Source of the DNA: Roseibium sp. TrichSKD4
Lineage (GTDB): Bacteria > Pseudomonadota > Alphaproteobacteria > Rhizobiales > Stappiaceae
NCBI RefSeq assembly: GCF_000148725.1
Contig: NZ_GL476319.1
Span: 515,772-579,771 of the forward strand
Direction of reading: 5' to 3'
DNA: 64,000 nt
Under the pieces are notes generated by a model. That model did no database searches and had not been told where the DNA came from. It saw nothing but the letters and a program-made list of their open reading frames with translations. The position numbers were made by a program, and so were the translations under genes. Within the stretch, counting starts at the first letter, position 1; the number at the start of each line of letters is the position of its first letter. Shown piece after piece: positions 1 through 64,000 of this stretch.

Positions 1-600
1 CGCCGCCGCCCGGCGTTTGACCTTCCTGTAATTCTCTTTCTGGGTTTCGCTCTTGCCCGTCAGCTCGTCCGGCGCGATTTCATCCAGAAAGATCTCCAGC
101 GCCTTGGACACTTTCACCGATGGCTTGGGAGCCGTGCCCAGCAAGGCTTCGGCATCCGATTGCAGCGCCAGCTCCGCCCGCGCTTTCCCTGCCCCCTGCG
201 CCGAACGTCTTTCCAGCGCTTCCAGCCGTTCCAGAACATCGTCCAGCGGCGCTTGGGTCAAAAGGTCATGGGAAGACTTCCAGACAAATCCGAGCGCCAG
301 CGCCCGCTTTTGGGCCGATACATACCGCGCCGTTGCCGGATCAATCGCCGCTCCAACGCCAGCGCCACCCGCACCGCCCACAACACGCGACGACGCAACG
401 CCCATGAGCGAAGCCCAATAAAGCGAATCCGCTTCCTCCATCGCATCCCGCCGCACCCGCGCAACGTCCAGCGATTTTGTCTTGAGAGAGATTTCCAGAG
501 ATGACCGATTGACCAGAGACCGAACGTCCACCGGCACTTGCCGCCGGTAATACCAGGTGCCGGAACGATGGCACTTCAGGAACCGATCCTTGTCACGCAC
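1..600 (-). CDS. Tyrosine recombinase (phage-type integrase), N-terminal part, runs off the window
   Basis: Reading leftward from GTG at 600 gives an uninterrupted frame of about 200 codons that continues past the window edge. The N-terminus contains 'FLKCHRSGTWYYRRQVP' followed by 'SLEISLKTKSLDVARVRRDAMEE'. This matches the short beta-hairpin head (DUF6538-like) of integrases found in proteobacterial genomic islands. The end of the visible part ('APDELTGKSETQKENYRKV') resembles the start of a SAM-like core-binding domain. The catalytic R-H-R-Y domain would lie outside the window and cannot be checked. An AGGAAAACGG Shine-Dalgarno precedes GTG, and an in-frame TAG lies four codons upstream, so the start is firm. 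The gene faces away from the 3' end of tRNA-Leu, the usual layout of an element integrated at a tRNA gene. Confidence 0.8.
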   Translation of the reverse strand, partial: MRDKDRFLKCHRSGTWYYRRQVPVDVRSLVNRSSLEISLKTKSLDVARVRRDAMEEADSLYWASLMGVASSRVVGGAGGAGVGAAIDPATARYVSAQKRALALGFVWKSSHDLLTQAPLDDVLERLEALERRSAQGAGKARAELALQSDAEALLGTAPKPSVKVSKALEIFLDEIAPDELTGKSETQKENYRKVKRRAAA

Positions 601-619
601 CCCGTTTTCCTACACGCAA

Positions 620-654
620 TTGGGGTAAAAACTGGGGTAAATATTGGGGTAAAA
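620..654. repeat. Three tandem direct repeats between integrase and tRNA
   Basis: Three near-identical 11-bp copies of (T/C)TGGGGTAAAA/T start at 620, 632 and 644, exactly 12 bp apart, just upstream of the integrase start. Regularly spaced short repeats beside an integrase and its tRNA target are typical of arm-type integrase or excisionase binding sites. That role is inferred from position only. Confidence 0.6.
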
Positions 655-730
655 TCCGCCAAAACGTCAACGAAAAATTCGTGACATTCCAGATTAACTA
701 ATGATTTCAAATGGATACAATATGGGTAAA

Positions 731-815
731 TGGTGCGGACGACGGGACTCGAACCCGTATGACCGAAGTCGAGGGATTTTAAGTCCCTTGCGTCTACCAG
801 TTTCGCCACGTCCGC
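731..815 (-). tRNA. tRNA-Leu (anticodon UAA)
   Basis: The minus strand folds as a class II tRNA of 85 nt. The acceptor GCGGACG pairs with CGTCCGC, an encoded CCA is at the 3' end (731-733), the anticodon loop is CTTAAAA with anticodon TAA, and the T-loop is GGTTCGAGTCCC. The long variable arm is as expected for leucine. The 3' end faces the integrase at 1-600, so this gene is the probable integration site. It is bounded by the integrase on one side and map on the other. Confidence 0.97.
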
Positions 816-1021
816 TTCGCGCTCTTGCCTAGCTTCTGAAACGACGTTTCGCAAGTTCCTTTGCTTGGTCCAAGTCACTTTCCCGCATCTTTTGCCAAAA
901 GCACTGGAAATCTGAAACCGGGCTTTGTATCTGATAGGGTAAGAAACAACGGCACCCATGTAAGCGGCTTGTCATTTTGGCAGGCTGTGCCCCATCCAGA
1001 ACCAAAGCGCAAAGACAAATC

Positions 1022-1852
1022 ATGGTCTCCTATATTGATGCTGCCGAGGCACCCTTGAAAAACACCGGTCAGGTGCGCCTGTACGGTCCGGAAGATTTTG
1101 AGGCCATGGAACGCGCCTGTCAGTTGACGGCAAAGTGTCTGGATCTGGTCTCAAACATGGTCGAGCCGGGCGTAACAACCAAGGCGATTGATGATTTCGT
1201 CTTTGAATACGGCATGGACCATGGCGCGGTGCCGGCGACGCTGAACTATCGCGGTTATACCAAATCGTCCTGCACCTCGATCAACCACGTTGTCTGCCAT
1301 GGCATTCCGAACGAAAAGCCCCTGCGTGAGGGCGATATCATCAATGTGGATGTAACGTTGATTCTAGACGGCTGGCACGGCGATTCCAGCCGGATGTACC
1401 CGGTCGGGCAAATCAAGCGCGCAGCTGAACGGCTGATTGATGTCACTTACGAATCTCTCATGCGCGGAATTGCTGCGGCAAAACCTGGCAACACAACAGG
1501 CGACATTGGCGCGGCTATTCAAGCCTATGTGGAAGCTGAACGCTGCTCGGTTGTCCGGGATTTTTGCGGACACGGTCTCGGGCTTTTGTTCCACGACACG
1601 CCCAACATTCTGCACTATGGCCGCCCCGGGGAAGGCGTTGAGCTAAAGCCCGGCATGATTTTCACCATCGAACCGATGGTCAATTTAGGTCGCCCACATG
1701 TGAAGGTCCTGAATGACGGCTGGACCGCTGTGACCCGAGATCGTTCATTGTCAGCGCAATTTGAACATTCCATCGGCATCACGCCGGATGGCTGTCAGAT
1801 ATTCACCACCTCGCCGGGTGGCCTTCATAAACCCGGCTTCGACAACGTCTAA
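1022..1852 (+). CDS. map: Methionine aminopeptidase, type I
   Basis: Removes the initiator methionine from nascent proteins in the cytoplasm. The 276-residue product has the complete type I metal site: D110 and D121 (in 'NVDVTLILDGWHGDSS'), H184 ('CGHGLG'), E217 ('TIEPMV') and E248 ('QFEHSIG'), with the substrate-side H93 in 'VCHGIP'. Length is slightly above the usual 250-265. ATG at 1022 is preferred over an in-frame ATG at 977, because the family homology begins soon after it and the 977-1021 stretch looks non-coding. radC follows 9 nt downstream in the same direction, an order common in alphaproteobacteria. Confidence 0.95.
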   Translation: MVSYIDAAEAPLKNTGQVRLYGPEDFEAMERACQLTAKCLDLVSNMVEPGVTTKAIDDFVFEYGMDHGAVPATLNYRGYTKSSCTSINHVVCHGIPNEKPLREGDIINVDVTLILDGWHGDSSRMYPVGQIKRAAERLIDVTYESLMRGIAAAKPGNTTGDIGAAIQAYVEAERCSVVRDFCGHGLGLLFHDTPNILHYGRPGEGVELKPGMIFTIEPMVNLGRPHVKVLNDGWTAVTRDRSLSAQFEHSIGITPDGCQIFTTSPGGLHKPGFDNV

Positions 1853-1861
1853 CGGAGTTCC

Positions 1862-2575
1862 ATGACAGGCCAGCTTCCCGGTTTTCAAGAAAGCACAGTA
1901 AAACCCAACGACCTGGCCGGTCACAGAGAACGATTGCGAGAACGGTTTAGATTGGGGGGCGAACCTGCCTTGCCCGACTATGAGCTGCTTGAACTGCTGC
2001 TGTTTTCCGCCCTGCCCCGCCGCGACACCAAAAAAGTTGCCAAAGCCCTATTGGCGAAGTTTGGCTCATTTTCGGCTGTTTTGAGCGCGCCAAGAGCCCG
2101 ACTGAAAGAAGTCAGCGGCATTGGCGACGTCGCCGTCGATACACTTCACGCCATTCATGCTGCGGTCATTCGCGCCAATCGGGAAGACATACGGGATCGC
2201 CCACTGCTCGACAGTTGGTCAAAGGTGATTGCGCATGTTCAAAACGCCATGGGGCATTTGACGATCGAGCAATTTCGCATCCTGTTTCTGGACAAGAAAA
2301 ACGGCCTGATTGCCGATGAAGTTCAGCAGGAAGGCACGGTTGATCACACACCGGTGTATCCACGGGAAGTGATCCGCCGCGCACTGGAGCTCCAATCCAC
2401 AGCGCTGGTGCTGATCCATAATCACCCCTCTGGCGACCCGACCCCCTCGCGCGCAGACATTCAAATGACCCGACAACTGGTAGAAATTGCCAAACCATTG
2501 GGAATTGAGATCCACGACCACATCATCGTGGCGCGCGGTGCTCATGTCAGTTTTCGGGGTATGCAACTTATGTGA
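1862..2575 (+). CDS. radC: RadC family JAB/MPN domain protein
   Basis: The 237-residue protein has an N-terminal helix-hairpin-helix-like UPF0758 region ('LLFSALPRRDTKKVAKALL', 'VSGIGDVAVDTL') and a C-terminal JAB/MPN domain. The JAMM zinc signature is complete: H186-x-H188 in 'IHNHPSGDPTPS' and D199 in 'RADI'. RadC was named from a DNA-repair phenotype later attributed to recG, so its biochemical role is unresolved. ATG at 1862 follows CGGAG and lies 9 nt after map, so the two genes are probably co-transcribed. An AT-rich gap of about 140 bp follows. Confidence 0.93.
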   Translation: MTGQLPGFQESTVKPNDLAGHRERLRERFRLGGEPALPDYELLELLLFSALPRRDTKKVAKALLAKFGSFSAVLSAPRARLKEVSGIGDVAVDTLHAIHAAVIRANREDIRDRPLLDSWSKVIAHVQNAMGHLTIEQFRILFLDKKNGLIADEVQQEGTVDHTPVYPREVIRRALELQSTALVLIHNHPSGDPTPSRADIQMTRQLVEIAKPLGIEIHDHIIVARGAHVSFRGMQLM

Positions 2576-2715
2576 TATTATTTCAATGTATAAAATTTAT
2601 AAGAGAATAACTCATTGCTAAACCTGAGAAAATCAAATCATTAACCAACCTTATCCGGCTTTCTTTAATACGTTTATGTGACCCTTTCTTCGATTGAATT
2701 GAGGGTTTGGTTAGT

Positions 2716-4992
2716 ATGAAAACACAAGCGGGGCGCGCGGGAGGCCAAATAGCCAACGCGATCATCGTGCCCATGTTTGCTGTCATTATTGTTTCGCTGT
2801 TCAGCGTTTTCGGCTTGCTGGCTTGGTCGTCCAGCCTGTCCGATAAGGCTGCCGAGCAGAGCGAACGCCAACTCCTGATCGGCGCGACGGAACTGAAGCT
2901 TGAACAAATGGGCAAGCAACAGATCGGCACCGTCATCTGGGACAAAGCCTATTATAAAACCGCAGGCCCTTTCCTTGATGAAGCCTGGATTGTTGACAAC
3001 CTGGCCAAATGGCAATTGCAGAACCACGGCTTCACCAAGATGGCGCTGATTGGACGAAACAGGGAAACCACTTTCTCCTATTCGTCCGATAACAAGAACC
3101 TATGGCTAACCGACGACGTTGAAAGCCAAGTCCACGGGCTCATAGCGAAGGTTCGCGCCCGGTTCATCAACGCTTTTGAGCGCACGGACACCGGGCTATT
3201 TCGTTTCAAACCAGATTATCGGATCAATGAGCGTTCGATTTTTGAAAATGGCCTCGCGGTCATTGATGACCAGCTATATATGATCAGCGCTTCGGCCATT
3301 GCGCCAGAAACACAGATTATTTCTGTTGCAAAGCGCGCACCGGTCGTCCTTGTGAACGCCCGCCCCGTAAATAAGGGCGTTCTGGAAATCTTCACCAAAA
3401 TCTCTGGTCTGACAGGGCTCAAAATATCAACCGAGGAAAACGCATACACACGCAGTCCGGCTCATATCGACCTGAAAGCTCCAAATGGAAAGAAAATCGC
3501 CGAACTGCACTGGCAGGTAAATACACCCGGGACGTCAATGCTGAACCGTGTTTTGCCAATTTTTGCGATCCTCGCGATTGCAGTTTTGGGGCTAACACTT
3601 GGCATCATCGACTTCACCCGCCACGCCACGAAACGTATGGCAAAGAGTGAGGCAAATGCTGTTCATGCAGCTTCCCACGACGCCCTCTCGGGTCTCCCGA
3701 ACCGGGAGAACTTCCGAAATCGATTAACCTGTGCACTGGTTGAAAAACGTGCCCGTAACATCAGCACGGCTGTTGTTTATATAGATTTGGACCGGTTCAA
3801 GGATATCAATGACACCTTGGGCCATGCTGCCGGCGATGAGGTCATTCGAACCGTATCTACACGCGTCCAGCCGATCATCGCGGACAAAGGGATGATGGCC
3901 CGCATCAGCGGCGACGAGTTCGCATTGCTATTGCCAGAGGCGCATGGGCGTGAATGGATCGAACACGTTCTCAAACAAGTTCAAGACTGCCTCGCACGCC
4001 CAGTGAAAATCGGGTCAACAGAGCTGCACATTGGCCTATCTATGGGGATTGCTGTGGCTCCGCAAGACGGCACAATCGCCGGTGATCTATTGCGAAAAGC
4101 CGATATTGCCCTCTATGAAGCCAAAAACGAGGGCCGTGGTCGGTGGGCATTTTTCCATGCAGCCATGGAAGAGGATGTTCGCACCCGCGATCAGATGTCG
4201 CGTGATCTTCGCAAAGCGCTAGAGAATGACGAACTCCAAATCGCCTATCAGCCGCAATGTTGCGCAATCGATCGTGAGATTGTCGCTGTGGAATCTCTCG
4301 TGCGTTGGCTGCCAATTAATGGCAAACCGGTCCCCCCGTCAGTCTTTATTCCCGTTGCCGAGGAAACAGGTCTGATCAACGACATTGGCCTGTGGGTACT
4401 AAACAGGGCTTGTAAGGACGCCGCAAAATGGCCAGATCTGATTGTCTCGGTCAACGTCTCACCAACCCAGTTCAAACATCCACGCTTTGCCGAAAAACTG
4501 GTCCAAACGCTGGAAAAGAATAATTTCCCGCCAAGCCGACTGGAAATTGAAGTCACGGAATCAGTGTTCCTTGGAAGCGACAAGGTCAATCTGGAAACCC
4601 TTCAGCGCTTGAAGGAACTGGGGGTCAAGATTGCCCTGGACGACTTTGGCTCAGGCTATTCCAGCCTCAGTTACCTGCGCCGGTTTCCGTTCGACACGCT
4701 CAAGATTGATCGGGATTTCACCAGTTCCATCAATGATGGCAAAGAGGCACGCGATATCCTCGCAATCATGATCCAGCTCGGTTACGCGCTTGGCATGTCT
4801 ATAGTGGCAGAGGGGATTGAAGACGAAGGGCAATTCCAGTTTCTTCAAGGGCTTGGCTGTCATCGCATGCAAGGCTACCACTTGGCAAAGCCTTTGGCAG
4901 CAGATGATCTCAGCGAGTTTCTGGACGATTACGAAATGCAACGTGTTATGGAAGCACCTGAACCGGATCAGCCTCCGCGCCAATTCGCATGA
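2716..4992 (+). CDS. Membrane GGDEF-EAL protein with CHASE4-type periplasmic sensor
   Basis: A 758-residue cyclic-di-GMP signalling protein. A transmembrane helix at about 14-38 and another at about 277-300 flank a periplasmic region that resembles CHASE4. A GGDEF domain (about 315-480) and an EAL domain (about 500-740) follow. The GGDEF signature is S398-GDEF, with the first glycine replaced by serine. The EAL signature reads E526-S-L. EAL metal and catalytic positions appear kept: E615 ('VTESVF'), D642-D643 ('DDFGSGYSS') and K663 ('LKIDRDF'). Phosphodiesterase activity is therefore plausible, and cyclase activity uncertain. ATG at 2716 has GAGGG about 10 nt upstream; the TTG at 2707 is too close to it. 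It stands alone, converging with meaB. Confidence 0.9.
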   Translation: MKTQAGRAGGQIANAIIVPMFAVIIVSLFSVFGLLAWSSSLSDKAAEQSERQLLIGATELKLEQMGKQQIGTVIWDKAYYKTAGPFLDEAWIVDNLAKWQLQNHGFTKMALIGRNRETTFSYSSDNKNLWLTDDVESQVHGLIAKVRARFINAFERTDTGLFRFKPDYRINERSIFENGLAVIDDQLYMISASAIAPETQIISVAKRAPVVLVNARPVNKGVLEIFTKISGLTGLKISTEENAYTRSPAHIDLKAPNGKKIAELHWQVNTPGTSMLNRVLPIFAILAIAVLGLTLGIIDFTRHATKRMAKSEANAVHAASHDALSGLPNRENFRNRLTCALVEKRARNISTAVVYIDLDRFKDINDTLGHAAGDEVIRTVSTRVQPIIADKGMMARISGDEFALLLPEAHGREWIEHVLKQVQDCLARPVKIGSTELHIGLSMGIAVAPQDGTIAGDLLRKADIALYEAKNEGRGRWAFFHAAMEEDVRTRDQMSRDLRKALENDELQIAYQPQCCAIDREIVAVESLVRWLPINGKPVPPSVFIPVAEETGLINDIGLWVLNRACKDAAKWPDLIVSVNVSPTQFKHPRFAEKLVQTLEKNNFPPSRLEIEVTESVFLGSDKVNLETLQRLKELGVKIALDDFGSGYSSLSYLRRFPFDTLKIDRDFTSSINDGKEARDILAIMIQLGYALGMSIVAEGIEDEGQFQFLQGLGCHRMQGYHLAKPLAADDLSEFLDDYEMQRVMEAPEPDQPPRQFA

Positions 4993-5009
4993 GGTTCGCA
5001 CCCCTCGCC

Positions 5010-5960
5010 TCAGTTTCTCATAAGACGGCCTGTCAGCTCATCGGAAACAATATTAAAGGTCTTAAAAGGCTCAGTTCTGGGGCTATTTACGTCAGCTGAC
5101 AGCCCCTCAAGAACTTTGAGACCCATCTGGCCAAAACCAACGCGCACCATGTCCTCAAGCCAACTTTCATGCTGCGAAAGACGTTGTTCAGTCAGTCGGT
5201 TACCTGAATTGAGAAACTCCTGATGCTCGGTAACGTGACCCAAGAGATCGTCGATTCTTTCACCATCGCGCGCGGACAATTCGCACACAGGAACACGCCA
5301 ACTGTCCGTCCTGCCGCGAAACAGGCTCAACGCACCGGCAACATCGGATGCAGCCCGGCGAGCCACCTGCCCCATGTCAGACTTGGTGACAGCTACCAGA
5401 TCCGGAAGCTCCATAACGCCGGCCTTCATGAACTGAAGACTGTCCCCGGAGCCCGGCTGAATGCATAGCACGACGGTATCCACCGCCTGCGCAAGATCGC
5501 TCTCCGATTGCCCGATCCCGACCGACTCCACAATCACGCGATCACTGACCGCCCTCAGAACCGCTATTGCCGCCATCGCGTGATCTGAAAGCCCGCCAAG
5601 CCGGTCTCTCGCGGCCATGGAGCGAACAAAGACGCCCATATCATCCGGGTTGGTTTGAAAACGGGTTCGATCACCCAGCAATGCTCCGCCGGTGAAACGC
5701 GAAGACGGGTCAATCGCGAGAACGCAAACCCGCTCCCCCTTGCTGCGATAAGAGCGGATCAAGGCATCAATCAGCGTAGACTTGCCAACACCCGGTGGTC
5801 CAGTCAGTCCAAGAACATGTGCCTGAGCATGACCTGCCGCATGATCGAGAAAAGTTGCAAGGTCTGCGGTTCCCCACTCAGTTTCAATCCGAGTCAGGAT
5901 GCGCGAAAGCGCCCGTTTGCCGCCTGATCGAATGTCCTCAAGGCTCGGAAACGCTGTCAC
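5010..5960 (-). CDS. meaB: MeaB/ArgK-type G3E GTPase, methylmalonyl-CoA mutase chaperone
   Basis: P-loop GTPase that in characterised members loads and protects cobalamin-dependent acyl-CoA mutases. The 316-residue product has Walker A 'GPPGVGKST' at about 54-62, the family stretch 'AIDPSSRFTGGALLGDRTR', 'SVGIGQSE' and the base-recognition 'TKSD'. GTG at 5960 is chosen because it follows a strong GGGAAGG and lies 22 nt after the ppdK stop. An upstream ATG at 6056 would overlap ppdK by 73 bp. Its usual partner, a mutase gene, is not in the window. Co-transcription with ppdK is likely from the spacing; whether that is functional is unknown. Confidence 0.9.
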   Translation of the reverse strand: MTAFPSLEDIRSGGKRALSRILTRIETEWGTADLATFLDHAAGHAQAHVLGLTGPPGVGKSTLIDALIRSYRSKGERVCVLAIDPSSRFTGGALLGDRTRFQTNPDDMGVFVRSMAARDRLGGLSDHAMAAIAVLRAVSDRVIVESVGIGQSESDLAQAVDTVVLCIQPGSGDSLQFMKAGVMELPDLVAVTKSDMGQVARRAASDVAGALSLFRGRTDSWRVPVCELSARDGERIDDLLGHVTEHQEFLNSGNRLTEQRLSQHESWLEDMVRVGFGQMGLKVLEGLSADVNSPRTEPFKTFNIVSDELTGRLMRN

Positions 5961-5983
5961 AAGCTTCCCTTCCCGCTCAGAAC

Positions 5984-8653
5984 TCAGCCGCGTGATTTGC
6001 GAAGCGTCGCCTGTGCTGCTGCCAAGCGGGCAATCGGCACACGGAAAGGCGAACAAGACACGTAGTCCAGATCGACACTTTCACAGAAGTGGATAGATGA
6101 CGGGTCGCCGCCATGCTCCCCGCAAATGCCGAGCTTGATATCAGGCCGTGTGGACCGTCCGCGTTCAGCCCCGATCTTGACCAACTCACCTACGCCGTCC
6201 TGATCAAGAGAGACAAACGGATCTTGTTCGATCAAACCTTTGGCTTGATAGGTCCCGAGGAAAGAGGCCGCATCATCGCGCGAGATGCCAAAGGTTGTTT
6301 GCGTAAGATCATTGGTTCCAAAAGAGAAAAACTCTGCTGACTTGGCGATTTCCGCACCTTGCAGGGCTGCACGCGGCAGCTCGACCATTGTGCCAACCTG
6401 ATATTCGATCGTGGTGCCGGTTTCTGTTGCAACAGCTTCGGCCATGGCTTCAATCCGGGAGCGAACCAGATCCAGCTCGCCTTTGAGACCAACCAAAGGC
6501 ACCATGATTTCAGGAACAACAGGCGCGCCAGTGATCTTGGCCGCCTCCACTGCAGCTTCAAAGATCGCCCTCGCCTGCATTTCCGCGATTTCCGGATAGG
6601 AAACGAGAAGTCGGCACCCGCGATGGCCCAGCATGGGGTTGAATTCCTCAAGCTCCAACGACCGTTCACAGAGCTTTTGCGCATCCACGCCCATGGCTTT
6701 CGCGACATCAGCCAGTTCTTCATCCGTTTTCGGCAAGAACTCATGGAGCGGCGGGTCCAAAAGACGGATTGTGACCGGCAAACCCTTCATGATTTCAAAG
6801 ATTTCAGTGAAATCCTTCCGTTGCATTGGAAGAAGTTTCGAAAGGGCTGCGCGGCGGCCATTCTCCGTTTCGGCAAGGATCATTTCACGGACAGCAACAA
6901 TCCGCTCGCCTTCAAAGAACATATGTTCGGTCCGACATAGACCGATGCCTTCCGCACCAAACTCACGAGCAACACGCGCATCGGCAGGTGTTTCCGCATT
7001 GGTGCGAACCTTCATGCGGCGGACCCTGTCAGCCCAACCCATCAAGGTGCCAAAATCACCAGATAGTGTTGGCTGCAACATGGCGACCTGACCGGAAAGG
7101 ACCTGCCCAGTTGCGCCGTCTATCGTGATGATATCGCCCTTTTTCAAGGTGCGACCAGCAGCAGAAACAGTCCCGTTTCGATAGTCAATGCGAAGCATAC
7201 CGGCACCCGACACGCACGGTTTACCCATGCCGCGCGCCACCACTGCAGCATGGGAAGTCATGCCGCCGCGGCTCGTCAAAATGCCTTCCGCCGCATGCAT
7301 TCCATGAATGTCTTCCGGACTGGTTTCAACGCGCACCAGAATAACAGGACGTCCAGAAGCCTTCGCCTCTTCAGCCTCATCAGACGTAAAGACGATTGCG
7401 CCGGAAGCAGCCCCTGGAGACGCGGGCAGACCAGTTGCAACAATGTCGCGTTCGGCTTTCGGGTCGATGGTCGGGTGAAGCAACTGGTCCAAAGCACCTG
7501 GCTCAACACGCCCCACAGCTTCATCTTCGTTGATCAAACCTTCCGCAGCCATATCAACGGCAATCTTAAGTGCCGCTTTTGCGGTCCGCTTTCCAGAGCG
7601 CGTTTGCAACATCCAAAGTTTGCCCTGCTCGATGGTGAACTCCAGATCCTGCATGTCGCGGTAGTGCTCTTCCAGCTTGTCGCAATAGGTCTGGAACTCC
7701 GCAAACGCTTCCGGCATCAGCGCTTCAAGAGAGGCCTTGCTGGACCCTGCTTCCTTTCGTGCTTTTTCGGTAATGTCCTGCGGCGTGCGGATACCGGCCA
7801 CAACATCCTCGCCCTGGGCATTTACGAGGAACTCGCCATAAAGAGCCTTTTCTCCAGTCGATGGATTTCGGGTAAAGGCAACGCCGGTGGCTGACGTTTC
7901 ACCCATGTTGCCAAAGACCATGGCCTGAACGTTGACCGCAGTGCCCCAGTCGCCCGGAATTTCATGGAGGCGGCGGTAGGTCTTCGCGCGCGGGGTCTCC
8001 CAAGACCCGAAGACAGCGCCAATTGCGCCCCAAAGCTGCTCGTGCGGATCCTGCGGGAACGGACGTTCAAGCGAGCGCTCGACGATTGCCTTGAATTCCT
8101 CGATGATCTTGATCCAGTCATCAGCGGTGATTTCCGTATCAAGCGACAGTTCGTTCTTGTCCTTGTGATCCTCAAGAACCTCTTCAAACTCGTGATGGCC
8201 CACGCCGAGAACAACATCGGCATACATCTGAATGAACCGGCGGTAACTGTCATAGGCAAAGCGCATGTCGCCGGAAGAGGCGCCAATGGCCTTGACCGTT
8301 TCGTCGTTCAAGCCGAGGTTCAAAACCGTATCCATCATGCCCGGCATAGACACGCGTGCACCGGAGCGAACGGAAACCAGCAAAGGCTTATCACCGTCGC
8401 CAAACTTGCGGCCGGTTGCCTGACCAACGGTCTCAAGCGCAGCATTCACCTGCGCTTTCAGCTCATCGGGATAGGTTTCTCCGTTTGCGTAATACCATGT
8501 GCAGACTTCGGTGGTGATGGTGAAACCGGGCGGTACAGGCAGGCCGAGACTACTCATCTCGGCAAGGTTGGCCCCTTTGCCTCCCAGAAAGTTCTTCATG
8601 TCTGCAGCACCTTCTGCAGACCCATTACCGAAATTCAAGACCCACTTGGTCAT
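5984..8653 (-). CDS. ppdK: Pyruvate, phosphate dikinase
   Basis: Interconverts pyruvate + ATP + Pi and phosphoenolpyruvate + AMP + PPi, a C3/C4 anaplerotic or gluconeogenic step. The 889-residue protein has the N-terminal nucleotide-binding domain ('NFLGGKGANLAEM', 'SVRSGARVSMPGMMDTVLN'). The swivelling phosphohistidine domain follows ('GGMTSHAAVVARGMGKPCVSG', His in TSHAA). The PEP-utilising TIM barrel closes it ('GLCRTEHMF', C-terminal 'GICGEHGGDP' with the catalytic Cys). Length matches the family. ATG at 8653 follows GGGGGAGTAGGA; a longer in-frame reading to 9133 has no homology-like sequence. It is divergent from the TPR gene at 8955. Confidence 0.97.
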   Translation of the reverse strand: MTKWVLNFGNGSAEGAADMKNFLGGKGANLAEMSSLGLPVPPGFTITTEVCTWYYANGETYPDELKAQVNAALETVGQATGRKFGDGDKPLLVSVRSGARVSMPGMMDTVLNLGLNDETVKAIGASSGDMRFAYDSYRRFIQMYADVVLGVGHHEFEEVLEDHKDKNELSLDTEITADDWIKIIEEFKAIVERSLERPFPQDPHEQLWGAIGAVFGSWETPRAKTYRRLHEIPGDWGTAVNVQAMVFGNMGETSATGVAFTRNPSTGEKALYGEFLVNAQGEDVVAGIRTPQDITEKARKEAGSSKASLEALMPEAFAEFQTYCDKLEEHYRDMQDLEFTIEQGKLWMLQTRSGKRTAKAALKIAVDMAAEGLINEDEAVGRVEPGALDQLLHPTIDPKAERDIVATGLPASPGAASGAIVFTSDEAEEAKASGRPVILVRVETSPEDIHGMHAAEGILTSRGGMTSHAAVVARGMGKPCVSGAGMLRIDYRNGTVSAAGRTLKKGDIITIDGATGQVLSGQVAMLQPTLSGDFGTLMGWADRVRRMKVRTNAETPADARVAREFGAEGIGLCRTEHMFFEGERIVAVREMILAETENGRRAALSKLLPMQRKDFTEIFEIMKGLPVTIRLLDPPLHEFLPKTDEELADVAKAMGVDAQKLCERSLELEEFNPMLGHRGCRLLVSYPEIAEMQARAIFEAAVEAAKITGAPVVPEIMVPLVGLKGELDLVRSRIEAMAEAVATETGTTIEYQVGTMVELPRAALQGAEIAKSAEFFSFGTNDLTQTTFGISRDDAASFLGTYQAKGLIEQDPFVSLDQDGVGELVKIGAERGRSTRPDIKLGICGEHGGDPSSIHFCESVDLDYVSCSPFRVPIARLAAAQATLRKSRG

Positions 8654-8954
8654 TCCTACTCCCCCTGTCGTGCTCGTGAACTGGCAGCGAGCCGAAATAT
8701 TGCACTGCACATTCCTGCTATGGGAGACGAGGAGCCGCAAGGCCTTTTTTCGTCGAATACCGGTTTCGTGACAAATATGCGACAAGGTGCCCATTCTGCA
8801 TATGCACGCCCTGCAAGAAGATTCGGCCAGATTGTTTTGATTTTTAACTGAAAACTCAGCCAGTTCTCGCTGGAGAACTTGCCCGACCGCCTTATTGAAG
8901 CCATTGTCCGTAAGACATAGTGATAAAAAGCCCCGTTCCTTCCTGAGAGGTGTC
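8654..8954. promoter_or_regulatory. Divergent intergenic region with inverted repeat at 8862-8879
   Basis: This 301-bp region separates ppdK (minus) from the TPR gene (plus) and must hold both promoters. A perfect 7-bp inverted repeat, AGTTCTC-(4)-GAGAACT, occupies 8862-8879. It could be an operator or an RNA hairpin in the leader of the plus-strand gene. I see no convincing gene here. Confidence 0.4.
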
Positions 8955-10757
8955 ATGACCAACAGTTCCAACACGTTCCGCCGCACCGGTGCCCTTTGCG
9001 GAAAATGGAGACAAGCCGCTTTGGCCAGTGTTGCAGTGTTGGCCCTGAGCACGTCCGCCCTTGCTGAGGCGAAGCCCGGAGATTTGCTTTTAAGTGAGGA
9101 ATATCTGGGCACACCGCCAGACCTGCCGATCACCCTGTCCGGCAGCTATCTGTCTGGATGGATCGCGGGCTTTAACAACGACTTCGGTGCAGCCGCGGCC
9201 TTTTTTCAGGAAGCCTTAAACGCTGACAACACCAATGACGGGCTTTTGGAGCGCACATTCCGGTTGAAGCTTGCCAATGGCGAAATGATTGAGGCCACTC
9301 ACTATGCGCAGGTTCTGGAAGACCGGGATAAAGGGAACTTCCTGAGCACGCTGGTTCTTGGAAGTGACGCTATCCTGAAGGGAGACTACCAGCAAGGTGC
9401 GACCATTTTCGGTGAGCCGGTTTCCGGCCCCCTTGCACAGCTGTCAACCGGGATAGCCAATGCCTGGGCGCTTTATGGGGCGGGACAGCTGGATGGCGCA
9501 TTTGAACAAATTGATCGCTTGAGCGGACCAGAGTGGTTCATAGCTTTCAAGGAATATCACATGGGCATGATTGCCTTTGCCGCGGGGCAAAAGGAACGTG
9601 CTCTTGATCACATCGAAAACGCGTTTCAGGCCGACAGCGGCGCCATCCGCATTGTGAACGCCTATGCCCGAACTCTTGCTGCAAATGGTGACAAGGACAA
9701 GGCACTGGACGTTCTGGATGAATACAATGCTTTGATGAACGGGCATCCGCTGCTTCTCGATACCCGTGCCACTGTGGCTGGTAACGCCCCGATCCCGCCA
9801 ATGATCGTGGATCCGGCAGTCGGTATCGCAGAGATCCTGTTTGGCATTGGCTCGGCAATCGGGCGGGATGGCGGGGAAGAACTGTCCATGTCCTATTTGC
9901 GCCTCGCGCTCCATCTTGACCCCAAAGCAGAATTTGCAGCCGTTGCCCTTGGCGGCATCTATGAGCGCTTGTCCCAGCCCGCACAGGCCATCGCCGTTTT
10001 GGAAAAAATTCCGACAGGCAGCGTCCTTAAGCGCAATGCGGAAATTCAAGTGGGTCTGAATTATAACGCGCTGGAACAACTCGATCAGGCGCGTGATCAC
10101 CTGAGCGCCTTGATCGAAGATGACCCCAAAGATGTTGAAGCGATCCTGACCCTTGGCAACATTCTGCGATCTCACGAGAAATTTGGAGAAGCAGAGGCCA
10201 TCTACACCAAGGCAATCGACAGCCTTGACGAAATCACCTCTGAGAACTGGTTGGCCTTCTATTTCCGCGGCATTTGCCGAGAGCGCCTGAAGAAGTGGGA
10301 CGCAGCCGAAATCGATCTTCGCAAGGCGTTGGAACTCAACCCGGATCAACCGCTAGTCTTGAACTACCTTGGGTATTCGCTCGTTGATCAAGGCCTGAAG
10401 CTAGATGAAGCGCTGGGCATGATCGAAAAGGCAGTCGAACTGCGTCCGAATGATGGGTATATCGTCGATAGTCTCGGCTGGGTCTATTACCGGCTTGGAC
10501 GTTATGAAGAAGCTGTGAAAGAACTGGAGCGCGCTGTCGAGTTGCGTCCGGCCGATCCGGTTATCAACGATCACCTTGGTGATGCTTACTGGAAAGTCGG
10601 TCGCCGTCTGGAAGCTCGCTTCCAGTGGAATCATGCCCGCGATCTGGAGCCGACAGAGGAAGAGCTACCGAAGATCCTCGACAAGATCGCAAATGGAATG
10701 TCGGAAGAAACCGGCAAAGACGCTGCCAAGGCCGAGGGCGGCGAAACCGACGACTGA
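8955..10757 (+). CDS. Exported tetratricopeptide-repeat protein
   Basis: A 600-residue protein with a Sec-type signal (basic start, then 'ASVAVLALSTSALA' with cleavage near AEA) and many TPR-like helix pairs over most of its length. The clearest are near the C-terminus: 'ALELNPDQPLVLNYLGYSL', 'AVELRPNDGYIVDSLGWVYYRLGRYEEA' and 'AVELRPADPVINDHLGDAYWKVGR'. Such proteins in alphaproteobacteria are envelope scaffolds of mostly unknown partner. ATG at 8955 with GAGAGGTG upstream is chosen; an in-frame ATG at 8895 would put 20 extra residues before the signal peptide. The acidic C-terminus is low-complexity. ispE follows 11 nt later, suggesting an operon. Confidence 0.85.
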   Translation: MTNSSNTFRRTGALCGKWRQAALASVAVLALSTSALAEAKPGDLLLSEEYLGTPPDLPITLSGSYLSGWIAGFNNDFGAAAAFFQEALNADNTNDGLLERTFRLKLANGEMIEATHYAQVLEDRDKGNFLSTLVLGSDAILKGDYQQGATIFGEPVSGPLAQLSTGIANAWALYGAGQLDGAFEQIDRLSGPEWFIAFKEYHMGMIAFAAGQKERALDHIENAFQADSGAIRIVNAYARTLAANGDKDKALDVLDEYNALMNGHPLLLDTRATVAGNAPIPPMIVDPAVGIAEILFGIGSAIGRDGGEELSMSYLRLALHLDPKAEFAAVALGGIYERLSQPAQAIAVLEKIPTGSVLKRNAEIQVGLNYNALEQLDQARDHLSALIEDDPKDVEAILTLGNILRSHEKFGEAEAIYTKAIDSLDEITSENWLAFYFRGICRERLKKWDAAEIDLRKALELNPDQPLVLNYLGYSLVDQGLKLDEALGMIEKAVELRPNDGYIVDSLGWVYYRLGRYEEAVKELERAVELRPADPVINDHLGDAYWKVGRRLEARFQWNHARDLEPTEEELPKILDKIANGMSEETGKDAAKAEGGETDD

Positions 10758-10768
10758 CCCTTTAGGCA

Positions 10769-11650
10769 ATGTTGAAAACAAAGATCACCCCGATGGCAGG
10801 CGAACTTGCGCGGGCCAAGGTCAATCTCGCACTGCATGTGACCGGCCAGCGCTCTGATGGATATCATCTGCTGGACTCGCTGGTGGCGTTTCCGTCCGTT
10901 GCCGATCGCGTCACGCTGATAAGGGGCGGCACCGATGGGCTTAACATCACCGGACGATTTTCAGATAGTTTAACGTCAGACAGTGGCAACAACCTGATTT
11001 TAGCCGCCCGCCGCGCCCTTGAACAAATGGTCGGACGCCAATTCGGTCCCCTTCACTTTGAATTGGAGAAAAACCTTCCCATTGCCTCAGGCATCGGAGG
11101 TGGGTCCGCTGATGCTGCGGCAGCACTGAGGCAAATGAATGCGCAACTGGAGCTGGGCTTATCCGAGAGCGAGTTGGCCGTGATCGGCTTGCAGCTCGGC
11201 GCGGACATTCCGGTGTGTATTGGGTCACGAGTTGCGCTGATGCGCGGGATTGGTGAAGAGCTGGAAACCGTCCCACAGCTGCCTGACTGCAGCATGATCC
11301 TCATCAATCCGGGAGTTTCTGTCTCCACCATCCCTGTCTTCAAAGCACTGGCTCAAAAAGACAATCCGCCACTTCCTCCCCTACCGGATAGATGGGGCAC
11401 CCTCGATACTCTGGTGGCATGGCTCCATCAAACTCGGAATGATTTGGAGCCGGCAGCGATAACCGTCTGCCCGGAAATTGCGGATGTGCTTGCAAGTCTT
11501 GATTCCGTGCCAGCTGTGAAACTGGCACGCATGTCCGGATCGGGAGCAACTTGCTTCGGCATATGTGAAAAAGGCCTCGAAACCGAGGCCCTTGAAACAC
11601 TCAAAGCAGCCCACCCGGATTGGTGGGTGGCCGCTGGAAGTTTGAACTAG
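10769..11650 (+). CDS. ispE: 4-diphosphocytidyl-2-C-methyl-D-erythritol kinase
   Basis: GHMP-family kinase of the non-mevalonate (MEP) isoprenoid pathway, phosphorylating CDP-methylerythritol at the 2-hydroxyl. The 293-residue product has the N-terminal 'ARAKVNLALHVTGQRSDGYH', the GHMP glycine-rich ATP loop 'PIASGIGGGSADAAAALR' and the C-terminal 'LARMSGSGATCFGI'. The start at 10769 is the first ATG after the TPR gene; ATG 10793 (MAGELARAK) is an alternative, and neither has a strong Shine-Dalgarno. Its stop abuts the stop of the convergent polyprenyl diphosphate synthase gene, so two isoprenoid genes are neighbours. Confidence 0.95.
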   Translation: MLKTKITPMAGELARAKVNLALHVTGQRSDGYHLLDSLVAFPSVADRVTLIRGGTDGLNITGRFSDSLTSDSGNNLILAARRALEQMVGRQFGPLHFELEKNLPIASGIGGGSADAAAALRQMNAQLELGLSESELAVIGLQLGADIPVCIGSRVALMRGIGEELETVPQLPDCSMILINPGVSVSTIPVFKALAQKDNPPLPPLPDRWGTLDTLVAWLHQTRNDLEPAAITVCPEIADVLASLDSVPAVKLARMSGSGATCFGICEKGLETEALETLKAAHPDWWVAAGSLN

Positions 11651-12663
11651 TCAGCAGACACGAGCGATGCAGAACGCGACTGCGTCGGCCAAGGCATCCC
11701 GATGCGGTCCTTCAGGCAACTGATCCAGCGCAGACATGGCGCTGGCACCATAATCCCGAGCACGCTGAACCGTGTCGGAAATCGCGTCGTATTTGGTCAT
11801 CAAGGCAATTGCCTGATCAAGATCGCCATCGCGAATGTCATTGTCTTCAAGGCACCGCTTCCAGAAAGCCCGATCTTCGTCGGTTCCGCGTTTGACCGCC
11901 AGAACCACCGGAAGCGTTATTTTGCCTTCGCGGAAATCATCACCAACGTCCTTGCCGAGATCAGCGCTGGTTCCGCCATAGTCAAGCGCATCATCAACCA
12001 TCTGAAAGGCAAAGCCGAGTTCCAGACCATAGGTCCGGGCAGCGGCTTTCATGGATGCATCCTGATCAGCGATCACGGGCCGACTTCCGCCGCCGCAGCA
12101 AACAGCGCTGCGGTTTCGCCTCAATTACCTTCAGATACTGCTCTTCAGTCGTTGCGATATTTGGCCGCGCCCAACTGCATGACCTCGCCTTCAGCGATGA
12201 TTGCCGAGGCTTCCGACAAGATACGCAGAGCTTCAAGGGAGCCAACATCAACCATCATCTTGAAGGCTTGTCCAAGAAGATAGTCACCGACAAGAACGCT
12301 CGCCTGATTGCCCCAAAGCTTGCGCGCAGCCAGTTTGCCGCGCCGCATGTCGCTTTCGTCAACCACATCATCGTGCAGGAGCGTGGCCGTGTGCATGAAC
12401 TCGACAGATGCTGCCAGCACCACATGCCCGTCACCGCGATAGCCAAACATGTCAGCGCAGGCGAGTGTCAGCATGGGACGCAGCCGCTTGCCACCCGACG
12501 AAATCAAGTGCCGGGCAATTTCCGGAATCAGATCGACGTTTGATCCAGCCTTGGACAGGATCAGCTGATTGACCTCCTCCATGCCGCCGGAAACCAGGTC
12601 CAGAAGCGGCTCAATGCTCGGCTGAGGTGTCTTCGGTTCATTCCTAGATGCGACTACCGCCAC
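11651..12663 (-). pseudogene. ispB: Polyprenyl (octaprenyl-type) diphosphate synthase, interrupted by three frameshifts
   Basis: Trans-prenyltransferase making the ubiquinone side chain. The N-terminal half reads 'ISSGGKRLRPMLTL' and the first Asp-rich motif 'LLHDDVVDESDMRRG'; the C-terminal half has the second Asp-rich motif 'FQMVDDALDYGG'. Between them the frame breaks three times. Near 12161 (after 'MQLGAAK') two bases appear missing or one extra. Near 12115 one A is missing in an A-run. Near 12076 one G is missing (CCGTG for expected CCGGTG). Each intervening piece ('NIATTEEQYLKVIEAK', 'TAALFAAAAEVGP', 'VIADQDASMKAAARTYG') continues the family sequence in order. Since the gene is normally essential, sequencing error is more likely than decay. 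GTG 12663 with AAGGAG upstream is the likely start. Confidence 0.88.
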
Positions 12664-12812
12664 GAATGGCACTCCTTGTATTCGAATTGGGCGGACAATA
12701 TGGCGGTCAAGGCGCTTCGGCAAGGGAGCAATTGCTTGACAATCCGTTCATTAAACGACGCAGCACTTGCTCGGCAATTGCAAAATCAGTGGCAGTGTGG
12801 TTTCGAAGATGT

Positions 12813-13052
12813 ATGGAAGAACTCGTCCGAACAAACGACCCCGTCCTGATTTCCTTTCTGGAATCCCTTCTGGGAGAAGCAGGAATCGAACATTTCATTG
12901 CAGATGGAAACATGAGCATTCTCGAAGGTTCCATCGGCATGATCCCCCGGCGCGTGCTTGTGGATTCTGACCAGATCCACAAGGCGCGACTGATTGTCAC
13001 CGAGGCAGGATTGGCTCACGAACTCTGGCCGGAACGTCCCAGACATGACTGA
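12813..13052 (+). CDS. DUF2007 family small protein
   Basis: A 79-residue protein beginning 'MEELVRTNDPVLISFLESLL', with 'FIADGNMSILEGSIGMIPRRVLVDSDQIHKARLIV', the typical pattern of the DUF2007 putative signal-transducing family (a small alpha/beta fold related to PII-like/ACT proteins). Molecular function is unknown. ATG 12813 is chosen because the family pattern starts there. It overlaps the methyltransferase start by 8 bp, so the two are translationally coupled. This DUF2007-methyltransferase pair beside a divergent polyprenyl synthase is recurrent in Hyphomicrobiales. Confidence 0.85.
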   Translation: MEELVRTNDPVLISFLESLLGEAGIEHFIADGNMSILEGSIGMIPRRVLVDSDQIHKARLIVTEAGLAHELWPERPRHD

Positions 13053-13851
13053 AACGGCCAGCCCTGAACCGGTTGTGGAAACAACACGCGATGCCTTTCT
13101 GGGAGGCAGGGTGCATGTATACCAGCCCGCAAAGGGACGCCACAGGGCCGGACTGGATGCCGTTTACTTGGCAGCTGCACTGCCCGACGATACGACCGGC
13201 CATGTGGTTGACCTTGGAGCGGGTGTTGGCACCGCCGGATATTGCGCAGCCTCACGGCTTGAAAACATTTCTGTGAGCTTGGTCGATATCGACCCCGTCG
13301 TCCTGAATTTGGCACGCCACGGTTTATCAGATCCGGAAAATGCCAGCTTTGCGGGTCGGATTAAAATTCTTGAAGCCGATATCACCGCCAAGGGGAATAT
13401 CCGCCACAGCAGTGGACTGACACCGAACCTTGCGGATCACGTGATCATGAACCCGCCCTATTATGAGGCAGATCGCTTTCGTGCCTCGCCGAAAACGGAC
13501 AAGGTTGGCGCGCATATGCTCGATGAACGGGGGTTGGACCCATGGGCCAAAACCGCAACCGATATTGTTCGGGACGGCGGCAGCCTGACCATGATCTTTC
13601 GCGCCGACGGTCTTCAGGACGTGCTGCAGGTCTTGTCGAAGAGATTCGGCGCAATCGATATCTTGCCCATGCATCCGCGCCCTGGCGCGCCGGCAACCCG
13701 CATTCTGCTCCGGGCCATTCGCGCCAGCAAAGCCCCTCTTCAACTGCTTCCCGGCCTCGTTCTCCACACAAGTGAAGGGTCCGAATTCAAAGAGGACGCC
13801 CGCGCCGTCATGCGCGACGGCGCTGGATTGGGTCTCAAGTCCCGCCGCTAA
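13045..13851 (+). CDS. tRNA1(Val) A37 N6-methyltransferase-like protein
   Basis: SAM-dependent methyltransferase of the TrmN6/YfiC type. Residues near the N-terminus ('QPAKGRHRAGLDAVYLAAAL') match the family substrate-loop region. 'VVDLGAGVGTAGYCAASR' is the SAM-binding motif I, 'LVDIDP' motif II, and 'VIMNPPYYEA' the catalytic NPPY motif of adenine-N6 methyltransferases. The product is 268 residues. ATG 13045 overlaps the DUF2007 stop. The exact tRNA target is inferred from family membership. Confidence 0.85.
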   Translation: MTETASPEPVVETTRDAFLGGRVHVYQPAKGRHRAGLDAVYLAAALPDDTTGHVVDLGAGVGTAGYCAASRLENISVSLVDIDPVVLNLARHGLSDPENASFAGRIKILEADITAKGNIRHSSGLTPNLADHVIMNPPYYEADRFRASPKTDKVGAHMLDERGLDPWAKTATDIVRDGGSLTMIFRADGLQDVLQVLSKRFGAIDILPMHPRPGAPATRILLRAIRASKAPLQLLPGLVLHTSEGSEFKEDARAVMRDGAGLGLKSRR

Positions 13852-13861
13852 TGGGCGTTAC

Positions 13862-13888
13862 AAATTTCAGGTCAATGAACCTGAATTT
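13862..13888 (-). terminator. Hairpin at the end of usg
   Basis: On the minus strand AAATTCAGGT-(loop)-ACCTGAAATTT forms a stem of about 10 bp with one bulge. It overlaps the usg stop codon and could also act on trmN6 from the other side. The U-tract is weak. Confidence 0.45.
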
Positions 13889-14144
13889 CCCCGTTTGCGT
13901 AGCGGTAATCCATCGGCTCCAAAAGGTTTTGATGCGCGACGCGGACCGCGTGAATGCGGCCGTCGATCTCCCGGTCCCAAAACTCAAGAAACTTGTTGAG
14001 CTCCGGAAAATGCGGGGCAAGATCCTCGGTTTGCCACAAAAAGCTTTGGAGCAATTTGGGGTGATCCGGCATCCGGTACAGGATTTCGGCTGTCAGCAAG
14101 CCATAACCCAGGATGCGCTTGCGAAAATCGGAACTGGTTTCCAT
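13872..14144 (-). CDS. usg: Usg family protein
   Basis: A 90-residue protein with the hallmark string 'YGLLTAEILYRMPDHPKLLQSFLWQTEDLAPHFPELNKFLEFW' and 'GRIHAVRVAH'. This is typical of the Usg family, first noted beside tryptophan biosynthesis genes and very conserved in Hyphomicrobiales. It has no assigned biochemical activity and no signal peptide. It is monocistronic here, transcribed toward trmN6, and no trp genes are nearby. The 14145-14297 gap is AT-rich and holds no gene. Confidence 0.88.
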   Translation of the reverse strand: METSSDFRKRILGYGLLTAEILYRMPDHPKLLQSFLWQTEDLAPHFPELNKFLEFWDREIDGRIHAVRVAHQNLLEPMDYRYANGEIQVH

Positions 14145-14297
14145 GATCCTCTCACTCTCCTTCAGGTTAAAGGAAAAGTGTCAGCGGGATCTGGTTAATC
14201 AAAGCTTAAAATTGCTAGTTTTAGTCAATCATTACATATATTTAGCAGCACTTTAACCAGAGTGCTACCAACACTGATTATACAAAAGCAACGCGAT

Positions 14298-14660
14298 TTA
14301 CTGAGTTTGAATGGAAATCAGATAGCCCAAAAAGGCATCGATTTCCTCAGGCGAAAATTCAATCTCTGGCATCTGGTCATGGCCCGCCACGATGCCTTCT
14401 GCAAGGCTTTCTTCAAGATACTCAACCGGATAGAGCTTCGAGATATCGCGGAAGGCGGGTGCATCCGCCATCGGGCTCGGATCGGACGTTCCGGTGGCAT
14501 GACATAGCCCGCACATGATTTCCGCCATTTCCTGCCCTTCAGCGAGAGTGGCGGCATCTGTTGGATAAGGCGCGGCAACAGGCATGTCCGGTTCCTGCAT
14601 CCAGAAATAGATGCCGACTGCAACACCGACAGTCACCAGCCCAAGAACAGCATATCTCAT
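14298..14660 (-). CDS. Membrane-anchored c-type cytochrome
   Basis: A 120-residue protein with an uncleaved-looking N-terminal hydrophobic segment ('YAVLGLVTVGVAVGIYFW'). The class I cytochrome c domain has a single haem-binding CxxCH ('CGLCHATG') and a probable methionine axial ligand in 'GHDQMPEIEF'. The C-terminal 'EIDAFLGYLISIQ' is the usual last helix. It would sit on the periplasmic face and carry one electron. No oxidase or dehydrogenase gene lies next to it, so the redox partner is unknown. ATG is at 14660, with GGGGAGTG upstream. The following 248 bp hold no gene. Confidence 0.88.
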   Translation of the reverse strand: MRYAVLGLVTVGVAVGIYFWMQEPDMPVAAPYPTDAATLAEGQEMAEIMCGLCHATGTSDPSPMADAPAFRDISKLYPVEYLEESLAEGIVAGHDQMPEIEFSPEEIDAFLGYLISIQTQ

Positions 14661-14908
14661 GTCACCACTCCCCTTTGGCCACCTACATAAATCATGGTGT
14701 TTAAGAGACTACGAATAATAGGAAGCTTTTATACATCACACCAGCGACCATCCCATGCACGCGCAAATGAACATGTCCAAAGGTCGAGTGGCCAAATGGA
14801 TGTAAAATCGTGCATGGTTTCTGGAAATCTGCCGATCCCTTTCCTCTCGAACGCTCTCCCTATATGGATAGGTGAAACAAGACCGGCGCATGTTTTCCAG
14901 GAGCTCCC

Positions 14909-15853
14909 ATGACCGTACAGACCCTTCCCGGTTCGATTGATGAAACACTGGCTCTTCTGGACAGCGCTGGCTATGTCGCAGATCGTGCGCTGGCGACCGT
15001 GCTTCATCTCGCCCTGAAAATGAAAAGGCCGCTGTTTCTGGAAGGGGAAGCAGGTGTCGGGAAAACGGAAATTGCCAAGGTTCTCTCCCAGACGCTGAAC
15101 CGGGACCTCATACGCTTGCAGTGCTATGAAGGCCTTGATGTCAGCTCAGCTGTTTATGAATGGAACTACCCGGCCCAGATGGTGGAAATCCGGGTGTCCG
15201 AAGCTGCTGGGGAAACGGACCGCGCTGACCTTTCCAGTTCCATTTTCGATGAACGGTTTTTGATCAAGCGCCCGGTGTTGCAAGCGCTGGAACCCTCGTC
15301 CAAAGGGCCGCCCATCTTCCTGATCGATGAATTGGACCGGGCAGATGAAGCCTTTGAAGCATTTCTGCTGGAAGTTCTGGCCGATAGTCAGGTGACCATT
15401 CCCGAACTTGGAACAATCACGGCTGAAGAACCGCCAATTGTCATCATCACGACCAACCGGACGCGAGAAATCCATGACGCGCTGAAGCGCCGCTGCCTTT
15501 ATCATTGGGTGGATTATCCGGATGCCGAACGCGAGCTTGAGATTGTCCGCAAGAAAGTCCCCGGCGCGCCAGAGCGGCTGGCAGCGGAAGTCGTCGCGTT
15601 TGTTCAGGCGCTGCGCAGCGATGAAGACCTCTTCAAGCAACCAGGTGTTGCCGAAACGCTGGATTGGGCCACAGCTCTCAGCGAACTCAGTGAAATCGCC
15701 CTTGATCCGGACATGGCGTCTGACACACTCGGTGTCTTGTTGAAATATCAGGACGATATTGAGCGCGTTCGCGGCTCCAAGGTCCGGCAGTTGGTTGAGG
15801 ACATCCGCAAGGACACGACCCGCGCCCAGACCACCTTGACCTCCACAGGCTAG
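14909..15853 (+). CDS. MoxR family AAA+ ATPase
   Basis: A 314-residue AAA+ ATPase with Walker A 'GEAGVGKT' at 46-53, Walker B 'IFLIDELDRAD', sensor 1 'VIITTNRTRE' and an arginine-finger region 'ALKRRCLYHW'. MoxR ATPases with CoxD-like sequence act as chaperones that insert metal cofactors or remodel complexes together with a von Willebrand A partner. ATG 14909 has GGAGCTCC upstream. The next gene, 3 nt downstream, encodes exactly such a partner, so the two form a MoxR-VWA operon. No xanthine-dehydrogenase-type CO dehydrogenase genes (the usual Cox clients) are in the window. Confidence 0.92.
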   Translation: MTVQTLPGSIDETLALLDSAGYVADRALATVLHLALKMKRPLFLEGEAGVGKTEIAKVLSQTLNRDLIRLQCYEGLDVSSAVYEWNYPAQMVEIRVSEAAGETDRADLSSSIFDERFLIKRPVLQALEPSSKGPPIFLIDELDRADEAFEAFLLEVLADSQVTIPELGTITAEEPPIVIITTNRTREIHDALKRRCLYHWVDYPDAERELEIVRKKVPGAPERLAAEVVAFVQALRSDEDLFKQPGVAETLDWATALSELSEIALDPDMASDTLGVLLKYQDDIERVRGSKVRQLVEDIRKDTTRAQTTLTSTG

Positions 15854-15856
15854 ACC

Positions 15857-17086
15857 ATGACCGAGATCGCGGAGCTTCGCGGCTCATCGGACAGCCGGAT
15901 TGTTGATAATATCGTCTACTTTGCGCGGACCTTGCGCAAGGCCGGACTGCCTGCAGGGCCGTCTACGGTTGTCGATGCTGTTCGTGCTGTCGAGGTTGCG
16001 GGCCTCAAGAACCGCGATGATCTTTACTGGACGCTTCATTCGGTCTTCGTCCGCAAGCGCGAGCACCGGGTGCTCTTTGACGAAGCCTTCCGGATTTATT
16101 GGCAAAGCCGCGGACTCGTTGAAAAAATGCTCGCAATCCTGTCACCGGCGGCCCCTCCGCGCGGTGAACCGGAAAAACCCAAAGCTGGACAAACGCGGGT
16201 CTCCCAAGCCTTTCAGGCCGCTCAGGAGCGCCACAGTGAGGCGACCAAGCCGCAAGTCGAAGTAGACGCGAAGTTCACTGTGTCCGGCAAGGAGCTTTTG
16301 CAGGCCAAAGACTTTGCTCAGATGACAGCGGAAGAAGTCCAAGAGGCAAAGGCCGCTTTGCGAGCGCTGACTTTGCCCATGGACAAGATCCGCCAACGTC
16401 GCCTTGCCCCATCGCATAAAGGACGCATTGATCCGCGCCGGACTTTGCGGGCGTCCATGCGCGCGGGCGGGGATATCATTGACCTGAAATTTCGCAAACC
16501 CATCGAAAAACGACCACCGATCGTCGCGCTCTGCGACATATCCGGTTCCATGAGCCAATACACCCGCCTGCTTCTGCATTTCATGCATGGCATCATGGCC
16601 GAGCGGCGCGATGTTCACACCTTCCTGTTTGGCACACGGCTTACCAACGTCACCCGCCAGCTTCGGATGAAAGACCCGGATGAAGCCCTGATGGCCTGCA
16701 GTGACGGCGTGGAGGACTGGTCCGGCGGCACCCGGATCGCGACCGCGCTGCACGAATTCAATCGCGTGTGGTCACGCCGCGTCTTATCGGGCAACCCAAC
16801 GGTTCTCTTAATCACCGATGGTCTGGAACGGGATACGGATGAAGACCTTGAGCGGGAAATGGATCGCCTCAATCGATCCTGCCGTCGTCTCATCTGGCTG
16901 AACCCGCTTTTGCGCTTTGATGGGTTTGAAGCAAAAGCCAAAGGCATTCGCGCCATGCTGCCCCATGTTGATGAGTTCCGTGCGGCCCATTCGCTGGATG
17001 CAATTGAAGATCTTGTTGCAGCGCTCGGAGCCGATCAAAAGGCAGCGATTGCTACAGACCCGAGGATTTGGTTGTCAGGAACATGA
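15857..17086 (+). CDS. VWA domain (CoxE-like) protein
   Basis: A 409-residue cytosolic protein. The N-terminal part ('VYFARTLRKAGLPAGPSTVVDAVRAVEVAGL') is typical of CoxE-like proteins. The C-terminal half is a von Willebrand A domain with a complete MIDAS start D227-I-S-G-S231 ('CDISGSMSQYTR'), a later Thr in 'GGTRIATAL', and Asp in 'LLITDGLERD'. It presumably works with the preceding MoxR ATPase, which ends 3 nt upstream. The client complex is not evident from this neighbourhood. Confidence 0.9.
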   Translation: MTEIAELRGSSDSRIVDNIVYFARTLRKAGLPAGPSTVVDAVRAVEVAGLKNRDDLYWTLHSVFVRKREHRVLFDEAFRIYWQSRGLVEKMLAILSPAAPPRGEPEKPKAGQTRVSQAFQAAQERHSEATKPQVEVDAKFTVSGKELLQAKDFAQMTAEEVQEAKAALRALTLPMDKIRQRRLAPSHKGRIDPRRTLRASMRAGGDIIDLKFRKPIEKRPPIVALCDISGSMSQYTRLLLHFMHGIMAERRDVHTFLFGTRLTNVTRQLRMKDPDEALMACSDGVEDWSGGTRIATALHEFNRVWSRRVLSGNPTVLLITDGLERDTDEDLEREMDRLNRSCRRLIWLNPLLRFDGFEAKAKGIRAMLPHVDEFRAAHSLDAIEDLVAALGADQKAAIATDPRIWLSGT

Positions 17087-17099
17087 GAAGTCCACCTGC

Positions 17100-17126
17100 C
17101 CCTGACGCTTTGGGGGCGCGTCAGGG
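17100..17126 (+). terminator. Hairpin after the MoxR/VWA operon
   Basis: CCCTGACGC-(9)-GCGTCAGGG is a perfect 9-bp inverted repeat 14 nt after the VWA stop. It has no U-tract, so it is a probable transcript-end or 3'-stabilising hairpin rather than a classical intrinsic terminator. Confidence 0.55.
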
Positions 17127-17140
17127 CACAGGCAATGAGG

Positions 17141-17242
17141 TGTGATGTAAGGAGGAGCATCACATAGACACCGAAGAGAAAGACGTGTTCATGTCATCAA
17201 CTTCGAAGCTGCGATGAGCCTACTTTCGGGATGCCGAAAGTA
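17141..17242. repeat. Two further hairpins in the MoxR/ldt intergenic region
   Basis: TGTGATG-(10)-CATCACA lies at 17141-17164 and TACTTTCGG-GATG-CCGAAAGTA at 17221-17242 (perfect 9-bp stem, GATG loop). With the 17100-17126 stem this makes three hairpins in 222 bp between convergent genes. The rest of 17127-17308 holds no credible gene. Confidence 0.5.
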
Positions 17243-17308
17243 AATGCGACATCCAGTCCCTGCGACAGGTGCGCCGCGCGTCGTTCGACCGCGGAAAAAC
17301 GACTTGCA

Positions 17309-17830
17309 TCACGGCAGAGCGATGACAGGCGTTCGCACACCAACCCGTTGAAACAAATCCGCAATATCGTGATTGGCCATGCGAATGCAGCCATAGGACA
17401 CAGCCCGTCCGATAGAACCGGGGCGGTTTGTACCGTGGATGGCGTAATTGCCGTTGGACAGCGTCATAGCCGCAATGCCCATCGGATTATTCGGCGCACC
17501 GCCGCGGATCAGCCGTGGCAAATGGGGGAAATCGCGGCGCACTTCTGGCGACGGTGACCAGTCTGGACGCACATGTTTTCCGATGATCTGCGCCTGTCCG
17601 GTCCAGGCTTTGGCAGGTCGACCGACAGCCACCTTGTAGCGGATCGCCCTTTGCCCCCGCAGGACAAGATAAAGACGACGTTCTGAATTTCGGATCACGA
17701 TGGTTCCGGGCCGAAAACGATGGTCCTGAAAGCCAACAACTTCAGCAGCCTGAGACGGCTCTGCCGTTCCAAACAATCCTGCAATGACGCAACAAAGCGC
17801 TATAATTAACGATAAGGCATTGATACGCAT
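17309..17830 (-). CDS. L,D-transpeptidase (YkuD domain)
   Basis: A 173-residue exported enzyme that makes 3-3 peptidoglycan cross-links or attaches proteins to peptidoglycan. It has a signal peptide ('LSLIIALCCVIAGLFGTAEPSQA'). The YkuD catalytic region 'IHGTNRPGSIGRAVSYGCIRM' has H132 and nucleophile C148, with 'PNNPMGIAAM' before it. No LysM or other peptidoglycan-binding domain is present, so it is a minimal form. It is transcribed alone toward the MoxR/VWA operon. Confidence 0.93.
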   Translation of the reverse strand: MRINALSLIIALCCVIAGLFGTAEPSQAAEVVGFQDHRFRPGTIVIRNSERRLYLVLRGQRAIRYKVAVGRPAKAWTGQAQIIGKHVRPDWSPSPEVRRDFPHLPRLIRGGAPNNPMGIAAMTLSNGNYAIHGTNRPGSIGRAVSYGCIRMANHDIADLFQRVGVRTPVIALP

Positions 17831-17916
17831 GACCTTTCTCCACCCTGTTTTGGGCAGAAACTTACATCATGCGACGCTGTGTCAGAAGGCATTCGACCAA
17901 TTTTCTTAAGACTTGG

Positions 17917-19029
17917 TTAAGGTTTGGGCCCGACCGGCGCATATCGTCCGCCTGACCAGAGATGGAGAACATAGCCGGGCTGGCTCCTGTCCCCTTTCTC
18001 GTCAAAGGAAACAGCACCCAATAGTGTCTCAAATTGCCCGTCTGCCAACGCAGCACCAACAGCCTCAAAATCCAATGTCCCGGCCTGCTCCACAGCCTTG
18101 GCCCACAACTCGATAGCGGCATAAGTCGCCACATCATAGCCACGTGCGACAACATCAGCTTCTGCTAGTCGTTCTGCGAAGCCTTTGGCGCTGGCAAGGT
18201 CCGCCAGATTGGGTGGCAGGGCAAACAAAGTGCCCTCGCCAGCCTCACCACTCAGGAGCCAGAATTCATCAGTGCCTAGCGCATCACCCCCAATCATCTG
18301 AATGGTCAAGCCACGCCGGGCAAACTCGCGTTGAAGGCTCGCCGCTTCCGGGTGATAACCACCGAAAACAAGGACTTCCACATTATCCAACTGCAAAATC
18401 GACCCGAGGGTCTGATACTCAGGCGCGCCCGGATCAATCGCCTCGTAAATCGTTTCGCGGATGCCTCTTTCATTCAGTTGCGCGCGAACAGCGTCAGCCA
18501 GCGCTTTTCCGTAAGCGGACTTATCGTGCACGATAGCTATGCGCGCGTCAGAAAGGTCCTTCGCGAGACCCTCAACAATCGCGGCAGCCTGCTCATCATC
18601 ACGTGGGGCCAGACGAAACAGTCCCGGTCCTGCGCGGTCGTCTGTCAATTGTGGCAATGTAGTTCCGAGCGTGATTTGCAAGATGGAACGCTCCGCCAAG
18701 ATTGGAGCAGATGCCAGCGTGGCACTGAAACAAAAGTTGCCAACAACAAGCGATACGCCACTGCCGACCATCTGATTGGCCACCGCTTTTGCTTCTTCTG
18801 CATCACACTTGTCGTCACTTGTGACCAGCGTGACCGGCTCCCCCAAAATCCCGCCGCGCGCATTGATATCAGCCGCCGCGACGCGGGCACCTATGACCAT
18901 TTGTTCACCGAAGGGAGCAAACTCTCCGGTCAATGGCCCGGCAACACCAATTTGAATCTCGGCCCGCGAGGGCAAGGCCGAAAGCGCCAGCACCCAGAAA
19001 AGGCAGAAGATTTTCGACGCTGTTTTCAT
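17917..19029 (-). CDS. Periplasmic branched-chain amino acid-type ABC substrate-binding protein
   Basis: A 370-residue type I periplasmic binding protein (Leu/Ile/Val-binding family). It has a signal peptide ('IFCLFWVLALSALPSRA'), the family start 'IQIGVAGPLTGEFAPFGEQMVIGARVAAADINARGGILG' and the hinge/ligand region 'IAIVHDKSAYGKALADAVRAQL'. Permease and ATPase genes are absent, so it is an orphan binding protein or partners with a distant transporter. Ligand is not predictable from sequence alone. ATG 19029 is preceded by an in-frame GTG at 19032; neither has a strong Shine-Dalgarno. Confidence 0.88.
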   Translation of the reverse strand: MKTASKIFCLFWVLALSALPSRAEIQIGVAGPLTGEFAPFGEQMVIGARVAAADINARGGILGEPVTLVTSDDKCDAEEAKAVANQMVGSGVSLVVGNFCFSATLASAPILAERSILQITLGTTLPQLTDDRAGPGLFRLAPRDDEQAAAIVEGLAKDLSDARIAIVHDKSAYGKALADAVRAQLNERGIRETIYEAIDPGAPEYQTLGSILQLDNVEVLVFGGYHPEAASLQREFARRGLTIQMIGGDALGTDEFWLLSGEAGEGTLFALPPNLADLASAKGFAERLAEADVVARGYDVATYAAIELWAKAVEQAGTLDFEAVGAALADGQFETLLGAVSFDEKGDRSQPGYVLHLWSGGRYAPVGPKP

Positions 19030-19155
19030 CACTCAATCCGCAATCCAGTCAATCGAGCGGACCATAGGCAGAACCTGGCCCGGAGAAAAGCCCGTTTAAA
19101 CAAACTTTGCACCCCTGCACCTCGCCAAGTTCAAATTCAGGCTATATGTTGGCAG

Positions 19156-19761
19156 ATGAAGAGCAATCAAAGATCCGTTTCCAATCTCAAGATCGTGAAA
19201 GGACGTCCGGCCTTGGTTTCCGGCTCACCCGATCAAAATACATCCGCACCAAATGACGCGCAGCCCGCTTCAAACGAACTGACCTCGCAGGTCTTTCGTG
19301 AAGCGATGAGCTGCGTGCCTGCAGCTGTCCATGTTGTCACCACAGATGGCGTGGCTGGGCGGTGCGGCGCCACTGTCTCCGCCTTTTGTTCCGTCTCTGA
19401 TGATCCGCCCAGTGTGCTCATCTGCCTGAACCGGTCGACACGGATGCACAGCACAGTCCTGCAAAACCGCGTGTTTTGCGTGAACACCCTGTGTGATGGC
19501 CATGAAAACGTGTCGGATGTGTTTGCGGGACGCGGTGACATGGCGATGGAGGACCGCTTCTCGCAACTTGCATGGACACCGCTGGCAACTACCTGCCCAG
19601 CCCTTGATGAGGCTAGTCTGAATATTGATTGCGAGATTTTCAGCCTGACAGAAATGGGCACTCACTCGGTGATCATTGGCAAGGTGCTAGATATCCGCAT
19701 GCGCGAGCCCGGCGATTCCCTGCTTTACTTCAAGCGCGGATACACCAGCGTTTCCACCTGA
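19156..19761 (+). CDS. Flavin reductase domain protein (HpaC/RutF-like)
   Basis: A 201-residue protein with a flavin reductase-like FMN-binding split-barrel domain. 'MSCVPAAVHVVTTDGVAGRCGATVSAFCSVSDDPPSVLICLNRSTRMH' matches the N-terminal half and 'EMGTHSVIIGKVLDIR' the C-terminal strand. Members supply reduced FMN/FAD to two-component monooxygenases. About 45 extra residues precede the domain. The frame is open far upstream, but only the sequence from about 19156 looks coding, so ATG 19156 is the best guess. The P1 peptidase starts 17 nt after it, likely one transcript; no monooxygenase is nearby. Confidence 0.85.
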   Translation: MKSNQRSVSNLKIVKGRPALVSGSPDQNTSAPNDAQPASNELTSQVFREAMSCVPAAVHVVTTDGVAGRCGATVSAFCSVSDDPPSVLICLNRSTRMHSTVLQNRVFCVNTLCDGHENVSDVFAGRGDMAMEDRFSQLAWTPLATTCPALDEASLNIDCEIFSLTEMGTHSVIIGKVLDIRMREPGDSLLYFKRGYTSVST

Positions 19762-19778
19762 AAGACGACGACACAAAG

Positions 19779-20780
19779 ATGCCCGGCTCAAGAAACCTGA
19801 TCACAGATGTTCCCGGCATTCGCGTCGGCAATGCGCAGAGCAGCACAATCAAGTCGGGTGTTTCTGTTATTTGGCCGGATGAGCCGTGTGTAGCCTCGGT
19901 CGCCATTCACGGCGGCGCGCCGGGCACCCGCGAGGTCGCGCTTCTGGAACCGGAACAAACGGTTGAAGCCGTTGACGCCATTGTCCTGTCCGGCGGGTCT
20001 GCCTTTGGCCTTGATGCAGCCGCAGGCGTGCAGGCCCGCCTTCGCGAACTGGGCCACGGATTTGCGGTTGGCGATGTACGCGTTCCCATAGTGCCCAGCG
20101 CGATCCTGTTCGATCTTTTAAACGGCGGTGACAAAGACTGGGGATCAGCAGCCCCTTACAGGGATTTGGGGCGCACCGCCCTGAATGCCGCCGGTACTGA
20201 TTTTGAGCTTGGCTCGGTCGGGGCCGGATATGGCGCGACGACTGCCAATTTGAAAGGTGGCCTTGGGTCTGCCTCCATCACCTTGGCAAATGGTGTTACC
20301 GTTGGTGCACTGGTGGCCGTCAACGCGCTCGGCCGAGCCACCATTGGCGACAGCAAGCACTTCTGGGCAGCCCCACATGAAATCGGAAAGGAGTTTGGCG
20401 GGTTTGGTCTCCCTTCCCCCCTTCCTGATGGTGCGACGGACGTTAAAACCAAGCTGGACGCTTTGACGGCTGGAGCAAACACAACAATTGCCGCCGTAGC
20501 GACAGACGCAATTCTGACAAAAGCTGAAGCAAAGCGCCTTGCCGTGATGGCCCATGATGGCATGTCCCGCGCCTTGTGGCCTGCACACACCCCGTTGGAC
20601 GGCGATCTGATCTTTGCCCTCTCAACCGCAAAACAACCGTTGAAAGACGGACTGTCCGACATGGTGCAGCTAGGGGCCGCCGCGGCCTCCTGCCTTGCTC
20701 GGGCCATTGCCCGCGGCATTTACCATGCAAGCCCTGCCGACAATGATCCCGTTCCAACCTGGACACAAAAACACGGCTGA
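19779..20780 (+). CDS. P1 family N-terminal-nucleophile hydrolase (DmpA/NylC-like)
   Basis: A 333-residue self-processing hydrolase related to the D-aminopeptidase DmpA and the nylon-oligomer hydrolase NylC. Family landmarks are 'ITDVPGIRVGNAQ', 'AIVLSGGSAFGLDAAAGV' and 'GAGYGATTANLKGGLGSAS'. The predicted autocleavage site is N234/T235 in 'AGANTTIAAVATDA', which would expose the catalytic threonine. Substrate is probably a small amide or peptide and cannot be set from sequence. ATG 19779 is chosen because homology begins there; a longer reading would overlap the flavin reductase gene. Confidence 0.9.
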   Translation: MPGSRNLITDVPGIRVGNAQSSTIKSGVSVIWPDEPCVASVAIHGGAPGTREVALLEPEQTVEAVDAIVLSGGSAFGLDAAAGVQARLRELGHGFAVGDVRVPIVPSAILFDLLNGGDKDWGSAAPYRDLGRTALNAAGTDFELGSVGAGYGATTANLKGGLGSASITLANGVTVGALVAVNALGRATIGDSKHFWAAPHEIGKEFGGFGLPSPLPDGATDVKTKLDALTAGANTTIAAVATDAILTKAEAKRLAVMAHDGMSRALWPAHTPLDGDLIFALSTAKQPLKDGLSDMVQLGAAAASCLARAIARGIYHASPADNDPVPTWTQKHG

Positions 20781-20798
20781 CGAAGATCGCCAGCCGTG
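20772..20798. terminator. Bidirectional hairpin between convergent genes
   Basis: CACGGCTG-(11)-CAGCCGTG, a perfect 8-bp stem overlapping the P1 peptidase stop and facing the end of the indolepyruvate oxidoreductase gene. Probably serves both convergent transcripts. Confidence 0.6.
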
Positions 20799-20827
20799 CC
20801 TGATTATCCATCATGAGGAGCTTATAA

Positions 20828-23800
20828 TTACTCGGCCGCTTCCATGAACGAGCCGGATCCATCCCGGTCGTCATTGCCGTTTTTCTCTAGCTGCTCAAGC
20901 AGTTGCGAACGCTTCGCAGCAGCCTTTTCCATGTTGGCTTCTTTCACCGGACCGAATCCACGAATTTGATCCGGAACACGAGCCAGTTCCACGACAAGTC
21001 CGTAGTTGGACGGTGTGATGTCCTTCACAATGCGCTTCAGATCAGCCTTGTATTGCTCGATCAAGGCACGCTCAGCCTTGCGTTCAGCGGTCTTGCCAAA
21101 CGGATCGAGCCAGCTGCCACGCAGATGCTTGAACTTGGTCATCAAACCAAAGGCCGTGAAGATCCAAGGACCGAACGCTATCTTCTTCGGTCGGCCTGTC
21201 CGCGCATCGATCTGTTGTGCCAGAAGCGGTGGAGCGAGATGAACCTTCAGCTTCTTTGGATCAGCAAAACGCGCAGCAACCTTCTTCTTGAAGGCCGGGT
21301 CGGAGTAAAGCCGTGCGACTTCATACTCATCCTTATAGGCCATGACCTTGTAGAGCATATCTGCCACTGTCGACGTCAGACGCTCCGTTCCTGGACCATG
21401 TTCACGGTCCGCCTTTTGAACCATGCCAACCAGATCGCGATAAACCCCGGCATAAGCCGTGTCCTGATAGGCAGTCAGCTCTTTGGCAAGCTGCTCGATC
21501 TTTTCATCAAGACTCAGCTCAGGCTGCTTTTCCTCACGCGGCAGCTTGTCCAAAATGAGATTGGCATCAGCCACCAAAACACGCCCTGCGCGGAACGCCT
21601 GAATGTTTGGCTTTACCGCAGCACCGTTCAGCTCCAGCGCGCTTTCAATCGCCTTGGCAGAAACCGGAATGCTGCCGGACTGATAGGCCATGCCAACAAG
21701 CAGCATGTTTGCGAAGATGGCATCGCCCAGAAGCTTTTCTGCAATTCCAGCTGCATCCATCGCCAGATAAGTCGCTGACCCGTCATTCAGAGCCCGGTCC
21801 ATGCGAATTTCGTCAAAGGACAGCGTTTGTTTGAGAACAAACTCAGCCGTTGGCGCAACGCGCGTATTGGCCACTGTGGTTGTCGCCTTACGGTTCGCCA
21901 TTGCCAGCTGCTCGGCATTGGTCGCAACCACCATGTCACTGGCCAAAAGCAGATCAAGGCTTGCCGTTGGAACACGCGGACCCTCGATGCTGCGATCAGC
22001 AGCTGCAAAGCGAACATGAGAGGTCACAGGACCACCTTTTTGGGCAAGACCCGTCATGTCGAGTGTTGAGGCTTGTTTGCCATCGATATGCGCAGCCATT
22101 GCCAAAACGGCACTGATGGTGGTGACGCCCATACCGCCGATCCCGGCAACCAGCATGTTGTGCGTGCGCTCAAGCGACGGCAATTCTGGCTTGTCGATGG
22201 AGGCAACCAGCGCATCGATATCAACTTCTGCCTTTTCCGGCTTCTTGAGCGCTGCACCCTCGATCTCGACAAAAGACGGGCAGAAACCCTTCACACAGGT
22301 GAAGTCCTTGTTACAGCTGGACTGGTTGATCTGACGCTTTTCGCCAAATGGTGTTTGAAGAGGCTCGACTGACAAGCAGTTAGACTGAACCGAACAATCT
22401 CCGCAGCCTTCACAGACCCGGTCATTGATGAACATCCGCTTGTCCGGATCGGGAAAGAGGCCCCGTTTGCGGCGGCGACGCTTTTCAGCAGCACAGGTCT
22501 GATCGTAAACAATCGCCGTCACGCCTTCAGTTTTTTGAAGCTCTTTTTGAACATCCATCAGGTGGTCGCGGTGATGAATGTCGGTGCCCGGCGCAAGATT
22601 GCTCCAAGAGCCGTAAACCTCAGGCGTTTCACTAAGGAGAACGACCTTCTTGACACCTTCCGCAGACAACTGGCGGGTAATTTGCGGTACGGTCAACGTA
22701 CCCTCAACATCCTGACCACCGGTCATGGCTACAGCATCGTTGTAGAGGATCTTGTAGGTGATGTTTTCTTTTGAGGCCAAAGACTGACGAATGGCAAGAA
22801 TGCCCGAGTGGAAATAGGTTCCATCACCCAGATTGGCGAAAACATGCTTGTCGTTGGAAAACGCGCTTTGCCCCATCCAGATCACGCCTTCACCGCCCAT
22901 GGCGATCTGACCATCGGTCACACGGCCAGCAACCTCAGCCATCGCGTGGCAACCGATTCCTGGCAGGGCACGGGAGCCTTCCGGTACAACGGTGGATGTG
23001 GAGTGCGGACAGCCGGAACAGAAATAAGGAATGCGGGCTGCCCGTTCTGCATGGCCTTGTGCCCACATCACCTGACGGTTCATGCGCTCTGAAACCTCAC
23101 GCATTTCCGGCGTGATGGCCTCTTCGGGAAGCCATTTCAAAAGCGCTTCGATGATTTCGGCAACAGACAGCTCAAGCACATCCGACAGGAATGGCGCGCC
23201 ATTCGGCTGGGTCTTGCCCCAGATTTGCGGACGTTTTTCAGCGTTCCAGTGGTACGAAATTTCCTTGATCTGCGTTTCAAGGAAGGCACGCTTGTGCTCA
23301 ACAACGAGCATTTTCTCAACACCGCTGGCAAAGCGGGTGATCCCTTCCGGCTCCAGCGGCCACGGCATTGCGACCTTGTAAATCGCCAGACCAAATTTTC
23401 GAGCGCGTTCTTGCGTAAATCCAATTAGATCAAGCGCCTGACGCAAGTCGCGATAGGCCTTGCCGGTGGCAACGAGACCAAGTTTCACACGGCGGTCCGC
23501 GCCAAAGGCCACCCGATCCAAGCCGTTTGCCCGCACATAGGCCTGCGCAGCCGGCAGACGCAATTCGCGGATCAGGCGTTCGGTTTCAAGGCGGTTCCCA
23601 AGGAAGAGGTCACGGTTCTGGCGATAATCCTCGCGCGGGTCCTGCTCGCTAGGGCGCAGAAACTGCAGCCGGTCATCATTGACGTTGATGGTCGCCGACG
23701 CATCCATCGTGTCTGCCAGACAGATGATGGCCGTCCACAAACTGGAGAAACGGGACATTTTCAGTCCGTGCAGGCCGTAGTCCAACACATCCTGAATATC

Positions 23801-24346
23801 GGAGGGGTTCAGGATTGGCGTTTCGGCGTGCTGGAAGAAAAATTCGCTCTGCGCCGGAAGGATGGAGGATTTTGCAAGATGGTCATCCCCGGCAAGCGCC
23901 AAAACACCGCCATGACGATCTGTGCCGGACGCACAGCCTTGCTTGAGGGCATCACCTGCCCGGTCAACGCCGGGAGCCTTGCCGTACCAGATACCAAACA
24001 CGCCGTCATAGTCAGAGCCCTGTCCATGCAAGCGAGCCTTCTGTGATCCCATAACGGCTGACGCACCAAGTTCCTCGTTGATGCCTGGTTTGAACACAAC
24101 ATCATGACTGGAGAGATGGCGCTTTGCCCGCATCAGCTCGGTGTCATATCCACCCAGAGGGGAGCCGCGATAGCCGGAGACAAATCCCCCGGTTTTCAAT
24201 CCATTTGCGCGGTCCAGACGCACGCGGTCTAGCGTAAGCCGCACCAGCGCCTGGATTCCGGTCAGATAAACCTGACCGCTTGTTGCCACATACTTGTCTT
24301 CAAGGGTGATCCCTTGACGGATATCGTGGGGCACGTGAACATTCAT
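20828..24346 (-). CDS. Indolepyruvate ferredoxin oxidoreductase, fused alpha-beta form
   Basis: A 1172-residue enzyme that oxidatively decarboxylates aryl pyruvates (indole-, phenyl-, hydroxyphenylpyruvate) to aryl-acetyl-CoA with ferredoxin reduction. It has a pyrimidine-binding region near the N-terminus ('GFVSGYRGSPLGGYD'). The TPP-binding region has 'YFCSGCPHSTSTVVPEG' and 'GIGCHAMAEVAG'. Iron-sulfur cysteines occur in 'CEGCGDCSVQSNC' and 'CNKDFTCVKGFCP'. The gamma/catalytic domain has 'GIGGMGVTTISAVLAMAAH'. In many archaea and bacteria the subunits are separate; the fused form is common in proteobacteria. An Lrp regulator is divergent at 24492, suggesting amino-acid-responsive control. 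Confidence 0.95.
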   Translation of the reverse strand: MNVHVPHDIRQGITLEDKYVATSGQVYLTGIQALVRLTLDRVRLDRANGLKTGGFVSGYRGSPLGGYDTELMRAKRHLSSHDVVFKPGINEELGASAVMGSQKARLHGQGSDYDGVFGIWYGKAPGVDRAGDALKQGCASGTDRHGGVLALAGDDHLAKSSILPAQSEFFFQHAETPILNPSDIQDVLDYGLHGLKMSRFSSLWTAIICLADTMDASATINVNDDRLQFLRPSEQDPREDYRQNRDLFLGNRLETERLIRELRLPAAQAYVRANGLDRVAFGADRRVKLGLVATGKAYRDLRQALDLIGFTQERARKFGLAIYKVAMPWPLEPEGITRFASGVEKMLVVEHKRAFLETQIKEISYHWNAEKRPQIWGKTQPNGAPFLSDVLELSVAEIIEALLKWLPEEAITPEMREVSERMNRQVMWAQGHAERAARIPYFCSGCPHSTSTVVPEGSRALPGIGCHAMAEVAGRVTDGQIAMGGEGVIWMGQSAFSNDKHVFANLGDGTYFHSGILAIRQSLASKENITYKILYNDAVAMTGGQDVEGTLTVPQITRQLSAEGVKKVVLLSETPEVYGSWSNLAPGTDIHHRDHLMDVQKELQKTEGVTAIVYDQTCAAEKRRRRKRGLFPDPDKRMFINDRVCEGCGDCSVQSNCLSVEPLQTPFGEKRQINQSSCNKDFTCVKGFCPSFVEIEGAALKKPEKAEVDIDALVASIDKPELPSLERTHNMLVAGIGGMGVTTISAVLAMAAHIDGKQASTLDMTGLAQKGGPVTSHVRFAAADRSIEGPRVPTASLDLLLASDMVVATNAEQLAMANRKATTTVANTRVAPTAEFVLKQTLSFDEIRMDRALNDGSATYLAMDAAGIAEKLLGDAIFANMLLVGMAYQSGSIPVSAKAIESALELNGAAVKPNIQAFRAGRVLVADANLILDKLPREEKQPELSLDEKIEQLAKELTAYQDTAYAGVYRDLVGMVQKADREHGPGTERLTSTVADMLYKVMAYKDEYEVARLYSDPAFKKKVAARFADPKKLKVHLAPPLLAQQIDARTGRPKKIAFGPWIFTAFGLMTKFKHLRGSWLDPFGKTAERKAERALIEQYKADLKRIVKDITPSNYGLVVELARVPDQIRGFGPVKEANMEKAAAKRSQLLEQLEKNGNDDRDGSGSFMEAAE

Positions 24347-24491
24347 CCGATCTCCCTCCTTGCCGGATTTTATTGGGCCCGTCGTCCTGGCCTCGTATCA
24401 TCAGACTAATATCGTTTTTTTCTCGGGCAATTTCTGTGCTATCGTCCCGCCTACAACCAAAAACAACGCGTAAAAATTCCTCTCCAGAGCC

Positions 24492-24971
24492 ATGAACGAA
24501 AAAAATCTACTCGACCCGTCGGATATTCGCGTTTTGCGTGTTCTTCAACGCGACGCATCAATGTCAATCGCAGATATCGCAAGGGAGGCAGGCATGAGCC
24601 AAACCCCTTGCTGGCGCCGTATAAAGAAACTCAAGGAACAAGGGATTATCAAGCAAATCACCGCAGTTATCGACCGAGAATCGGTCGGACTCGGGTTTAT
24701 TGCCTACTCCTTTGTTAAACTGGCCGTACCAAGCCGGGAAAACATGGAGACTTTCGACAAGCTGGTGCATCACTGGCCGGAAGTTGTGATCTGCGAGCGC
24801 ATCACGGGGGCTGTCGATTATCTCATCAAGGTCGTTGCCGATGACATAAAGGCCTATGACGACTTTCTCAGGCTGAAACTGCTGGACAACACGCTTGTGT
24901 CCGACGTTCAGTCGCGCATCGTGGTGAACACGGTCAAGGACACCTGTGTTCTACCGCTTCGAGAGAATTAA
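24492..24971 (+). CDS. Lrp/AsnC family transcriptional regulator
   Basis: A 159-residue regulator. The N-terminal winged HTH is 'LDPSDIRVLRVLQRDASMSIADIAREAGMSQTPCWRRIKKLKEQGII' and the C-terminal RAM/ACT ligand domain includes 'ERITGAVDYLIKVVADDIKAYDDFL'. Such proteins sense amino acids. It is divergent from the indolepyruvate oxidoreductase gene, with 145 bp between, and its 3' end overlaps the convergent DadA-like gene by 4 bp. It is therefore the likely local regulator of aromatic amino acid turnover; the ligand is inferred. Confidence 0.93.
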   Translation: MNEKNLLDPSDIRVLRVLQRDASMSIADIAREAGMSQTPCWRRIKKLKEQGIIKQITAVIDRESVGLGFIAYSFVKLAVPSRENMETFDKLVHHWPEVVICERITGAVDYLIKVVADDIKAYDDFLRLKLLDNTLVSDVQSRIVVNTVKDTCVLPLREN

Positions 24972-26221
24972 GTCTGCGGTCCAAATCGGGCTGGAGAAAA
25001 CGGCTCAACGTCAACAGCTGGCGTCTGCCCAAGGATGAGTTCGCTCATCAGGCGGCCGCTCAGCGGGCCGAGCGTAAAGCCTGAATGACCGTGGCCGAAA
25101 TTGTACCAGAGATTGGCCACTTTCTGGGACTTGCCAAGAACGGGCAGAGAATCCGGCAAACATGGGCGGCTGCCACACCAGGGTTCGGCGTCCACCGCCT
25201 CTCCAAGCGGAAATATCTCGCGCGCCCGACGCTCTGCAAGCGCCATCTGCGCCACGTTTGGCGCAGCGTCCCGATGCGAAAAATCAACGCCGGTCGTCAA
25301 ACGGATTCCCTTTTCCATAGGAGTGAGCACGAAGCCATTCGACATATCGACAACAGGGCGTGACAAAGACGCCCCAGACCTTGGCCGGAAATGCAGGTGA
25401 TGCCCACGTTTGACGGCCAGCGGAAAGGGGTCACCAAATTGCTTGCAGAACTCCCCTGACCACGGCCCGAGCGCAACGACCACATGCCGCCCCACCAATT
25501 CGCCGCGATCACAGGGCAGCATCCACTGGCCGCGAACCCGTTTTAACGGCGTCGCATCGGCTGAGAAAAACTTGCCGCCCTCACGCACAAAAGCCCGCCA
25601 AATTGCCTCCGTCACCGCACCGGGACTGGAGACCGATTCTGTCTGCGGCCAGAACAATCCGCTATAGCCCGTCGTGGTCAAATCACGTTCAAGACCCGCG
25701 ATACCTTCTTCATCAAGCTCGTGGTAATCCACCCCGAACACCCGCGCAAAATACCGCTCTGTATCTCCGGCGGAAAAGCCGGGGCCGGACTTGAACAAGT
25801 GAAGCCAGCCGCTTTTTCGGTAGAATCGTTGGGAATTGGCCAGCTCAGAAAGCTTGGCATGTTCCTCCAGCACCATCTCGCGCATGCGCCCCATAATCCG
25901 CGCATAGTCTTGCACATGCCGTTGAGAGCCATAACGCTTATACGCGGCCAGCCAAGGCAACAGTTGCGGCAAGGCCTTCAGATCCAGTGAAACCGCCGAG
26001 GATTGGCCAAACAGGATCTGCAACAAAGTGATTGGATTGGACGGAAACGGATGCGGCGCAAAGCCGTTGCGCTCAACAACACCGGCATTGCCAAACGACG
26101 TTTCCTCGCCCGGATAGCGCCGATCCACGAGGATAACATCCAGCCCGCGCTGGCGTAGATGCATCGCGGTGGAAACCCCGATGATCCCTGCGCCCAGAAC
26201 AATAACATCAGCCTGATGCAA
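24968..26221 (-). CDS. DadA-like FAD-dependent amino acid oxidase/dehydrogenase
   Basis: A 417-residue flavoprotein of the DAO superfamily. It has the N-terminal dinucleotide fold 'DVIVLGAGIIGVSTAMHLRQRGLDVILVDRR' and the DadA-type 'ETSFGNAGVVERNGFAPHPFPSNP'. The C-terminal FAD motif is 'NLWYNFGHGHSGFTLGPLSGRL'. It would convert amino acids to 2-oxo acids. Beside an arylpyruvate oxidoreductase it may supply aryl pyruvates from D- or L-aromatic amino acids; substrate is inferred from context only. It converges on the Lrp gene and is divergent from the transporter at 26327. Confidence 0.88.
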   Translation of the reverse strand: MHQADVIVLGAGIIGVSTAMHLRQRGLDVILVDRRYPGEETSFGNAGVVERNGFAPHPFPSNPITLLQILFGQSSAVSLDLKALPQLLPWLAAYKRYGSQRHVQDYARIMGRMREMVLEEHAKLSELANSQRFYRKSGWLHLFKSGPGFSAGDTERYFARVFGVDYHELDEEGIAGLERDLTTTGYSGLFWPQTESVSSPGAVTEAIWRAFVREGGKFFSADATPLKRVRGQWMLPCDRGELVGRHVVVALGPWSGEFCKQFGDPFPLAVKRGHHLHFRPRSGASLSRPVVDMSNGFVLTPMEKGIRLTTGVDFSHRDAAPNVAQMALAERRAREIFPLGEAVDAEPWCGSRPCLPDSLPVLGKSQKVANLWYNFGHGHSGFTLGPLSGRLMSELILGQTPAVDVEPFSPARFGPQT

Positions 26222-26231
26222 GACACCCTCT

Positions 26232-26271
26232 TGGAAAAAAAGACAATTTATGTCTTACCCTAGTTTTTCCA
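26232..26271. promoter_or_regulatory. Nested inverted repeats in the divergent promoter region
   Basis: Outer arms TGGAAAAA (26232-26239) and TTTTTCCA (26264-26271) enclose inner arms AAGACA (26240-26245) and TGTCTT (26251-26256). The site lies between the divergent dadA-like and transporter genes and could bind the nearby Lrp regulator. This is a positional inference. Confidence 0.45.
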
Positions 26272-26326
26272 GCAGACAAAAAGCACAAGGGCAATCCGCG
26301 TTATTTAACGGTTGAAAGGTCTGATT

Positions 26327-27304
26327 TTGGGCAAATATCTGATCACGCTCCCGTTTTCCGCCCTTGGCTGGATCGGACAACGTGGTGCCGCGGCCGTCGC
26401 GATTTCAGTCGTGATCGGCATGTTACTGCCGGCCTTTTCCAGCTACGCCCGCCCTTATCTGAGCGAGGCGGTGTTTGTCCTGCTTGTATTGGCTTTCATG
26501 CGGGTGGACACGGCGGCAATCCTTCTTCGTTTGAAACGTCCGACGCTTCTTCTCGCCTCAACTCTCTGGATGCTTCTGGCCCTGCCCCTTCTGGCGGTCG
26601 TACTGGTACATGCCACTGGTCTCATTGCATTGCGTCCCGAGGTGATGTTGGCCGTCTTCATTGCAACAGCCGCACCGTCCGTCATGTCCGCACCCGCTTT
26701 CATTTACCTGATGGGGCTGGACGGTGCCCTCAGCCTGACGGTGTTGGTCATCGGGATCATGGCGACGCCGTTAACAGCCCCGCTGATCGGCGTGCTAATG
26801 CTTGGACCAGACCTGCCGCTGAGCAGTTTGGATCTCGGCCTGCATCTCGCGCTCCTGCTCGGCGGCTCTTATGGAACTGCGTGGATCATTCGAAAGCTGG
26901 CTGGCGAGGCAAGGATCAGCACCGCGCGATATCAGATCGACGGGCTTAACGTCATGGTGCTTTTTTTCTTTGCCATTGCGGCAATGGATGGGGTGGCTGC
27001 CAGCTTTCTGGAGCGCCCTGTCTTCACAACCGTTATAGCCGCGCTCACCTTTGTGTTGGCTTTCACGCAAATCGTGTTGACGCTATTGGTGTTTTCAAAG
27101 TCTTCGCGCGCTGATGCATTCGTGATTGCCCATTCCAGCGGAGCGCGGAACATGGGCCTTCTGGTCGCTGCCCTTGGAGGCACATTGCCGGATGCCGCCT
27201 GGCTCTGGTTCGCCCTTGCCCAACTCCCAATCTACACCCTGCCCTATATCTTGCGTCCCTTTGGCAGACGGTACTGCGGGTTGGTTCAAGCACCTTCGAC
27301 TTGA
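26327..27304 (+). CDS. Bile acid:sodium symporter (BASS)-like membrane transporter
   Basis: About 325 residues, almost entirely hydrophobic, with roughly nine to ten predicted helices. A conserved-looking 'ATAAPSVMSAPAFIYLMGLDGALSLTVLVIG' and 'AHSSGARNMGLLVAALGG' resemble the crossover-helix motifs of BASS transporters. Substrate is unknown. Next to a divergent amino-acid oxidase, an organic-acid or amino-acid-derived substrate is plausible. There is no ATG start. TTG 26327 has AAAGGT 6 nt upstream and is preferred over TTG 26312, which lacks a Shine-Dalgarno. Confidence 0.72.
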   Translation: MGKYLITLPFSALGWIGQRGAAAVAISVVIGMLLPAFSSYARPYLSEAVFVLLVLAFMRVDTAAILLRLKRPTLLLASTLWMLLALPLLAVVLVHATGLIALRPEVMLAVFIATAAPSVMSAPAFIYLMGLDGALSLTVLVIGIMATPLTAPLIGVLMLGPDLPLSSLDLGLHLALLLGGSYGTAWIIRKLAGEARISTARYQIDGLNVMVLFFFAIAAMDGVAASFLERPVFTTVIAALTFVLAFTQIVLTLLVFSKSSRADAFVIAHSSGARNMGLLVAALGGTLPDAAWLWFALAQLPIYTLPYILRPFGRRYCGLVQAPST

Positions 27305-27361
27305 GGCAGACACAATTCCGGCGTTAGCTGTGACGACTTCAATTTCAAGTGAATTGATTTG

Positions 27362-28090
27362 ATGAGACGGCTCCTGCTTGCATTCTCCGCCTTCTTTCTT
27401 GTTCCACTGGCCTCGTTTGCTGGCGATCAAGCCAGTTTGCAGATCCTTGGGTTTTCAAAGGATGGCAATCACTTTGCCTTTGAGCAATATGGCATTCAGG
27501 ATGGATCGGGCTTTCCCTATTCCGAGATTTACGTCTTGGACGTGAAAGGCGACAAATGGGTGAAGCCCTCCCCTTTCCGCCGAACCGACGAAGTGGACGA
27601 AACCCAAGGTTACGATCCGGATCGACTGCTCACAGAAACCCGCAGCGAAAACCGTTTGGCCGCGCAGGAGTTGCTGAGTGGGTCCGGCATTGCCGGAAAA
27701 GGCGAGATCGTTGGTCACAACCCAATCACTGAACTCAACGCCAACCCTTTTGAAATGCGGGTCAATCCGCGCTTCGCGATTCCAGCGATTAATGGGGAGC
27801 TGACCGTATCGCTCTCTCAGTTTGACCTACCCGACGAAACCTGCAGCGGCTATGGAGCAGAAACCAAGGGGTTCCGGCTTAGTGTATCCCACGCCGGTCA
27901 AACCCGGACGCTCCATCACGACAAGATCCTGCCCAAAAGCCGGGGCTGTGCCTTGTCGTATCGCATCGACCGCGTGGTGACATACTTCCCGCAAGACCGG
28001 CTGCCGGTGATGGCCATCTTCGTCCATGTCAGCACGCTGGGTTTTGAAGGGCCAGATGGTCGCTTCATTGCCATCACCGCACCTTTTTGA
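27362..28090 (+). CDS. DUF2259 exported protein
   Basis: A 242-residue protein with a signal peptide ('LLLAFSAFFLVPLASFAGD'). Its pattern matches the predicted-secreted family DUF2259: 'LGFSKDGNHFAFEQYGIQDGSGFPYSEIYVLDV' at the N-terminus and 'LPVMAIFVHVSTLGFEGPDGRFIAI' at the C-terminus. Two cysteines ('ETCSGYG', 'RGCALSYR') could form a disulfide in the periplasm. Function is unknown. The start is ATG 27362; a TTG just upstream is also possible. It precedes rpe by 121 bp. Confidence 0.82.
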   Translation: MRRLLLAFSAFFLVPLASFAGDQASLQILGFSKDGNHFAFEQYGIQDGSGFPYSEIYVLDVKGDKWVKPSPFRRTDEVDETQGYDPDRLLTETRSENRLAAQELLSGSGIAGKGEIVGHNPITELNANPFEMRVNPRFAIPAINGELTVSLSQFDLPDETCSGYGAETKGFRLSVSHAGQTRTLHHDKILPKSRGCALSYRIDRVVTYFPQDRLPVMAIFVHVSTLGFEGPDGRFIAITAPF

Positions 28091-28211
28091 TCAAGAACTT
28101 CACCCCATCCTGGCTTAAACCGATTGAGTGGCCCTGCTCTGGCTTGCCCTGTCCGTATCCACGTGTTAGCGGGCTTGCACAATCCTGACATTTGGCAAGC
28201 GGAGCCTTTTC

Positions 28212-28883
28212 ATGTCCAAAGACGTTCTCATCGCCCCATCCATTCTGGCATCGGATTTTTCCAAGCTTGGACAGGAAGTCCGCAATGTGGTGGAAGCGGG
28301 AGCCGACTGGATCCATCTGGACGTGATGGATGGTCACTTTGTCCCAAACATTACCTTTGGCCCGGACGTCATTGCCAAGCTCCGCCCGCACACGGACAAG
28401 GTCTTTGACACACACCTGATGATCGCGCCTTGCGATCCTTATCTGGAAGCCTTTGCTAAAGCAGGCTCGGACATCATCACCGTTCATGCAGAAGCCGGCC
28501 CGCATCTCGACCGTTCGCTTCAGGCAATTCGCAATCTGGGCAAGAAAGCGGGAGTTTCGCTGAACCCGTCAACACCGGAAAACGTCATTGAATATGTTCT
28601 GGACCGGCTCGACCTCGTCCTTCTGATGACAGTGAACCCCGGTTTTGGTGGCCAGAAGTTCATTCACCCGGTTGTTGAGAAGGTCAAGCGCATCAAGGAC
28701 ATGATCGGCGACCGCCGGATTGACATTGAGATCGACGGCGGCGTGACGCCGGAAACCGCCCCGTTGGTTGCGGCGGCTGGCGCAAATGTGCTGGTCGCAG
28801 GCTCTGCTGTCTTCAAGGGCGACAGCGTTGAGAGCTACCGCACCAATATCGACGCAATTCGATCTGCGGCCGCAAACGCGTGA
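28212..28883 (+). CDS. rpe: Ribulose-phosphate 3-epimerase
   Basis: Interconverts D-ribulose 5-phosphate and D-xylulose 5-phosphate in the pentose phosphate pathway. The 223-residue TIM barrel shows '[17 protein letters not shown]', '[21 protein letters not shown]', '[14 protein letters not shown]', '[12 protein letters not shown]' and 'VAGSAVF'. The metal/catalytic His and Asp residues are all in place. It has a good GGAG Shine-Dalgarno and stands alone, with a structured intergenic element after it. Confidence 0.97.
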
Positions 28884-28963
28884 TCATATCAGTCGTTCAT
28901 CGTGCCAATAAGCATAGTGAAATCTGATTGATTTGCATGACAGCATTCATTTAGCTTCAGACT

Positions 28964-29037
28964 GTGAACCCAAACGCAGGCATGAGCGATACTCCGCCAA
29001 TGGCGGCCATGTCACTTGAGATACCGTTTGGGTTCAC
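28964..29037. ncRNA. Candidate structured element: 13-bp perfect inverted repeat enclosing a second hairpin
   Basis: GTGAACCCAAACG (28964-28976) is an exact inverted match to CGTTTGGGTTCAC (29025-29037). Inside the 48-nt loop, CCGCC-AAT-GGCGG (28994-29006) forms its own stem. It lies in the 197-bp gap between rpe and a convergent small gene and has no U-tract. It may be a small RNA, a mobile palindromic repeat or a bidirectional transcript end. Confidence 0.45.
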
Positions 29038-29080
29038 GCCAAGAATTGAAAACTAAACTTTTAATTTCTAACCATCTACA

Positions 29081-29416
29081 TCACGGCAGATAAGTCAGAC
29101 TTTCAAGAACCGCCTTCTTGTCCCAAAACTGAAACTTCGCAACGACACTCTTGTCGTACATCTGCTCGTCTTCCTTGTCGTAGTACTGGCAGGCGAAATA
29201 GAGGTGGTCCTTGTTTTCTGACCCGGTTGCCTCGTCATAGGCATAACCGTGCCAAATCTCCGTATCGCAGGTGCCAAGACCTGTGAGAGCAGCCGCAACG
29301 CCGGAGACGCCGGAGGCCGTGGTCAGGAAGCGACCGAAATCGACGTCTTGCGCGGCAAGAGGCGCAACCGCAAGAACGGACAGGCCAAGGGCGAGACCAA
29401 TTGAACGAAAATTCAT
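29081..29416 (-). CDS. Small exported protein of unknown function
   Basis: A 111-residue protein with a clear signal peptide ('IGLALGLSVLAVAPLAAQD') and a mature part of about 90 residues. Two cysteines ('GTCDTEIWHGYAYDEAT', 'YFACQYYDKEDEQMYDKS') may form a disulfide. I do not recognise a family. ATG 29416 has TTGGAG 8 nt upstream and begins directly at the signal sequence. It converges on rpe across the inverted-repeat element. Confidence 0.75.
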   Translation of the reverse strand: MNFRSIGLALGLSVLAVAPLAAQDVDFGRFLTTASGVSGVAAALTGLGTCDTEIWHGYAYDEATGSENKDHLYFACQYYDKEDEQMYDKSVVAKFQFWDKKAVLESLTYLP

Positions 29417-29547
29417 GCAAAAACTCCAAAATCCTGAATTGCAAAAACAGGTAGACACAATCAAAGATCAAGATAAACCCGTTCCAACTTCGCTTCTTCT
29501 CCATGCGAAGGCTTTTTCAATCAATTGTTGGTTACAACAATAGTGCC

Positions 29548-30075
29548 ATGGCAAATGGCCCAACAGATGATTGCGCTCCCGCGTGCTTCTCTTCACTCCA
29601 TCTCTGCCGATGGAGACGCTCTGCCGTGTTTGCACTTGTCTGGAGCCTTATGATCACGGCACTTGCGGCCTTCCAGCTCACTCAGGCCAGTCGCTCTCTG
29701 GAAGATGGAAGACTGGACACGTTGGGCTTCCTTGCTGTTGGCAGCTTCGTTGGCGCGATTTTCGCGCTTGTCTTCGACGCTCTTGTCCGCCATTTCCGAC
29801 CCCAGCCCAGCGCCCGATTTGCCGCACTGTTTGTCGGCCTGACAACCGGAACAGTCGGCTTCTCCGCCTTCCTGCATTTTCTGGACTGCAGGTCCTATTA
29901 TGCGTCATGGCACAGTTCGACGTTCAAGTACTGAGTGGGCGAACAGATCGTGACCGGTTCCGGATCACTCTATATTTTCCTCGTCCACGTCACGTCCCCG
30001 CTGATGCCCTGGGGTGTTGTGCTGCTGTTGAGTGCATGTGCATTCGAAGCCCGACGCTCTAAAAACAGCCGCTAA
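29548..30075 (+). pseudogene. Small membrane protein gene interrupted by an in-frame TGA
   Basis: The frame from about 29503/29548 encodes two hydrophobic segments ('SAVFALVWSLMITALAAF', 'LGFLAVGSFVGAIFALVF') and a third ('ARFAALFVGLTTGTVGFSAFL'), ending at TGA 29932-29934 after 'STFKY'. In the same frame reading continues 46 codons to TAA at 30075 with another membrane-like stretch ('GSGSLYIFLVHVTSPLMPWGVVLLLSA'). A TGG-to-TGA change would restore one protein of about 175 residues. So this is a nonsense mutation, a sequencing error, or a shorter real protein followed by chance hydrophobic sequence. Family is unknown. Confidence 0.5.
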
Positions 30076-30140
30076 CATTTTGCGATTAAACGATGTCCGG
30101 GAGCTCGATCAGGTCCATGGAAAGTTCACCCTTGCATTTA

Positions 30141-30154
30141 GTACGATATCGTAC
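30141..30154. promoter_or_regulatory. Perfect 14-bp palindrome, probable MarR operator
   Basis: GTACGATATCGTAC is fully palindromic and lies 14 bp before the preferred nitroreductase start (30169). The second gene of that operon encodes a MarR regulator, a family that usually represses its own operon through such palindromes. It probably overlaps the -10 region. Confidence 0.65.
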
Positions 30155-30168
30155 CAATGAAGTTTCAG

Positions 30169-31275
30169 ATGTCCCTTTCCAGACGCAAGATGTTGTTTGT
30201 TCTCGGTGGTGGAGGCATTTTGGCAGCCGGTACAGGCATTGGATCCTTTGCAGCCACCCGAACGCCCAAGACTGCTCTTGCACCGTGGGATCAGGCCGGA
30301 GCCGAAACAGAGCCGCGACGCAAAGCCCTGTCCCACGCGATCCTCGCCCCCAACCCGCATAACCGCCAGCCCTGGCTGGTGGATCTGGACACACCAGACA
30401 CAGTGATCCTTTACCGCGACACGACCCGTGACCTGCCGCATACCGATCCCTATCACCGCCAGCTGACCATCGGCCTTGGTTGTTTTCTAGAACTCATGAT
30501 CATTGCAGCCGCTCAGGACGGTTACAGGGTTGATCTGGACCTTTACCCCCAAGGGGAAACGGGACCGGTGGCGATCGCCAAATTCTCGAAAGGAGCAGAA
30601 GCCGATCCGCTCTTTGCCCAGATCATGCATCGCCGGACCTGCAAGGAGCCTTTTGCGTCAACACCGGTTCCTGCCGACAAGATTGCGGCCCTGAGCTCCC
30701 TTGCGAGGGTCATAACCGAGCAACAGCAGGTATCCGCTGTTAAAAAGCTGGCTTGGGCCGCTCACAAGGTCGAAATGCAGACCCCGCACACCCTCAAGGA
30801 GAGCGTGGATCTGATGCGCATGGGAAGGGCGGAAATCGATGCCAATCCCGACGGAATCGATCTTGGCGGCCCTTTCCTGGAAAGCCTGATGTTGGTTGGC
30901 ATACTGACGCGGGAAGCGGAGATGGACACAACATCCAGCGCCTTTCAGGAAGGCATGCGCATCTATCACGAGATTCACGAAAACACACCCGCCTATGCCG
31001 TGGTCACCACAAAAGGAAATACGCGGCAAGACCAAATCGAGGCAGGTCGTCGCTGGATCCGGCTGAACCTGACGACAACCGAGCTGGGTCTTGCCCTTCA
31101 CCCGGTGAGCCAAGCCTTGCAGGAATATCCCGAAATGGCCGACCATTACAAAGCCGTGCATGAACTGCTTACCGAACCCGGCCACACGGTGCAAATGCTC
31201 GGGCGGCTGGGCTATGGTCCGCAAAGGGCACCCTCCCCGCGTTGGCCATTGGAAACCCGGATTGTGAATGCATAA
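30169..31275 (+). CDS. Tat-exported nitroreductase-family (Acg-like) FMN protein
   Basis: A 368-residue protein. The N-terminus 'SLSRRKMLFVLGGGGILAAGTGIG' is a twin-arginine signal, implying export in a folded, cofactor-loaded state. The body has the Acg/nitroreductase pattern 'LSHAILAPNPHNRQPWLVDLD', 'HRQLTIGLGCFLELMIIAA' and 'RRTCKEPFASTPVP'. Acg-type proteins bind FMN; their substrate is unclear. ATG 30169 is chosen over 30157 because the latter lies 2 nt from the palindrome and the Tat motif fits the shorter form. It overlaps the MarR gene by 8 bp. Confidence 0.85.
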   Translation: MSLSRRKMLFVLGGGGILAAGTGIGSFAATRTPKTALAPWDQAGAETEPRRKALSHAILAPNPHNRQPWLVDLDTPDTVILYRDTTRDLPHTDPYHRQLTIGLGCFLELMIIAAAQDGYRVDLDLYPQGETGPVAIAKFSKGAEADPLFAQIMHRRTCKEPFASTPVPADKIAALSSLARVITEQQQVSAVKKLAWAAHKVEMQTPHTLKESVDLMRMGRAEIDANPDGIDLGGPFLESLMLVGILTREAEMDTTSSAFQEGMRIYHEIHENTPAYAVVTTKGNTRQDQIEAGRRWIRLNLTTTELGLALHPVSQALQEYPEMADHYKAVHELLTEPGHTVQMLGRLGYGPQRAPSPRWPLETRIVNA

Positions 31276-31720
31276 CGAGACGCTTGCTGCCTATTTCGGC
31301 TTTTTCAACGAAATCGGCATCATAGAGCAATTGAGTCGCACGCTGCTGGAAGCCCGTTTGCCGGACGGGCTGACAGCTGCTCATTTCGGCGTGCTCAATC
31401 ACCTGATCCGGGTAAAGGACGGGCAAACGCCAGTTGCCCTCGCACAGGCCTTTCAGGTTCCCAAGACAACCATGACCCACACGCTTGGCGGTCTTGAACG
31501 GCGCAAACTGGTAACGCTCTCACCAAACCCGGAGGACGGACGCAGCAAATGCGTCTGGCTGACCGAGGACGGCAGGCAGTTGCGCGATGCCGCGATATTG
31601 GCCCTTGCCCCGGACATTGCCGAACTGCAGCAGCAAATCCCGCTGGAAAGCATCATCGACCTCCTGCCGAAGCTCGCCGAAATCCGATCCTATCTGGATG
31701 CAAACCGCGATAATCGCTGA
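31268..31720 (+). CDS. MarR family transcriptional regulator
   Basis: A 150-residue protein with a winged HTH of MarR type: 'LTAAHFGVLNHLIRVKDGQTPVALAQAFQVPKTTMTHTLGGLERRKLVTLSPNPEDGRSKCVWLTEDG'. Flanking helices would form the dimer interface. Its start lies within the end of the nitroreductase gene, so the two are translationally coupled. It probably represses the pair through the palindrome at 30141-30154; the inducer is unknown. Confidence 0.92.
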   Translation: MHNETLAAYFGFFNEIGIIEQLSRTLLEARLPDGLTAAHFGVLNHLIRVKDGQTPVALAQAFQVPKTTMTHTLGGLERRKLVTLSPNPEDGRSKCVWLTEDGRQLRDAAILALAPDIAELQQQIPLESIIDLLPKLAEIRSYLDANRDNR

Positions 31721-31821
31721 GATAAGCCATCAGACGACCAATTCACTAGGCCTGGCATGTTGAGGTCCGGCACATCGTCTGCTATTCCGCACCCACCTTC
31801 TCCCGAGCTAGAGGATAGCTG

Positions 31822-33150
31822 ATGATCCCGCGCTATTCGCGGCCTGACATGGTCGCTATTTGGTCCCCTGAATCCAAGTTCCGCATCTGGTTTGAAATCG
31901 AGGCGCATGCCTGTGACGCGCTCGCAGACCTCGGCGTCATTCCAAAGGACGCGGCAAAGACCATTTGGGAAAAGGGCGGCGCGGCCACCTTTGACATCGA
32001 CCGCATCGACGAGATCGAGCGCGAGACCAAGCACGACGTCATCGCCTTCCTGACACATCTGGCGGAAATCGTTGGCCCTGATGCCCGTTTCGTCCACCAG
32101 GGCATGACTTCGTCCGACGTGCTGGACACGTGCTTCAACGTGCAGCTGGTCAAGGCAACCGACCTTCTTTTGAAGGACATGGACGACCTTCTGGCCGCCA
32201 TCAAGCGCCGCGCCTTTGAACACAAGGACACGGTCACCATCGGCCGCTCCCACGGCATCCATGCCGAACCGGTGACATTCGGCCTGAAGATGGCACAGGC
32301 CTATGCGGAGTTTGACCGCTGCCGCACCCGCCTCGTCAATGCCCGCGAGGAAATCGCCACCTGTGCCATTTCCGGCGCCGTTGGCACCTTCGCAAACATT
32401 GATCCGCGCGTTGAAGAGCATGTCGCCAAGGCGATGGGCCTGCAGGCCGAGCCGGTCTCCACGCAGGTCATCCCGCGTGACCGCCATGCCATGTATTTCG
32501 CAACGCTCGGCGTCATCGCTTCGTCCATCGAGCGTCTGGCAACGGAAATCCGTCACCTACAGCGCACCGAAGTTCTGGAAGCCGAGGAATTCTTCTCCAA
32601 GGGCCAGAAGGGCTCGTCGGCAATGCCGCACAAGCGCAACCCGGTGCTGACGGAAAATCTGACCGGTCTGGCACGTCTGGTGCGCATGTCGAGCGTTCCG
32701 GCCATGGAAAACGTCGCCCTGTGGCACGAGCGGGACATCTCCCACTCCTCCGTTGAGCGCATGATCGGTCCGGACACGACCGTCACCCTCGACTTCGCCC
32801 TCGCCCGTCTGACCAATGTTATCGACAAGCTGATGGTCTATCCGGAGCGCATGGTCGGCAACATGGATCGCCTCGGCGGTCTCGTTCATTCCCAGCGCAT
32901 CCTGCTGGCGCTCACTCAGGCTGGCTCGTCCCGTGAAGACGCCTACCGCCTCGTGCAGCGCAACGCCATGAAGGTCTGGGACAGCTATCAGGTCTCCGGC
33001 GACGCCAAGGTCGACTTCCTGACCGAGCTGCTGGCGGATGAGGACGTGCGCAAGTATCTTTCCGAAGAGGAAATCCGCGACCGGTTCGACCTTGGCTACC
33101 ACACCAAGAATGTCGACACGATCTTCAAGCGGGTGTTCGGGGAAGGCTAA
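31822..33150 (+). CDS. purB: Adenylosuccinate lyase
   Basis: Catalyses two fumarate-releasing steps of purine synthesis (SAICAR to AICAR, adenylosuccinate to AMP). The 442-residue product has the superfamily signature 'GSSAMPHKRNPVLTENL', the catalytic His in 'GRSHGIHAEPVTFG', and 'TSSDVLDTCFNVQL'. Start and length fit the family. Codon use is strongly C-ending, unlike several neighbours, as expected for a highly expressed gene. A metallophosphoesterase gene follows 12 nt later. Other pur genes lie at 38224 and beyond. Confidence 0.97.
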   Translation: MIPRYSRPDMVAIWSPESKFRIWFEIEAHACDALADLGVIPKDAAKTIWEKGGAATFDIDRIDEIERETKHDVIAFLTHLAEIVGPDARFVHQGMTSSDVLDTCFNVQLVKATDLLLKDMDDLLAAIKRRAFEHKDTVTIGRSHGIHAEPVTFGLKMAQAYAEFDRCRTRLVNAREEIATCAISGAVGTFANIDPRVEEHVAKAMGLQAEPVSTQVIPRDRHAMYFATLGVIASSIERLATEIRHLQRTEVLEAEEFFSKGQKGSSAMPHKRNPVLTENLTGLARLVRMSSVPAMENVALWHERDISHSSVERMIGPDTTVTLDFALARLTNVIDKLMVYPERMVGNMDRLGGLVHSQRILLALTQAGSSREDAYRLVQRNAMKVWDSYQVSGDAKVDFLTELLADEDVRKYLSEEEIRDRFDLGYHTKNVDTIFKRVFGEG

Positions 33151-33162
33151 GGACCTGCACTC

Positions 33163-33912
33163 ATGAAAATCGCCGTCGTCTCTGACATTCATGGCAACTT
33201 ACCAGCTCTTGAGGCTGTGCTTGCCGATTTGAAGTCGGAGGCGACGGATGTTGTCGTCAATCTTGGCGATTGCGTATCTGGTCCGCTATGGCCGGAGGAG
33301 ACTGCGCAACTGCTCATGGAGCAAGAGTGGCCGACTGTTCGAGGCAACCATGACAGGCAGGTTCTGAACGCACTAAGTTCGCCTGAAACCACCACCGACG
33401 GTTTCTCCATTCGGCGGCTTTCAGAAACAAGCAAACAATGGCTCGCATCCCTGCAACCGACTATCCGGTTTTCCGAAGAGATTTTCCTCTGTCATGGCAC
33501 ACCAACTCATGACAACAAATACCTGACAGAACAGGTCGAAGGCTCCAAAGCCTTTTTGGCGGATGAAGCAACAATTGCAGCCGCGCTTGAAGGCGAACGC
33601 TCACCCCTCATCTGCTGCGGCCATACCCACATTCCCCGGGTCATTCGGCTGACCTGCACCGGCCAGACAATCGTCAATCCGGGAAGCATCGGTTTGCCTG
33701 CTTATGACGATGACCAGCCTCTTTGGCACAAGATGGAGATCGGCAGCCCGCATGCACGATATGCGATCGTGCAGAAAACGGGCATCGGCTGGTTCTTTTA
33801 CGAAAAGGTCGTGACCTATGATTGGCAAAAGGCAGCGCAACAAGCCGAGCAAAATGGTCGACCAACTTGGGCTCATTCGCTCAGGCATGGTTTTTTTGGT
33901 CCCCTTTCGTAG
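33163..33912 (+). CDS. Calcineurin-like metallophosphoesterase (YfcE/MJ0936-type)
   Basis: A 249-residue phosphoesterase with the five metal-binding blocks in order: 'VVSDIHGNLPAL', 'VVNLGDCVSG', 'TVRGNHDRQ', 'FLCHGTP' and 'ICCGHTHIPRV', plus 'IVNPGSIGLP'. Enzymes of this group hydrolyse phosphodiesters or phosphomonoesters; physiological substrate is unknown. It starts 12 nt after purB, so it is probably on the same transcript. Confidence 0.92.
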   Translation: MKIAVVSDIHGNLPALEAVLADLKSEATDVVVNLGDCVSGPLWPEETAQLLMEQEWPTVRGNHDRQVLNALSSPETTTDGFSIRRLSETSKQWLASLQPTIRFSEEIFLCHGTPTHDNKYLTEQVEGSKAFLADEATIAAALEGERSPLICCGHTHIPRVIRLTCTGQTIVNPGSIGLPAYDDDQPLWHKMEIGSPHARYAIVQKTGIGWFFYEKVVTYDWQKAAQQAEQNGRPTWAHSLRHGFFGPLS

Positions 33913-33994
33913 TCGCCTCTTGGCCTTGTAAACACTTGAATTTCTGAAGCTGTCGCCTCACATAGCTGACTTTGAAAACAATGAAAGCTGGTCG

Positions 33995-34549
33995 ATGAAA
34001 ATCGCAGACACGGACATTCTTCTCGTTCCCGGCTACGGCGAAACGCCGCCTGATCACTGGATGCAGCGATGGCAGGCGAAGATGGCCAATGCCTGGATCG
34101 TGGAGCAGAAAAACTGGCATCAACCTGTTCGTAAAGACTGGGAAGATGCCCTGCTCAAGCGACTGGAAAAGACCACCCGGCCAGTTGTTCTGGTCGGGCA
34201 TTCGCTTGGCTGTATTTTAATCTCGCATATGGGCCATCAGCTGAAAGACAATGTGAAGGCTGCCTATCTGGTGGCGCCATCTGATTGGGACCGCGAAGGG
34301 CTGGTGAAGGAATTTGACGGCGGAGCCTTCAAACCGATCTCACTGGACCCGATTCCTTTCCGAACCCATGTGGTTGCCAGCCGCAACGATCCCTATTGCG
34401 AGTTTGCAAGAGCCGAGCTTTTCGCAAAATCCTGGGGCTCCACCTTTCAGGACGCAGGCATGGTCGGGCACATCAACATGGAGTCTGGTCACGGCCCGTG
34501 GCCAGAGGGTCTTATGTCCTTTGCCGGTTTCATGAAGAAACTCGGCTAA
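33995..34549 (+). CDS. RBBP9/YdeN family alpha/beta hydrolase
   Basis: A 184-residue serine hydrolase. It starts 'ILLVPGYGETPPDHWMQRWQ', typical of the RBBP9/YdeN family. The nucleophile is in 'LVGHSLGCIL', the acid in 'VVASRNDPYC' and the catalytic His in 'ESGHGPWPEG'. Substrate is unknown. It is followed by a strong intrinsic terminator. Confidence 0.92.
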   Translation: MKIADTDILLVPGYGETPPDHWMQRWQAKMANAWIVEQKNWHQPVRKDWEDALLKRLEKTTRPVVLVGHSLGCILISHMGHQLKDNVKAAYLVAPSDWDREGLVKEFDGGAFKPISLDPIPFRTHVVASRNDPYCEFARAELFAKSWGSTFQDAGMVGHINMESGHGPWPEGLMSFAGFMKKLG

Positions 34550-34576
34550 CTCCCCTAAGTACCGAACAAATCTGAC

Positions 34577-34622
34577 AAACGCGGTATCAGTTCATCCTGC
34601 ATGAACCGAGCCGCGTTTTTTG
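34577..34622 (+). terminator. Rho-independent terminator after the alpha/beta hydrolase gene
   Basis: Outer stem AAACGCGG (34577-34584) pairs with CCGCGTTT (34611-34618), inner stem GTTCAT-(5)-ATGAAC (34590-34606), then a T-run. Confidence 0.85.
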
Positions 34623-34794
34623 TTTCAGCAAGCGCATTGTTATTACCTATTTAAACAATAGGCAGAAATACACTCCAAAACCGCCGCAGAGTTCGTTGAC
34701 ATGCTTGTGATTGCTATTGTTGGCCTTGCGGGTTCCCCAACGCGAATTCCTCGGCAATAGTCTCAATATTCTAAAGACTTGCGGAGGCGAGAAC

Positions 34795-35241
34795 GTGTTC
34801 AAATCCCTATTGCTGGCAGGAGCGGCGATCGCAGCAGCGCTTCCGGCCGCAGCAGCATCCGGAGACCGGGTGCAAATCACCGGCGAAGTGATTGACAGCT
34901 GGTGCTATTATTCCGGCGTTATGGGTGGCCCGGACGCGGTCACCGGCACCGCGCACCACACATGTGCGCTTTGGTGTGCAGCCGGCGGCATTCCGGTCGG
35001 CATCCTGACCGAAGAAGGCAAGATCTACATGGTCCTGAAATGGAAAGACCATGACAAGGTCGGAGACGGCAAAACCATCCTGTCTGTTCAAAGCCACCAA
35101 CTCGTCGCCGATGGCTTGCACTATGAGCGCGATGGCATCGACTACATTCTGGTTGAAGACATTGTCGCCGACAATGGCATTCCGCTTCGCAATCACGAAG
35201 ATTACGGCTTTGTGCCGCCCTTCGCAGAACCAAAACAATAA
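34795..35241 (+). CDS. Exported Cys-rich protein of unknown function, first gene of a SCO operon
   Basis: A 148-residue protein with a signal peptide ('LLLAGAAIAAALPAAAASGD'). The mature domain has three cysteines in 'SWCYYSGVMGG' and 'AHHTCALWCAAGGIPVGIL'; the adjacent HH and Cys residues look like a metal or haem-independent redox site. The rest is small beta-rich sequence. I do not recognise a named family. GTG 34795 has GGAGG 8 nt upstream. It starts an operon of three exported proteins, the last a SCO1 homologue, suggesting a copper or thiol role in the periplasm. This is inference from context. Confidence 0.78.
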   Translation: MFKSLLLAGAAIAAALPAAAASGDRVQITGEVIDSWCYYSGVMGGPDAVTGTAHHTCALWCAAGGIPVGILTEEGKIYMVLKWKDHDKVGDGKTILSVQSHQLVADGLHYERDGIDYILVEDIVADNGIPLRNHEDYGFVPPFAEPKQ

Positions 35242-35253
35242 AGGAGCATTCCC

Positions 35254-35847
35254 ATGAAGAAACTTGCAATGCTCCTCATGATGAGCGCGATCGCCTCGCC
35301 TGCACTTTCTGAAGACGGCGAAGGTCCTTATTCCGCGAACAGTCAGGCAAAAAGCTGGAGCCTGTTTGGCGAAGAAAAGGCACGTTTTGAAGCACGTGTT
35401 ACCGACGCCCTTTGCGAACTCACAGGCGATTGCCCGGACGACTGCGGTGGCGGAGAGCGCCCGATGGTCGTCATGCGCAAAGACGACAACAAGATGTTGA
35501 TCGTAAACAAGGGCGGCGCGCCAAACTTCACCGGCGCAAACTACCGTCTATCCGAATATTGCGGTCAGGACGTTGAAGTTGACGGTCTACTGGTCGGTGA
35601 CCCTGATCTGACACCAGGCATCGGTGCCAAGGTCTATCAGGTTCAGTTGATCCGCGCGACCGGGTCGGACGAGTGGGTCAAGACAAACCTCTACACCAAA
35701 CAGTGGGCCAAGAAATATCCAGAAGCCAAGGGCAAGGGCCCGTGGTTCAAGCGCGATCCGAACGTGAAGGCAGAGATCGCCAAAACCGGATATTTCGGGA
35801 TTGGCCTTGAAGCTGACAAAAAATGGCTCGAGGAAAACGCGGAATGA
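35254..35847 (+). CDS. Exported Cys-containing protein of unknown function, second gene of the SCO operon
   Basis: A 197-residue protein with a signal peptide ('LAMLLMMSAIASPALSED'). Cysteines cluster in 'ALCELTGDCPDDCGGGERP', with one more in 'SEYCGQDVEVDG'. The C-terminal third is lysine-rich ('KQWAKKYPEAKGKGPWFKRDP'). No family recognised. It begins 12 nt after the previous gene, with GGAG, and its TGA overlaps the SCO ATG. All three proteins should therefore be made together and exported. Confidence 0.78.
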   Translation: MKKLAMLLMMSAIASPALSEDGEGPYSANSQAKSWSLFGEEKARFEARVTDALCELTGDCPDDCGGGERPMVVMRKDDNKMLIVNKGGAPNFTGANYRLSEYCGQDVEVDGLLVGDPDLTPGIGAKVYQVQLIRATGSDEWVKTNLYTKQWAKKYPEAKGKGPWFKRDPNVKAEIAKTGYFGIGLEADKKWLEENAE

Positions 35848-36629
35848 TACGCTCACTGGTGATTGCAGGCCTCATGGTCGGTGTCGCCTCCGGCGCCGGC
35901 TGGGTTCTTGCAACCATTCAGTCCGAACCTGAAATCGATGGCCCGGTTGCGGCCATCGCACACCTTCTGGCGCTGGACACGTGCGAAATCCATCAGTCTC
36001 GAGAACGGACCGCGATGACCCGCGCAGCCATTGAAGCAGAGATGGAAGACCGCCGCGCCAAACTTGCCGATATTGCACCAAGCTTTGTGTCCGAAGACGC
36101 AGCACCCTCCGGACCCAAGACGCCGTTTCCGATTGATTTGCAAGCCGAGTTCGATCTGATCGACCACAACGGAAACCGGCGAACAGCAGAGGACTTTCAC
36201 GGCAAGACCTACGCCCTCTTTTTCGGCTATGCCAGTTGTGAGGCCATCTGCTCGGCAGTCCTTCCCGACATTGCAAATGCGATGGAAGTTCTCGATGAAG
36301 AAGGCAGTCCGGTAGAAACCGTCATGATCAGCATTGATCCGGACCGAGATACCCCGGACGCCATGCGTCAAAACCTTGCAAAGTGGCACCCCGATCTGAT
36401 CGGGTTAACCGGACCAAAAGACGAGCTGGCCAAAGCGCGGGAGCTATTTCAGGTCAACCGAACCGAAGTTGCCCGTGATGAGAACGGCGAGCCAATTTAT
36501 GCCCATGGCAGTTTGGTTTATCTGATAGGTCCCGACGGCAGGCTTCAGACGATCTTGCCACCGGTCTTTAGTCCAGAGCATCTGGCCAAGGTTATTCGCG
36601 GTTACGTGACCTCCGCAAAGGCCAGCTAG
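35844..36629 (+). CDS. SCO1/SenC family copper chaperone/thiol protein
   Basis: A 261-residue membrane-anchored or secreted thioredoxin-fold protein. An N-terminal hydrophobic helix (about 3-24) is followed by an unusual spacer of about 70 residues, then the SCO domain. The copper/thiol motif is C132-x3-C136 ('CEAIC') and the distal ligand H221 ('YAHGSLVYLIGPDG'). SCO proteins mature the CuA site of cytochrome oxidase or act in periplasmic redox. The first Cys pair in 'DTCEIH' (spacer) is extra. No oxidase genes are near, so a different client is possible. ATG 35844 overlaps the preceding TGA. Confidence 0.9.
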   Translation: MIRSLVIAGLMVGVASGAGWVLATIQSEPEIDGPVAAIAHLLALDTCEIHQSRERTAMTRAAIEAEMEDRRAKLADIAPSFVSEDAAPSGPKTPFPIDLQAEFDLIDHNGNRRTAEDFHGKTYALFFGYASCEAICSAVLPDIANAMEVLDEEGSPVETVMISIDPDRDTPDAMRQNLAKWHPDLIGLTGPKDELAKARELFQVNRTEVARDENGEPIYAHGSLVYLIGPDGRLQTILPPVFSPEHLAKVIRGYVTSAKAS

Positions 36630-36666
36630 CCTAATACTTCAGGAGAAAGCTCCTGCGAATGTGTGT

Positions 36667-37437
36667 CTACACATTGCAGGCCTTTCTCGCCTGTGCAGCT
36701 GCCTCGCGGATCAAGAGAAGATCAATTCCGTAAGCAACCAATTGATAGCCCATGTCCCGCACTTCATGGACACGTTCTGGCGTCACACAAAGGGTTGAAG
36801 CAATCTTGCCCGCTTTGCGGCACTTGCTAACAACCTCCAATAGATGGGCCGTCACCGTCTCGCTGTTGGGATCGAGTTCTTCTCCCTTGGAAACCGTCAG
36901 AGACAAGTCAGCAGGGCCAACAAACACGCCATCAATGCCATCAACGGCCAGTATGTCATCAAGCGCGTTCAGGGCTTCAGGCGTTTCTACCATCGCCAAT
37001 GCAAGCGTGCCTCTGTCCGCCGATTGGCGATAGTCCATCGGGGCCATTCCCGACAACATAGCCGTTCTGTGAGGCCCCCAACTCCGAGCGCCCAATGGTG
37101 GATACTTCATTGCATCGGCAAAGCGCTGCGCTTCAGCTGCCGAATTGATCATGGGGGCAATGACAGCTTCCGCACCGAGGTCCAACAGGCGACTGGCGGT
37201 CGCAAACTCTCCAACGGGGATACGGGCGATACGGTGGCTGCCCGCAAGAGCAGCTGCTCCAAACCCGTCACGAACACTCTCTATGCCGTGCATTCCATGC
37301 TGCATATCCAAGGTCACGGCTTCATAACCACTTCGCCCGAGCAACTCTGCAAAAATGGGCACGGCCAACGAAGACCAAGCGGTTACGACAAACTGTCCAT
37401 CTCTCAACTTGGCAGCCAAGGTTTGCATTTCAGACAT
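36667..37437 (-). CDS. HpcH/HpaI family class II aldolase
   Basis: A 256-residue metal-dependent aldolase of the 4-hydroxy-2-oxo-heptanedioate/2-keto-3-deoxy-sugar type. Landmarks are 'EAVTLDMQHGMHG' (catalytic base region), 'IARIPVGEFATASRLLDLGAEAVIAPMINS' with the arginine, metal-side 'ALAMVETPEALNALDDI' and 'GVFVGPADLSLTVS'. Substrate is not determinable. ATG 37437 with GGAGG is clear; an upstream ATG at 37503 is not preceded by a Shine-Dalgarno. The gene is transcribed in the direction opposite to the SCO operon. Confidence 0.93.
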   Translation of the reverse strand: MSEMQTLAAKLRDGQFVVTAWSSLAVPIFAELLGRSGYEAVTLDMQHGMHGIESVRDGFGAAALAGSHRIARIPVGEFATASRLLDLGAEAVIAPMINSAAEAQRFADAMKYPPLGARSWGPHRTAMLSGMAPMDYRQSADRGTLALAMVETPEALNALDDILAVDGIDGVFVGPADLSLTVSKGEELDPNSETVTAHLLEVVSKCRKAGKIASTLCVTPERVHEVRDMGYQLVAYGIDLLLIREAAAQARKACNV

Positions 37438-37503
37438 AAGTTCCTCCAGTGAATTGCATGGATCAAACGTCGCCTGAAGGTGGGGTGCAAGAGCAAATGA
37501 CAA

Positions 37504-37534
37504 TAAAAAAGGCCCCTGCGTGTCCAGAGGCCTT
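37504..37534 (-). terminator. Rho-independent terminator of the zeta-inhibitor gene
   Basis: On the minus strand AAGGCCTC-(10)-GGGGCCTT (one mismatch) is followed by a U-run (37505-37510). It lies just after the DUF1476 gene, so that gene is separated from the aldolase gene. Confidence 0.8.
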
Positions 37535-37562
37535 GATTAATTTCAGGTACTGAGACTGAAAA

Positions 37563-37886
37563 TCAGCCTTCGTTTTGCAGCTGATCAACAGCCTTGTGCA
37601 TCAGCTCATCCATGGTCCGGCGAATCTGGTGGTCAGATTGCTCAACCTTGGCCGCGTCAAAATCAGCACGGATTTTGCGGAACACATCCTCATCACCCGG
37701 CTCTTCAAAGTCAGACCGGACCACTTCCTTGGCATACTCTTCAGCGTCAGCGCCGGATTTGCCGAGGAATTCGGCAGCCCACAGGCCCAAAAGCTTGTTG
37801 CGTCGTGCGGTTGCCTTGAACCGCAGCTCCTCGTCATGCGCGAACTTGCTCTCAAAACCTTCTTCGCGCTTGTCGAATGTGCTCAT
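37563..37886 (-). CDS. F1F0-ATPase zeta-subunit inhibitor (DUF1476)
   Basis: A 107-residue all-helical protein starting 'MSTFDKREEGFESKFAHDEELRFKATARRNKLLGLWAAEFLG', the signature of DUF1476. Its Paracoccus member is the zeta subunit, which inhibits ATP hydrolysis by the F1 motor. ATG 37886 has GGGAG upstream and matches the family start; a longer in-frame reading to 37928 is unlikely. It is divergent from purC, as often seen in Hyphomicrobiales. Confidence 0.93.
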   Translation of the reverse strand: MSTFDKREEGFESKFAHDEELRFKATARRNKLLGLWAAEFLGKSGADAEEYAKEVVRSDFEEPGDEDVFRKIRADFDAAKVEQSDHQIRRTMDELMHKAVDQLQNEG

Positions 37887-38102
37887 TCCGATGTCTCCCG
37901 ATTTCTGGAACGCCTCGTTGCCTTCCATATAGGAACGATTTGGCCTTTTGCATATCGGCAGAAGGTCATCAAATCAACGCAGGAAGAACCCTTAAATGCA
38001 AAAGGATAAGGGATAATTGCATCTCACCATTCGAATGATTGTACTTTGCCGCCGGTTCGGGTAAGTTCCGCGCCGCTGATACGGGGCCGAAACTCAGTGT
38101 TT

Positions 38103-38155
38103 CCCCCAATTGCGCGACCAGCTCCGCGTGATGCGGCCCCGCGCAAACTGGGGAG
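38103..38155 (+). promoter_or_regulatory. Structured leader upstream of purC
   Basis: Within the 337-bp gap between the zeta gene and purC (37887-38223), TTGCGCG (38110-38116) pairs with CGCGCAA (38140-38146), extended by a C-run/G-run (38104-38107 with 38150-38153). An inner CCGC-(5)-GCGG lies between. The stem ends about 70 nt before purC and may be a 5'-UTR control element. The rest of the gap shows no gene. Confidence 0.45.
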
Positions 38156-38223
38156 GGCAAACAACTGACTAGGAAAGAGCCCTTAACTATATGGATTTCC
38201 TCAAACACACACGGTACGTACCC

Positions 38224-38988
38224 ATGAATCGCCGTCGGCGCATATATGAAGGCAAGGCCAAAATCCTTTACGAAGGTCCGGAACCGGGAACGCTGATTCA
38301 GCATTTCAAGGACGATGCCACTGCCTTTAACAACAAGAAACACGAGATTGTTGATGGCAAGGGCGTCCTGAACAATCGCATCTCGGAATATATCTTCAAC
38401 AATCTGAATACGATCGGTATTCCGACTCATTTCATTCGCCGCATGAACATGCGCGAGCAATTGATCCGCGAAGTGGAAATCATTCCGCTCGAGATTATCG
38501 TTCGCAATGTGGCCGCCGGTTCGATTGCCAAGCGACTGGGTCTGGAAGAAGGCACGCAGTTGCCGCGTTCCATCATCGAGTTCTGCTACAAAAACGATGA
38601 ACTGGACGATCCGATGGTGGCTGAAGAGCACATCACGGCGTTTGGCTGGGCAACACCGCAGGAACTTGATGACATGATGGCGCTGGCCATCCGCGTCAAC
38701 GACTTCCTCACCGGCCTGTTCCTTGGCGTTGGCATCCGCCTGGTCGACTTCAAGATCGAGTGTGGCCGCCTGTTTGAAGGCGACATGATGCGCATTGTCG
38801 TTGCTGACGAAATCTCACCGGACAGCTGCCGTCTGTGGGATATCAACACCAATGACAAGCTGGACAAAGACCGGTTTCGCCGTGAAATGGGCGGCATGCT
38901 GGAAGCCTATCAGGAAGTCGCAAAGCGTCTCGGTATCCTCATGGAAAACGAGCGCCCGACCGTGACCGGCCCGACACTGGTGCAATAA
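38224..38988 (+). CDS. purC: Phosphoribosylaminoimidazole-succinocarboxamide synthase
   Basis: SAICAR synthetase of the purine pathway: joins CAIR and aspartate with ATP. The 254-residue product has '[29 protein letters not shown]', '[27 protein letters not shown]', '[11 protein letters not shown]' and 'LADEIS'-type '[14 protein letters not shown]'. ATG 38224 fits the family start; an ATG at 38191 is possible. It is followed by a lipoprotein gene, then purS-purQ and purL in the same direction. Confidence 0.96.
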
Positions 38989-39086
38989 CGCACCTCTATT
39001 TTCGCTGAGGTCATGCCAAGCATGATCCTTGAGAAAATTGACCAAACCCTCTATGGCTCCAATGTGGACAACCATAGGGGGTTTTG

Positions 39087-39623
39087 TTGTTTAAGCATCT
39101 AAATTCATTCACCAAATTTCTTATCCTAACGTCACTTTGCCTTTTTCTAGCGGCCTGCCAGACAACCGGACTGAAACCGGGCAGCATTCAAACGAACTTC
39201 CCTCCCCAAGGATGGCAAACCGTCACAAAAGGTAGTGATACACTGTACCTTTGCAGAACCTGTAAGACAAAGCAGGCTGTTGTCATCACACCCGCAGAGG
39301 TTTCAGGAAATGTCGAAGGGGCTATTCGTGCCAATATCATAAGTGCTGGTCTGATTTCAGAAATTGGTAAGTCAGCATCCCGCGCAAGCGGTGGCGCACT
39401 GAAACAAATTTCGAGCCGACGCATAACAAACGCGAACTACAGTGGAATTGAATGGGTTTTCCGGGTGCAGGCTCGTGGTGAGAAGCCACTTTACGTCGCA
39501 GCCCGAGCGATCGTTCAGAATGATCGGGGCATCACAGTCGCCTCGTTTGCGTATTCTTCGAGCATCGCGAAATCGAACCTGCGGCGCTATCTGGCCAATA
39601 CGACAATCCGCCGTCTGCCGTAA
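39087..39623 (+). CDS. Putative lipoprotein of unknown function
   Basis: A 178-residue protein with a lipoprotein signal: hydrophobic 'FLILTSLCLFLAAC' with lipobox LAAC, so probably membrane-anchored through the cysteine. The mature part has 'LYLCRTCKTKQAVVITPAEVSGNVEGAIRANI', containing a CxxC, then 'GIEWVFRVQARGEKPLYVAARAIVQNDRGITVASFAYSS'. Family unknown. There is no ATG; TTG 39087 is 5 nt after AGGGGG, and TTG 39084 is closer. It is inserted between purC and purS and has its own terminator, so it is likely a separate insertion in the purine cluster. Confidence 0.75.
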   Translation: MFKHLNSFTKFLILTSLCLFLAACQTTGLKPGSIQTNFPPQGWQTVTKGSDTLYLCRTCKTKQAVVITPAEVSGNVEGAIRANIISAGLISEIGKSASRASGGALKQISSRRITNANYSGIEWVFRVQARGEKPLYVAARAIVQNDRGITVASFAYSSSIAKSNLRRYLANTTIRRLP

Positions 39624-39658
39624 AATCCCGGCTTTTCTGAAGATCAGGTCTTTTGTTG

Positions 39659-39687
39659 ATGGGGCTCCTCGTGTATGGGAGCCCCAT
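39659..39687 (+). terminator. Strong hairpin between the lipoprotein gene and purS
   Basis: ATGGGGCTCC-(9)-GGAGCCCCAT, a perfect 10-bp stem. The following T-tract is weak (ATTCCTGTTTG), so an intrinsic terminator or mRNA-processing hairpin. Confidence 0.7.
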
Positions 39688-39736
39688 TCCTGTTTGTCCG
39701 GCCTAACGGCCGCTTGAAAGCCTTGGAGAACCCATC

Positions 39737-39976
39737 ATGAAGGCACGCGTGATCGTCACGTTGAAAAACGGAGTGCTCGATCCTCAGGGAAAAGCCATTG
39801 AAGGTGCCCTTGGCGGCCTCGGCTTTGATGGCATCGGCTCTGTGCGTCAAGGTAAGGTGTTCGATGTTGAGCTGGATGGCTCTGACGCATCTGCGGCGAA
39901 AGCCAAATTGGAGCAGATGTGTGAAAAGCTGCTCGCCAACACGGTGATTGAAAACTACGCCATCGAGATCGAGTGA
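39737..39976 (+). CDS. purS: Phosphoribosylformylglycinamidine synthase subunit PurS
   Basis: The 79-residue small structural subunit that docks PurQ and PurL in the multi-subunit FGAM synthase. It starts 'MKARVIVTLKNGVLDPQGKAIEGALGGLGFDGIGSVRQGKVFDVEL' and ends 'EKLLANTVIENYAIEIE', as in the family. Good Shine-Dalgarno (TTGGAG). The small membrane protein gene follows 8 nt later. Confidence 0.95.
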   Translation: MKARVIVTLKNGVLDPQGKAIEGALGGLGFDGIGSVRQGKVFDVELDGSDASAAKAKLEQMCEKLLANTVIENYAIEIE

Positions 39977-39984
39977 GACACTTC

Positions 39985-40092
39985 ATGGATGAAGACAGCG
40001 CCCGCGCCATAAAGTTCATGGCCCTCAAGGCAGCCGTCTTCATACTGGTTCCGGCCCTATGCGCCGCCCTCGCCGTTTTCTTCCTTCTTTGA
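39985..40092 (+). CDS. Small membrane protein between purS and purQ
   Basis: A 35-residue protein of pattern '[20 protein letters not shown]' followed by '[15 protein letters not shown]'. It is a short acidic cytosolic start plus one transmembrane helix. I recall NCBI-annotated 'phosphoribosylformylglycinamidine synthase-associated small membrane protein' at this position in Hyphomicrobiales; function is unknown. ATG 39985 lies 8 nt after the purS stop and its stop is 22 nt before purQ. Codon use and spacing support a real gene. Confidence 0.75.
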
Positions 40093-40114
40093 CCAGACAC
40101 CGGGACTTTCTGAC

Positions 40115-40780
40115 ATGAAAACCGCTGTTATCGTTTTCCCCGGCTCCAATCGTGATCGCGACATGTTCAGCGCGCTGGAGCTCATCACAGGATCCCGGCC
40201 ACAGTCCGTCTGGCATGGCGAAGCAACACTTCCCGATGTGGACTTGGTGGTTGTTCCCGGTGGCTTCTCTTATGGCGACTACTTGCGCTCCGGGGCCATT
40301 GCTGCCCGCTCACCAATCCTCAAAGATCTGGTGTCCAAGGCTGATGCCGGCGTCACGGTTCTTGGCGTGTGCAACGGCTTCCAGATCTTGACCGAAGCAG
40401 GCCTTCTGCCCGGCGCCTTGATGCGCAATGCGGGACTGAACTTCGTTTGCAAGGAAGTTCTTCTGGAAACCGTAACAGATGCAACCCGCTTTTCCGGAAA
40501 GTTCGAAAAAGGTCAGGTCTGGCGCTGCCCGGTTGCCCACCATGACGGCAACTACTTCGCGGATGCAGAAACCCTCAAGGCGATCGAAGACAGTGGCCAG
40601 GTGGTTTTCCGCTACGCCGATGGCACGAACCCAAACGGGTCTGTCAACGACATTGCAGGCGTTATGAACGCACAGGGCAACGTCCTTGGAATGATGCCTC
40701 ATCCGGAAAATCTGGTCGAAGATCTGCATGGCGGGCTTGATGGTCGGCTGATCTTTGAAAGCCTTCTGAACGCCGCCTGA
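40115..40780 (+). CDS. purQ: Phosphoribosylformylglycinamidine synthase subunit PurQ
   Basis: Glutaminase subunit of FGAM synthase, 221 residues, class I amidotransferase fold. Nucleophile Cys in '[21 protein letters not shown]'; His and Glu of the triad in '[18 protein letters not shown]'; the start '[17 protein letters not shown]' is family-typical. Ammonia is channelled to PurL. It is in the purS-purQ operon. Confidence 0.97.
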
Positions 40781-40802
40781 CCCAATTTGAACGGACCCTC
40801 TC

Positions 40803-41045
40803 ATGAAGCCGGATACACTCAATCGCGAAGAGCGCAGTTATCTGGCTTCGGAGCTTCGAGCCTACCTCGATGCCGAGCTTGACGTTGAGATCGGCAACAT
40901 GGATGCCGAAGCCTTGATTGACATGATCGGGGAAAAGCTGGGCGCCACCTATTACAATCGTGGCCTCAAAGACGCGGAAGCGCTGATGTCCAGAAAGCTG
41001 GACGATATCAGCGATGAACTGCGCACATTGGAAAAAGACAGCTAA
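40803..41045 (+). CDS. DUF2164 family protein
   Basis: An 80-residue acidic helical protein with 'IGNMDAEALIDMIGEKLGATYYNRGLKDAEALM', the typical DUF2164 core. Function is unknown. It begins 22 nt after purQ and probably shares its transcript. It ends close to the convergent AraC gene. Confidence 0.85.
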   Translation: MKPDTLNREERSYLASELRAYLDAELDVEIGNMDAEALIDMIGEKLGATYYNRGLKDAEALMSRKLDDISDELRTLEKDS

Positions 41046-41074
41046 CCCACCGGTCTGATCATCTCAAACACGAC

Positions 41075-41890
41075 TTACGCACCCACGGATTCGCGTGCAT
41101 ATTTCGGTGCGTGACCAAAGCGGCGACTAAAGGCGCGCGAGAACGAGGCAGTGCTCGAAAACCCGCAAATTTTTGCGACTGACTTAATGGCAGCTCCGCT
41201 TGCGAGTTCCGCCCGGGCAACTTCAAGACGCCAATTGGACAGATAAGCGCCGGGCGTCATCCCAACCACATCCTTGAAGGTGACAGCGAACTGGGTACGG
41301 GACATCCCAGCAACGTCAGCAAGATCTTCTAGACCCCACTGCCTGTCAGGCGCTTCATGTATGGAAACCAGAGCAACAGACAGACGGGGATGTGCAAGCC
41401 CGGCGAGCAAGCCGACCGTAGTGCCTTGTGTCTGGACCACACAGCGCAGCAATCGGATCATGAAAACTTCAAACAGCCTGTGAAGGACCGCCCACCCTCC
41501 ACAGCGAGGGGTGCGGACTTCATCCACAATCGGTGTCACAACAACCGCAAGCTCGGGCGCTTCATCCAGAGGCACCATAATTTCTTCAGGCATAGCCGTC
41601 AGAACGTGTTGCCCTGCCCCCGACACCTCAATATGGGCAGCCATGAGAACTGTGCCTGAAATGTGCTTTGTACAAACTGACTTGAAACCGGGCGTATTGA
41701 CTACCTGAGGGCAAAAGATAACCCGAAGACGGCCGTTTTCATCTTCAAAAACAAAGAAATTCGTTGGTTCAATATAGATTTTGTCCGGTTTAACAGCAGC
41801 AACTTGGACCCGGAAACGCGATATCAAACAGGACAGACGGTCAAGTCCACCGTCTGCTTTTCTTGGCAAAGTGATTGGTTTTAACTGCAT
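41075..41890 (-). CDS. AraC family transcriptional regulator with cupin-type sensor
   Basis: A 271-residue regulator. The N-terminal half (about 1-150) resembles the AraC cupin-6 domain ('IYIEPTNFFVFEDENGRLRVIFCPQ'). The C-terminal two-HTH domain includes 'WGLEDLADVAGMSRTQFAVTFKDVVGMTPGAYLSNWRLEVARAEL' and 'KSVAKICGFSSTASFSRAFSRRFGHAPKYAR'. Ligand and target are unknown. ATG 41890 is favoured over the in-frame TTG at 41908. Convergent with the DUF2164 gene. Confidence 0.9.
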   Translation of the reverse strand: MQLKPITLPRKADGGLDRLSCLISRFRVQVAAVKPDKIYIEPTNFFVFEDENGRLRVIFCPQVVNTPGFKSVCTKHISGTVLMAAHIEVSGAGQHVLTAMPEEIMVPLDEAPELAVVVTPIVDEVRTPRCGGWAVLHRLFEVFMIRLLRCVVQTQGTTVGLLAGLAHPRLSVALVSIHEAPDRQWGLEDLADVAGMSRTQFAVTFKDVVGMTPGAYLSNWRLEVARAELASGAAIKSVAKICGFSSTASFSRAFSRRFGHAPKYARESVGA

Positions 41891-42227
41891 GGGAACACCC
41901 GCCCGCAAAAAATAACCTAGGGTAAATAAACTGTTTAGAATTTAAATGGAACCGTAAGTATTAATGTATTTACTATTGGAGTTAACAGCCCTCATTTTTA
42001 TTGCTAGCGGAAACATTCACTAGTAGCAAATCAAGATCAGTATTCAATTACTACATACCAATAAATTTGAGGAGCAACAAACATAAAGATCTGGGCACAA
42101 ACTGGCACAAGCCTGATGAGAATGTCGGATTCTTTCAGGCAAGAGTCTCCCCTTCGTCCCAACAATCTGCTAAACGGCGGCATCCCTGCCTGCCAGACAG
42201 GCCGACCGACAAGTTAAGCGGACCGAC
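41891..42227. other. AT-rich divergent intergenic region before purL
   Basis: These 337 bp separate the araC-like gene (minus) from purL (plus). The central part (41930-42090) is AT-rich. The only structure I can see is TTGCTA (42001-42006) with TAGCAA (42024-42029). I see no credible gene. A purL promoter must lie here, since purL is far from purQ. Confidence 0.5.
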
Positions 42228-44426
42228 ATGATCCCGAACAGCATCCAGATCACGCCCGAACTCATCGAATCGCACGGCCTAAAGCCTGATGAATATGACC
42301 GGATTCTTCAACTGATTGGCCGCGAGCCGACCTTTACAGAGCTTGGCATCTTTTCCGCCATGTGGAACGAGCACTGTTCCTACAAATCCTCGAAGAAATG
42401 GCTGAAAACTCTGCCGACCGAAGGCCCACGCGTTTTGCAGGGACCGGGCGAAAACGCGGGTGTGGTGGATATTGGAGACGGTGAAGCGGTCGTCTTCAAG
42501 ATGGAAAGCCATAACCACCCCTCTTATATCGAGCCCTATCAGGGCGCGGCCACCGGTGTTGGCGGCATATTGCGCGATGTGTTCACCATGGGTGCACGTC
42601 CTGTTGCCGCCATGAACGCGCTCCGCTTCGGTGAGCCCGATCATCCGCGCACACGCCACCTTGTCTCCGGTGTTGTGGCCGGCGTTGGCGGGTACGGCAA
42701 CTCCTTTGGCGTTCCAACTGTTGGCGGCGAAGTTGAGTTCCACGCCCGTTACAATGGCAACTGCCTCGTCAACGCATTTGCCGCTGGCCTTGCAAAGTCC
42801 GACAGCATCTTCCTCTCAAAGGCCGAAGGTGTTGGCCTTCCGGTGGTTTATCTTGGTGCCAAAACAGGCCGCGACGGTGTCGGCGGTGCAACGATGGCGT
42901 CCGCCGAATTTGACGAGACCATCGAGGAAAAGCGCCCAACCGTTCAGGTCGGCGACCCCTTCACTGAAAAATGTCTTTTGGAAGCCTGCCTTGAGCTGAT
43001 GGAAACCGGCGCGGTTATTGCCATTCAGGACATGGGCGCAGCCGGCCTCACTTGCTCTGCTGTCGAAATGGGTGCCAAAGGCGACCTCGGCATCGAACTG
43101 GACCTCGATAGTGTCCCTGTTCGCGAAGAGAACATGAGCGCTTACGAGATGATGCTCTCGGAAAGCCAAGAGCGGATGCTCATGGTTCTGCGTCCGGAGC
43201 TGGAAGGGCAAGCCAAGGCAATCTTCAAGAAGTGGGGTCTCGACTTTGCCATTGTCGGCACGACCACCGATACACTCCGCTTTGTCGTCAACCACCAGGG
43301 CGAAACCGTTGCTGACCTGCCGATCAAGGAACTGGGCGACGAGGCTCCGGAATATGATCGTCCTTGGGTGGAGCCGACCAAACAGCCGGTTCTTGCTGCT
43401 GTCGACATTGCAGAGCCTCAAGACTATGCAGAAGCCCTGACAAAACTCGTCGGCAGCGCCAATGGCGCGTCCCGCCGCTGGGTCTATGAGCAATATGACA
43501 CGCTGATCCAGGGCAATTCCGCGGAAACACCGGGGGGCGACGCAGGGGTTATCCGCGTGAATGGCGGCCGCAAGGGGCTGGCCTTCACCGTCGATGTGAC
43601 CCCCCGCTACTGCGAAGCCGATCCGTTTGAAGGCGGCAAACAGGCCGTTGCCGAAGTGTGGCGGAACCTGACGGCTGTCGGTGCGGAGCCGTTGGCGGCC
43701 ACCGACAACCTCAATTTCGGCAATCCGGAAAAGCCGGACATCATGGGGCAGTTCGTTGGCTGCATCAAAGGTATTGGCGAAGCCTGCCGTGAGCTCGCTT
43801 TCCCGATCGTCTCCGGCAACGTCTCGCTCTACAACGAAACCCATGGTCAGGCTATTTTGCCGACCCCAGCCATTGGCGGTGTGGGCCTCCTACCTGATGT
43901 CACCATTCGCGCGACAGCCGCATTTGAAAAAGACGGCGATGCAATCATCGTGATTGGCGGCAAGGGAACACATCTCGGCGCATCTCAATATCTTTCTGAC
44001 GTGCTCGGCCGCGAAGAAGGTGCGCCCCCTCCGGTTGATCTGGCGAAGGAAAAACAGACAGGTCAGCTGGTCCGCCAGTTTATCGGCGCTGGCCGAGTGA
44101 CCTCCGTTCATGACATTTCGTCTGGTGGCCTTGGCGTTGCCCTTACTGAAATGGCAATGGTCAGCAGCATTGGCGCATCTGTTAAAGTGGACGGTCCTGC
44201 CCATGCAGCGCTCTTCGGAGAAGATCAGGCGCGCTATGTGGTGACCGTTTCGGAAGACAAAGTCGCCACTCTGCTTCAGGATGCGTCTGACGCTGGCATT
44301 GAGGCTGAAAAAATCGGCTCAACCGGCGGCAAGGATTTGACTGTTGAGGGCATCCTCACCATATCGGTTGAAACTTTGCAAAAAGCGCACGAAACTTGGT
44401 TCCCGAATTACATGGCCGCGTCCTGA
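42228..44426 (+). CDS. purL: Phosphoribosylformylglycinamidine synthase subunit PurL
   Basis: The 732-residue large subunit of FGAM synthase (purine pathway step four). Typical blocks: '[42 protein letters not shown]' with the catalytic His, '[38 protein letters not shown]', '[17 protein letters not shown]' and '[13 protein letters not shown]'. Length fits the small PurL form that needs PurS and PurQ. It is followed by bolA and grxD 45 and 95 nt apart, an order common in alphaproteobacteria. Confidence 0.97.
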
Positions 44427-44471
44427 TCGGGCAAAACCAGACAAGATCTTTGAGGGAAGGACACACACAAC

Positions 44472-44705
44472 ATGCCAATGGCAGCCAACCAAATTGAAGA
44501 GCTCATCAAGGCAGCCCTGCCCGATGCGCAGGTTGAAATTCGCGATCTTGCCGGCGACGGCGATCACTATGCTGCAAATGTTGTGTCTGAGGCCTTCCGT
44601 GGCAAAAGCCGCGTTCAGCAACACCAGCTGGTCTACGAGGCTCTGAAAGGCAACATGGGCGGCGAATTGCACGCCCTCGCCCTTCAGACCAAAGCCCCGG
44701 ATTAA
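44472..44705 (+). CDS. bolA: BolA family protein
   Basis: A 77-residue protein with the small BolA/YrbA pattern 'IEELIKAALPDAQVEIRDLAGDGDHYAANVVSEAFRGKSRVQQHQLVYEALKGNMGGELHALALQT'. It contains the conserved His at the FRGKSRVQQHQ helix, used to coordinate a [2Fe-2S] cluster together with monothiol glutaredoxin. Its partner grxD follows 95 nt downstream. The start is ATG 44472 with GGAAGG; ATG 44478 is an alternative. Confidence 0.95.
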   Translation: MPMAANQIEELIKAALPDAQVEIRDLAGDGDHYAANVVSEAFRGKSRVQQHQLVYEALKGNMGGELHALALQTKAPD

Positions 44706-44800
44706 ACGCTTCGGGACGCTTCCCGGATCGCGATCCCTCAGATCAACTGACCCAATTTCCAACTCCGGACTTTGACCCCGGTAGAAAAAGGACAAAACAA

Positions 44801-45133
44801 ATGAGCATCCAGGATTGGATCAAGAACGAAGTTGAGACCAACGACGTTGTCGTGTTCATGAAGGGCACACCGAATTTCCCGCAATGCGGGTTTTCCGGAC
44901 AGGTCGTTCAGATCCTCGACTATCTCGGTGCACCCTATAAAGGCATCAATGTTCTAGAAGACGATGACCTGCGCCAAGGCATCAAGGACTTCACCAATTG
45001 GCCAACCATCCCGCAACTCTATGTAAAAGGCGAGTTTGTTGGCGGCTGCGATATCATCCGGGAAATGTTCCAGAACCAGGAGCTGCAGCAGACTTTCAAT
45101 GACAAGGGCATTGAAACCAAGCAAAGCGCTTAA
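44801..45133 (+). CDS. grxD: Monothiol glutaredoxin, CGFS type
   Basis: A 110-residue glutaredoxin with the CGFS active site ('FPQCGFSGQVVQIL'), 'DWIKNEVETNDVVVFMKGTP' and the glutathione-binding 'NWPTIPQLYVKGEFVGGCDIIREM'. Such proteins bind a glutathione-ligated [2Fe-2S] cluster and hand it over or signal with BolA. It is in the purL-bolA-grxD group. A strong terminator hairpin follows. Confidence 0.97.
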   Translation: MSIQDWIKNEVETNDVVVFMKGTPNFPQCGFSGQVVQILDYLGAPYKGINVLEDDDLRQGIKDFTNWPTIPQLYVKGEFVGGCDIIREMFQNQELQQTFNDKGIETKQSA

Positions 45134-45173
45134 GCGAACAAGCCACCGGCTTTGAAGAAAGATGTAGAAATTG

Positions 45174-45203
45174 AAGGCAATCGCTCCGGCGGTTGCCTTT
45201 ATT
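45174..45203 (+). terminator. Rho-independent terminator of grxD
   Basis: AAGGCAA (45174-45180), loop, TTGCCTT (45193-45199), then TATTCTTT. An unrelated ATCCTG-AACA-CAGGAT hairpin lies at 45238-45253 before the next gene. Confidence 0.8.
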
Positions 45204-45346
45204 CTTTGCCATCTCCAAAAAAATCTGCGAATCATCTATCCTGAACACAGGATGAATGCCCGTTTCAGGGTGAGTACAGTTGCGTACGGTCATTCTCCGC
45301 CTCAAGACTAGGGGCAGAAAGCCCGCTTGGCAGAGGGTTAGGGGAA

Positions 45347-45622
45347 ATGAAACTCTTCACGATTGCAGCACTTGCATTAGCGACCGGCATGGCAGGCTTT
45401 GCGCTTGCCCTGAGCGTCGATAAGCCATCCGGCGAGCTGCGCCGTGTCGACTGTACAAAGATCACCATCTTCGCACCGCAAGATGGCAAGTCAGCAGAAG
45501 ACCTATGTAAGGGTTATGGCGGTCTGGCTGTGCAGGACGCAGAACCAACAGACGAAGGTCTTGTGATCCTCGTCCGCAATCAACCTGTCGGCGGCTTTAT
45601 CGGGCCGGCATCTGCGCGCTGA
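45347..45622 (+). CDS. Small exported protein of unknown function
   Basis: A 91-residue protein with a signal peptide ('FTIAALALATGMAGFALALS') and a mature part of about 70 residues with two cysteines ('RVDCTKITIFAPQ', 'EDLCKGYGGLAVQ'), perhaps a disulfide. No family recognised. The Shine-Dalgarno AGGGG precedes ATG 45347. It converges on the cyclase gene; stops are 14 bp apart. Confidence 0.75.
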   Translation: MKLFTIAALALATGMAGFALALSVDKPSGELRRVDCTKITIFAPQDGKSAEDLCKGYGGLAVQDAEPTDEGLVILVRNQPVGGFIGPASAR

Positions 45623-45636
45623 AGAGTAACTTTTTC

Positions 45637-47199
45637 TCAGATGTTGTCTTCAACGGGCAAGGCAAAGGCCTCAACCGGCCGCGTCACGTTGCGAAGTTCC
45701 AATGACCCAAGAAATTTTGGATTAAGATCCGGGTCGTCGCAAACCCCGCTGGCGACAACAATCGACTGACCAACTGTTTTACCATAGTCACTCAAACGTG
45801 CTGCCAGATTGGCCGCGCTGCCAATCACAGTGAAATCCAGCCGCTCTTTTGAACCTACATTGCCATAGGTCACATCGCCAAAAGCCACGCCAATGCCACA
45901 CTCTATCGGTGGAAACTCACCCTCGTCCGGATTGACAAGCTGTTTGACGATCTCCAGCGAGCTCCTGACCGCCTGATGGCAGGCCTCGCTGTGACCTTTT
46001 GAGACCGGGAAGATCGCCATCACCGCGTCTCCAATAAACTTCAGAACCTCGCCATTATGTGCGTTGACGATATCTGTCGTTGTCTCAAAGAAATGATTGA
46101 GCAGATCGAGATAGGTATCCCGCCCAAGCTCTGTCTCAAGACGCGTGGAGGATCGAAGATCACAGAACAGGATCGCGGCATCGATCACATCCCCGTCCCC
46201 GCGCCGAAATTCCCCTCCGAGAACCCGTGCACCGGTCCGTGCACCAAGATAAGTTTCCAGCAGGACTTGTGCATTGCCTTTCAAGGCAAACACCTCATAA
46301 AGGCGGCTCAAAATAGACGAGCACTCGAAAATCAAGCCCAGATTTGCAGTGGTGAACCCCTTGGGATGGTCGCTGGCAAGGGTCAGGATGTTGATCTGCC
46401 CGCCAGAGAAGGGCATTGGCATCGCGACATAATCAGTCGCCCCCTTCTCTCGCAATTCGCCCATGATGGAGAATTGAAACTCTTCCGGATTCGCATCCAG
46501 CTTTTGCCGCACACCGCCGCGCCCCTGAGACACATGATAAAACGGGCTGGTTTTGTAAGCCTCGCTCGTCCGTATCCCTTCATGCAAGGCTTCAAACGAC
46601 TCGATCTTGTTGTCGTCCCGGGTCCAGACATAGCGCCGTCCGGCAATCATTGGGTGGAGAGACCAGATCAAGACGCTGAGGCGCGATACAGCAACACCTT
46701 CCTTGACCAGCCGCCTTGCGAAAGCCGCCGTCAGTTCTTCAGGCGTTTTGATGGATGGTGCTTCCCTCAGCAACCAGTCAACAAGTGGGCCGGAAATACT
46801 CCGATCGGGAGAGTTTCGAAGCGGAGCCCCTCCCGTGTCGATCTCATCAGCGATCCCGGGCATGAATGCCACATAACCTTCAAGAGCCGCACTCTCAGGC
46901 AAAGGATGCGGATAGCACCAAATCGCACGTTCCAGCCATTCCCCGTCACACTCCAATTCAAAGTAGGATGCCGTTCCCTTGAAAGGGCAAAATGTCTGAA
47001 AATTCGCAGCTGGCCGCATAGGCGCCAGAACATCTTCCATCGGAAAATAAACGACCGGCGACAACCGCGTTTCATACATCACAAGGGCGCGGGAGGTCCG
47101 CGCTAAAACGGTGCTGCCCCGCCGAGCCTCAATAAGGCCGGAAATAGGCTCTACCAAAATCTGGTAGTCATTGGATGTCGTCTGGGCTGCAATGGTCAT
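45637..47199 (-). CDS. Class III adenylate/guanylate cyclase with N-terminal DUF427 domain
   Basis: A 520-residue protein. Residues about 14-112 match DUF427 ('YFPMEDVLAPMRPAANFQTFCPFKGTASYFELECDGEWLERAIWCY'), a domain usually found as a stand-alone small protein. Residues about 150-320 look like a sensory region. Residues about 338-500 are a class III cyclase with metal aspartates D347 ('FCDLRSST') and D391 ('KFIGDAVMAIFP'), plus 'FTVIGSAANLAARLS'. Product (cAMP or cGMP) is not certain. No transmembrane helix is seen. DUF427-cyclase fusions are not, to my knowledge, well described. Confidence 0.85.
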   Translation of the reverse strand: MTIAAQTTSNDYQILVEPISGLIEARRGSTVLARTSRALVMYETRLSPVVYFPMEDVLAPMRPAANFQTFCPFKGTASYFELECDGEWLERAIWCYPHPLPESAALEGYVAFMPGIADEIDTGGAPLRNSPDRSISGPLVDWLLREAPSIKTPEELTAAFARRLVKEGVAVSRLSVLIWSLHPMIAGRRYVWTRDDNKIESFEALHEGIRTSEAYKTSPFYHVSQGRGGVRQKLDANPEEFQFSIMGELREKGATDYVAMPMPFSGGQINILTLASDHPKGFTTANLGLIFECSSILSRLYEVFALKGNAQVLLETYLGARTGARVLGGEFRRGDGDVIDAAILFCDLRSSTRLETELGRDTYLDLLNHFFETTTDIVNAHNGEVLKFIGDAVMAIFPVSKGHSEACHQAVRSSLEIVKQLVNPDEGEFPPIECGIGVAFGDVTYGNVGSKERLDFTVIGSAANLAARLSDYGKTVGQSIVVASGVCDDPDLNPKFLGSLELRNVTRPVEAFALPVEDNI

Positions 47200-47244
47200 G
47201 CCCCAGAGATAAACACCAACACGCCGCTTTTCCAGAGGCGCAGA

Positions 47245-48183
47245 CTATTCTGCTGCAAACAGTTTTTCAGTCATGGCGAGGCTGGCACCGCAGGGCTCTT
47301 CAGCTTCGCCATCGGGGTTGGCGGCACTGCCGGGACGAAGCGACATGAAATCATAAAGTGACCGATCCATCAGGTGAGACGGGCGCGTGTGGGCCAAGGC
47401 GCGTGCCATGACGCCCAAACGGCCCGGCGCTTCTTTCTCCCAGCCCTGCAGCATCTTTTTCACTTCCTCACGCTGCAAACCGTGCTGAGAACCACAGAGG
47501 TTACACGGGATGATCGGGAACTCCATGCCGCTTGCGAATTTGGCAATATCGCTTTCAGCTGAATAGGCCAGTGGGCGCAGTACCAGAAGATCCCCTTCAT
47601 CATTGACCAGCTTCGGCGGCATCGACGCCAGCCGTCCGCCATGAAACAGGTTCATGAAAAAGGTTTCCAGAATGTCTTCCCGGTGATGGCCGAGCACAAC
47701 AGTCTCGCAGCCATTTTCCCGCGCAACACGATACAGAATCCCGCGACGCAAACGAGAACAAAGCGAACAATAGGTCCGGTGAGCGGGGATCTTGTCCGTG
47801 ACGATGGAATAGGTGTCTTCGCGAATGATCAGATGTTCAACGCCGTTGTCTTCGAAGAACTTCGGCAGCACATCTGCCGGGAACCCCGGCTGGGCCTGAT
47901 CGAGATTGCAGGCCAGAATGTCGACAGGCAGAAGCCCGCGCCATTTCAGCTCTGTCAAAACGGCGAGCAGCGCATAACTGTCCTTGCCGCCAGACAGGCA
48001 AACCAACCACTTGACCGGCTTCTCACGGGCGCGTTCCGGCACCATGGCGAAGTCGTCAATTGCCTGCCGTGTCAGGCGGAGCAACCGCTTCCGCAGTTTC
48101 TTGAATTCAACGCTGGAGGGCGCATTGCGCAAAAGCAGCGGAACATCTTCCGCCTCAGATCCCAGATTTGCCAGATCACTCAT
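47245..48183 (-). CDS. ttcA: tRNA 2-thiocytidine biosynthesis protein TtcA
   Basis: A 312-residue PP-loop ATPase that thiolates cytidine 32 of some tRNAs through an iron-sulfur cluster. The PP-loop is '[15 protein letters not shown]', and the cluster/sulfur cysteines are in '[13 protein letters not shown]' and '[13 protein letters not shown]'. Family string '[15 protein letters not shown]' is present. The downstream gap to the cyclase is only 45 bp. Confidence 0.93.
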
Positions 48184-48692
48184 ATCATCGCGCCCAATCC
48201 TTCACCGCCCTTGAAACAAAGGCACCTCATTCGTGCGCCGGTTTATCGGATTGGAGGAAGGGGAGCAAGGTGGAGAGCTCACGACGCCTTGGTTCGATCC
48301 TGATTTCAGTGTCAGTACGAACTAAATGCGCCCGCTCCTCACCAGATTGCATGGCGACATCGAAACACTCAAAAAAGTCAATGAGCAATCAAACTACCAG
48401 TTTTCCAGATGCTCGAGTTCCGAATACAAACGCACTTCCAAATTTAAAGAGCGTGCTCATAAGCTTACATAACATGCAGACAAGTAAAGTAAAATTCTAA
48501 CAACAAACAGATTCACGCGAAGATAGAAAAACACAAACAAAACACTCAAAACCGAAACAGACGATTAATACTAGAGAAACTTAATTGATGAACATTTGTT
48601 GCGATACATCGACAAGGTGAAAAGATAAGCCATCAAATTACCGACAGTACATCGGCATTTATTACAATCACAACTACTTCAGGAGAGACGTA
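48184..48692. other. Long intergenic region before the secreted protease gene
   Basis: These 509 bp between ttcA and the protease become clearly AT-rich from about 48350 on. I see no credible gene. It should hold the protease promoter; AGGAG at 48681 is its Shine-Dalgarno. No obvious hairpin. Confidence 0.5.
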
Positions 48693-51548
48693 GTGTGCAC
48701 CATCTGTTCCAGCTTCTCAGAAACGAGACTCGTTCCCAACAACGACAGCACAGTTACAACCTCGGTTGATGCGTCAACGTTCTCAGCAGTCGCGGTTAAT
48801 GCAGCAGAAGGTGCAGATGTCGCCGCTGATGTAACGACCACCGCCGAGATGGCCGTCGGCGGAACCTTCTCCGGTTCACTCAGCGGACGGGGTGACAGGG
48901 ACTGGGTGGCTATCAATCTGGAAGAAGGCCAATCCTACAACATCAGCCTTGCGGGAACCGGCTTAGGTGGCGTTCGCGATACTTACCTCCGGATTTATGA
49001 TGCAGACGGCAACCTAGTTGCCAGCAACGACGATGGCGGACCCGGTCTCTCCTCTTTCCTATCCAATTTCACGGTAGGAAACGCCGGAACCTACTACATT
49101 AGCGCCGGCTCCTACGGCGATTGGGGAACTGGAAACTATCAGATCGGTGTCACCGGCCGAGCCACGCCGGTCCGCGTCAATGAAGCAGCCGATGCAGCGG
49201 CAAACACCTCAACCAGTTATTCCATGTCAGTTGGCGACATCTTCGAGGGTAACTTGAGCGGCCGCGGAGACCGTGATTGGGTCGCTATCGAGCTGGATAT
49301 TGGGCAAGTTTACGACATCAGCCTGACGGGTGGTGGGCGCGGAAATGTCCGTGACACCTATCTTCGGATCTATGATGGCGATGGCAATCTGGTTGCTCGC
49401 AATGACGATGGCGGACCCGGGCTTTCATCACTCCTTTCAAATTTCACCGTTGGTAGCTCGGGGACATATTACATCAGCGCTGGTTCCTATCGGGATCGCG
49501 GACGCGGCGACTACGAAATTGAAGTCACTGGCGAAACAATTGAAATCGGCCTGACCGAAACCGTCGACGCGACAGCTGACAGCTCAACCCTCTACTCAAT
49601 GGAAGTAGGCGACACCTTCAACGGAACCTTGAATAGTCGTGGTGATCGCGACTGGATCGCGATTGAGCTTGAACCTGGCCAAATTTTTGACATCAGCCTC
49701 ACGGGTGGCGGGAGAGGAAATGTTCGCGACACGTATCTCCGTCTCTATGACACGGACGGCAATCTGGTAGCGAGTGATGACGATGGCGGAGCGGGACGAA
49801 ACTCGCTCCTTAGCCTGGCGGTCGAAAGCGGTGGGACCTATTACATCAGCGCGGGCTCCTATCGTGACCGTGGCACCGGCGGATACGAAGTAAATGTCAC
49901 CAGTCAGCCTTTGCCATCCGGTCTAGTTGAAACGCTGGATGCAGCTGCGGATACCAGCACTTATTATTCCATGTCTGAAGGCGAAGTCTTCTCCGGATCG
50001 CTTGATGGACGCCGCGACAATGACTGGATCTCAATTGATCTGGATGCTGGCGAACTCTATGACATTGGCTTGTCAGGAGCCGGTGGCAATGCGGTTCGAG
50101 ACACATATTTGCGGATATACGATGCCGATGGCAACTTGATCGCCAGCAATGACGATGGCGGCGAAGGCCTCTACTCCCTGCTCGCCGGTTTCTCAGTCGA
50201 CAGCGACGGGACTTACTATATTAGCGCTGGCTCTTATCGTGATCGTGGGCGCGGTGATTATGAGGTCTCGGTTTCGAACGTGGCACCTCAGCCAGAGCCA
50301 GAGCCAGAGCCGGAACCTGAGCCCACTCCGGATCCCGACCCTGATCCAACTCCAGAGCCAGAACCAACTCCTGACCCAGGCCCGGCACCTGATCCGGTTA
50401 CAAACCCGGAAAACGACACCCTCGCCTATCAGCTGACCAATGGATATTGGGAAAGCAACGGACGCACTGAACGGTCATTCAATGTGGCACCGGGCGCAGT
50501 CATTACTTACAATCACGATGGCCTCGCAAGCGGTGTTCGCCATCTGGCAACAACGGCGCTGGAGCTTTGGGGCGATGTCACCGGCCTGCAGTTCCAATAT
50601 ACGTCCGGATCTGCCCAGATCACATTTGACGATAATTACAGCGGAGCCTACGCCTATTCGTATTTGTCCGGCACCACAATCACCAGCTCGTACATCAATG
50701 TCTCGACGGCGTGGACGGATTATTACGGCACAGCGCTGAACAGCTATTCGTTCCAAACCTATATTCACGAAGTCGGGCATGCGCTGGGTCTCGGCCACGC
50801 TGGCAACTACAACGGCTCTGCCAGCTTTGATCCGAATGTTCATTTAGCAAATGACAGTTGGCAGGCATCACTGATGTCCTATTTCAGTCAGACGGAAAAT
50901 ACCAATGTCGATGCAAGCTGGGCGTTGGCGGTCACACCGCAGATGGCAGACGTTCTGGCAGTTCGAAATCTCTATGGTACGACCGGCACAACCCGAACTG
51001 ACGACACGACCTATGGCGACAATGCGAGTTCCGGCGATACGTTTGCCTCGCTAACAGCCATGAACAGCTCCATCACCTACACAATCGTGGATGATGGCGG
51101 CATTGATACGCTGAACTTCAGCAACACATCCGCAAACCAACTGATTGACCTGAATGCAGAGGCGACCTCAAACGTTCGCGGATTGACCGGCAATGTCATC
51201 ATCGCGCGCGGAACAGTCATAGAAAATGCCATTTCCGGAAACGGCAATGACACATTGATTGGCAACAGCGCCAACAACCATCTGGATGGTGGGCTCGGCG
51301 CTGACACCCTGACCGGGAATTACGGCTATGACACTTTCGTCTTCGCCGCAGGATCAGGCAATGACACAGTGACTGATTTCGAGAACGGAATCGACATGAT
51401 CGAGTTCGGCCTCGGCATTAGCTCTCTCTCGGATCTGACCATCGGCATGAATGGCAGCGACACTGTCATTCAATTCACCAATGGATCCGTGACACTGGCG
51501 GGGATTGACCAATCCCTGATCACAAACGACGACTTCCAGTTCGTTTAA
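48693..51548 (+). CDS. Serralysin-type secreted metalloprotease with four PPC repeats and RTX tail
   Basis: A 951-residue type I secretion candidate with no signal peptide. It begins 'MCTICSSF', then four similar domains of the bacterial pre-peptidase C-terminal (PPC) type (about 52-156, 172-280, 293-403, 415-530), each with 'VRDTYLRIYD.DGNL' and 'GTYYISAGSY'. A Pro-Glu/Asp linker (532-570) leads to a metzincin catalytic domain with H692-E-x-x-H696-x-x-G-x-x-H702 ('HEVGHALGLGH') and Met-turn 'ASLMSY' (M728). The tail has RTX nonapeptides ('GNGNDTLIGNS', 'GGLGADTL', about 848-890) and a T1SS-type C-terminus. The PPC domains precede the protease, reverse of the usual order. GTG 48693 has AGGAG. 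Exporter genes are not adjacent. Confidence 0.9.
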   Translation: MCTICSSFSETRLVPNNDSTVTTSVDASTFSAVAVNAAEGADVAADVTTTAEMAVGGTFSGSLSGRGDRDWVAINLEEGQSYNISLAGTGLGGVRDTYLRIYDADGNLVASNDDGGPGLSSFLSNFTVGNAGTYYISAGSYGDWGTGNYQIGVTGRATPVRVNEAADAAANTSTSYSMSVGDIFEGNLSGRGDRDWVAIELDIGQVYDISLTGGGRGNVRDTYLRIYDGDGNLVARNDDGGPGLSSLLSNFTVGSSGTYYISAGSYRDRGRGDYEIEVTGETIEIGLTETVDATADSSTLYSMEVGDTFNGTLNSRGDRDWIAIELEPGQIFDISLTGGGRGNVRDTYLRLYDTDGNLVASDDDGGAGRNSLLSLAVESGGTYYISAGSYRDRGTGGYEVNVTSQPLPSGLVETLDAAADTSTYYSMSEGEVFSGSLDGRRDNDWISIDLDAGELYDIGLSGAGGNAVRDTYLRIYDADGNLIASNDDGGEGLYSLLAGFSVDSDGTYYISAGSYRDRGRGDYEVSVSNVAPQPEPEPEPEPEPTPDPDPDPTPEPEPTPDPGPAPDPVTNPENDTLAYQLTNGYWESNGRTERSFNVAPGAVITYNHDGLASGVRHLATTALELWGDVTGLQFQYTSGSAQITFDDNYSGAYAYSYLSGTTITSSYINVSTAWTDYYGTALNSYSFQTYIHEVGHALGLGHAGNYNGSASFDPNVHLANDSWQASLMSYFSQTENTNVDASWALAVTPQMADVLAVRNLYGTTGTTRTDDTTYGDNASSGDTFASLTAMNSSITYTIVDDGGIDTLNFSNTSANQLIDLNAEATSNVRGLTGNVIIARGTVIENAISGNGNDTLIGNSANNHLDGGLGADTLTGNYGYDTFVFAAGSGNDTVTDFENGIDMIEFGLGISSLSDLTIGMNGSDTVIQFTNGSVTLAGIDQSLITNDDFQFV
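48846..50282 (+). repeat. Four tandem PPC-domain coding repeats within the protease gene
   Basis: Four copies of about 315-350 bp at 48846-49160, 49206-49532, 49569-49901 and 49935-50282 encode the PPC-like domains. Copies 2 and 3 are closest (both carry GRGNVRDTYLR). The array could expand or contract by recombination, which would change linker length in the secreted protein. Confidence 0.8.
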
Positions 51549-51951
51549 GTCGTATTTGTTCGTCAAAGACAATGAAGCCGCGGGCATTTGCCCGCGGTAA
51601 TCTCATTTGTGATCGGTCAAATTTTTGAGCGATAGAAACAACCTCAGACATCTTTATGAACAAGACAGCAGATGTTTGCTTGCTAGTGTTGTCTTTCTTG
51701 AAGTTATACTGAGGACGCTGGGGTAGTTTCCCGTTGTTTATGTAATCGAAAAACTCCTGTCGAAACCGAGCGGCATCGCTGTTATTCCAACCGCCCTTAA
51801 ACTCGATAGTTTCTCCGCTTGAAAGAAAAATCTGCCATGTTCTCTCGCCCGCACCACGGACATCGGTTGCAGGATCAGTATCATCATCTGCAAGGGCTAA
51901 GTTGCTGAAGCCTAGAAACAAAAGAACCAACATCGCATTAAAAAATCGCAT
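51520..51951 (-). CDS. Small exported protein convergent with the protease
   Basis: A 143-residue protein with a signal peptide ('MLVLLFLGFSNLALADDD') and a mature part with 'WQIFLSSGETIEFKGGWNNSDAARFRQEFFDYINNG'. No family recognised. Its frame runs 29 bp into the protease 3' end, and the 51578-51597 hairpin lies inside its last codons. The real C-terminus may be shorter, or the overlap is genuine. It might be an inhibitor or unrelated; there is no sequence evidence for either. Confidence 0.6.
   Translation of the reverse strand: MRFFNAMLVLLFLGFSNLALADDDTDPATDVRGAGERTWQIFLSSGETIEFKGGWNNSDAARFRQEFFDYINNGKLPQRPQYNFKKDNTSKQTSAVLFIKMSEVVSIAQKFDRSQMRLPRANARGFIVFDEQIRLKRTGSRRL
51578..51597. terminator. 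Hairpin downstream of the protease
   Basis: CCGCGGGC-ATTT-GCCCGCGG, a perfect 8-bp stem 30 bp after the protease stop. It probably ends protease transcription; it lies within the predicted coding region of the opposing small gene. Confidence 0.65.
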
Positions 51952-52001
51952 CGAAACACCTCCAAACTATCTATTTCCAAACCACGCATATAACAAAACA
52001 C

Positions 52002-52029
52002 AAAAAACCCCGCTGTTGCCAGCGGGGTT
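52002..52029 (-). terminator. Rho-independent terminator of rpsD
   Basis: On the minus strand AACCCCGCTG-GCAA-CAGCGGGGTT (52006-52029) is followed by a U-run (52002-52007). Classical terminator 29 nt after the rpsD stop. Confidence 0.9.
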
Positions 52030-52058
52030 CTTCGAAATTTGTGTTCGGCGCTAAGGGA

Positions 52059-52676
52059 TTAGCGCGAGTAGAACTCGACCACGAGATTCGGTTCCATCTG
52101 TACCGGATAAGGTACATCAGCGAAGCTTGGAACGCGGGAGTAAGTTGCGGTCATTTTTGCATGATCGGCGTCAACATAGTCCGGAACGTCACGCTCTGCA
52201 GACTGAACGGCCTCGAGAACCAGACCCATCTGCTTGGACTTTTCACGAACTTCAATCACATCGCCCGGGCGCACACGGTAGGACGGGATGTTAACCCGCT
52301 TGCCGTTGACCTTGATGTGGCCGTGGTTGATGAACTGACGAGCAGCAAAAACGGTTGGAACGAACTTGGCTCGGTAGATGATCGCGTCCAGACGACGCTC
52401 CAGCAGACCGATCAGGTTTTCAGACGTATCGCCCTTCATGCGGGACGCTTCGACATAAACCTTGTGGAACTGCTTTTCGGAAATGTTGCCGTAGTAGCCT
52501 TTCAGCTTCTGCTTTGCGCGGAGCTGGACACCGAAGTCAGACAGTTTGCCTTTGCGGCGCTGACCGTGCTGGCCTGGGCCATATTCACGCTTGTTGGCCG
52601 GGCTCTTCGGACGACCCCAGATGTTTTCGCCCATCCGGCGGTCGATTTTGTACTTAACGCTATGGCGCTTTGACAT
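52059..52676 (-). CDS. rpsD: 30S ribosomal protein S4
   Basis: A 205-residue primary 16S rRNA-binding protein of the small subunit. It has '[26 protein letters not shown]', the long '[36 protein letters not shown]', and the S4 RNA-binding domain '[53 protein letters not shown]'. It stands alone, as usual in Hyphomicrobiales, with its own terminator and a leader hairpin that could hide the ribosome-binding site. Confidence 0.98.
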
Positions 52677-52680
52677 CGCG

Positions 52681-52719
52681 GTTTCCTTTGGTTAACGCGT
52701 TGTTTTTCTTCAAGGAAAC
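52681..52719 (-). promoter_or_regulatory. rpsD leader hairpin sequestering the Shine-Dalgarno
   Basis: In the mRNA (minus strand) GTTTCCTT at 52719-52712 pairs exactly with AAGGAAAC at 52688-52681. The second arm contains the Shine-Dalgarno AAGGA located 7 nt before the rpsD ATG (52676). The stem can be extended with CGCG on both sides through one bulge. This could repress translation when formed, e.g. in S4 autoregulation. Confidence 0.6.
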
Positions 52720-52919
52720 GCGCCCTCCTTCTCCTTCAAAGACATTTGCATGCCTCGTCCGGTCGACAGAGCTTCAGCTGAACGGCGCCGGCTGAAAGGC
52801 TCACGGGTGCGTGCTCCGTTCAGGCCAAGACCCGAACAGATTGGCGGGTGATATTGAATGCGCTGCAAAATGTCAACCGAAGGAGCGGAAATTCGTCGGT
52901 TTTCCGGGAAAAATCAGAT

Positions 52920-53723
52920 CTAATTTTTTGGGGCTGCAAGTGATAGCCCAAAACCCGCCAAAAGCCGTTTAAGAGATGCCGTGGACTGGCCAGAGGTAAA
53001 ATGCGCTGTGTCCGGGACACTGACCGGCTCAAGATAAAGGTCATCCCCCAAAACCCGCACAACTTGGCGGGCAATTGCCCCGGCCGGATCGAGCCAATCG
53101 ACCGGCCAGGGCGCAAGCTTTCGAAACCGGTTGGCCAGGAAGGGATAGTGCGTGCAGGCCAGCACGACAATATCCGTCCTCCGCCCGTCCTTTTCCAGAA
53201 AACAGGCGTCAATTTCCGCCTTCAAGGCTTCGTCGGATACCGGCTCACCTCTCAGCTCTTGCTCTGCATGGGCTGCCAGCGCATCAGAGCCAACAAGTCG
53301 TACGTGGCATTGAGTGGCGAAACTGTCGATCAGATTTTTGGTATAAGCGCGGCGTACGGTACCGGGCGTTGCCAAAACGGATACAAGACCGGACGCCGTG
53401 CGCTCTGCCGCCGGTTTGATCGCCGGAACCGTGCCAACAAAGGCATGGTCTGGTTGTGCAGCCCGCAGAGCTTCACCAGCAAGGGTGAAGGCTGTGTTGC
53501 ACGCAATAACCGACGCCTTCGGCTGAAAACGCACCAACAACCCGTCAAACAATTGTAACAGGCGCTCTTTCAGCGGCGGCTCTTCCCAGTCGCCCAGCGG
53601 AAAACCGGCATCATCGGCCACATAGAGAATTGTCTCATAGGGGAGCAAGAGGCGCAGCTCGCGCAGAACCGTCAGGCCGCCAATTCCGGAATCAAAAATC
53701 AGAATTGGCTGCCGGTCTTGCAT
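52920..53723 (-). CDS. murI: Glutamate racemase
   Basis: Makes D-glutamate for peptidoglycan. The 267-residue product has '[17 protein letters not shown]' (family start, catalytic Asp), the first catalytic Cys in '[16 protein letters not shown]' and the second in '[14 protein letters not shown]', with '[13 protein letters not shown]'. ATG 53723 lies 4 nt after the stop of the upstream methyltransferase gene and has GAGG; an in-frame ATG at 53798 would overlap that gene. The two are co-transcribed. Confidence 0.95.
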
Positions 53724-53727
53724 GGGT

Positions 53728-54537
53728 CTACGCCTCGTTGTCGTCTTTGTCTGACCTGCGCGGACGGGTTTCGCGCCGTTCCAGCGCCGCGATGACACCC
53801 CGCAGGGCCCGCACTTCCTGTTCGGTCAATTCTGCCTTTTGGAAAATATTGCGCAAGGTTCTGACCATATGAGGGCGGCGTTCTGGTGGGCGGAAAAAGG
53901 TTACCTCGTCCAGCGCGCTTTCCAGATGCTCAAACAAACGCACCACGTCTTCTTTGACGGCAGGAGGATGCAACTCTTCATCCAGGCGGAAGGGAAGAGC
54001 GCCAGCCGTTGCCGTTTTGCGCCATTCATAGGCACACACAAGAACAGCCTGAGCAATGTTCAGCGAGGCAAAGTCCGGATCGACCGGCAGGGTGACGATT
54101 TCATCGGCCAGCGCGACTTCCTCGTTGTTCAGCCCCCAGCGCTCTCGCCCAAAGATATAGCCTGTTGGAAGACCGGACACACCGCTTTGAACCACCTTTT
54201 GCGCCGCTTCATCCGGACTGCACACCGGCTTTGGCACTTCGCGAGAACGAGCTGTGGTGGCGAAAACAAAGGTCAAATCGGCGATCGCCGCTTCCAGGCT
54301 GTCGAATACCTGCACCTTGTCGATCACATGATCGGCCCGGCTGGCGGCGGCTCGCGCCTTTTCACTCGGCCATCCGTCGCGCGGATTGACAATCCGAAGG
54401 TCCACCCAGCCAAAATTAGCCATGGCCCGTGCCGCGGTACCGATGTTTTCGCCAAGCTGCGGCTCACACAAGATGACCGCGGGTGGCACGATGTCGGATA
54501 GACGGGCGGCGTCGTTGATTTTTGCATTCTTGCTCAT
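53728..54537 (-). CDS. TrmJ-like/SpoU family RNA methyltransferase
   Basis: A 269-residue 2'-O-methyltransferase of the SPOUT superfamily. It has motifs '[24 protein letters not shown]' (motif 1), '[47 protein letters not shown]' (motifs 2 and 3, knotted SAM site). These match TrmJ, which methylates position 32 of tRNAs. The C-terminal extension is acidic and helical. ATG 54537 matches the family start; the frame continues upstream without homology. murI follows 4 nt later. Confidence 0.9.
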
Positions 54538-54708
54538 GGGCCGGGATTTAGCGGATGCATCGACCGCTGAAAAGAGGTTTCCGGCCCCCTGACATCGCAA
54601 TTCACGCAAACGAAACAGCTTTCCCTTGCACTCCCGACAAAAAAGGAGTTGTAAAAAGGCACAATACCTCACGCATTCCAATTTCAGCCATTTCACTGGA
54701 GGTCCGTT

Positions 54709-55275
54709 ATGTCCGAAGCAGCACCCAGTCTCGAAGATTTCAAAGCCAAGGTTCAGGAAAACTGGATGTGGTTTCTACTCCTCGGCCTCGCACTTGTTCT
54801 GGGCGGTGTCATTCTGATCGCCGCGCCGCTGGCCTCGTCCATCGCCGTAACACTGCTGATCGCAGCGGTCTTTTTTGTTGGAGGCCTGTTCCAAGTCTAT
54901 CACGCGTTCAAAACCAAGGCCTGGTCCGGCTTCCTGTGGAACCTAATCACGGGCATTGTCGCGCTGATCGGCGGCATCGTGATCTATGTGAACCCGCTGG
55001 CCGGCACCTTCGCCCTTACCGTCGTGATTGCCGCGATATTTGTTGCCCAAGGCGTCACCCAGCTGTTTCTGGCCTTCAAAATCAAGCCGCATGAGGGCTG
55101 GCATTGGGTGGCGATTGCTGGAGCTGTGTCGCTGATCGCAGGCGCCCTGATCTGGTTTGACCTTCCCGGCTCCGCTGTATGGGCATTGGGCCTGATCGCC
55201 GGTATTTCTGTTCTCACCAATGGCTGGAGCTATATCGTCCTTGCTCTGGCAGCTCGGGCCAGCAAAACGGCCTGA
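54709..55275 (+). CDS. HdeD family membrane protein
   Basis: A 188-residue integral membrane protein with about six helices arranged in two similar halves ('MWFLLLGLALVLGGVILIAAPLASSIAVTLLIAAVFFVGGLFQVYHAF'). This is the DUF308/HdeD pattern. In E. coli HdeD is linked to acid resistance; here the role is unknown. The short N-terminus 'MSEAAPSLEDFKAKVQENW' is amphipathic. ATG 54709 has GGAGG. Divergent from the trmJ-like gene. Confidence 0.88.
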   Translation: MSEAAPSLEDFKAKVQENWMWFLLLGLALVLGGVILIAAPLASSIAVTLLIAAVFFVGGLFQVYHAFKTKAWSGFLWNLITGIVALIGGIVIYVNPLAGTFALTVVIAAIFVAQGVTQLFLAFKIKPHEGWHWVAIAGAVSLIAGALIWFDLPGSAVWALGLIAGISVLTNGWSYIVLALAARASKTA

Positions 55276-55309
55276 ACCAGCTCTAAAACCGACATCCATG
55301 TCGTAATTT

Positions 55310-55342
55310 GGCCCTGCTGGATGCTTTCGGCAGGGCCTTTCT
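55310..55342 (+). terminator. Rho-independent terminator after hdeD
   Basis: GGCCCTGC (55310-55317) and GCAGGGCC (55330-55337) form an 8-bp stem followed by TTTCTTGTT. Confidence 0.85.
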
Positions 55343-55523
55343 TGTTGTAAGCTTTTTCAAGACACGTTGCAGGAACGCCTTGCAAACTCAATGGGCCACG
55401 CATGACCGCAGTTGTTGGAAGAAATCAGGGATTGCCCCATGCGAAGGCCCACTGGTGGTGGCCACCGCCCCGTTTTGTGTGACGTTAGAACTCTGCTCTA
55501 ATACACAAAACGGATCATATCTC

Positions 55524-56657
55524 ATGACAAACCTTACCCTGCGCGATGATGCGCGGGCGCTTCACATCACCTTTGATACAGGTGAAAGCGCCACCTTCCC
55601 TGCCCTTTTTCTGCGCGACAACTGCCCGTCCGGGTTTCATCCACAAACGCTGGAACGCGAGTTCGATCTCACCAGCGTTGAGCCTGACATTGCAATCACC
55701 GAGGCAAGATTGGACGGCGCAGATGTGCTCCTCAGCTGGTCCAGTGGCGATGCGACAAGCTGTTTTTCGCTAACTTGGCTCAGCGCCAATGCCCCGGGTC
55801 GAGCTTTCGCCGATGCGGCCGCTGTTGCGCCAACGCTCTGGCATGGCGACATGACCAAGGAACAGCTCCCCACGGCCGCTGCCAGCAATCTGTTGTCCAG
55901 CGACGCGGCTTTACAGTCCTTTTTGACGGAAACAAAACGCACTGGTCTTGCCATCGTCAACGGCATGGCAGACGACGCGGACGCTGGAATGACGGTGGCC
56001 CGGCGCATCGGGTTTTTGAGAGAAACAAACTTCGGCATCACCTTTGAGGTCATGTCGAAGCCGGACCCGAACAACCTCGCCTACACGTCGCACGCCCTGC
56101 CCCTGCACACGGACCTTCCCAATCAGGAGCTTGCGCCGGGGTTTCAGTTTCTGCACTGCCTTGCCAATGAGGCCGAGGGCGGCGGCTCCACCTTTGCCGA
56201 CGGCTTTGCCATTGCCGCCGGGTTGAAGGAACACGATCCGGAAGCCTTCGATCTCTTGGCGAGCGAACCCATCCCGTTCCGCTTTCAAGATGGCGACTAT
56301 GACATTCGCAAACACCACACGGTGATCCAACTGGACCACACGGGCACTGTCTCGGAACTGCGGTTTAATGCACACATTGCGTCTGTATTCGACATGGATG
56401 CGAGCAAGATGGACGCCTATTACCGCGCTTATCGCAACTTGATGCAGATGACCCGTGATCCGAAATACGTCATGACCATGAAACTAAATGGCGGCGAAAT
56501 GGTGATCTTCGACAATCGCCGTGCGCTGCATGGGCGGGCCGCTTTCGACCCCTCCACCGGCTTCCGCCACTTACGCGGCTGCTATGTGGACCGCGGCGAA
56601 TTCGACAGCCGCATCCGCGTCCTCTCCCGCGGCCAAACTGCGGCCCAAGCGGCTTGA
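55524..56657 (+). CDS. Gamma-butyrobetaine hydroxylase-like 2-oxoglutarate dioxygenase
   Basis: A 377-residue protein with an N-terminal DUF971/GBBH-N domain ('FPALFLRDNCPSGFHPQTLEREFDL') and a TauD-type Fe(II)/2-oxoglutarate domain. Iron ligands are H195-x-D197 ('LPLHTDLPNQE') and H336 ('ALHGRAAFDP'), with R348 ('GFRHLRGCYVD') binding oxoglutarate. It may hydroxylate gamma-butyrobetaine to carnitine or a related quaternary amine. No other carnitine genes are adjacent, so the substrate is uncertain. ATG 55524 is chosen where the family begins. Confidence 0.92.
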   Translation: MTNLTLRDDARALHITFDTGESATFPALFLRDNCPSGFHPQTLEREFDLTSVEPDIAITEARLDGADVLLSWSSGDATSCFSLTWLSANAPGRAFADAAAVAPTLWHGDMTKEQLPTAAASNLLSSDAALQSFLTETKRTGLAIVNGMADDADAGMTVARRIGFLRETNFGITFEVMSKPDPNNLAYTSHALPLHTDLPNQELAPGFQFLHCLANEAEGGGSTFADGFAIAAGLKEHDPEAFDLLASEPIPFRFQDGDYDIRKHHTVIQLDHTGTVSELRFNAHIASVFDMDASKMDAYYRAYRNLMQMTRDPKYVMTMKLNGGEMVIFDNRRALHGRAAFDPSTGFRHLRGCYVDRGEFDSRIRVLSRGQTAAQAA

Positions 56658-56682
56658 TAATACAAGGTGTGAAGAACATCGT

Positions 56683-56716
56683 CGGCCCCGAAATGCCGGG
56701 GCCGAATTTATTTTCG
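56683..56716 (+). terminator. Rho-independent terminator after the hydroxylase gene
   Basis: CGGCCCCG (56683-56690)-AAATGC-CGGGGCCG (56697-56704), then AATTTATTTT. Confidence 0.9.
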
Positions 56717-56822
56717 CAAAAATTTTTAAAAAAAATCGCAGCACTGTCGATTGGGCCAGATGCCGATCGTCATGAACGTGAAAGGCACCTCTTTCACACA
56801 CAACTCATGACGGAGAAAAGCA

Positions 56823-57344
56823 ATGAATATTTATCTGACAGCCGCCAGCGTTCTGGTCGCCGGACTGGTGATAATCCCTTATCTGCTACCCTCGTCCAAG
56901 ACAGTAACGCGCCAGGCCGTAATCGATGCGCCCTCGGACACCGTCTATGCCCTTGTATCCTCCAACGAAGGCTATCAGACCTTCAATCCCTACAAGGCGA
57001 AAGACCCGGACCTGAAGATCACATTGTCCGGCCCGGAGCACGGTGTTGGCTCCAGCTTTGCGTTTGATGGTAAGGAAGGCAAAGGCTCGCAGACCATTAC
57101 CAGCCTGACTGAAAACAAGTCCGTTACCATGCAGATTGACCTAGGAGCCATGGGGCAGCCGATCTGCACGTTTGATCTAGAAGCAATTGGCGCTAATCAA
57201 ACCCGTGTCACCTGGAGCACGCGCTCAGATTTTGGAATGACCCCAATTGGCCGCGTCTTTGGTCTCTTTCTGGATGGCATGCTTGGACCAGACTATGAAC
57301 TGGGCTTGAAATTGCTGGGTAAAGCCGCAACAACAAACAGCTGA
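56823..57344 (+). CDS. SRPBCC family protein with N-terminal membrane anchor
   Basis: A 173-residue protein with an N-terminal hydrophobic helix ('LTAASVLVAGLVIIPYLL') and a START/polyketide-cyclase-like fold ('TRQAVIDAPSDTVYALVSSNEGYQTFNPYKAKDPDLKITLSGPEHGVGSSFAFDG', 'TFDLEAIGANQTRVTWSTRSDFG'). These domains bind small hydrophobic ligands. It is the first gene of a cluster with a YCII protein (27 nt gap) and an ECF sigma gene, so its ligand may be part of a stress or oxidant sensing route. Confidence 0.88.
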   Translation: MNIYLTAASVLVAGLVIIPYLLPSSKTVTRQAVIDAPSDTVYALVSSNEGYQTFNPYKAKDPDLKITLSGPEHGVGSSFAFDGKEGKGSQTITSLTENKSVTMQIDLGAMGQPICTFDLEAIGANQTRVTWSTRSDFGMTPIGRVFGLFLDGMLGPDYELGLKLLGKAATTNS

Positions 57345-57370
57345 ATATAAAGAATTTTTGGAGAAAAATC

Positions 57371-57742
57371 ATGCGTTACACACTTTTCCTTTACAGCGAC
57401 GAAACCGCCTTTGCAGACGCAACACCGGAAGACATGGATCAGGCCCTGCGTGTCTTTGGGGACTACATCAACCAGTTGAAAGAGGCGGGCGTCTTTGTCG
57501 ACACGGAATGGCTTCAGCCATCTGCAACGGCCACTACAATCACCAAGGTTGGCGGGGAGCGGAAAATTCAGGACGGCCCTTATGCCGACACCAAGGAACA
57601 GCTCGGCGGCACATTCGTGATTGATGTTCCGGATTTGGATGCAGCCATGGCCTGGGCCGAAAAATGTCCAAACGTCCACTACGGGATTGTCGAAGTGCGC
57701 GCTACGGCCATGCCGGAAGGTGGCAACCCTTACGCAGGATGA
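57371..57742 (+). CDS. YCII-related (DGPF) protein
   Basis: A 123-residue protein with 'RYTLFLYSDETAFADATPEDMDQALRVFGDYINQLKEAGVFVD' and the typical 'IQDGPYADTKEQLGGTFVIDVPDLDAAMAWAEKCP'. This is the DGPF/YCII domain pattern. Such proteins are linked to the ECF42 sigma group, often next to the sigma gene as here. Its TGA overlaps the sigma ATG, so the two are translationally coupled. The enzymatic role is unknown. Confidence 0.93.
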   Translation: MRYTLFLYSDETAFADATPEDMDQALRVFGDYINQLKEAGVFVDTEWLQPSATATTITKVGGERKIQDGPYADTKEQLGGTFVIDVPDLDAAMAWAEKCPNVHYGIVEVRATAMPEGGNPYAG

Positions 57743-58995
57743 CACCCGTCAATCAACCAGAAGATCCGCGGGCAAAGGCGGCGCTTATTGCCCGCGAATC
57801 CTATGGACGACTGGTCGCCATTTTGGCCAGTCGCACCAGCGATATTGCGGCCGCTGAAGATGTTCTGGCCGATGCCTTTGCAAAGGCCATGGAAAAATGG
57901 CCGGTGGAAGGAATTCCCCAAAATCCCGAAGGCTGGTTAATCACGGTTGCCACAAACCGAGTGAAGGATATCGCCAAAAGCAGCCACTCTCGAACCTATG
58001 CCGGTTCACTGGAGGATGTGGATATGCCCCCTTCCGACAGCTCCGGACTGAACAATCTCAACCCGGACGAAATACCCGACGAACGCTTGCGCCTGATGTT
58101 CGCCTGTGCCCACCCGGCGCTGACTTCTTCCATCCACACGCCTTTAATGATGCAAACCGTACTTGGCTTTGAAGCAGCAGACATCGCGTCCGCTTATTTG
58201 ATGCCGTCCGCCACGCTGGCCCAGCGCCTCGTCCGTGCCAAACGCAAGATCAAGGACGCAGGCATTCCCTTCACCCTGCCTGAGCGGGCAGACATGACAC
58301 CCCGCCTCACCGCGGTTCTGGAGGCCGTCTACGGAGCCTATGCGCTGAACTGGGATCAGCAGGAACTCGACCGGACCAAAGACATAGCAAGCGAAGCCAC
58401 CTATCTGGCCTCCGTTATTGCTGATCTTTTGCCGGAGGAACCCGAAGCCCTTGGTCTTGCCGCCCTTCTCGCTTTTTCGCTTGCCCGACGAATTGCTCGG
58501 CAAGACCAAAACAGTGACTTTGTCCCTTTGGAAGAACAAGACACAGCAAGATGGGATCGGATGTTGATCCGGCGCGGCAATGTATTGTTGGAACGCGCTG
58601 TCAAACTGGGAAGCCCTGCTCGCTTTCAGCTGGAAGCGCTGATCCAGTCTCTCCATATGAGCCGCGCAACCACCGGACAAACAGACTGGGCGCAAATCGT
58701 TCAAGTCTATGATGCTCTGATACAAATCGCCCCAACCACCGGCGCAGCCATTGCCCGAGCAGCTGCGTTGGGAAAAGCTCACGGCCCCGAAGCCGGTCTA
58801 AGGGCGCTCGACATCGTTCATCAATTGGCAAACGACGCCGATCTCAACCGCATGCAACCCTATTGGGCCACGAAATCGCATCTTTTGAGACAGGCCGGCA
58901 AAGCCTCAGACGCGCGGGAGGCGTATGAAAAGGCCATTTCACTGACCACGGATAGCGCTGTGCGCAGCTGGCTGGAAAAGGAAATGGGGCGCTAA
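57739..58995 (+). CDS. ECF sigma factor, ECF42-type with C-terminal extension (DUF6596)
   Basis: A 418-residue RNA polymerase sigma factor. The N-terminal part has sigma-2 ('SYGRLVAILASRTSDIAAAEDVLADAFAKAMEKWPVEGIPQNPEGWLITVATNR') and sigma-4 ('MMQTVLGFEAADIASAYLMPSATLAQRLVRAKRKIKDAGI'). It is followed by a long C-terminal extension with TPR-like repeats. This is the known arrangement of ECF42 factors paired with DGPF (YCII) proteins. There is no anti-sigma gene; the extension probably controls activity. It overlaps the YCII gene by 4 bp. Confidence 0.92.
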   Translation: MTPVNQPEDPRAKAALIARESYGRLVAILASRTSDIAAAEDVLADAFAKAMEKWPVEGIPQNPEGWLITVATNRVKDIAKSSHSRTYAGSLEDVDMPPSDSSGLNNLNPDEIPDERLRLMFACAHPALTSSIHTPLMMQTVLGFEAADIASAYLMPSATLAQRLVRAKRKIKDAGIPFTLPERADMTPRLTAVLEAVYGAYALNWDQQELDRTKDIASEATYLASVIADLLPEEPEALGLAALLAFSLARRIARQDQNSDFVPLEEQDTARWDRMLIRRGNVLLERAVKLGSPARFQLEALIQSLHMSRATTGQTDWAQIVQVYDALIQIAPTTGAAIARAAALGKAHGPEAGLRALDIVHQLANDADLNRMQPYWATKSHLLRQAGKASDAREAYEKAISLTTDSAVRSWLEKEMGR

Positions 58996-59056
58996 GATCA
59001 TGACAGAATGCAGAATCCAATACGACCCGCCCATTATTAACCCTACTCCACTCGTC

Positions 59057-59077
59057 ATGCCCGACTTGATCGGGCAT
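59057..59077. repeat. Dispersed-type palindromic repeat element
   Basis: ATGCCCGA-CTTGA-TCGGGCAT is a perfect 8-bp palindrome in the sequence context CTCGTC...CCATTG. I recognise this type as short palindromic repeats scattered in alphaproteobacterial genomes. Only one copy is evident here. The region 58996-59164 has no gene of its own; the repeat abuts the AT-rich nuclease gene. Confidence 0.6.
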
Positions 59078-59164
59078 CCATTGAATTCCAGAACCGGTGA
59101 ACTGGGCGCAATACCGCCGCTGGAACGCTAGAAAGCACACAGTTTAGTGCAAAGCGGAATGGCC

Positions 59165-60499
59165 CTATGGTTCTGGCGTCAGACCACTGTCACGATGACA
59201 AAAAATGTCTCGACTTGACCGCCACCCGACTTTATCAAATCGCTGTTTTTCTAATGTGTTCCGTCTTTGATCATTAAGCCAACCGAAGTATTTAAATTTG
59301 ATTTGAACTGCCAACTTAGAAACTCCAAAATACTCAGAAAGACCAGAAAGCAATTGATTAAAAACAAATAGATTACACCGCTGATCATCTACATAAATAA
59401 ACCCAAACCCTTTATCCCTTATATCCAATTCAGTTCTCAGTTCTTTCGTTTTTTCTGCAAATTGAGCGTTGGGCATTAATAAATGAGATGCGAAACTATT
59501 TGCTTGAAACTCGAGACGCTCGAAATTGAAGCTCTTTCTCGAGGGTTGGCCAACAATTAAATCATTCTCTAATACAGTCTCCGACCTAATATACTGGTCA
59601 TGCCTTAAATAAAAATGCCCAATTTCATGAGCCAGCGTAAATCTTTCTCTATTTTTATTTTCATACAAAAAAATTTGTTTTATCCGGCGATCGAAATTTG
59701 CTGTCCCCAAAACCGACGCTCTATCTTCGCCTTGGTTTGGACCATTTTGAAAATCAACCATCAAGGAAAGTCGAGCGCAAAGATCCACAAGGTTTACTTT
59801 TCCGCTGTCATAGTTGGCAACCTTTAACGCATCATCCGCTGCGTTCCTGATTTCACTGTCGGCTACATACGGAAGGCTGATCTCTTTCGGTATTTGTGTC
59901 TGCTTTACAGAAAATATGTTTTCTGAATCAATGTCGGAAAACATGCTCGAAAGTGATCCATAGTACTTCCGAAGGTAATAACCTGAGAATTTAAGCGGCT
60001 TCGTCGCCCCATTATTTCCAGAAAACTGGGCTTTAACCAGAGAGGGCTCAGCACAAGCAGAGCCTTTGCGATCCAGAACAGTTTCAAATCCATTCCGATC
60101 GTACTTAATTATTCCAATGTTGTTATCATCTGCGACGTTCTTTGCCCCAGACTGCAGACTAGAAGAAACAACAAAAACACCTTTCACAGCTTTTCCAAAA
60201 AGACGACCAATCTTTTCACTAAAGTCATTCACATAGATCTCAGCAATGTTTCCATCATGATTTTTACATTCAAAGACTATCCGAATATGAGGGTCTTTCC
60301 TGCCCTTTTTAAAAACTTCAATAACAACGTCCAGATTTACGTTTGCTTTTCGAGCATTACAGTAATAGTTTTTCTTTTTATAAATTTCACACAGTTCTGG
60401 AGGATACACTCCAAAAACAAGCTCACCAGAATCCTTTTGTTCCAAAAGATAATCATAAAAATTATCTTCCAGCTCATTTCCTTTTTGAACCGTATTCAC
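59165..60499 (-). CDS. Mrr-like restriction endonuclease domain fused to ImmA/IrrE metallopeptidase
   Basis: About 444 residues (numbered from TTG 60511), AT-rich unlike its neighbours, so probably acquired. The N-terminal part (about 10-150) looks like a PD-(D/E)xK nuclease of Mrr/REase type: E13 ('GNELEDNFYDYL'), D61 ('LDVVIEVF'), E81-x-K83 ('VFECKNHDG') and then 'GRLFGKAVKGVFVVSSSLQSGAKNVADDNNIGIIKYD'. The C-terminal half is a COG2856 (ImmA/IrrE) zinc peptidase with H295-E-x-x-H299 ('LAHEIGHFYLRHD') and a third ligand near E334 ('LEFQANSFASHLLMP'). The protease class normally cleaves a partner XRE repressor, absent here. GTG 60499 is preferred; TTG 60511 is possible. The last ten residues may derive from repeat DNA. 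Confidence 0.8.
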   Translation of the reverse strand: MNTVQKGNELEDNFYDYLLEQKDSGELVFGVYPPELCEIYKKKNYYCNARKANVNLDVVIEVFKKGRKDPHIRIVFECKNHDGNIAEIYVNDFSEKIGRLFGKAVKGVFVVSSSLQSGAKNVADDNNIGIIKYDRNGFETVLDRKGSACAEPSLVKAQFSGNNGATKPLKFSGYYLRKYYGSLSSMFSDIDSENIFSVKQTQIPKEISLPYVADSEIRNAADDALKVANYDSGKVNLVDLCARLSLMVDFQNGPNQGEDRASVLGTANFDRRIKQIFLYENKNRERFTLAHEIGHFYLRHDQYIRSETVLENDLIVGQPSRKSFNFERLEFQANSFASHLLMPNAQFAEKTKELRTELDIRDKGFGFIYVDDQRCNLFVFNQLLSGLSEYFGVSKLAVQIKFKYFGWLNDQRRNTLEKQRFDKVGWRSSRDIFCHRDSGLTPEP

Positions 60500-60511
60500 A
60501 TCGACTCTCAA

Positions 60512-62987
<2,476 letters not shown>

Positions 62988-63011
62988 TCATCAGGCAGCT
63001 GGTACGAATTG

Positions 63012-63038
63012 AAAGGGCGGCCCACATGGCCGCCTTTT
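63012..63038 (+). terminator. Rho-independent terminator of icd
   Basis: GGCGGCC (63016-63022)-(5)-GGCCGCC (63028-63034), followed by TTTT, with AAA on the other side. It may also act for the converging LysR gene. Confidence 0.88.
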
Positions 63039-63074
63039 CTAAATGGTTCTGAGCCCCAGTTCTGATCGCTTCAC

Positions 63075-63944
63075 TTAAACGACGCTCATGAGCCAATCAC
63101 GAACTTTGGCTTGCGCACTTCCAGATTCAATTCGATCTATGGACAAAAGAACATATTCAGACCCGTCTTTCACAAAACCAAGCGGGGCCGAAAGCAGGCC
63201 GTTGTTAATATCATCCTGCACTTGCCGTTTTGGACCAAGAGCAACGCCCAGCCCTGCGAAAGCTGCTTGCAAGCTGAAATAAAAATGTTCAAACACCTGC
63301 CCGTGCTGACACGAAACTGGATTACCTGTCATCCCGCTCCAGGTCGCCCAAGCATCTGACCGGGATTTGGTATGAAGACGCGGCGCATCTGATCGCACCT
63401 GGCCCCTTTCAAAAAATCGATCCACCAAATCAGAACGACAAACTGGAGCCACTTCTTCGGAAAACAGCGGAACCTGATTCAGCTTATCTGGGATTGCGAA
63501 GTCATTGCGCCGTATAGCGAGGTCAATTCCTTGTCCCAAGTTCACAGGCCCACCGCCCGCCACCAGCTGCAAATCAAAACCGGGGCATAGCCCTGAAAAT
63601 GCAGAAACTCGCGGTATCAACCAACGCATCAATAAAGTCGGTTCGCAGGAAAGTACGACACGAGAAGTCGGTAAACGAGATCTGATATTGGCAATAGCTT
63701 GATCAATCCGCCCAAATCCTTCCTCAACCGCATTTAACAACTCTCGTCCATCATCTGTTAGAAAAACACGCCGGCTACGCCGTTCGAAAAGAGCAACGCC
63801 CAGATCTTCCTCCAACAGCCGAACTGACCGGCTGATCGCTCCGTGCGTAAGGCTTAGAGCGTCTGCAGCCTTACTGAAGCTCTCCAGCGAAGCTGCTGCA
63901 CGAAAACAATTCAAAGACGGCAAGGAGGTGATTGGCTGACGCAT
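63075..63944 (-). CDS. LysR family transcriptional regulator (GcvA-like)
   Basis: A 289-residue regulator. The N-terminal HTH 'PSLNCFRAAASLESFSKAADALSLTHGAISRSVRLLEEDLGVALFERRSRRVFLTDDG' is typical of LysR proteins, closest to the GcvA type. The rest is the two-lobed ligand-binding domain. Its target is likely a divergent gene beyond 64000, since only 56 bp of upstream sequence are visible. Coinducer unknown. Confidence 0.93.
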   Translation of the reverse strand: MRQPITSLPSLNCFRAAASLESFSKAADALSLTHGAISRSVRLLEEDLGVALFERRSRRVFLTDDGRELLNAVEEGFGRIDQAIANIRSRLPTSRVVLSCEPTLLMRWLIPRVSAFSGLCPGFDLQLVAGGGPVNLGQGIDLAIRRNDFAIPDKLNQVPLFSEEVAPVCRSDLVDRFFERGQVRSDAPRLHTKSRSDAWATWSGMTGNPVSCQHGQVFEHFYFSLQAAFAGLGVALGPKRQVQDDINNGLLSAPLGFVKDGSEYVLLSIDRIESGSAQAKVRDWLMSVV

Positions 63945-64000
63945 ATGTCAGTTTTAATCACATGTTCTGTCAAAAGTCATCGTTAGTGGATCAATTCATG

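Follow-up and report, generated by a model that had tools for sequence, protein, structure and literature searches.

Why should one gene join a nuclease to a peptidase of the ImmA/IrrE (M78) family, whose members are known mainly as repressor cutters? The question is raised by a gene of Roseibium sp. TrichSKD4 located in a 64,000-nucleotide stretch of contig NZ_GL476319.1 (positions 515,772 to 579,771), which we call the window. We suggest that it encodes a single-gene nuclease-protease switch, most likely directed against phages or mobile elements, a reading to which we give somewhat less than an even chance. No model for an M78-nuclease fusion was found in PADLOC or NCBIfam, nor did we find a paper on an M78-PD-(D/E)xK fusion in the titles and abstract starts of the open-licence literature, among the matches listed. 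As to the sources cited by accession below, we take PMC7159879 to be Kaur et al. 2020 and PMC9519451 to be Vassallo et al. 2022.

Two enzyme domains in one chain

The fusion gene, delimited by its open reading frame and Pfam matches, spans 59165..60499 on the reverse strand, as do all its features below, and encodes 444 residues from a GTG start. Pfam detected Mrr_cat (25.2 bits, cut-off 21; residues 56-137) and Peptidase_M78 (54.7 bits, cut-off 22; residues 273-405) in the window protein, both positions being counted from an upstream TTG codon. With both domains above their cut-offs in one chain, the nuclease-metallopeptidase fusion proposed in the first-pass annotation is borne out. The catalytic residues it named, E81-x-K83 and H295 of the HEIGH motif, are right in the TTG numbering and correspond to E77/K79 and H291 of the 444-residue protein, which is numbered from the GTG hereafter.

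The N-terminal nuclease region of the PD-(D/E)xK (Mrr_cat) type covers residues 1-190 (59930..60499), with the active site E77-C78-K79 at 60263..60271 and D57 at 60329-60331. The C-terminal ImmA/IrrE (M78) zinc peptidase domain comprises residues 213-410 (59270..59863) and contains the HEIGH motif (residues 291-295; 59615..59629) and E330 (59510-59512), both present in 13 of the 13 aligned family rows. By the roles assigned in M78 enzymes, we take H291, H295 and, as the third ligand, E330 to bind zinc, and E292 to be the base. A family signature, YVDDQRCN, follows at residues 369-376 (59372..59395). The region between the two enzymes, residues 139-212 (59864..60085), is variable and is a candidate for a cleavage or gating segment.

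E77, K79, H291, E292, H295 and E330 are invariant in all 13 rows, and D57 is kept in each of the 12 rows long enough to cover it. Both active sites are intact in the alignment of all 12 full-length copies, and both domains exceed the Pfam cut-off in nine of these, the window copy included. The others (loci L029, L037 and L038) have an M78 match above the cut-off, and the Mrr_cat match is below it (L029) or unreported (L037, L038); the E-C-K triplet is present in all three despite the weak or absent Pfam match. The HExxH motif and the downstream glutamate ligand place the window protein, as judged from its sequence, in peptidase family M78; the acidic residue, the E-x-K motif and the predicted fold place it in the Mrr_cat branch of the PD-(D/E)xK nucleases.

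Several other assignments were rejected. An inactive nuclease was considered because of weak NA-iREase1 matches in L028 and L034; these fall below the cut-off, and E-x-K is intact in the 13 rows compared. An M48 peptidase match was below the Pfam cut-off, and matches to RmrA/spr1629 were partial, covering the M78 part only. Pfam found neither a GAF domain nor an additional DNA-recognition domain in the window protein.

Predicted structure and the region between the enzymes

In predicted-structure comparisons, the nuclease half matched Can2/Cdn1/EndoMS-type enzymes, its structural matches being effector, repair and restriction nucleases; a nuclease fold is thus predicted for the N-terminal region, in line with the first reading of the sequence. 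The M78 half is closest to CapP and PprI, which its predicted structure matches. The confidence of the window model is moderate (mean pLDDT 66.5, pTM 0.45), so that it does not reveal how the two domains are arranged with respect to each other.

Residues 139-168 and 194-209 have pLDDT values below 50, and the low-confidence variable segment comprises residues 139-168 and 192-212. Mean identity among 12 sequences is 0.149 over residues 141-210, as opposed to 0.384 over residues 1-140 and 0.332 over residues 211-405. The inter-enzyme region also differs in length among family members, and the family alignment revealed neither a conserved motif nor an identifiable cleavage site in it. The sequence distances of the two halves correlate with each other (Mantel r 0.56, p 0.0002, 12 sequences), which argues that the halves have mostly travelled together.

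Two DNA contacts of PprI have counterparts in the peptidase half: R85 maps to R284, which is arginine in 11 of 13 members and leucine or glutamine in two, and F88 maps to F287, kept in 13 of 13. Because the R-x-R-F-T-x-A-H-E stretch is common in M78 enzymes, this conservation is no proof of single-stranded DNA (ssDNA) sensing and is only suggestive of it. PprI also uses R207 and R267 for ssDNA contact, according to the part of PMC10904395 consulted.

Gene start and genomic setting

An in-frame TTG gives a longer open reading frame variant (59165-60511), adding four residues to the 444-residue protein. We consider the GTG at 60499 the likelier start, since GAGAG can be read directly from the sequence 5 nt upstream of it and the starts of the relatives fall in the same alignment column. 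The GC content is 0.386 in the gene and 0.551 elsewhere in the window, and none of 301 windows of the same length is as low, which confirms the earlier description of an AT-rich gene. Pfam analysis of the neighbors likewise agrees with the flanks first described, an ECF operon and icd: on one side lie genes with YCII and DUF6596/sigma-70 region 2 (ECF-sigma) domains, and on the other the gene for monomeric isocitrate dehydrogenase (icd). All neighbors recognized by Pfam are housekeeping genes. The frame is open and both active sites are intact, which excluded a pseudogene.

The flanking repeats are a direct pair of AT-rich 16-nt sequences, of which one sits within the fusion gene itself, and two pairs of inverted repeats; none is convincing. 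Promoter-like sites (two found in the window, 3.1 expected) and terminator-like sites (four found, 1.8 expected) were uninformative. Downstream of the fusion gene, at 59057-59078 of the window, lies the perfect palindrome ATGCCCGACTTGATCGGGCATC, which occurs once in the window, with none expected in shuffled sequences; it may be a dispersed repeat. The icd DNA had matches at E <= 1e-60 in 15 of 385 genomes. In the six of these genomes that we inspected, over stretches of 17-19 kb, the gene order of the window around icd was kept in none, and a single YCII match appeared across the six surroundings (L132, 32% identity over 84 residues).

A rare and scattered family

The family consists of 17 loci. 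Twelve hold full-length open copies (the window, L001, L004, L005, L028-L033, L037 and L038), one copy runs off the end of its contig (L035), and four are broken or truncated (L003, L027, L034 and L036). Six loci are on viral contigs and two on plasmids, and eight come from genome data (the window, L001 and L031-L036). The full-length relatives, at 22-49% identity, retain the layout of nuclease followed by peptidase, so the pairing of the domains is not due to chance.

The closest relative, L001, belongs to a metagenome-assembled genome of the Sneathiellales (49% identity over residues 5-442) and was the single relative found by scanning genome contigs. Protein searches of plasmid and phage records led to copies on a Spirosoma plasmid (L004) and in an Acinetobacter sequence (L005/L006), with 24-25% identity over about 90% of the length, and to a Rhizobium plasmid copy with the C-terminal part only (L003); further queries of plasmid records yielded no new family members. 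Profile searches added three genomes (G617, G482 and G651), an edge-cut copy in a fourth (G607), the viral contigs L027-L030 and, among the best 80 of 89 loci, the viral contigs L037 and L038. None of the viral-contig relatives was found with the window protein alone as query; they were found with alignments. In phage records, only the Acinetobacter sequence was found, in two records, and L030 as query added a partial match in a Salmonella phage. The Acinetobacter records are themselves peculiar: L005 (CAKLQH020000007.1), named 'Acinetobacter phage MD-2021a', looks like a bacterial chromosome with nrdA, nrdB and metE, and L006 (NZ_CP104448.1) is a 4.09-Mb A. baumannii record labelled as a plasmid. 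Genes annotated only as 'ImmA/IrrE family metallo-endopeptidase' (L004) or 'DUF955' (L005) can hide a nuclease.

The fusion family is rare and scattered. Among 385 genomes of one class, the centre genome (G001) was the sole match at E <= 1e-15. Searching 398 genomes of one phylum at E <= 1e-12 gave 17 matched genomes, namely five with near full-length fusions (G001 included), two with broken or truncated copies (G454 and G640) and ten with the M78 part only. Of 369 genomes from the class to which G617 belongs, three matched at E <= 1e-30, all of them family members already known.

All 13 family rows contain the pattern [YFIVL][VIL][DN]x[QK]xxN around D371/N376. It is absent from all 62 other M78-type open reading frames, which were collected from 74 viral loci by motif with redundancy left in; as the pattern was drawn up with the family already in view and the comparison set is redundant, the signature shows distinctness rather than function. 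Copies are also set apart by base composition. Their GC content is below that of the rest of their own locus in 13 of 13 cases, as in L031 (0.305 against 0.520), and in nine of these no window of the same length is as low; such windows were found for L029 (3 of 47), L038 (3 of 67), L004 (21 of 87) and L037 (18 of 38).

Among the defective copies, that of L027 is interrupted by an in-frame stop and that of L034 is split into two overlapping frames. L003 (9307-10681) has only the peptidase half and L036 (1560-3915) only the nuclease half, and in each a transposase adjoins the lost half.

We did not count as family members L039 (M78 only by Pfam), L040 (a standalone M78 protein), or H4 and H5, plasmid-record matches to the C-terminal part only. 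In L040, a viral contig, the 248-residue M78-type open reading frame (7719-8465) stands directly before a Drt8 reverse transcriptase gene (8546-10132, 342.5 bits), so that M78 and DRT genes are neighbors here for the second time. L039 (2093-8066) holds a type II restriction-modification set of two methyltransferases and REase_II, followed by a 625-residue M78 protein whose long N-terminal part has no Pfam match.

Neighborhoods and alternative roles

PADLOC was applied to one to four neighbors of eight of the 17 loci (L004, L027, L029, L030, L032, L034, L036 and L037) and identified established defense genes at two of them, L004 and L027, and a candidate at L037. In L027, about 0.1 kb separates the matched start from the end of an upstream Drt6 reverse transcriptase gene (519.7 bits), and the surrounding phage region also encodes a replication initiator and a terminase; the copy beside Drt6 is the broken one. 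On the L004 plasmid, the copy is preceded at about 0.3 kb by an nSTAND3 gene with a sub-threshold Mrr_cat match (PADLOC candidate PDC-S73), and 5 kb downstream, on the other strand, lies a gene for a CBASS-type cyclase (513 bits), the only cyclase recognized among the relatives. The candidate at L037, PDC-M04A, is 0.4 kb from the copy, and an Rz-like spanin gene is 7 kb off.

Other neighbors are of phage or mobile type. The L028 copy has a phage DNA polymerase gene on one side and a head-tail adaptor gene on the other, and that of L038 is surrounded by Mu-like transposition genes, a terminase and a portal gene. L029 has an endolysin and a DNA invertase nearby, and L030 has a ParA-like gene and, downstream, a phage origin-nicking protein gene. 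L003 is a conjugative plasmid with the transposase upstream of the peptidase half. Among the eight genome-data loci, three have a mobile-type neighbor: the L031 gene is 41 bp from tRNA-Sec, the L034 copy lies about 3 kb from an integrase gene and adjoins a YagK/YfjJ-type gene (at its cut-off), and the nuclease half of L036 adjoins a transposase. No mobile or known defense gene was recognized near the window gene (Pfam of neighbors), L005 (annotation), L001 and L033 (Pfam, one neighbor each), L032 (PADLOC, two neighbors) or L035 (open reading frame listing). The link to defense suggested in the first-pass annotation is therefore drawn from some relatives (Drt6, CBASS cyclase, nSTAND3) and not from the window, with its housekeeping neighbors. 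Across the family, neighbors are not always housekeeping genes, as Drt6, the cyclase, the phage genes and the integrase demonstrate.

Do these neighbors include a partner for the peptidase? Among those checked, a directly adjacent XRE/HTH gene is present in only two loci. In L032, such a gene lies close upstream with Pfam HTH matches below the gathering cut-off; in L038, the upstream HTH gene matches PHROG regulators/repressors and looks like the phage's own regulator. MarR, LysR and TetR genes occur near L033 and L005, and a HigA-type gene lies 7.7 kb away in L004. XRE-like open reading frames were also recognized by eye, at a distance of about 6 kb in L027 and of 2 kb in L036. That only two loci have an adjacent XRE gene fits self-contained action without proving it; the two upstream HTH genes would suit a partner-cutting enzyme and so count against a switch. 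The latter would be expected if the protein were a restriction enzyme of a Type IV-like kind that is regulated by its M78 module. Its nuclease would then attack modified or foreign DNA on its own without self-cleavage, and the M78 domain would either read DNA or cleave an XRE-like regulator encoded elsewhere. Mrr_cat is indeed a restriction-type domain, and M78 enzymes cut partner repressors in the CapP-CapH and PprI-DdrO pairs described in the consulted part of PMC10904395. We nevertheless hold this account to be rather unlikely, given the other loci with no directly adjacent XRE gene recognized among the neighbors checked, the phage-like nature of the L038 regulator and the lack of a further DNA-recognition domain by Pfam.

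The mobile contexts raise another explanation, that the fusion is a tool of phages or plasmids rather than of their hosts, acting in superinfection exclusion, counter-defense or lysogeny control. Phage genes on both sides in L027, L028 and L038, the phage replication gene of L030 and the share of viral contigs and plasmids (6 and 2 of the 17 loci) speak for it. However, viral and plasmid collections select for such settings, which are partly their product; the genome-data loci have a mobile-type neighbor in a minority of cases, and prophage-carried defense genes look alike. A phage or plasmid tool is unlikely on balance.

The four broken or truncated loci among 17, as for costly genes, might instead indicate that the peptidase is a brake: by degrading the nuclease or splitting it off, it would terminate the response or keep the cell from harming itself, much as an antitoxin or a timer does. 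An XRE-peptidase acts in PD-lambda-2, a toxin-antitoxin-like defense system, but is itself the toxic part there, as far as the consulted part of the source describes (PMC9519451). We regard a brake as improbable, given that in L036, next to a transposase, the peptidase half is gone and the putative nuclease half is kept. Lastly, a host DNA-repair or stress-response enzyme, as the structural neighbors PprI/IrrE and EndoMS/NucS and the housekeeping genes around the window copy, L001 and L005 would suggest, is very improbable for a gene so rare and scattered, with GC below its locus in every measured copy and four broken copies.

A proposed single-chain switch

The fusion itself, the intact sites, the predicted folds, the correlated halves, the patchy occurrence and some defense or mobile neighbors support the single-gene switch. 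In a resting cell, the PD-(D/E)xK nuclease would be held back. When ssDNA or damaged DNA, such as phage replication produces, meets the C-terminal M78 domain, the zinc peptidase would become active and cut the variable linker, either its own or that of a neighboring copy. The released or unlocked nuclease would then degrade DNA and stop the infection, perhaps at the cost of the cell. That the fusion protein is its own substrate is the simplest reading, because no partner is regularly adjacent among the neighbors checked.

We infer the linker as the cleavage target, the activation of the nuclease and the protection, and the ssDNA trigger is suggested by homology to PprI and CapP. ssDNA stimulates both proteases, PprI and CapP, upon which they cleave their repressors, and PprI needs its GAF domain for this activation, as described in the consulted part of PMC10904395; the absence of a GAF domain by Pfam counts against PprI-like activation of the window protein. 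Proteolytic unmasking of a pronuclease has been shown in other defense systems (Tuck et al. 2025, PMC12799240, as far as consulted). The complete proposal, a one-protein immune switch in which an ssDNA-sensing peptidase cuts the linker and activates the nuclease with neither a repressor nor a second messenger, is tentative, and we would not bet on all of its parts together. If it is true, sensing, proteolytic signalling and DNA destruction lie within a single gene, and an M78 peptidase wired to a nuclease is the direct trigger of an effector.

Comparison with known systems

The M78 half resembles CapP of the CapH/CapP regulator of CBASS, from which the fusion differs in having a nuclease in the same chain; CapP is not known to carry one, and its substrate is CapH, a repressor that is a protein of its own. 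Neither a CapH repressor nor a CBASS operon was found among the window neighbors scanned. PprI/IrrE is, to our knowledge, also devoid of a nuclease. The Deinococcus enzyme has a C-terminal GAF domain, lacking in the window protein by Pfam, and cuts DdrO (PMC10904395, in part). On the nuclease side, the PD-(D/E)xK fold is shared with Can2/Card1/Cdn1 and EndoMS/NucS; in the window protein, the partner module is an M78 peptidase. Those enzymes carry CARF or other modules.

Proteases appear in other phage-defense systems as well, and the following likenesses rest on the parts of the sources consulted, in which no M78-PD-(D/E)xK fusion is mentioned. PD-lambda-2 is a HigB/XRE-peptidase system of three genes without a restriction-type nuclease, described in a paper that also lists an ImmA/IrrE peptidase domain (PMC9519451); the likeness lies in phage defense with a peptidase. 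NucA-trypsin fusions (System 3) indicate that a nuclease and a protease may share one polypeptide, although their enzymes belong to unrelated families and their operons contain further genes (PMC7159879).

A parallel in logic is offered by Hachiman, AVAST, Lamassu, DRT and canu, in which a nuclease and a protease are likewise combined in phage defense as coevolving partners; in Hachiman, AVAST and canu, MBL nucleases are activated by trypsin-like or caspase partners (Tuck et al. 2025, PMC12799240). There, an MBL-fold pronuclease and a trypsin-like or caspase protease are encoded by separate genes, whereas the window fusion places enzymes of other families, a PD-(D/E)xK nuclease and a zinc peptidase, in one chain and, unlike those pairs, comes without an attached core immune gene. 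Further proteolytically activated enzymes have been suggested (Tuck et al. 2025), and if the switch proposed here is true, metallopeptidases would join trypsin and caspases as proteases by which nucleases are activated (PMC12799240).
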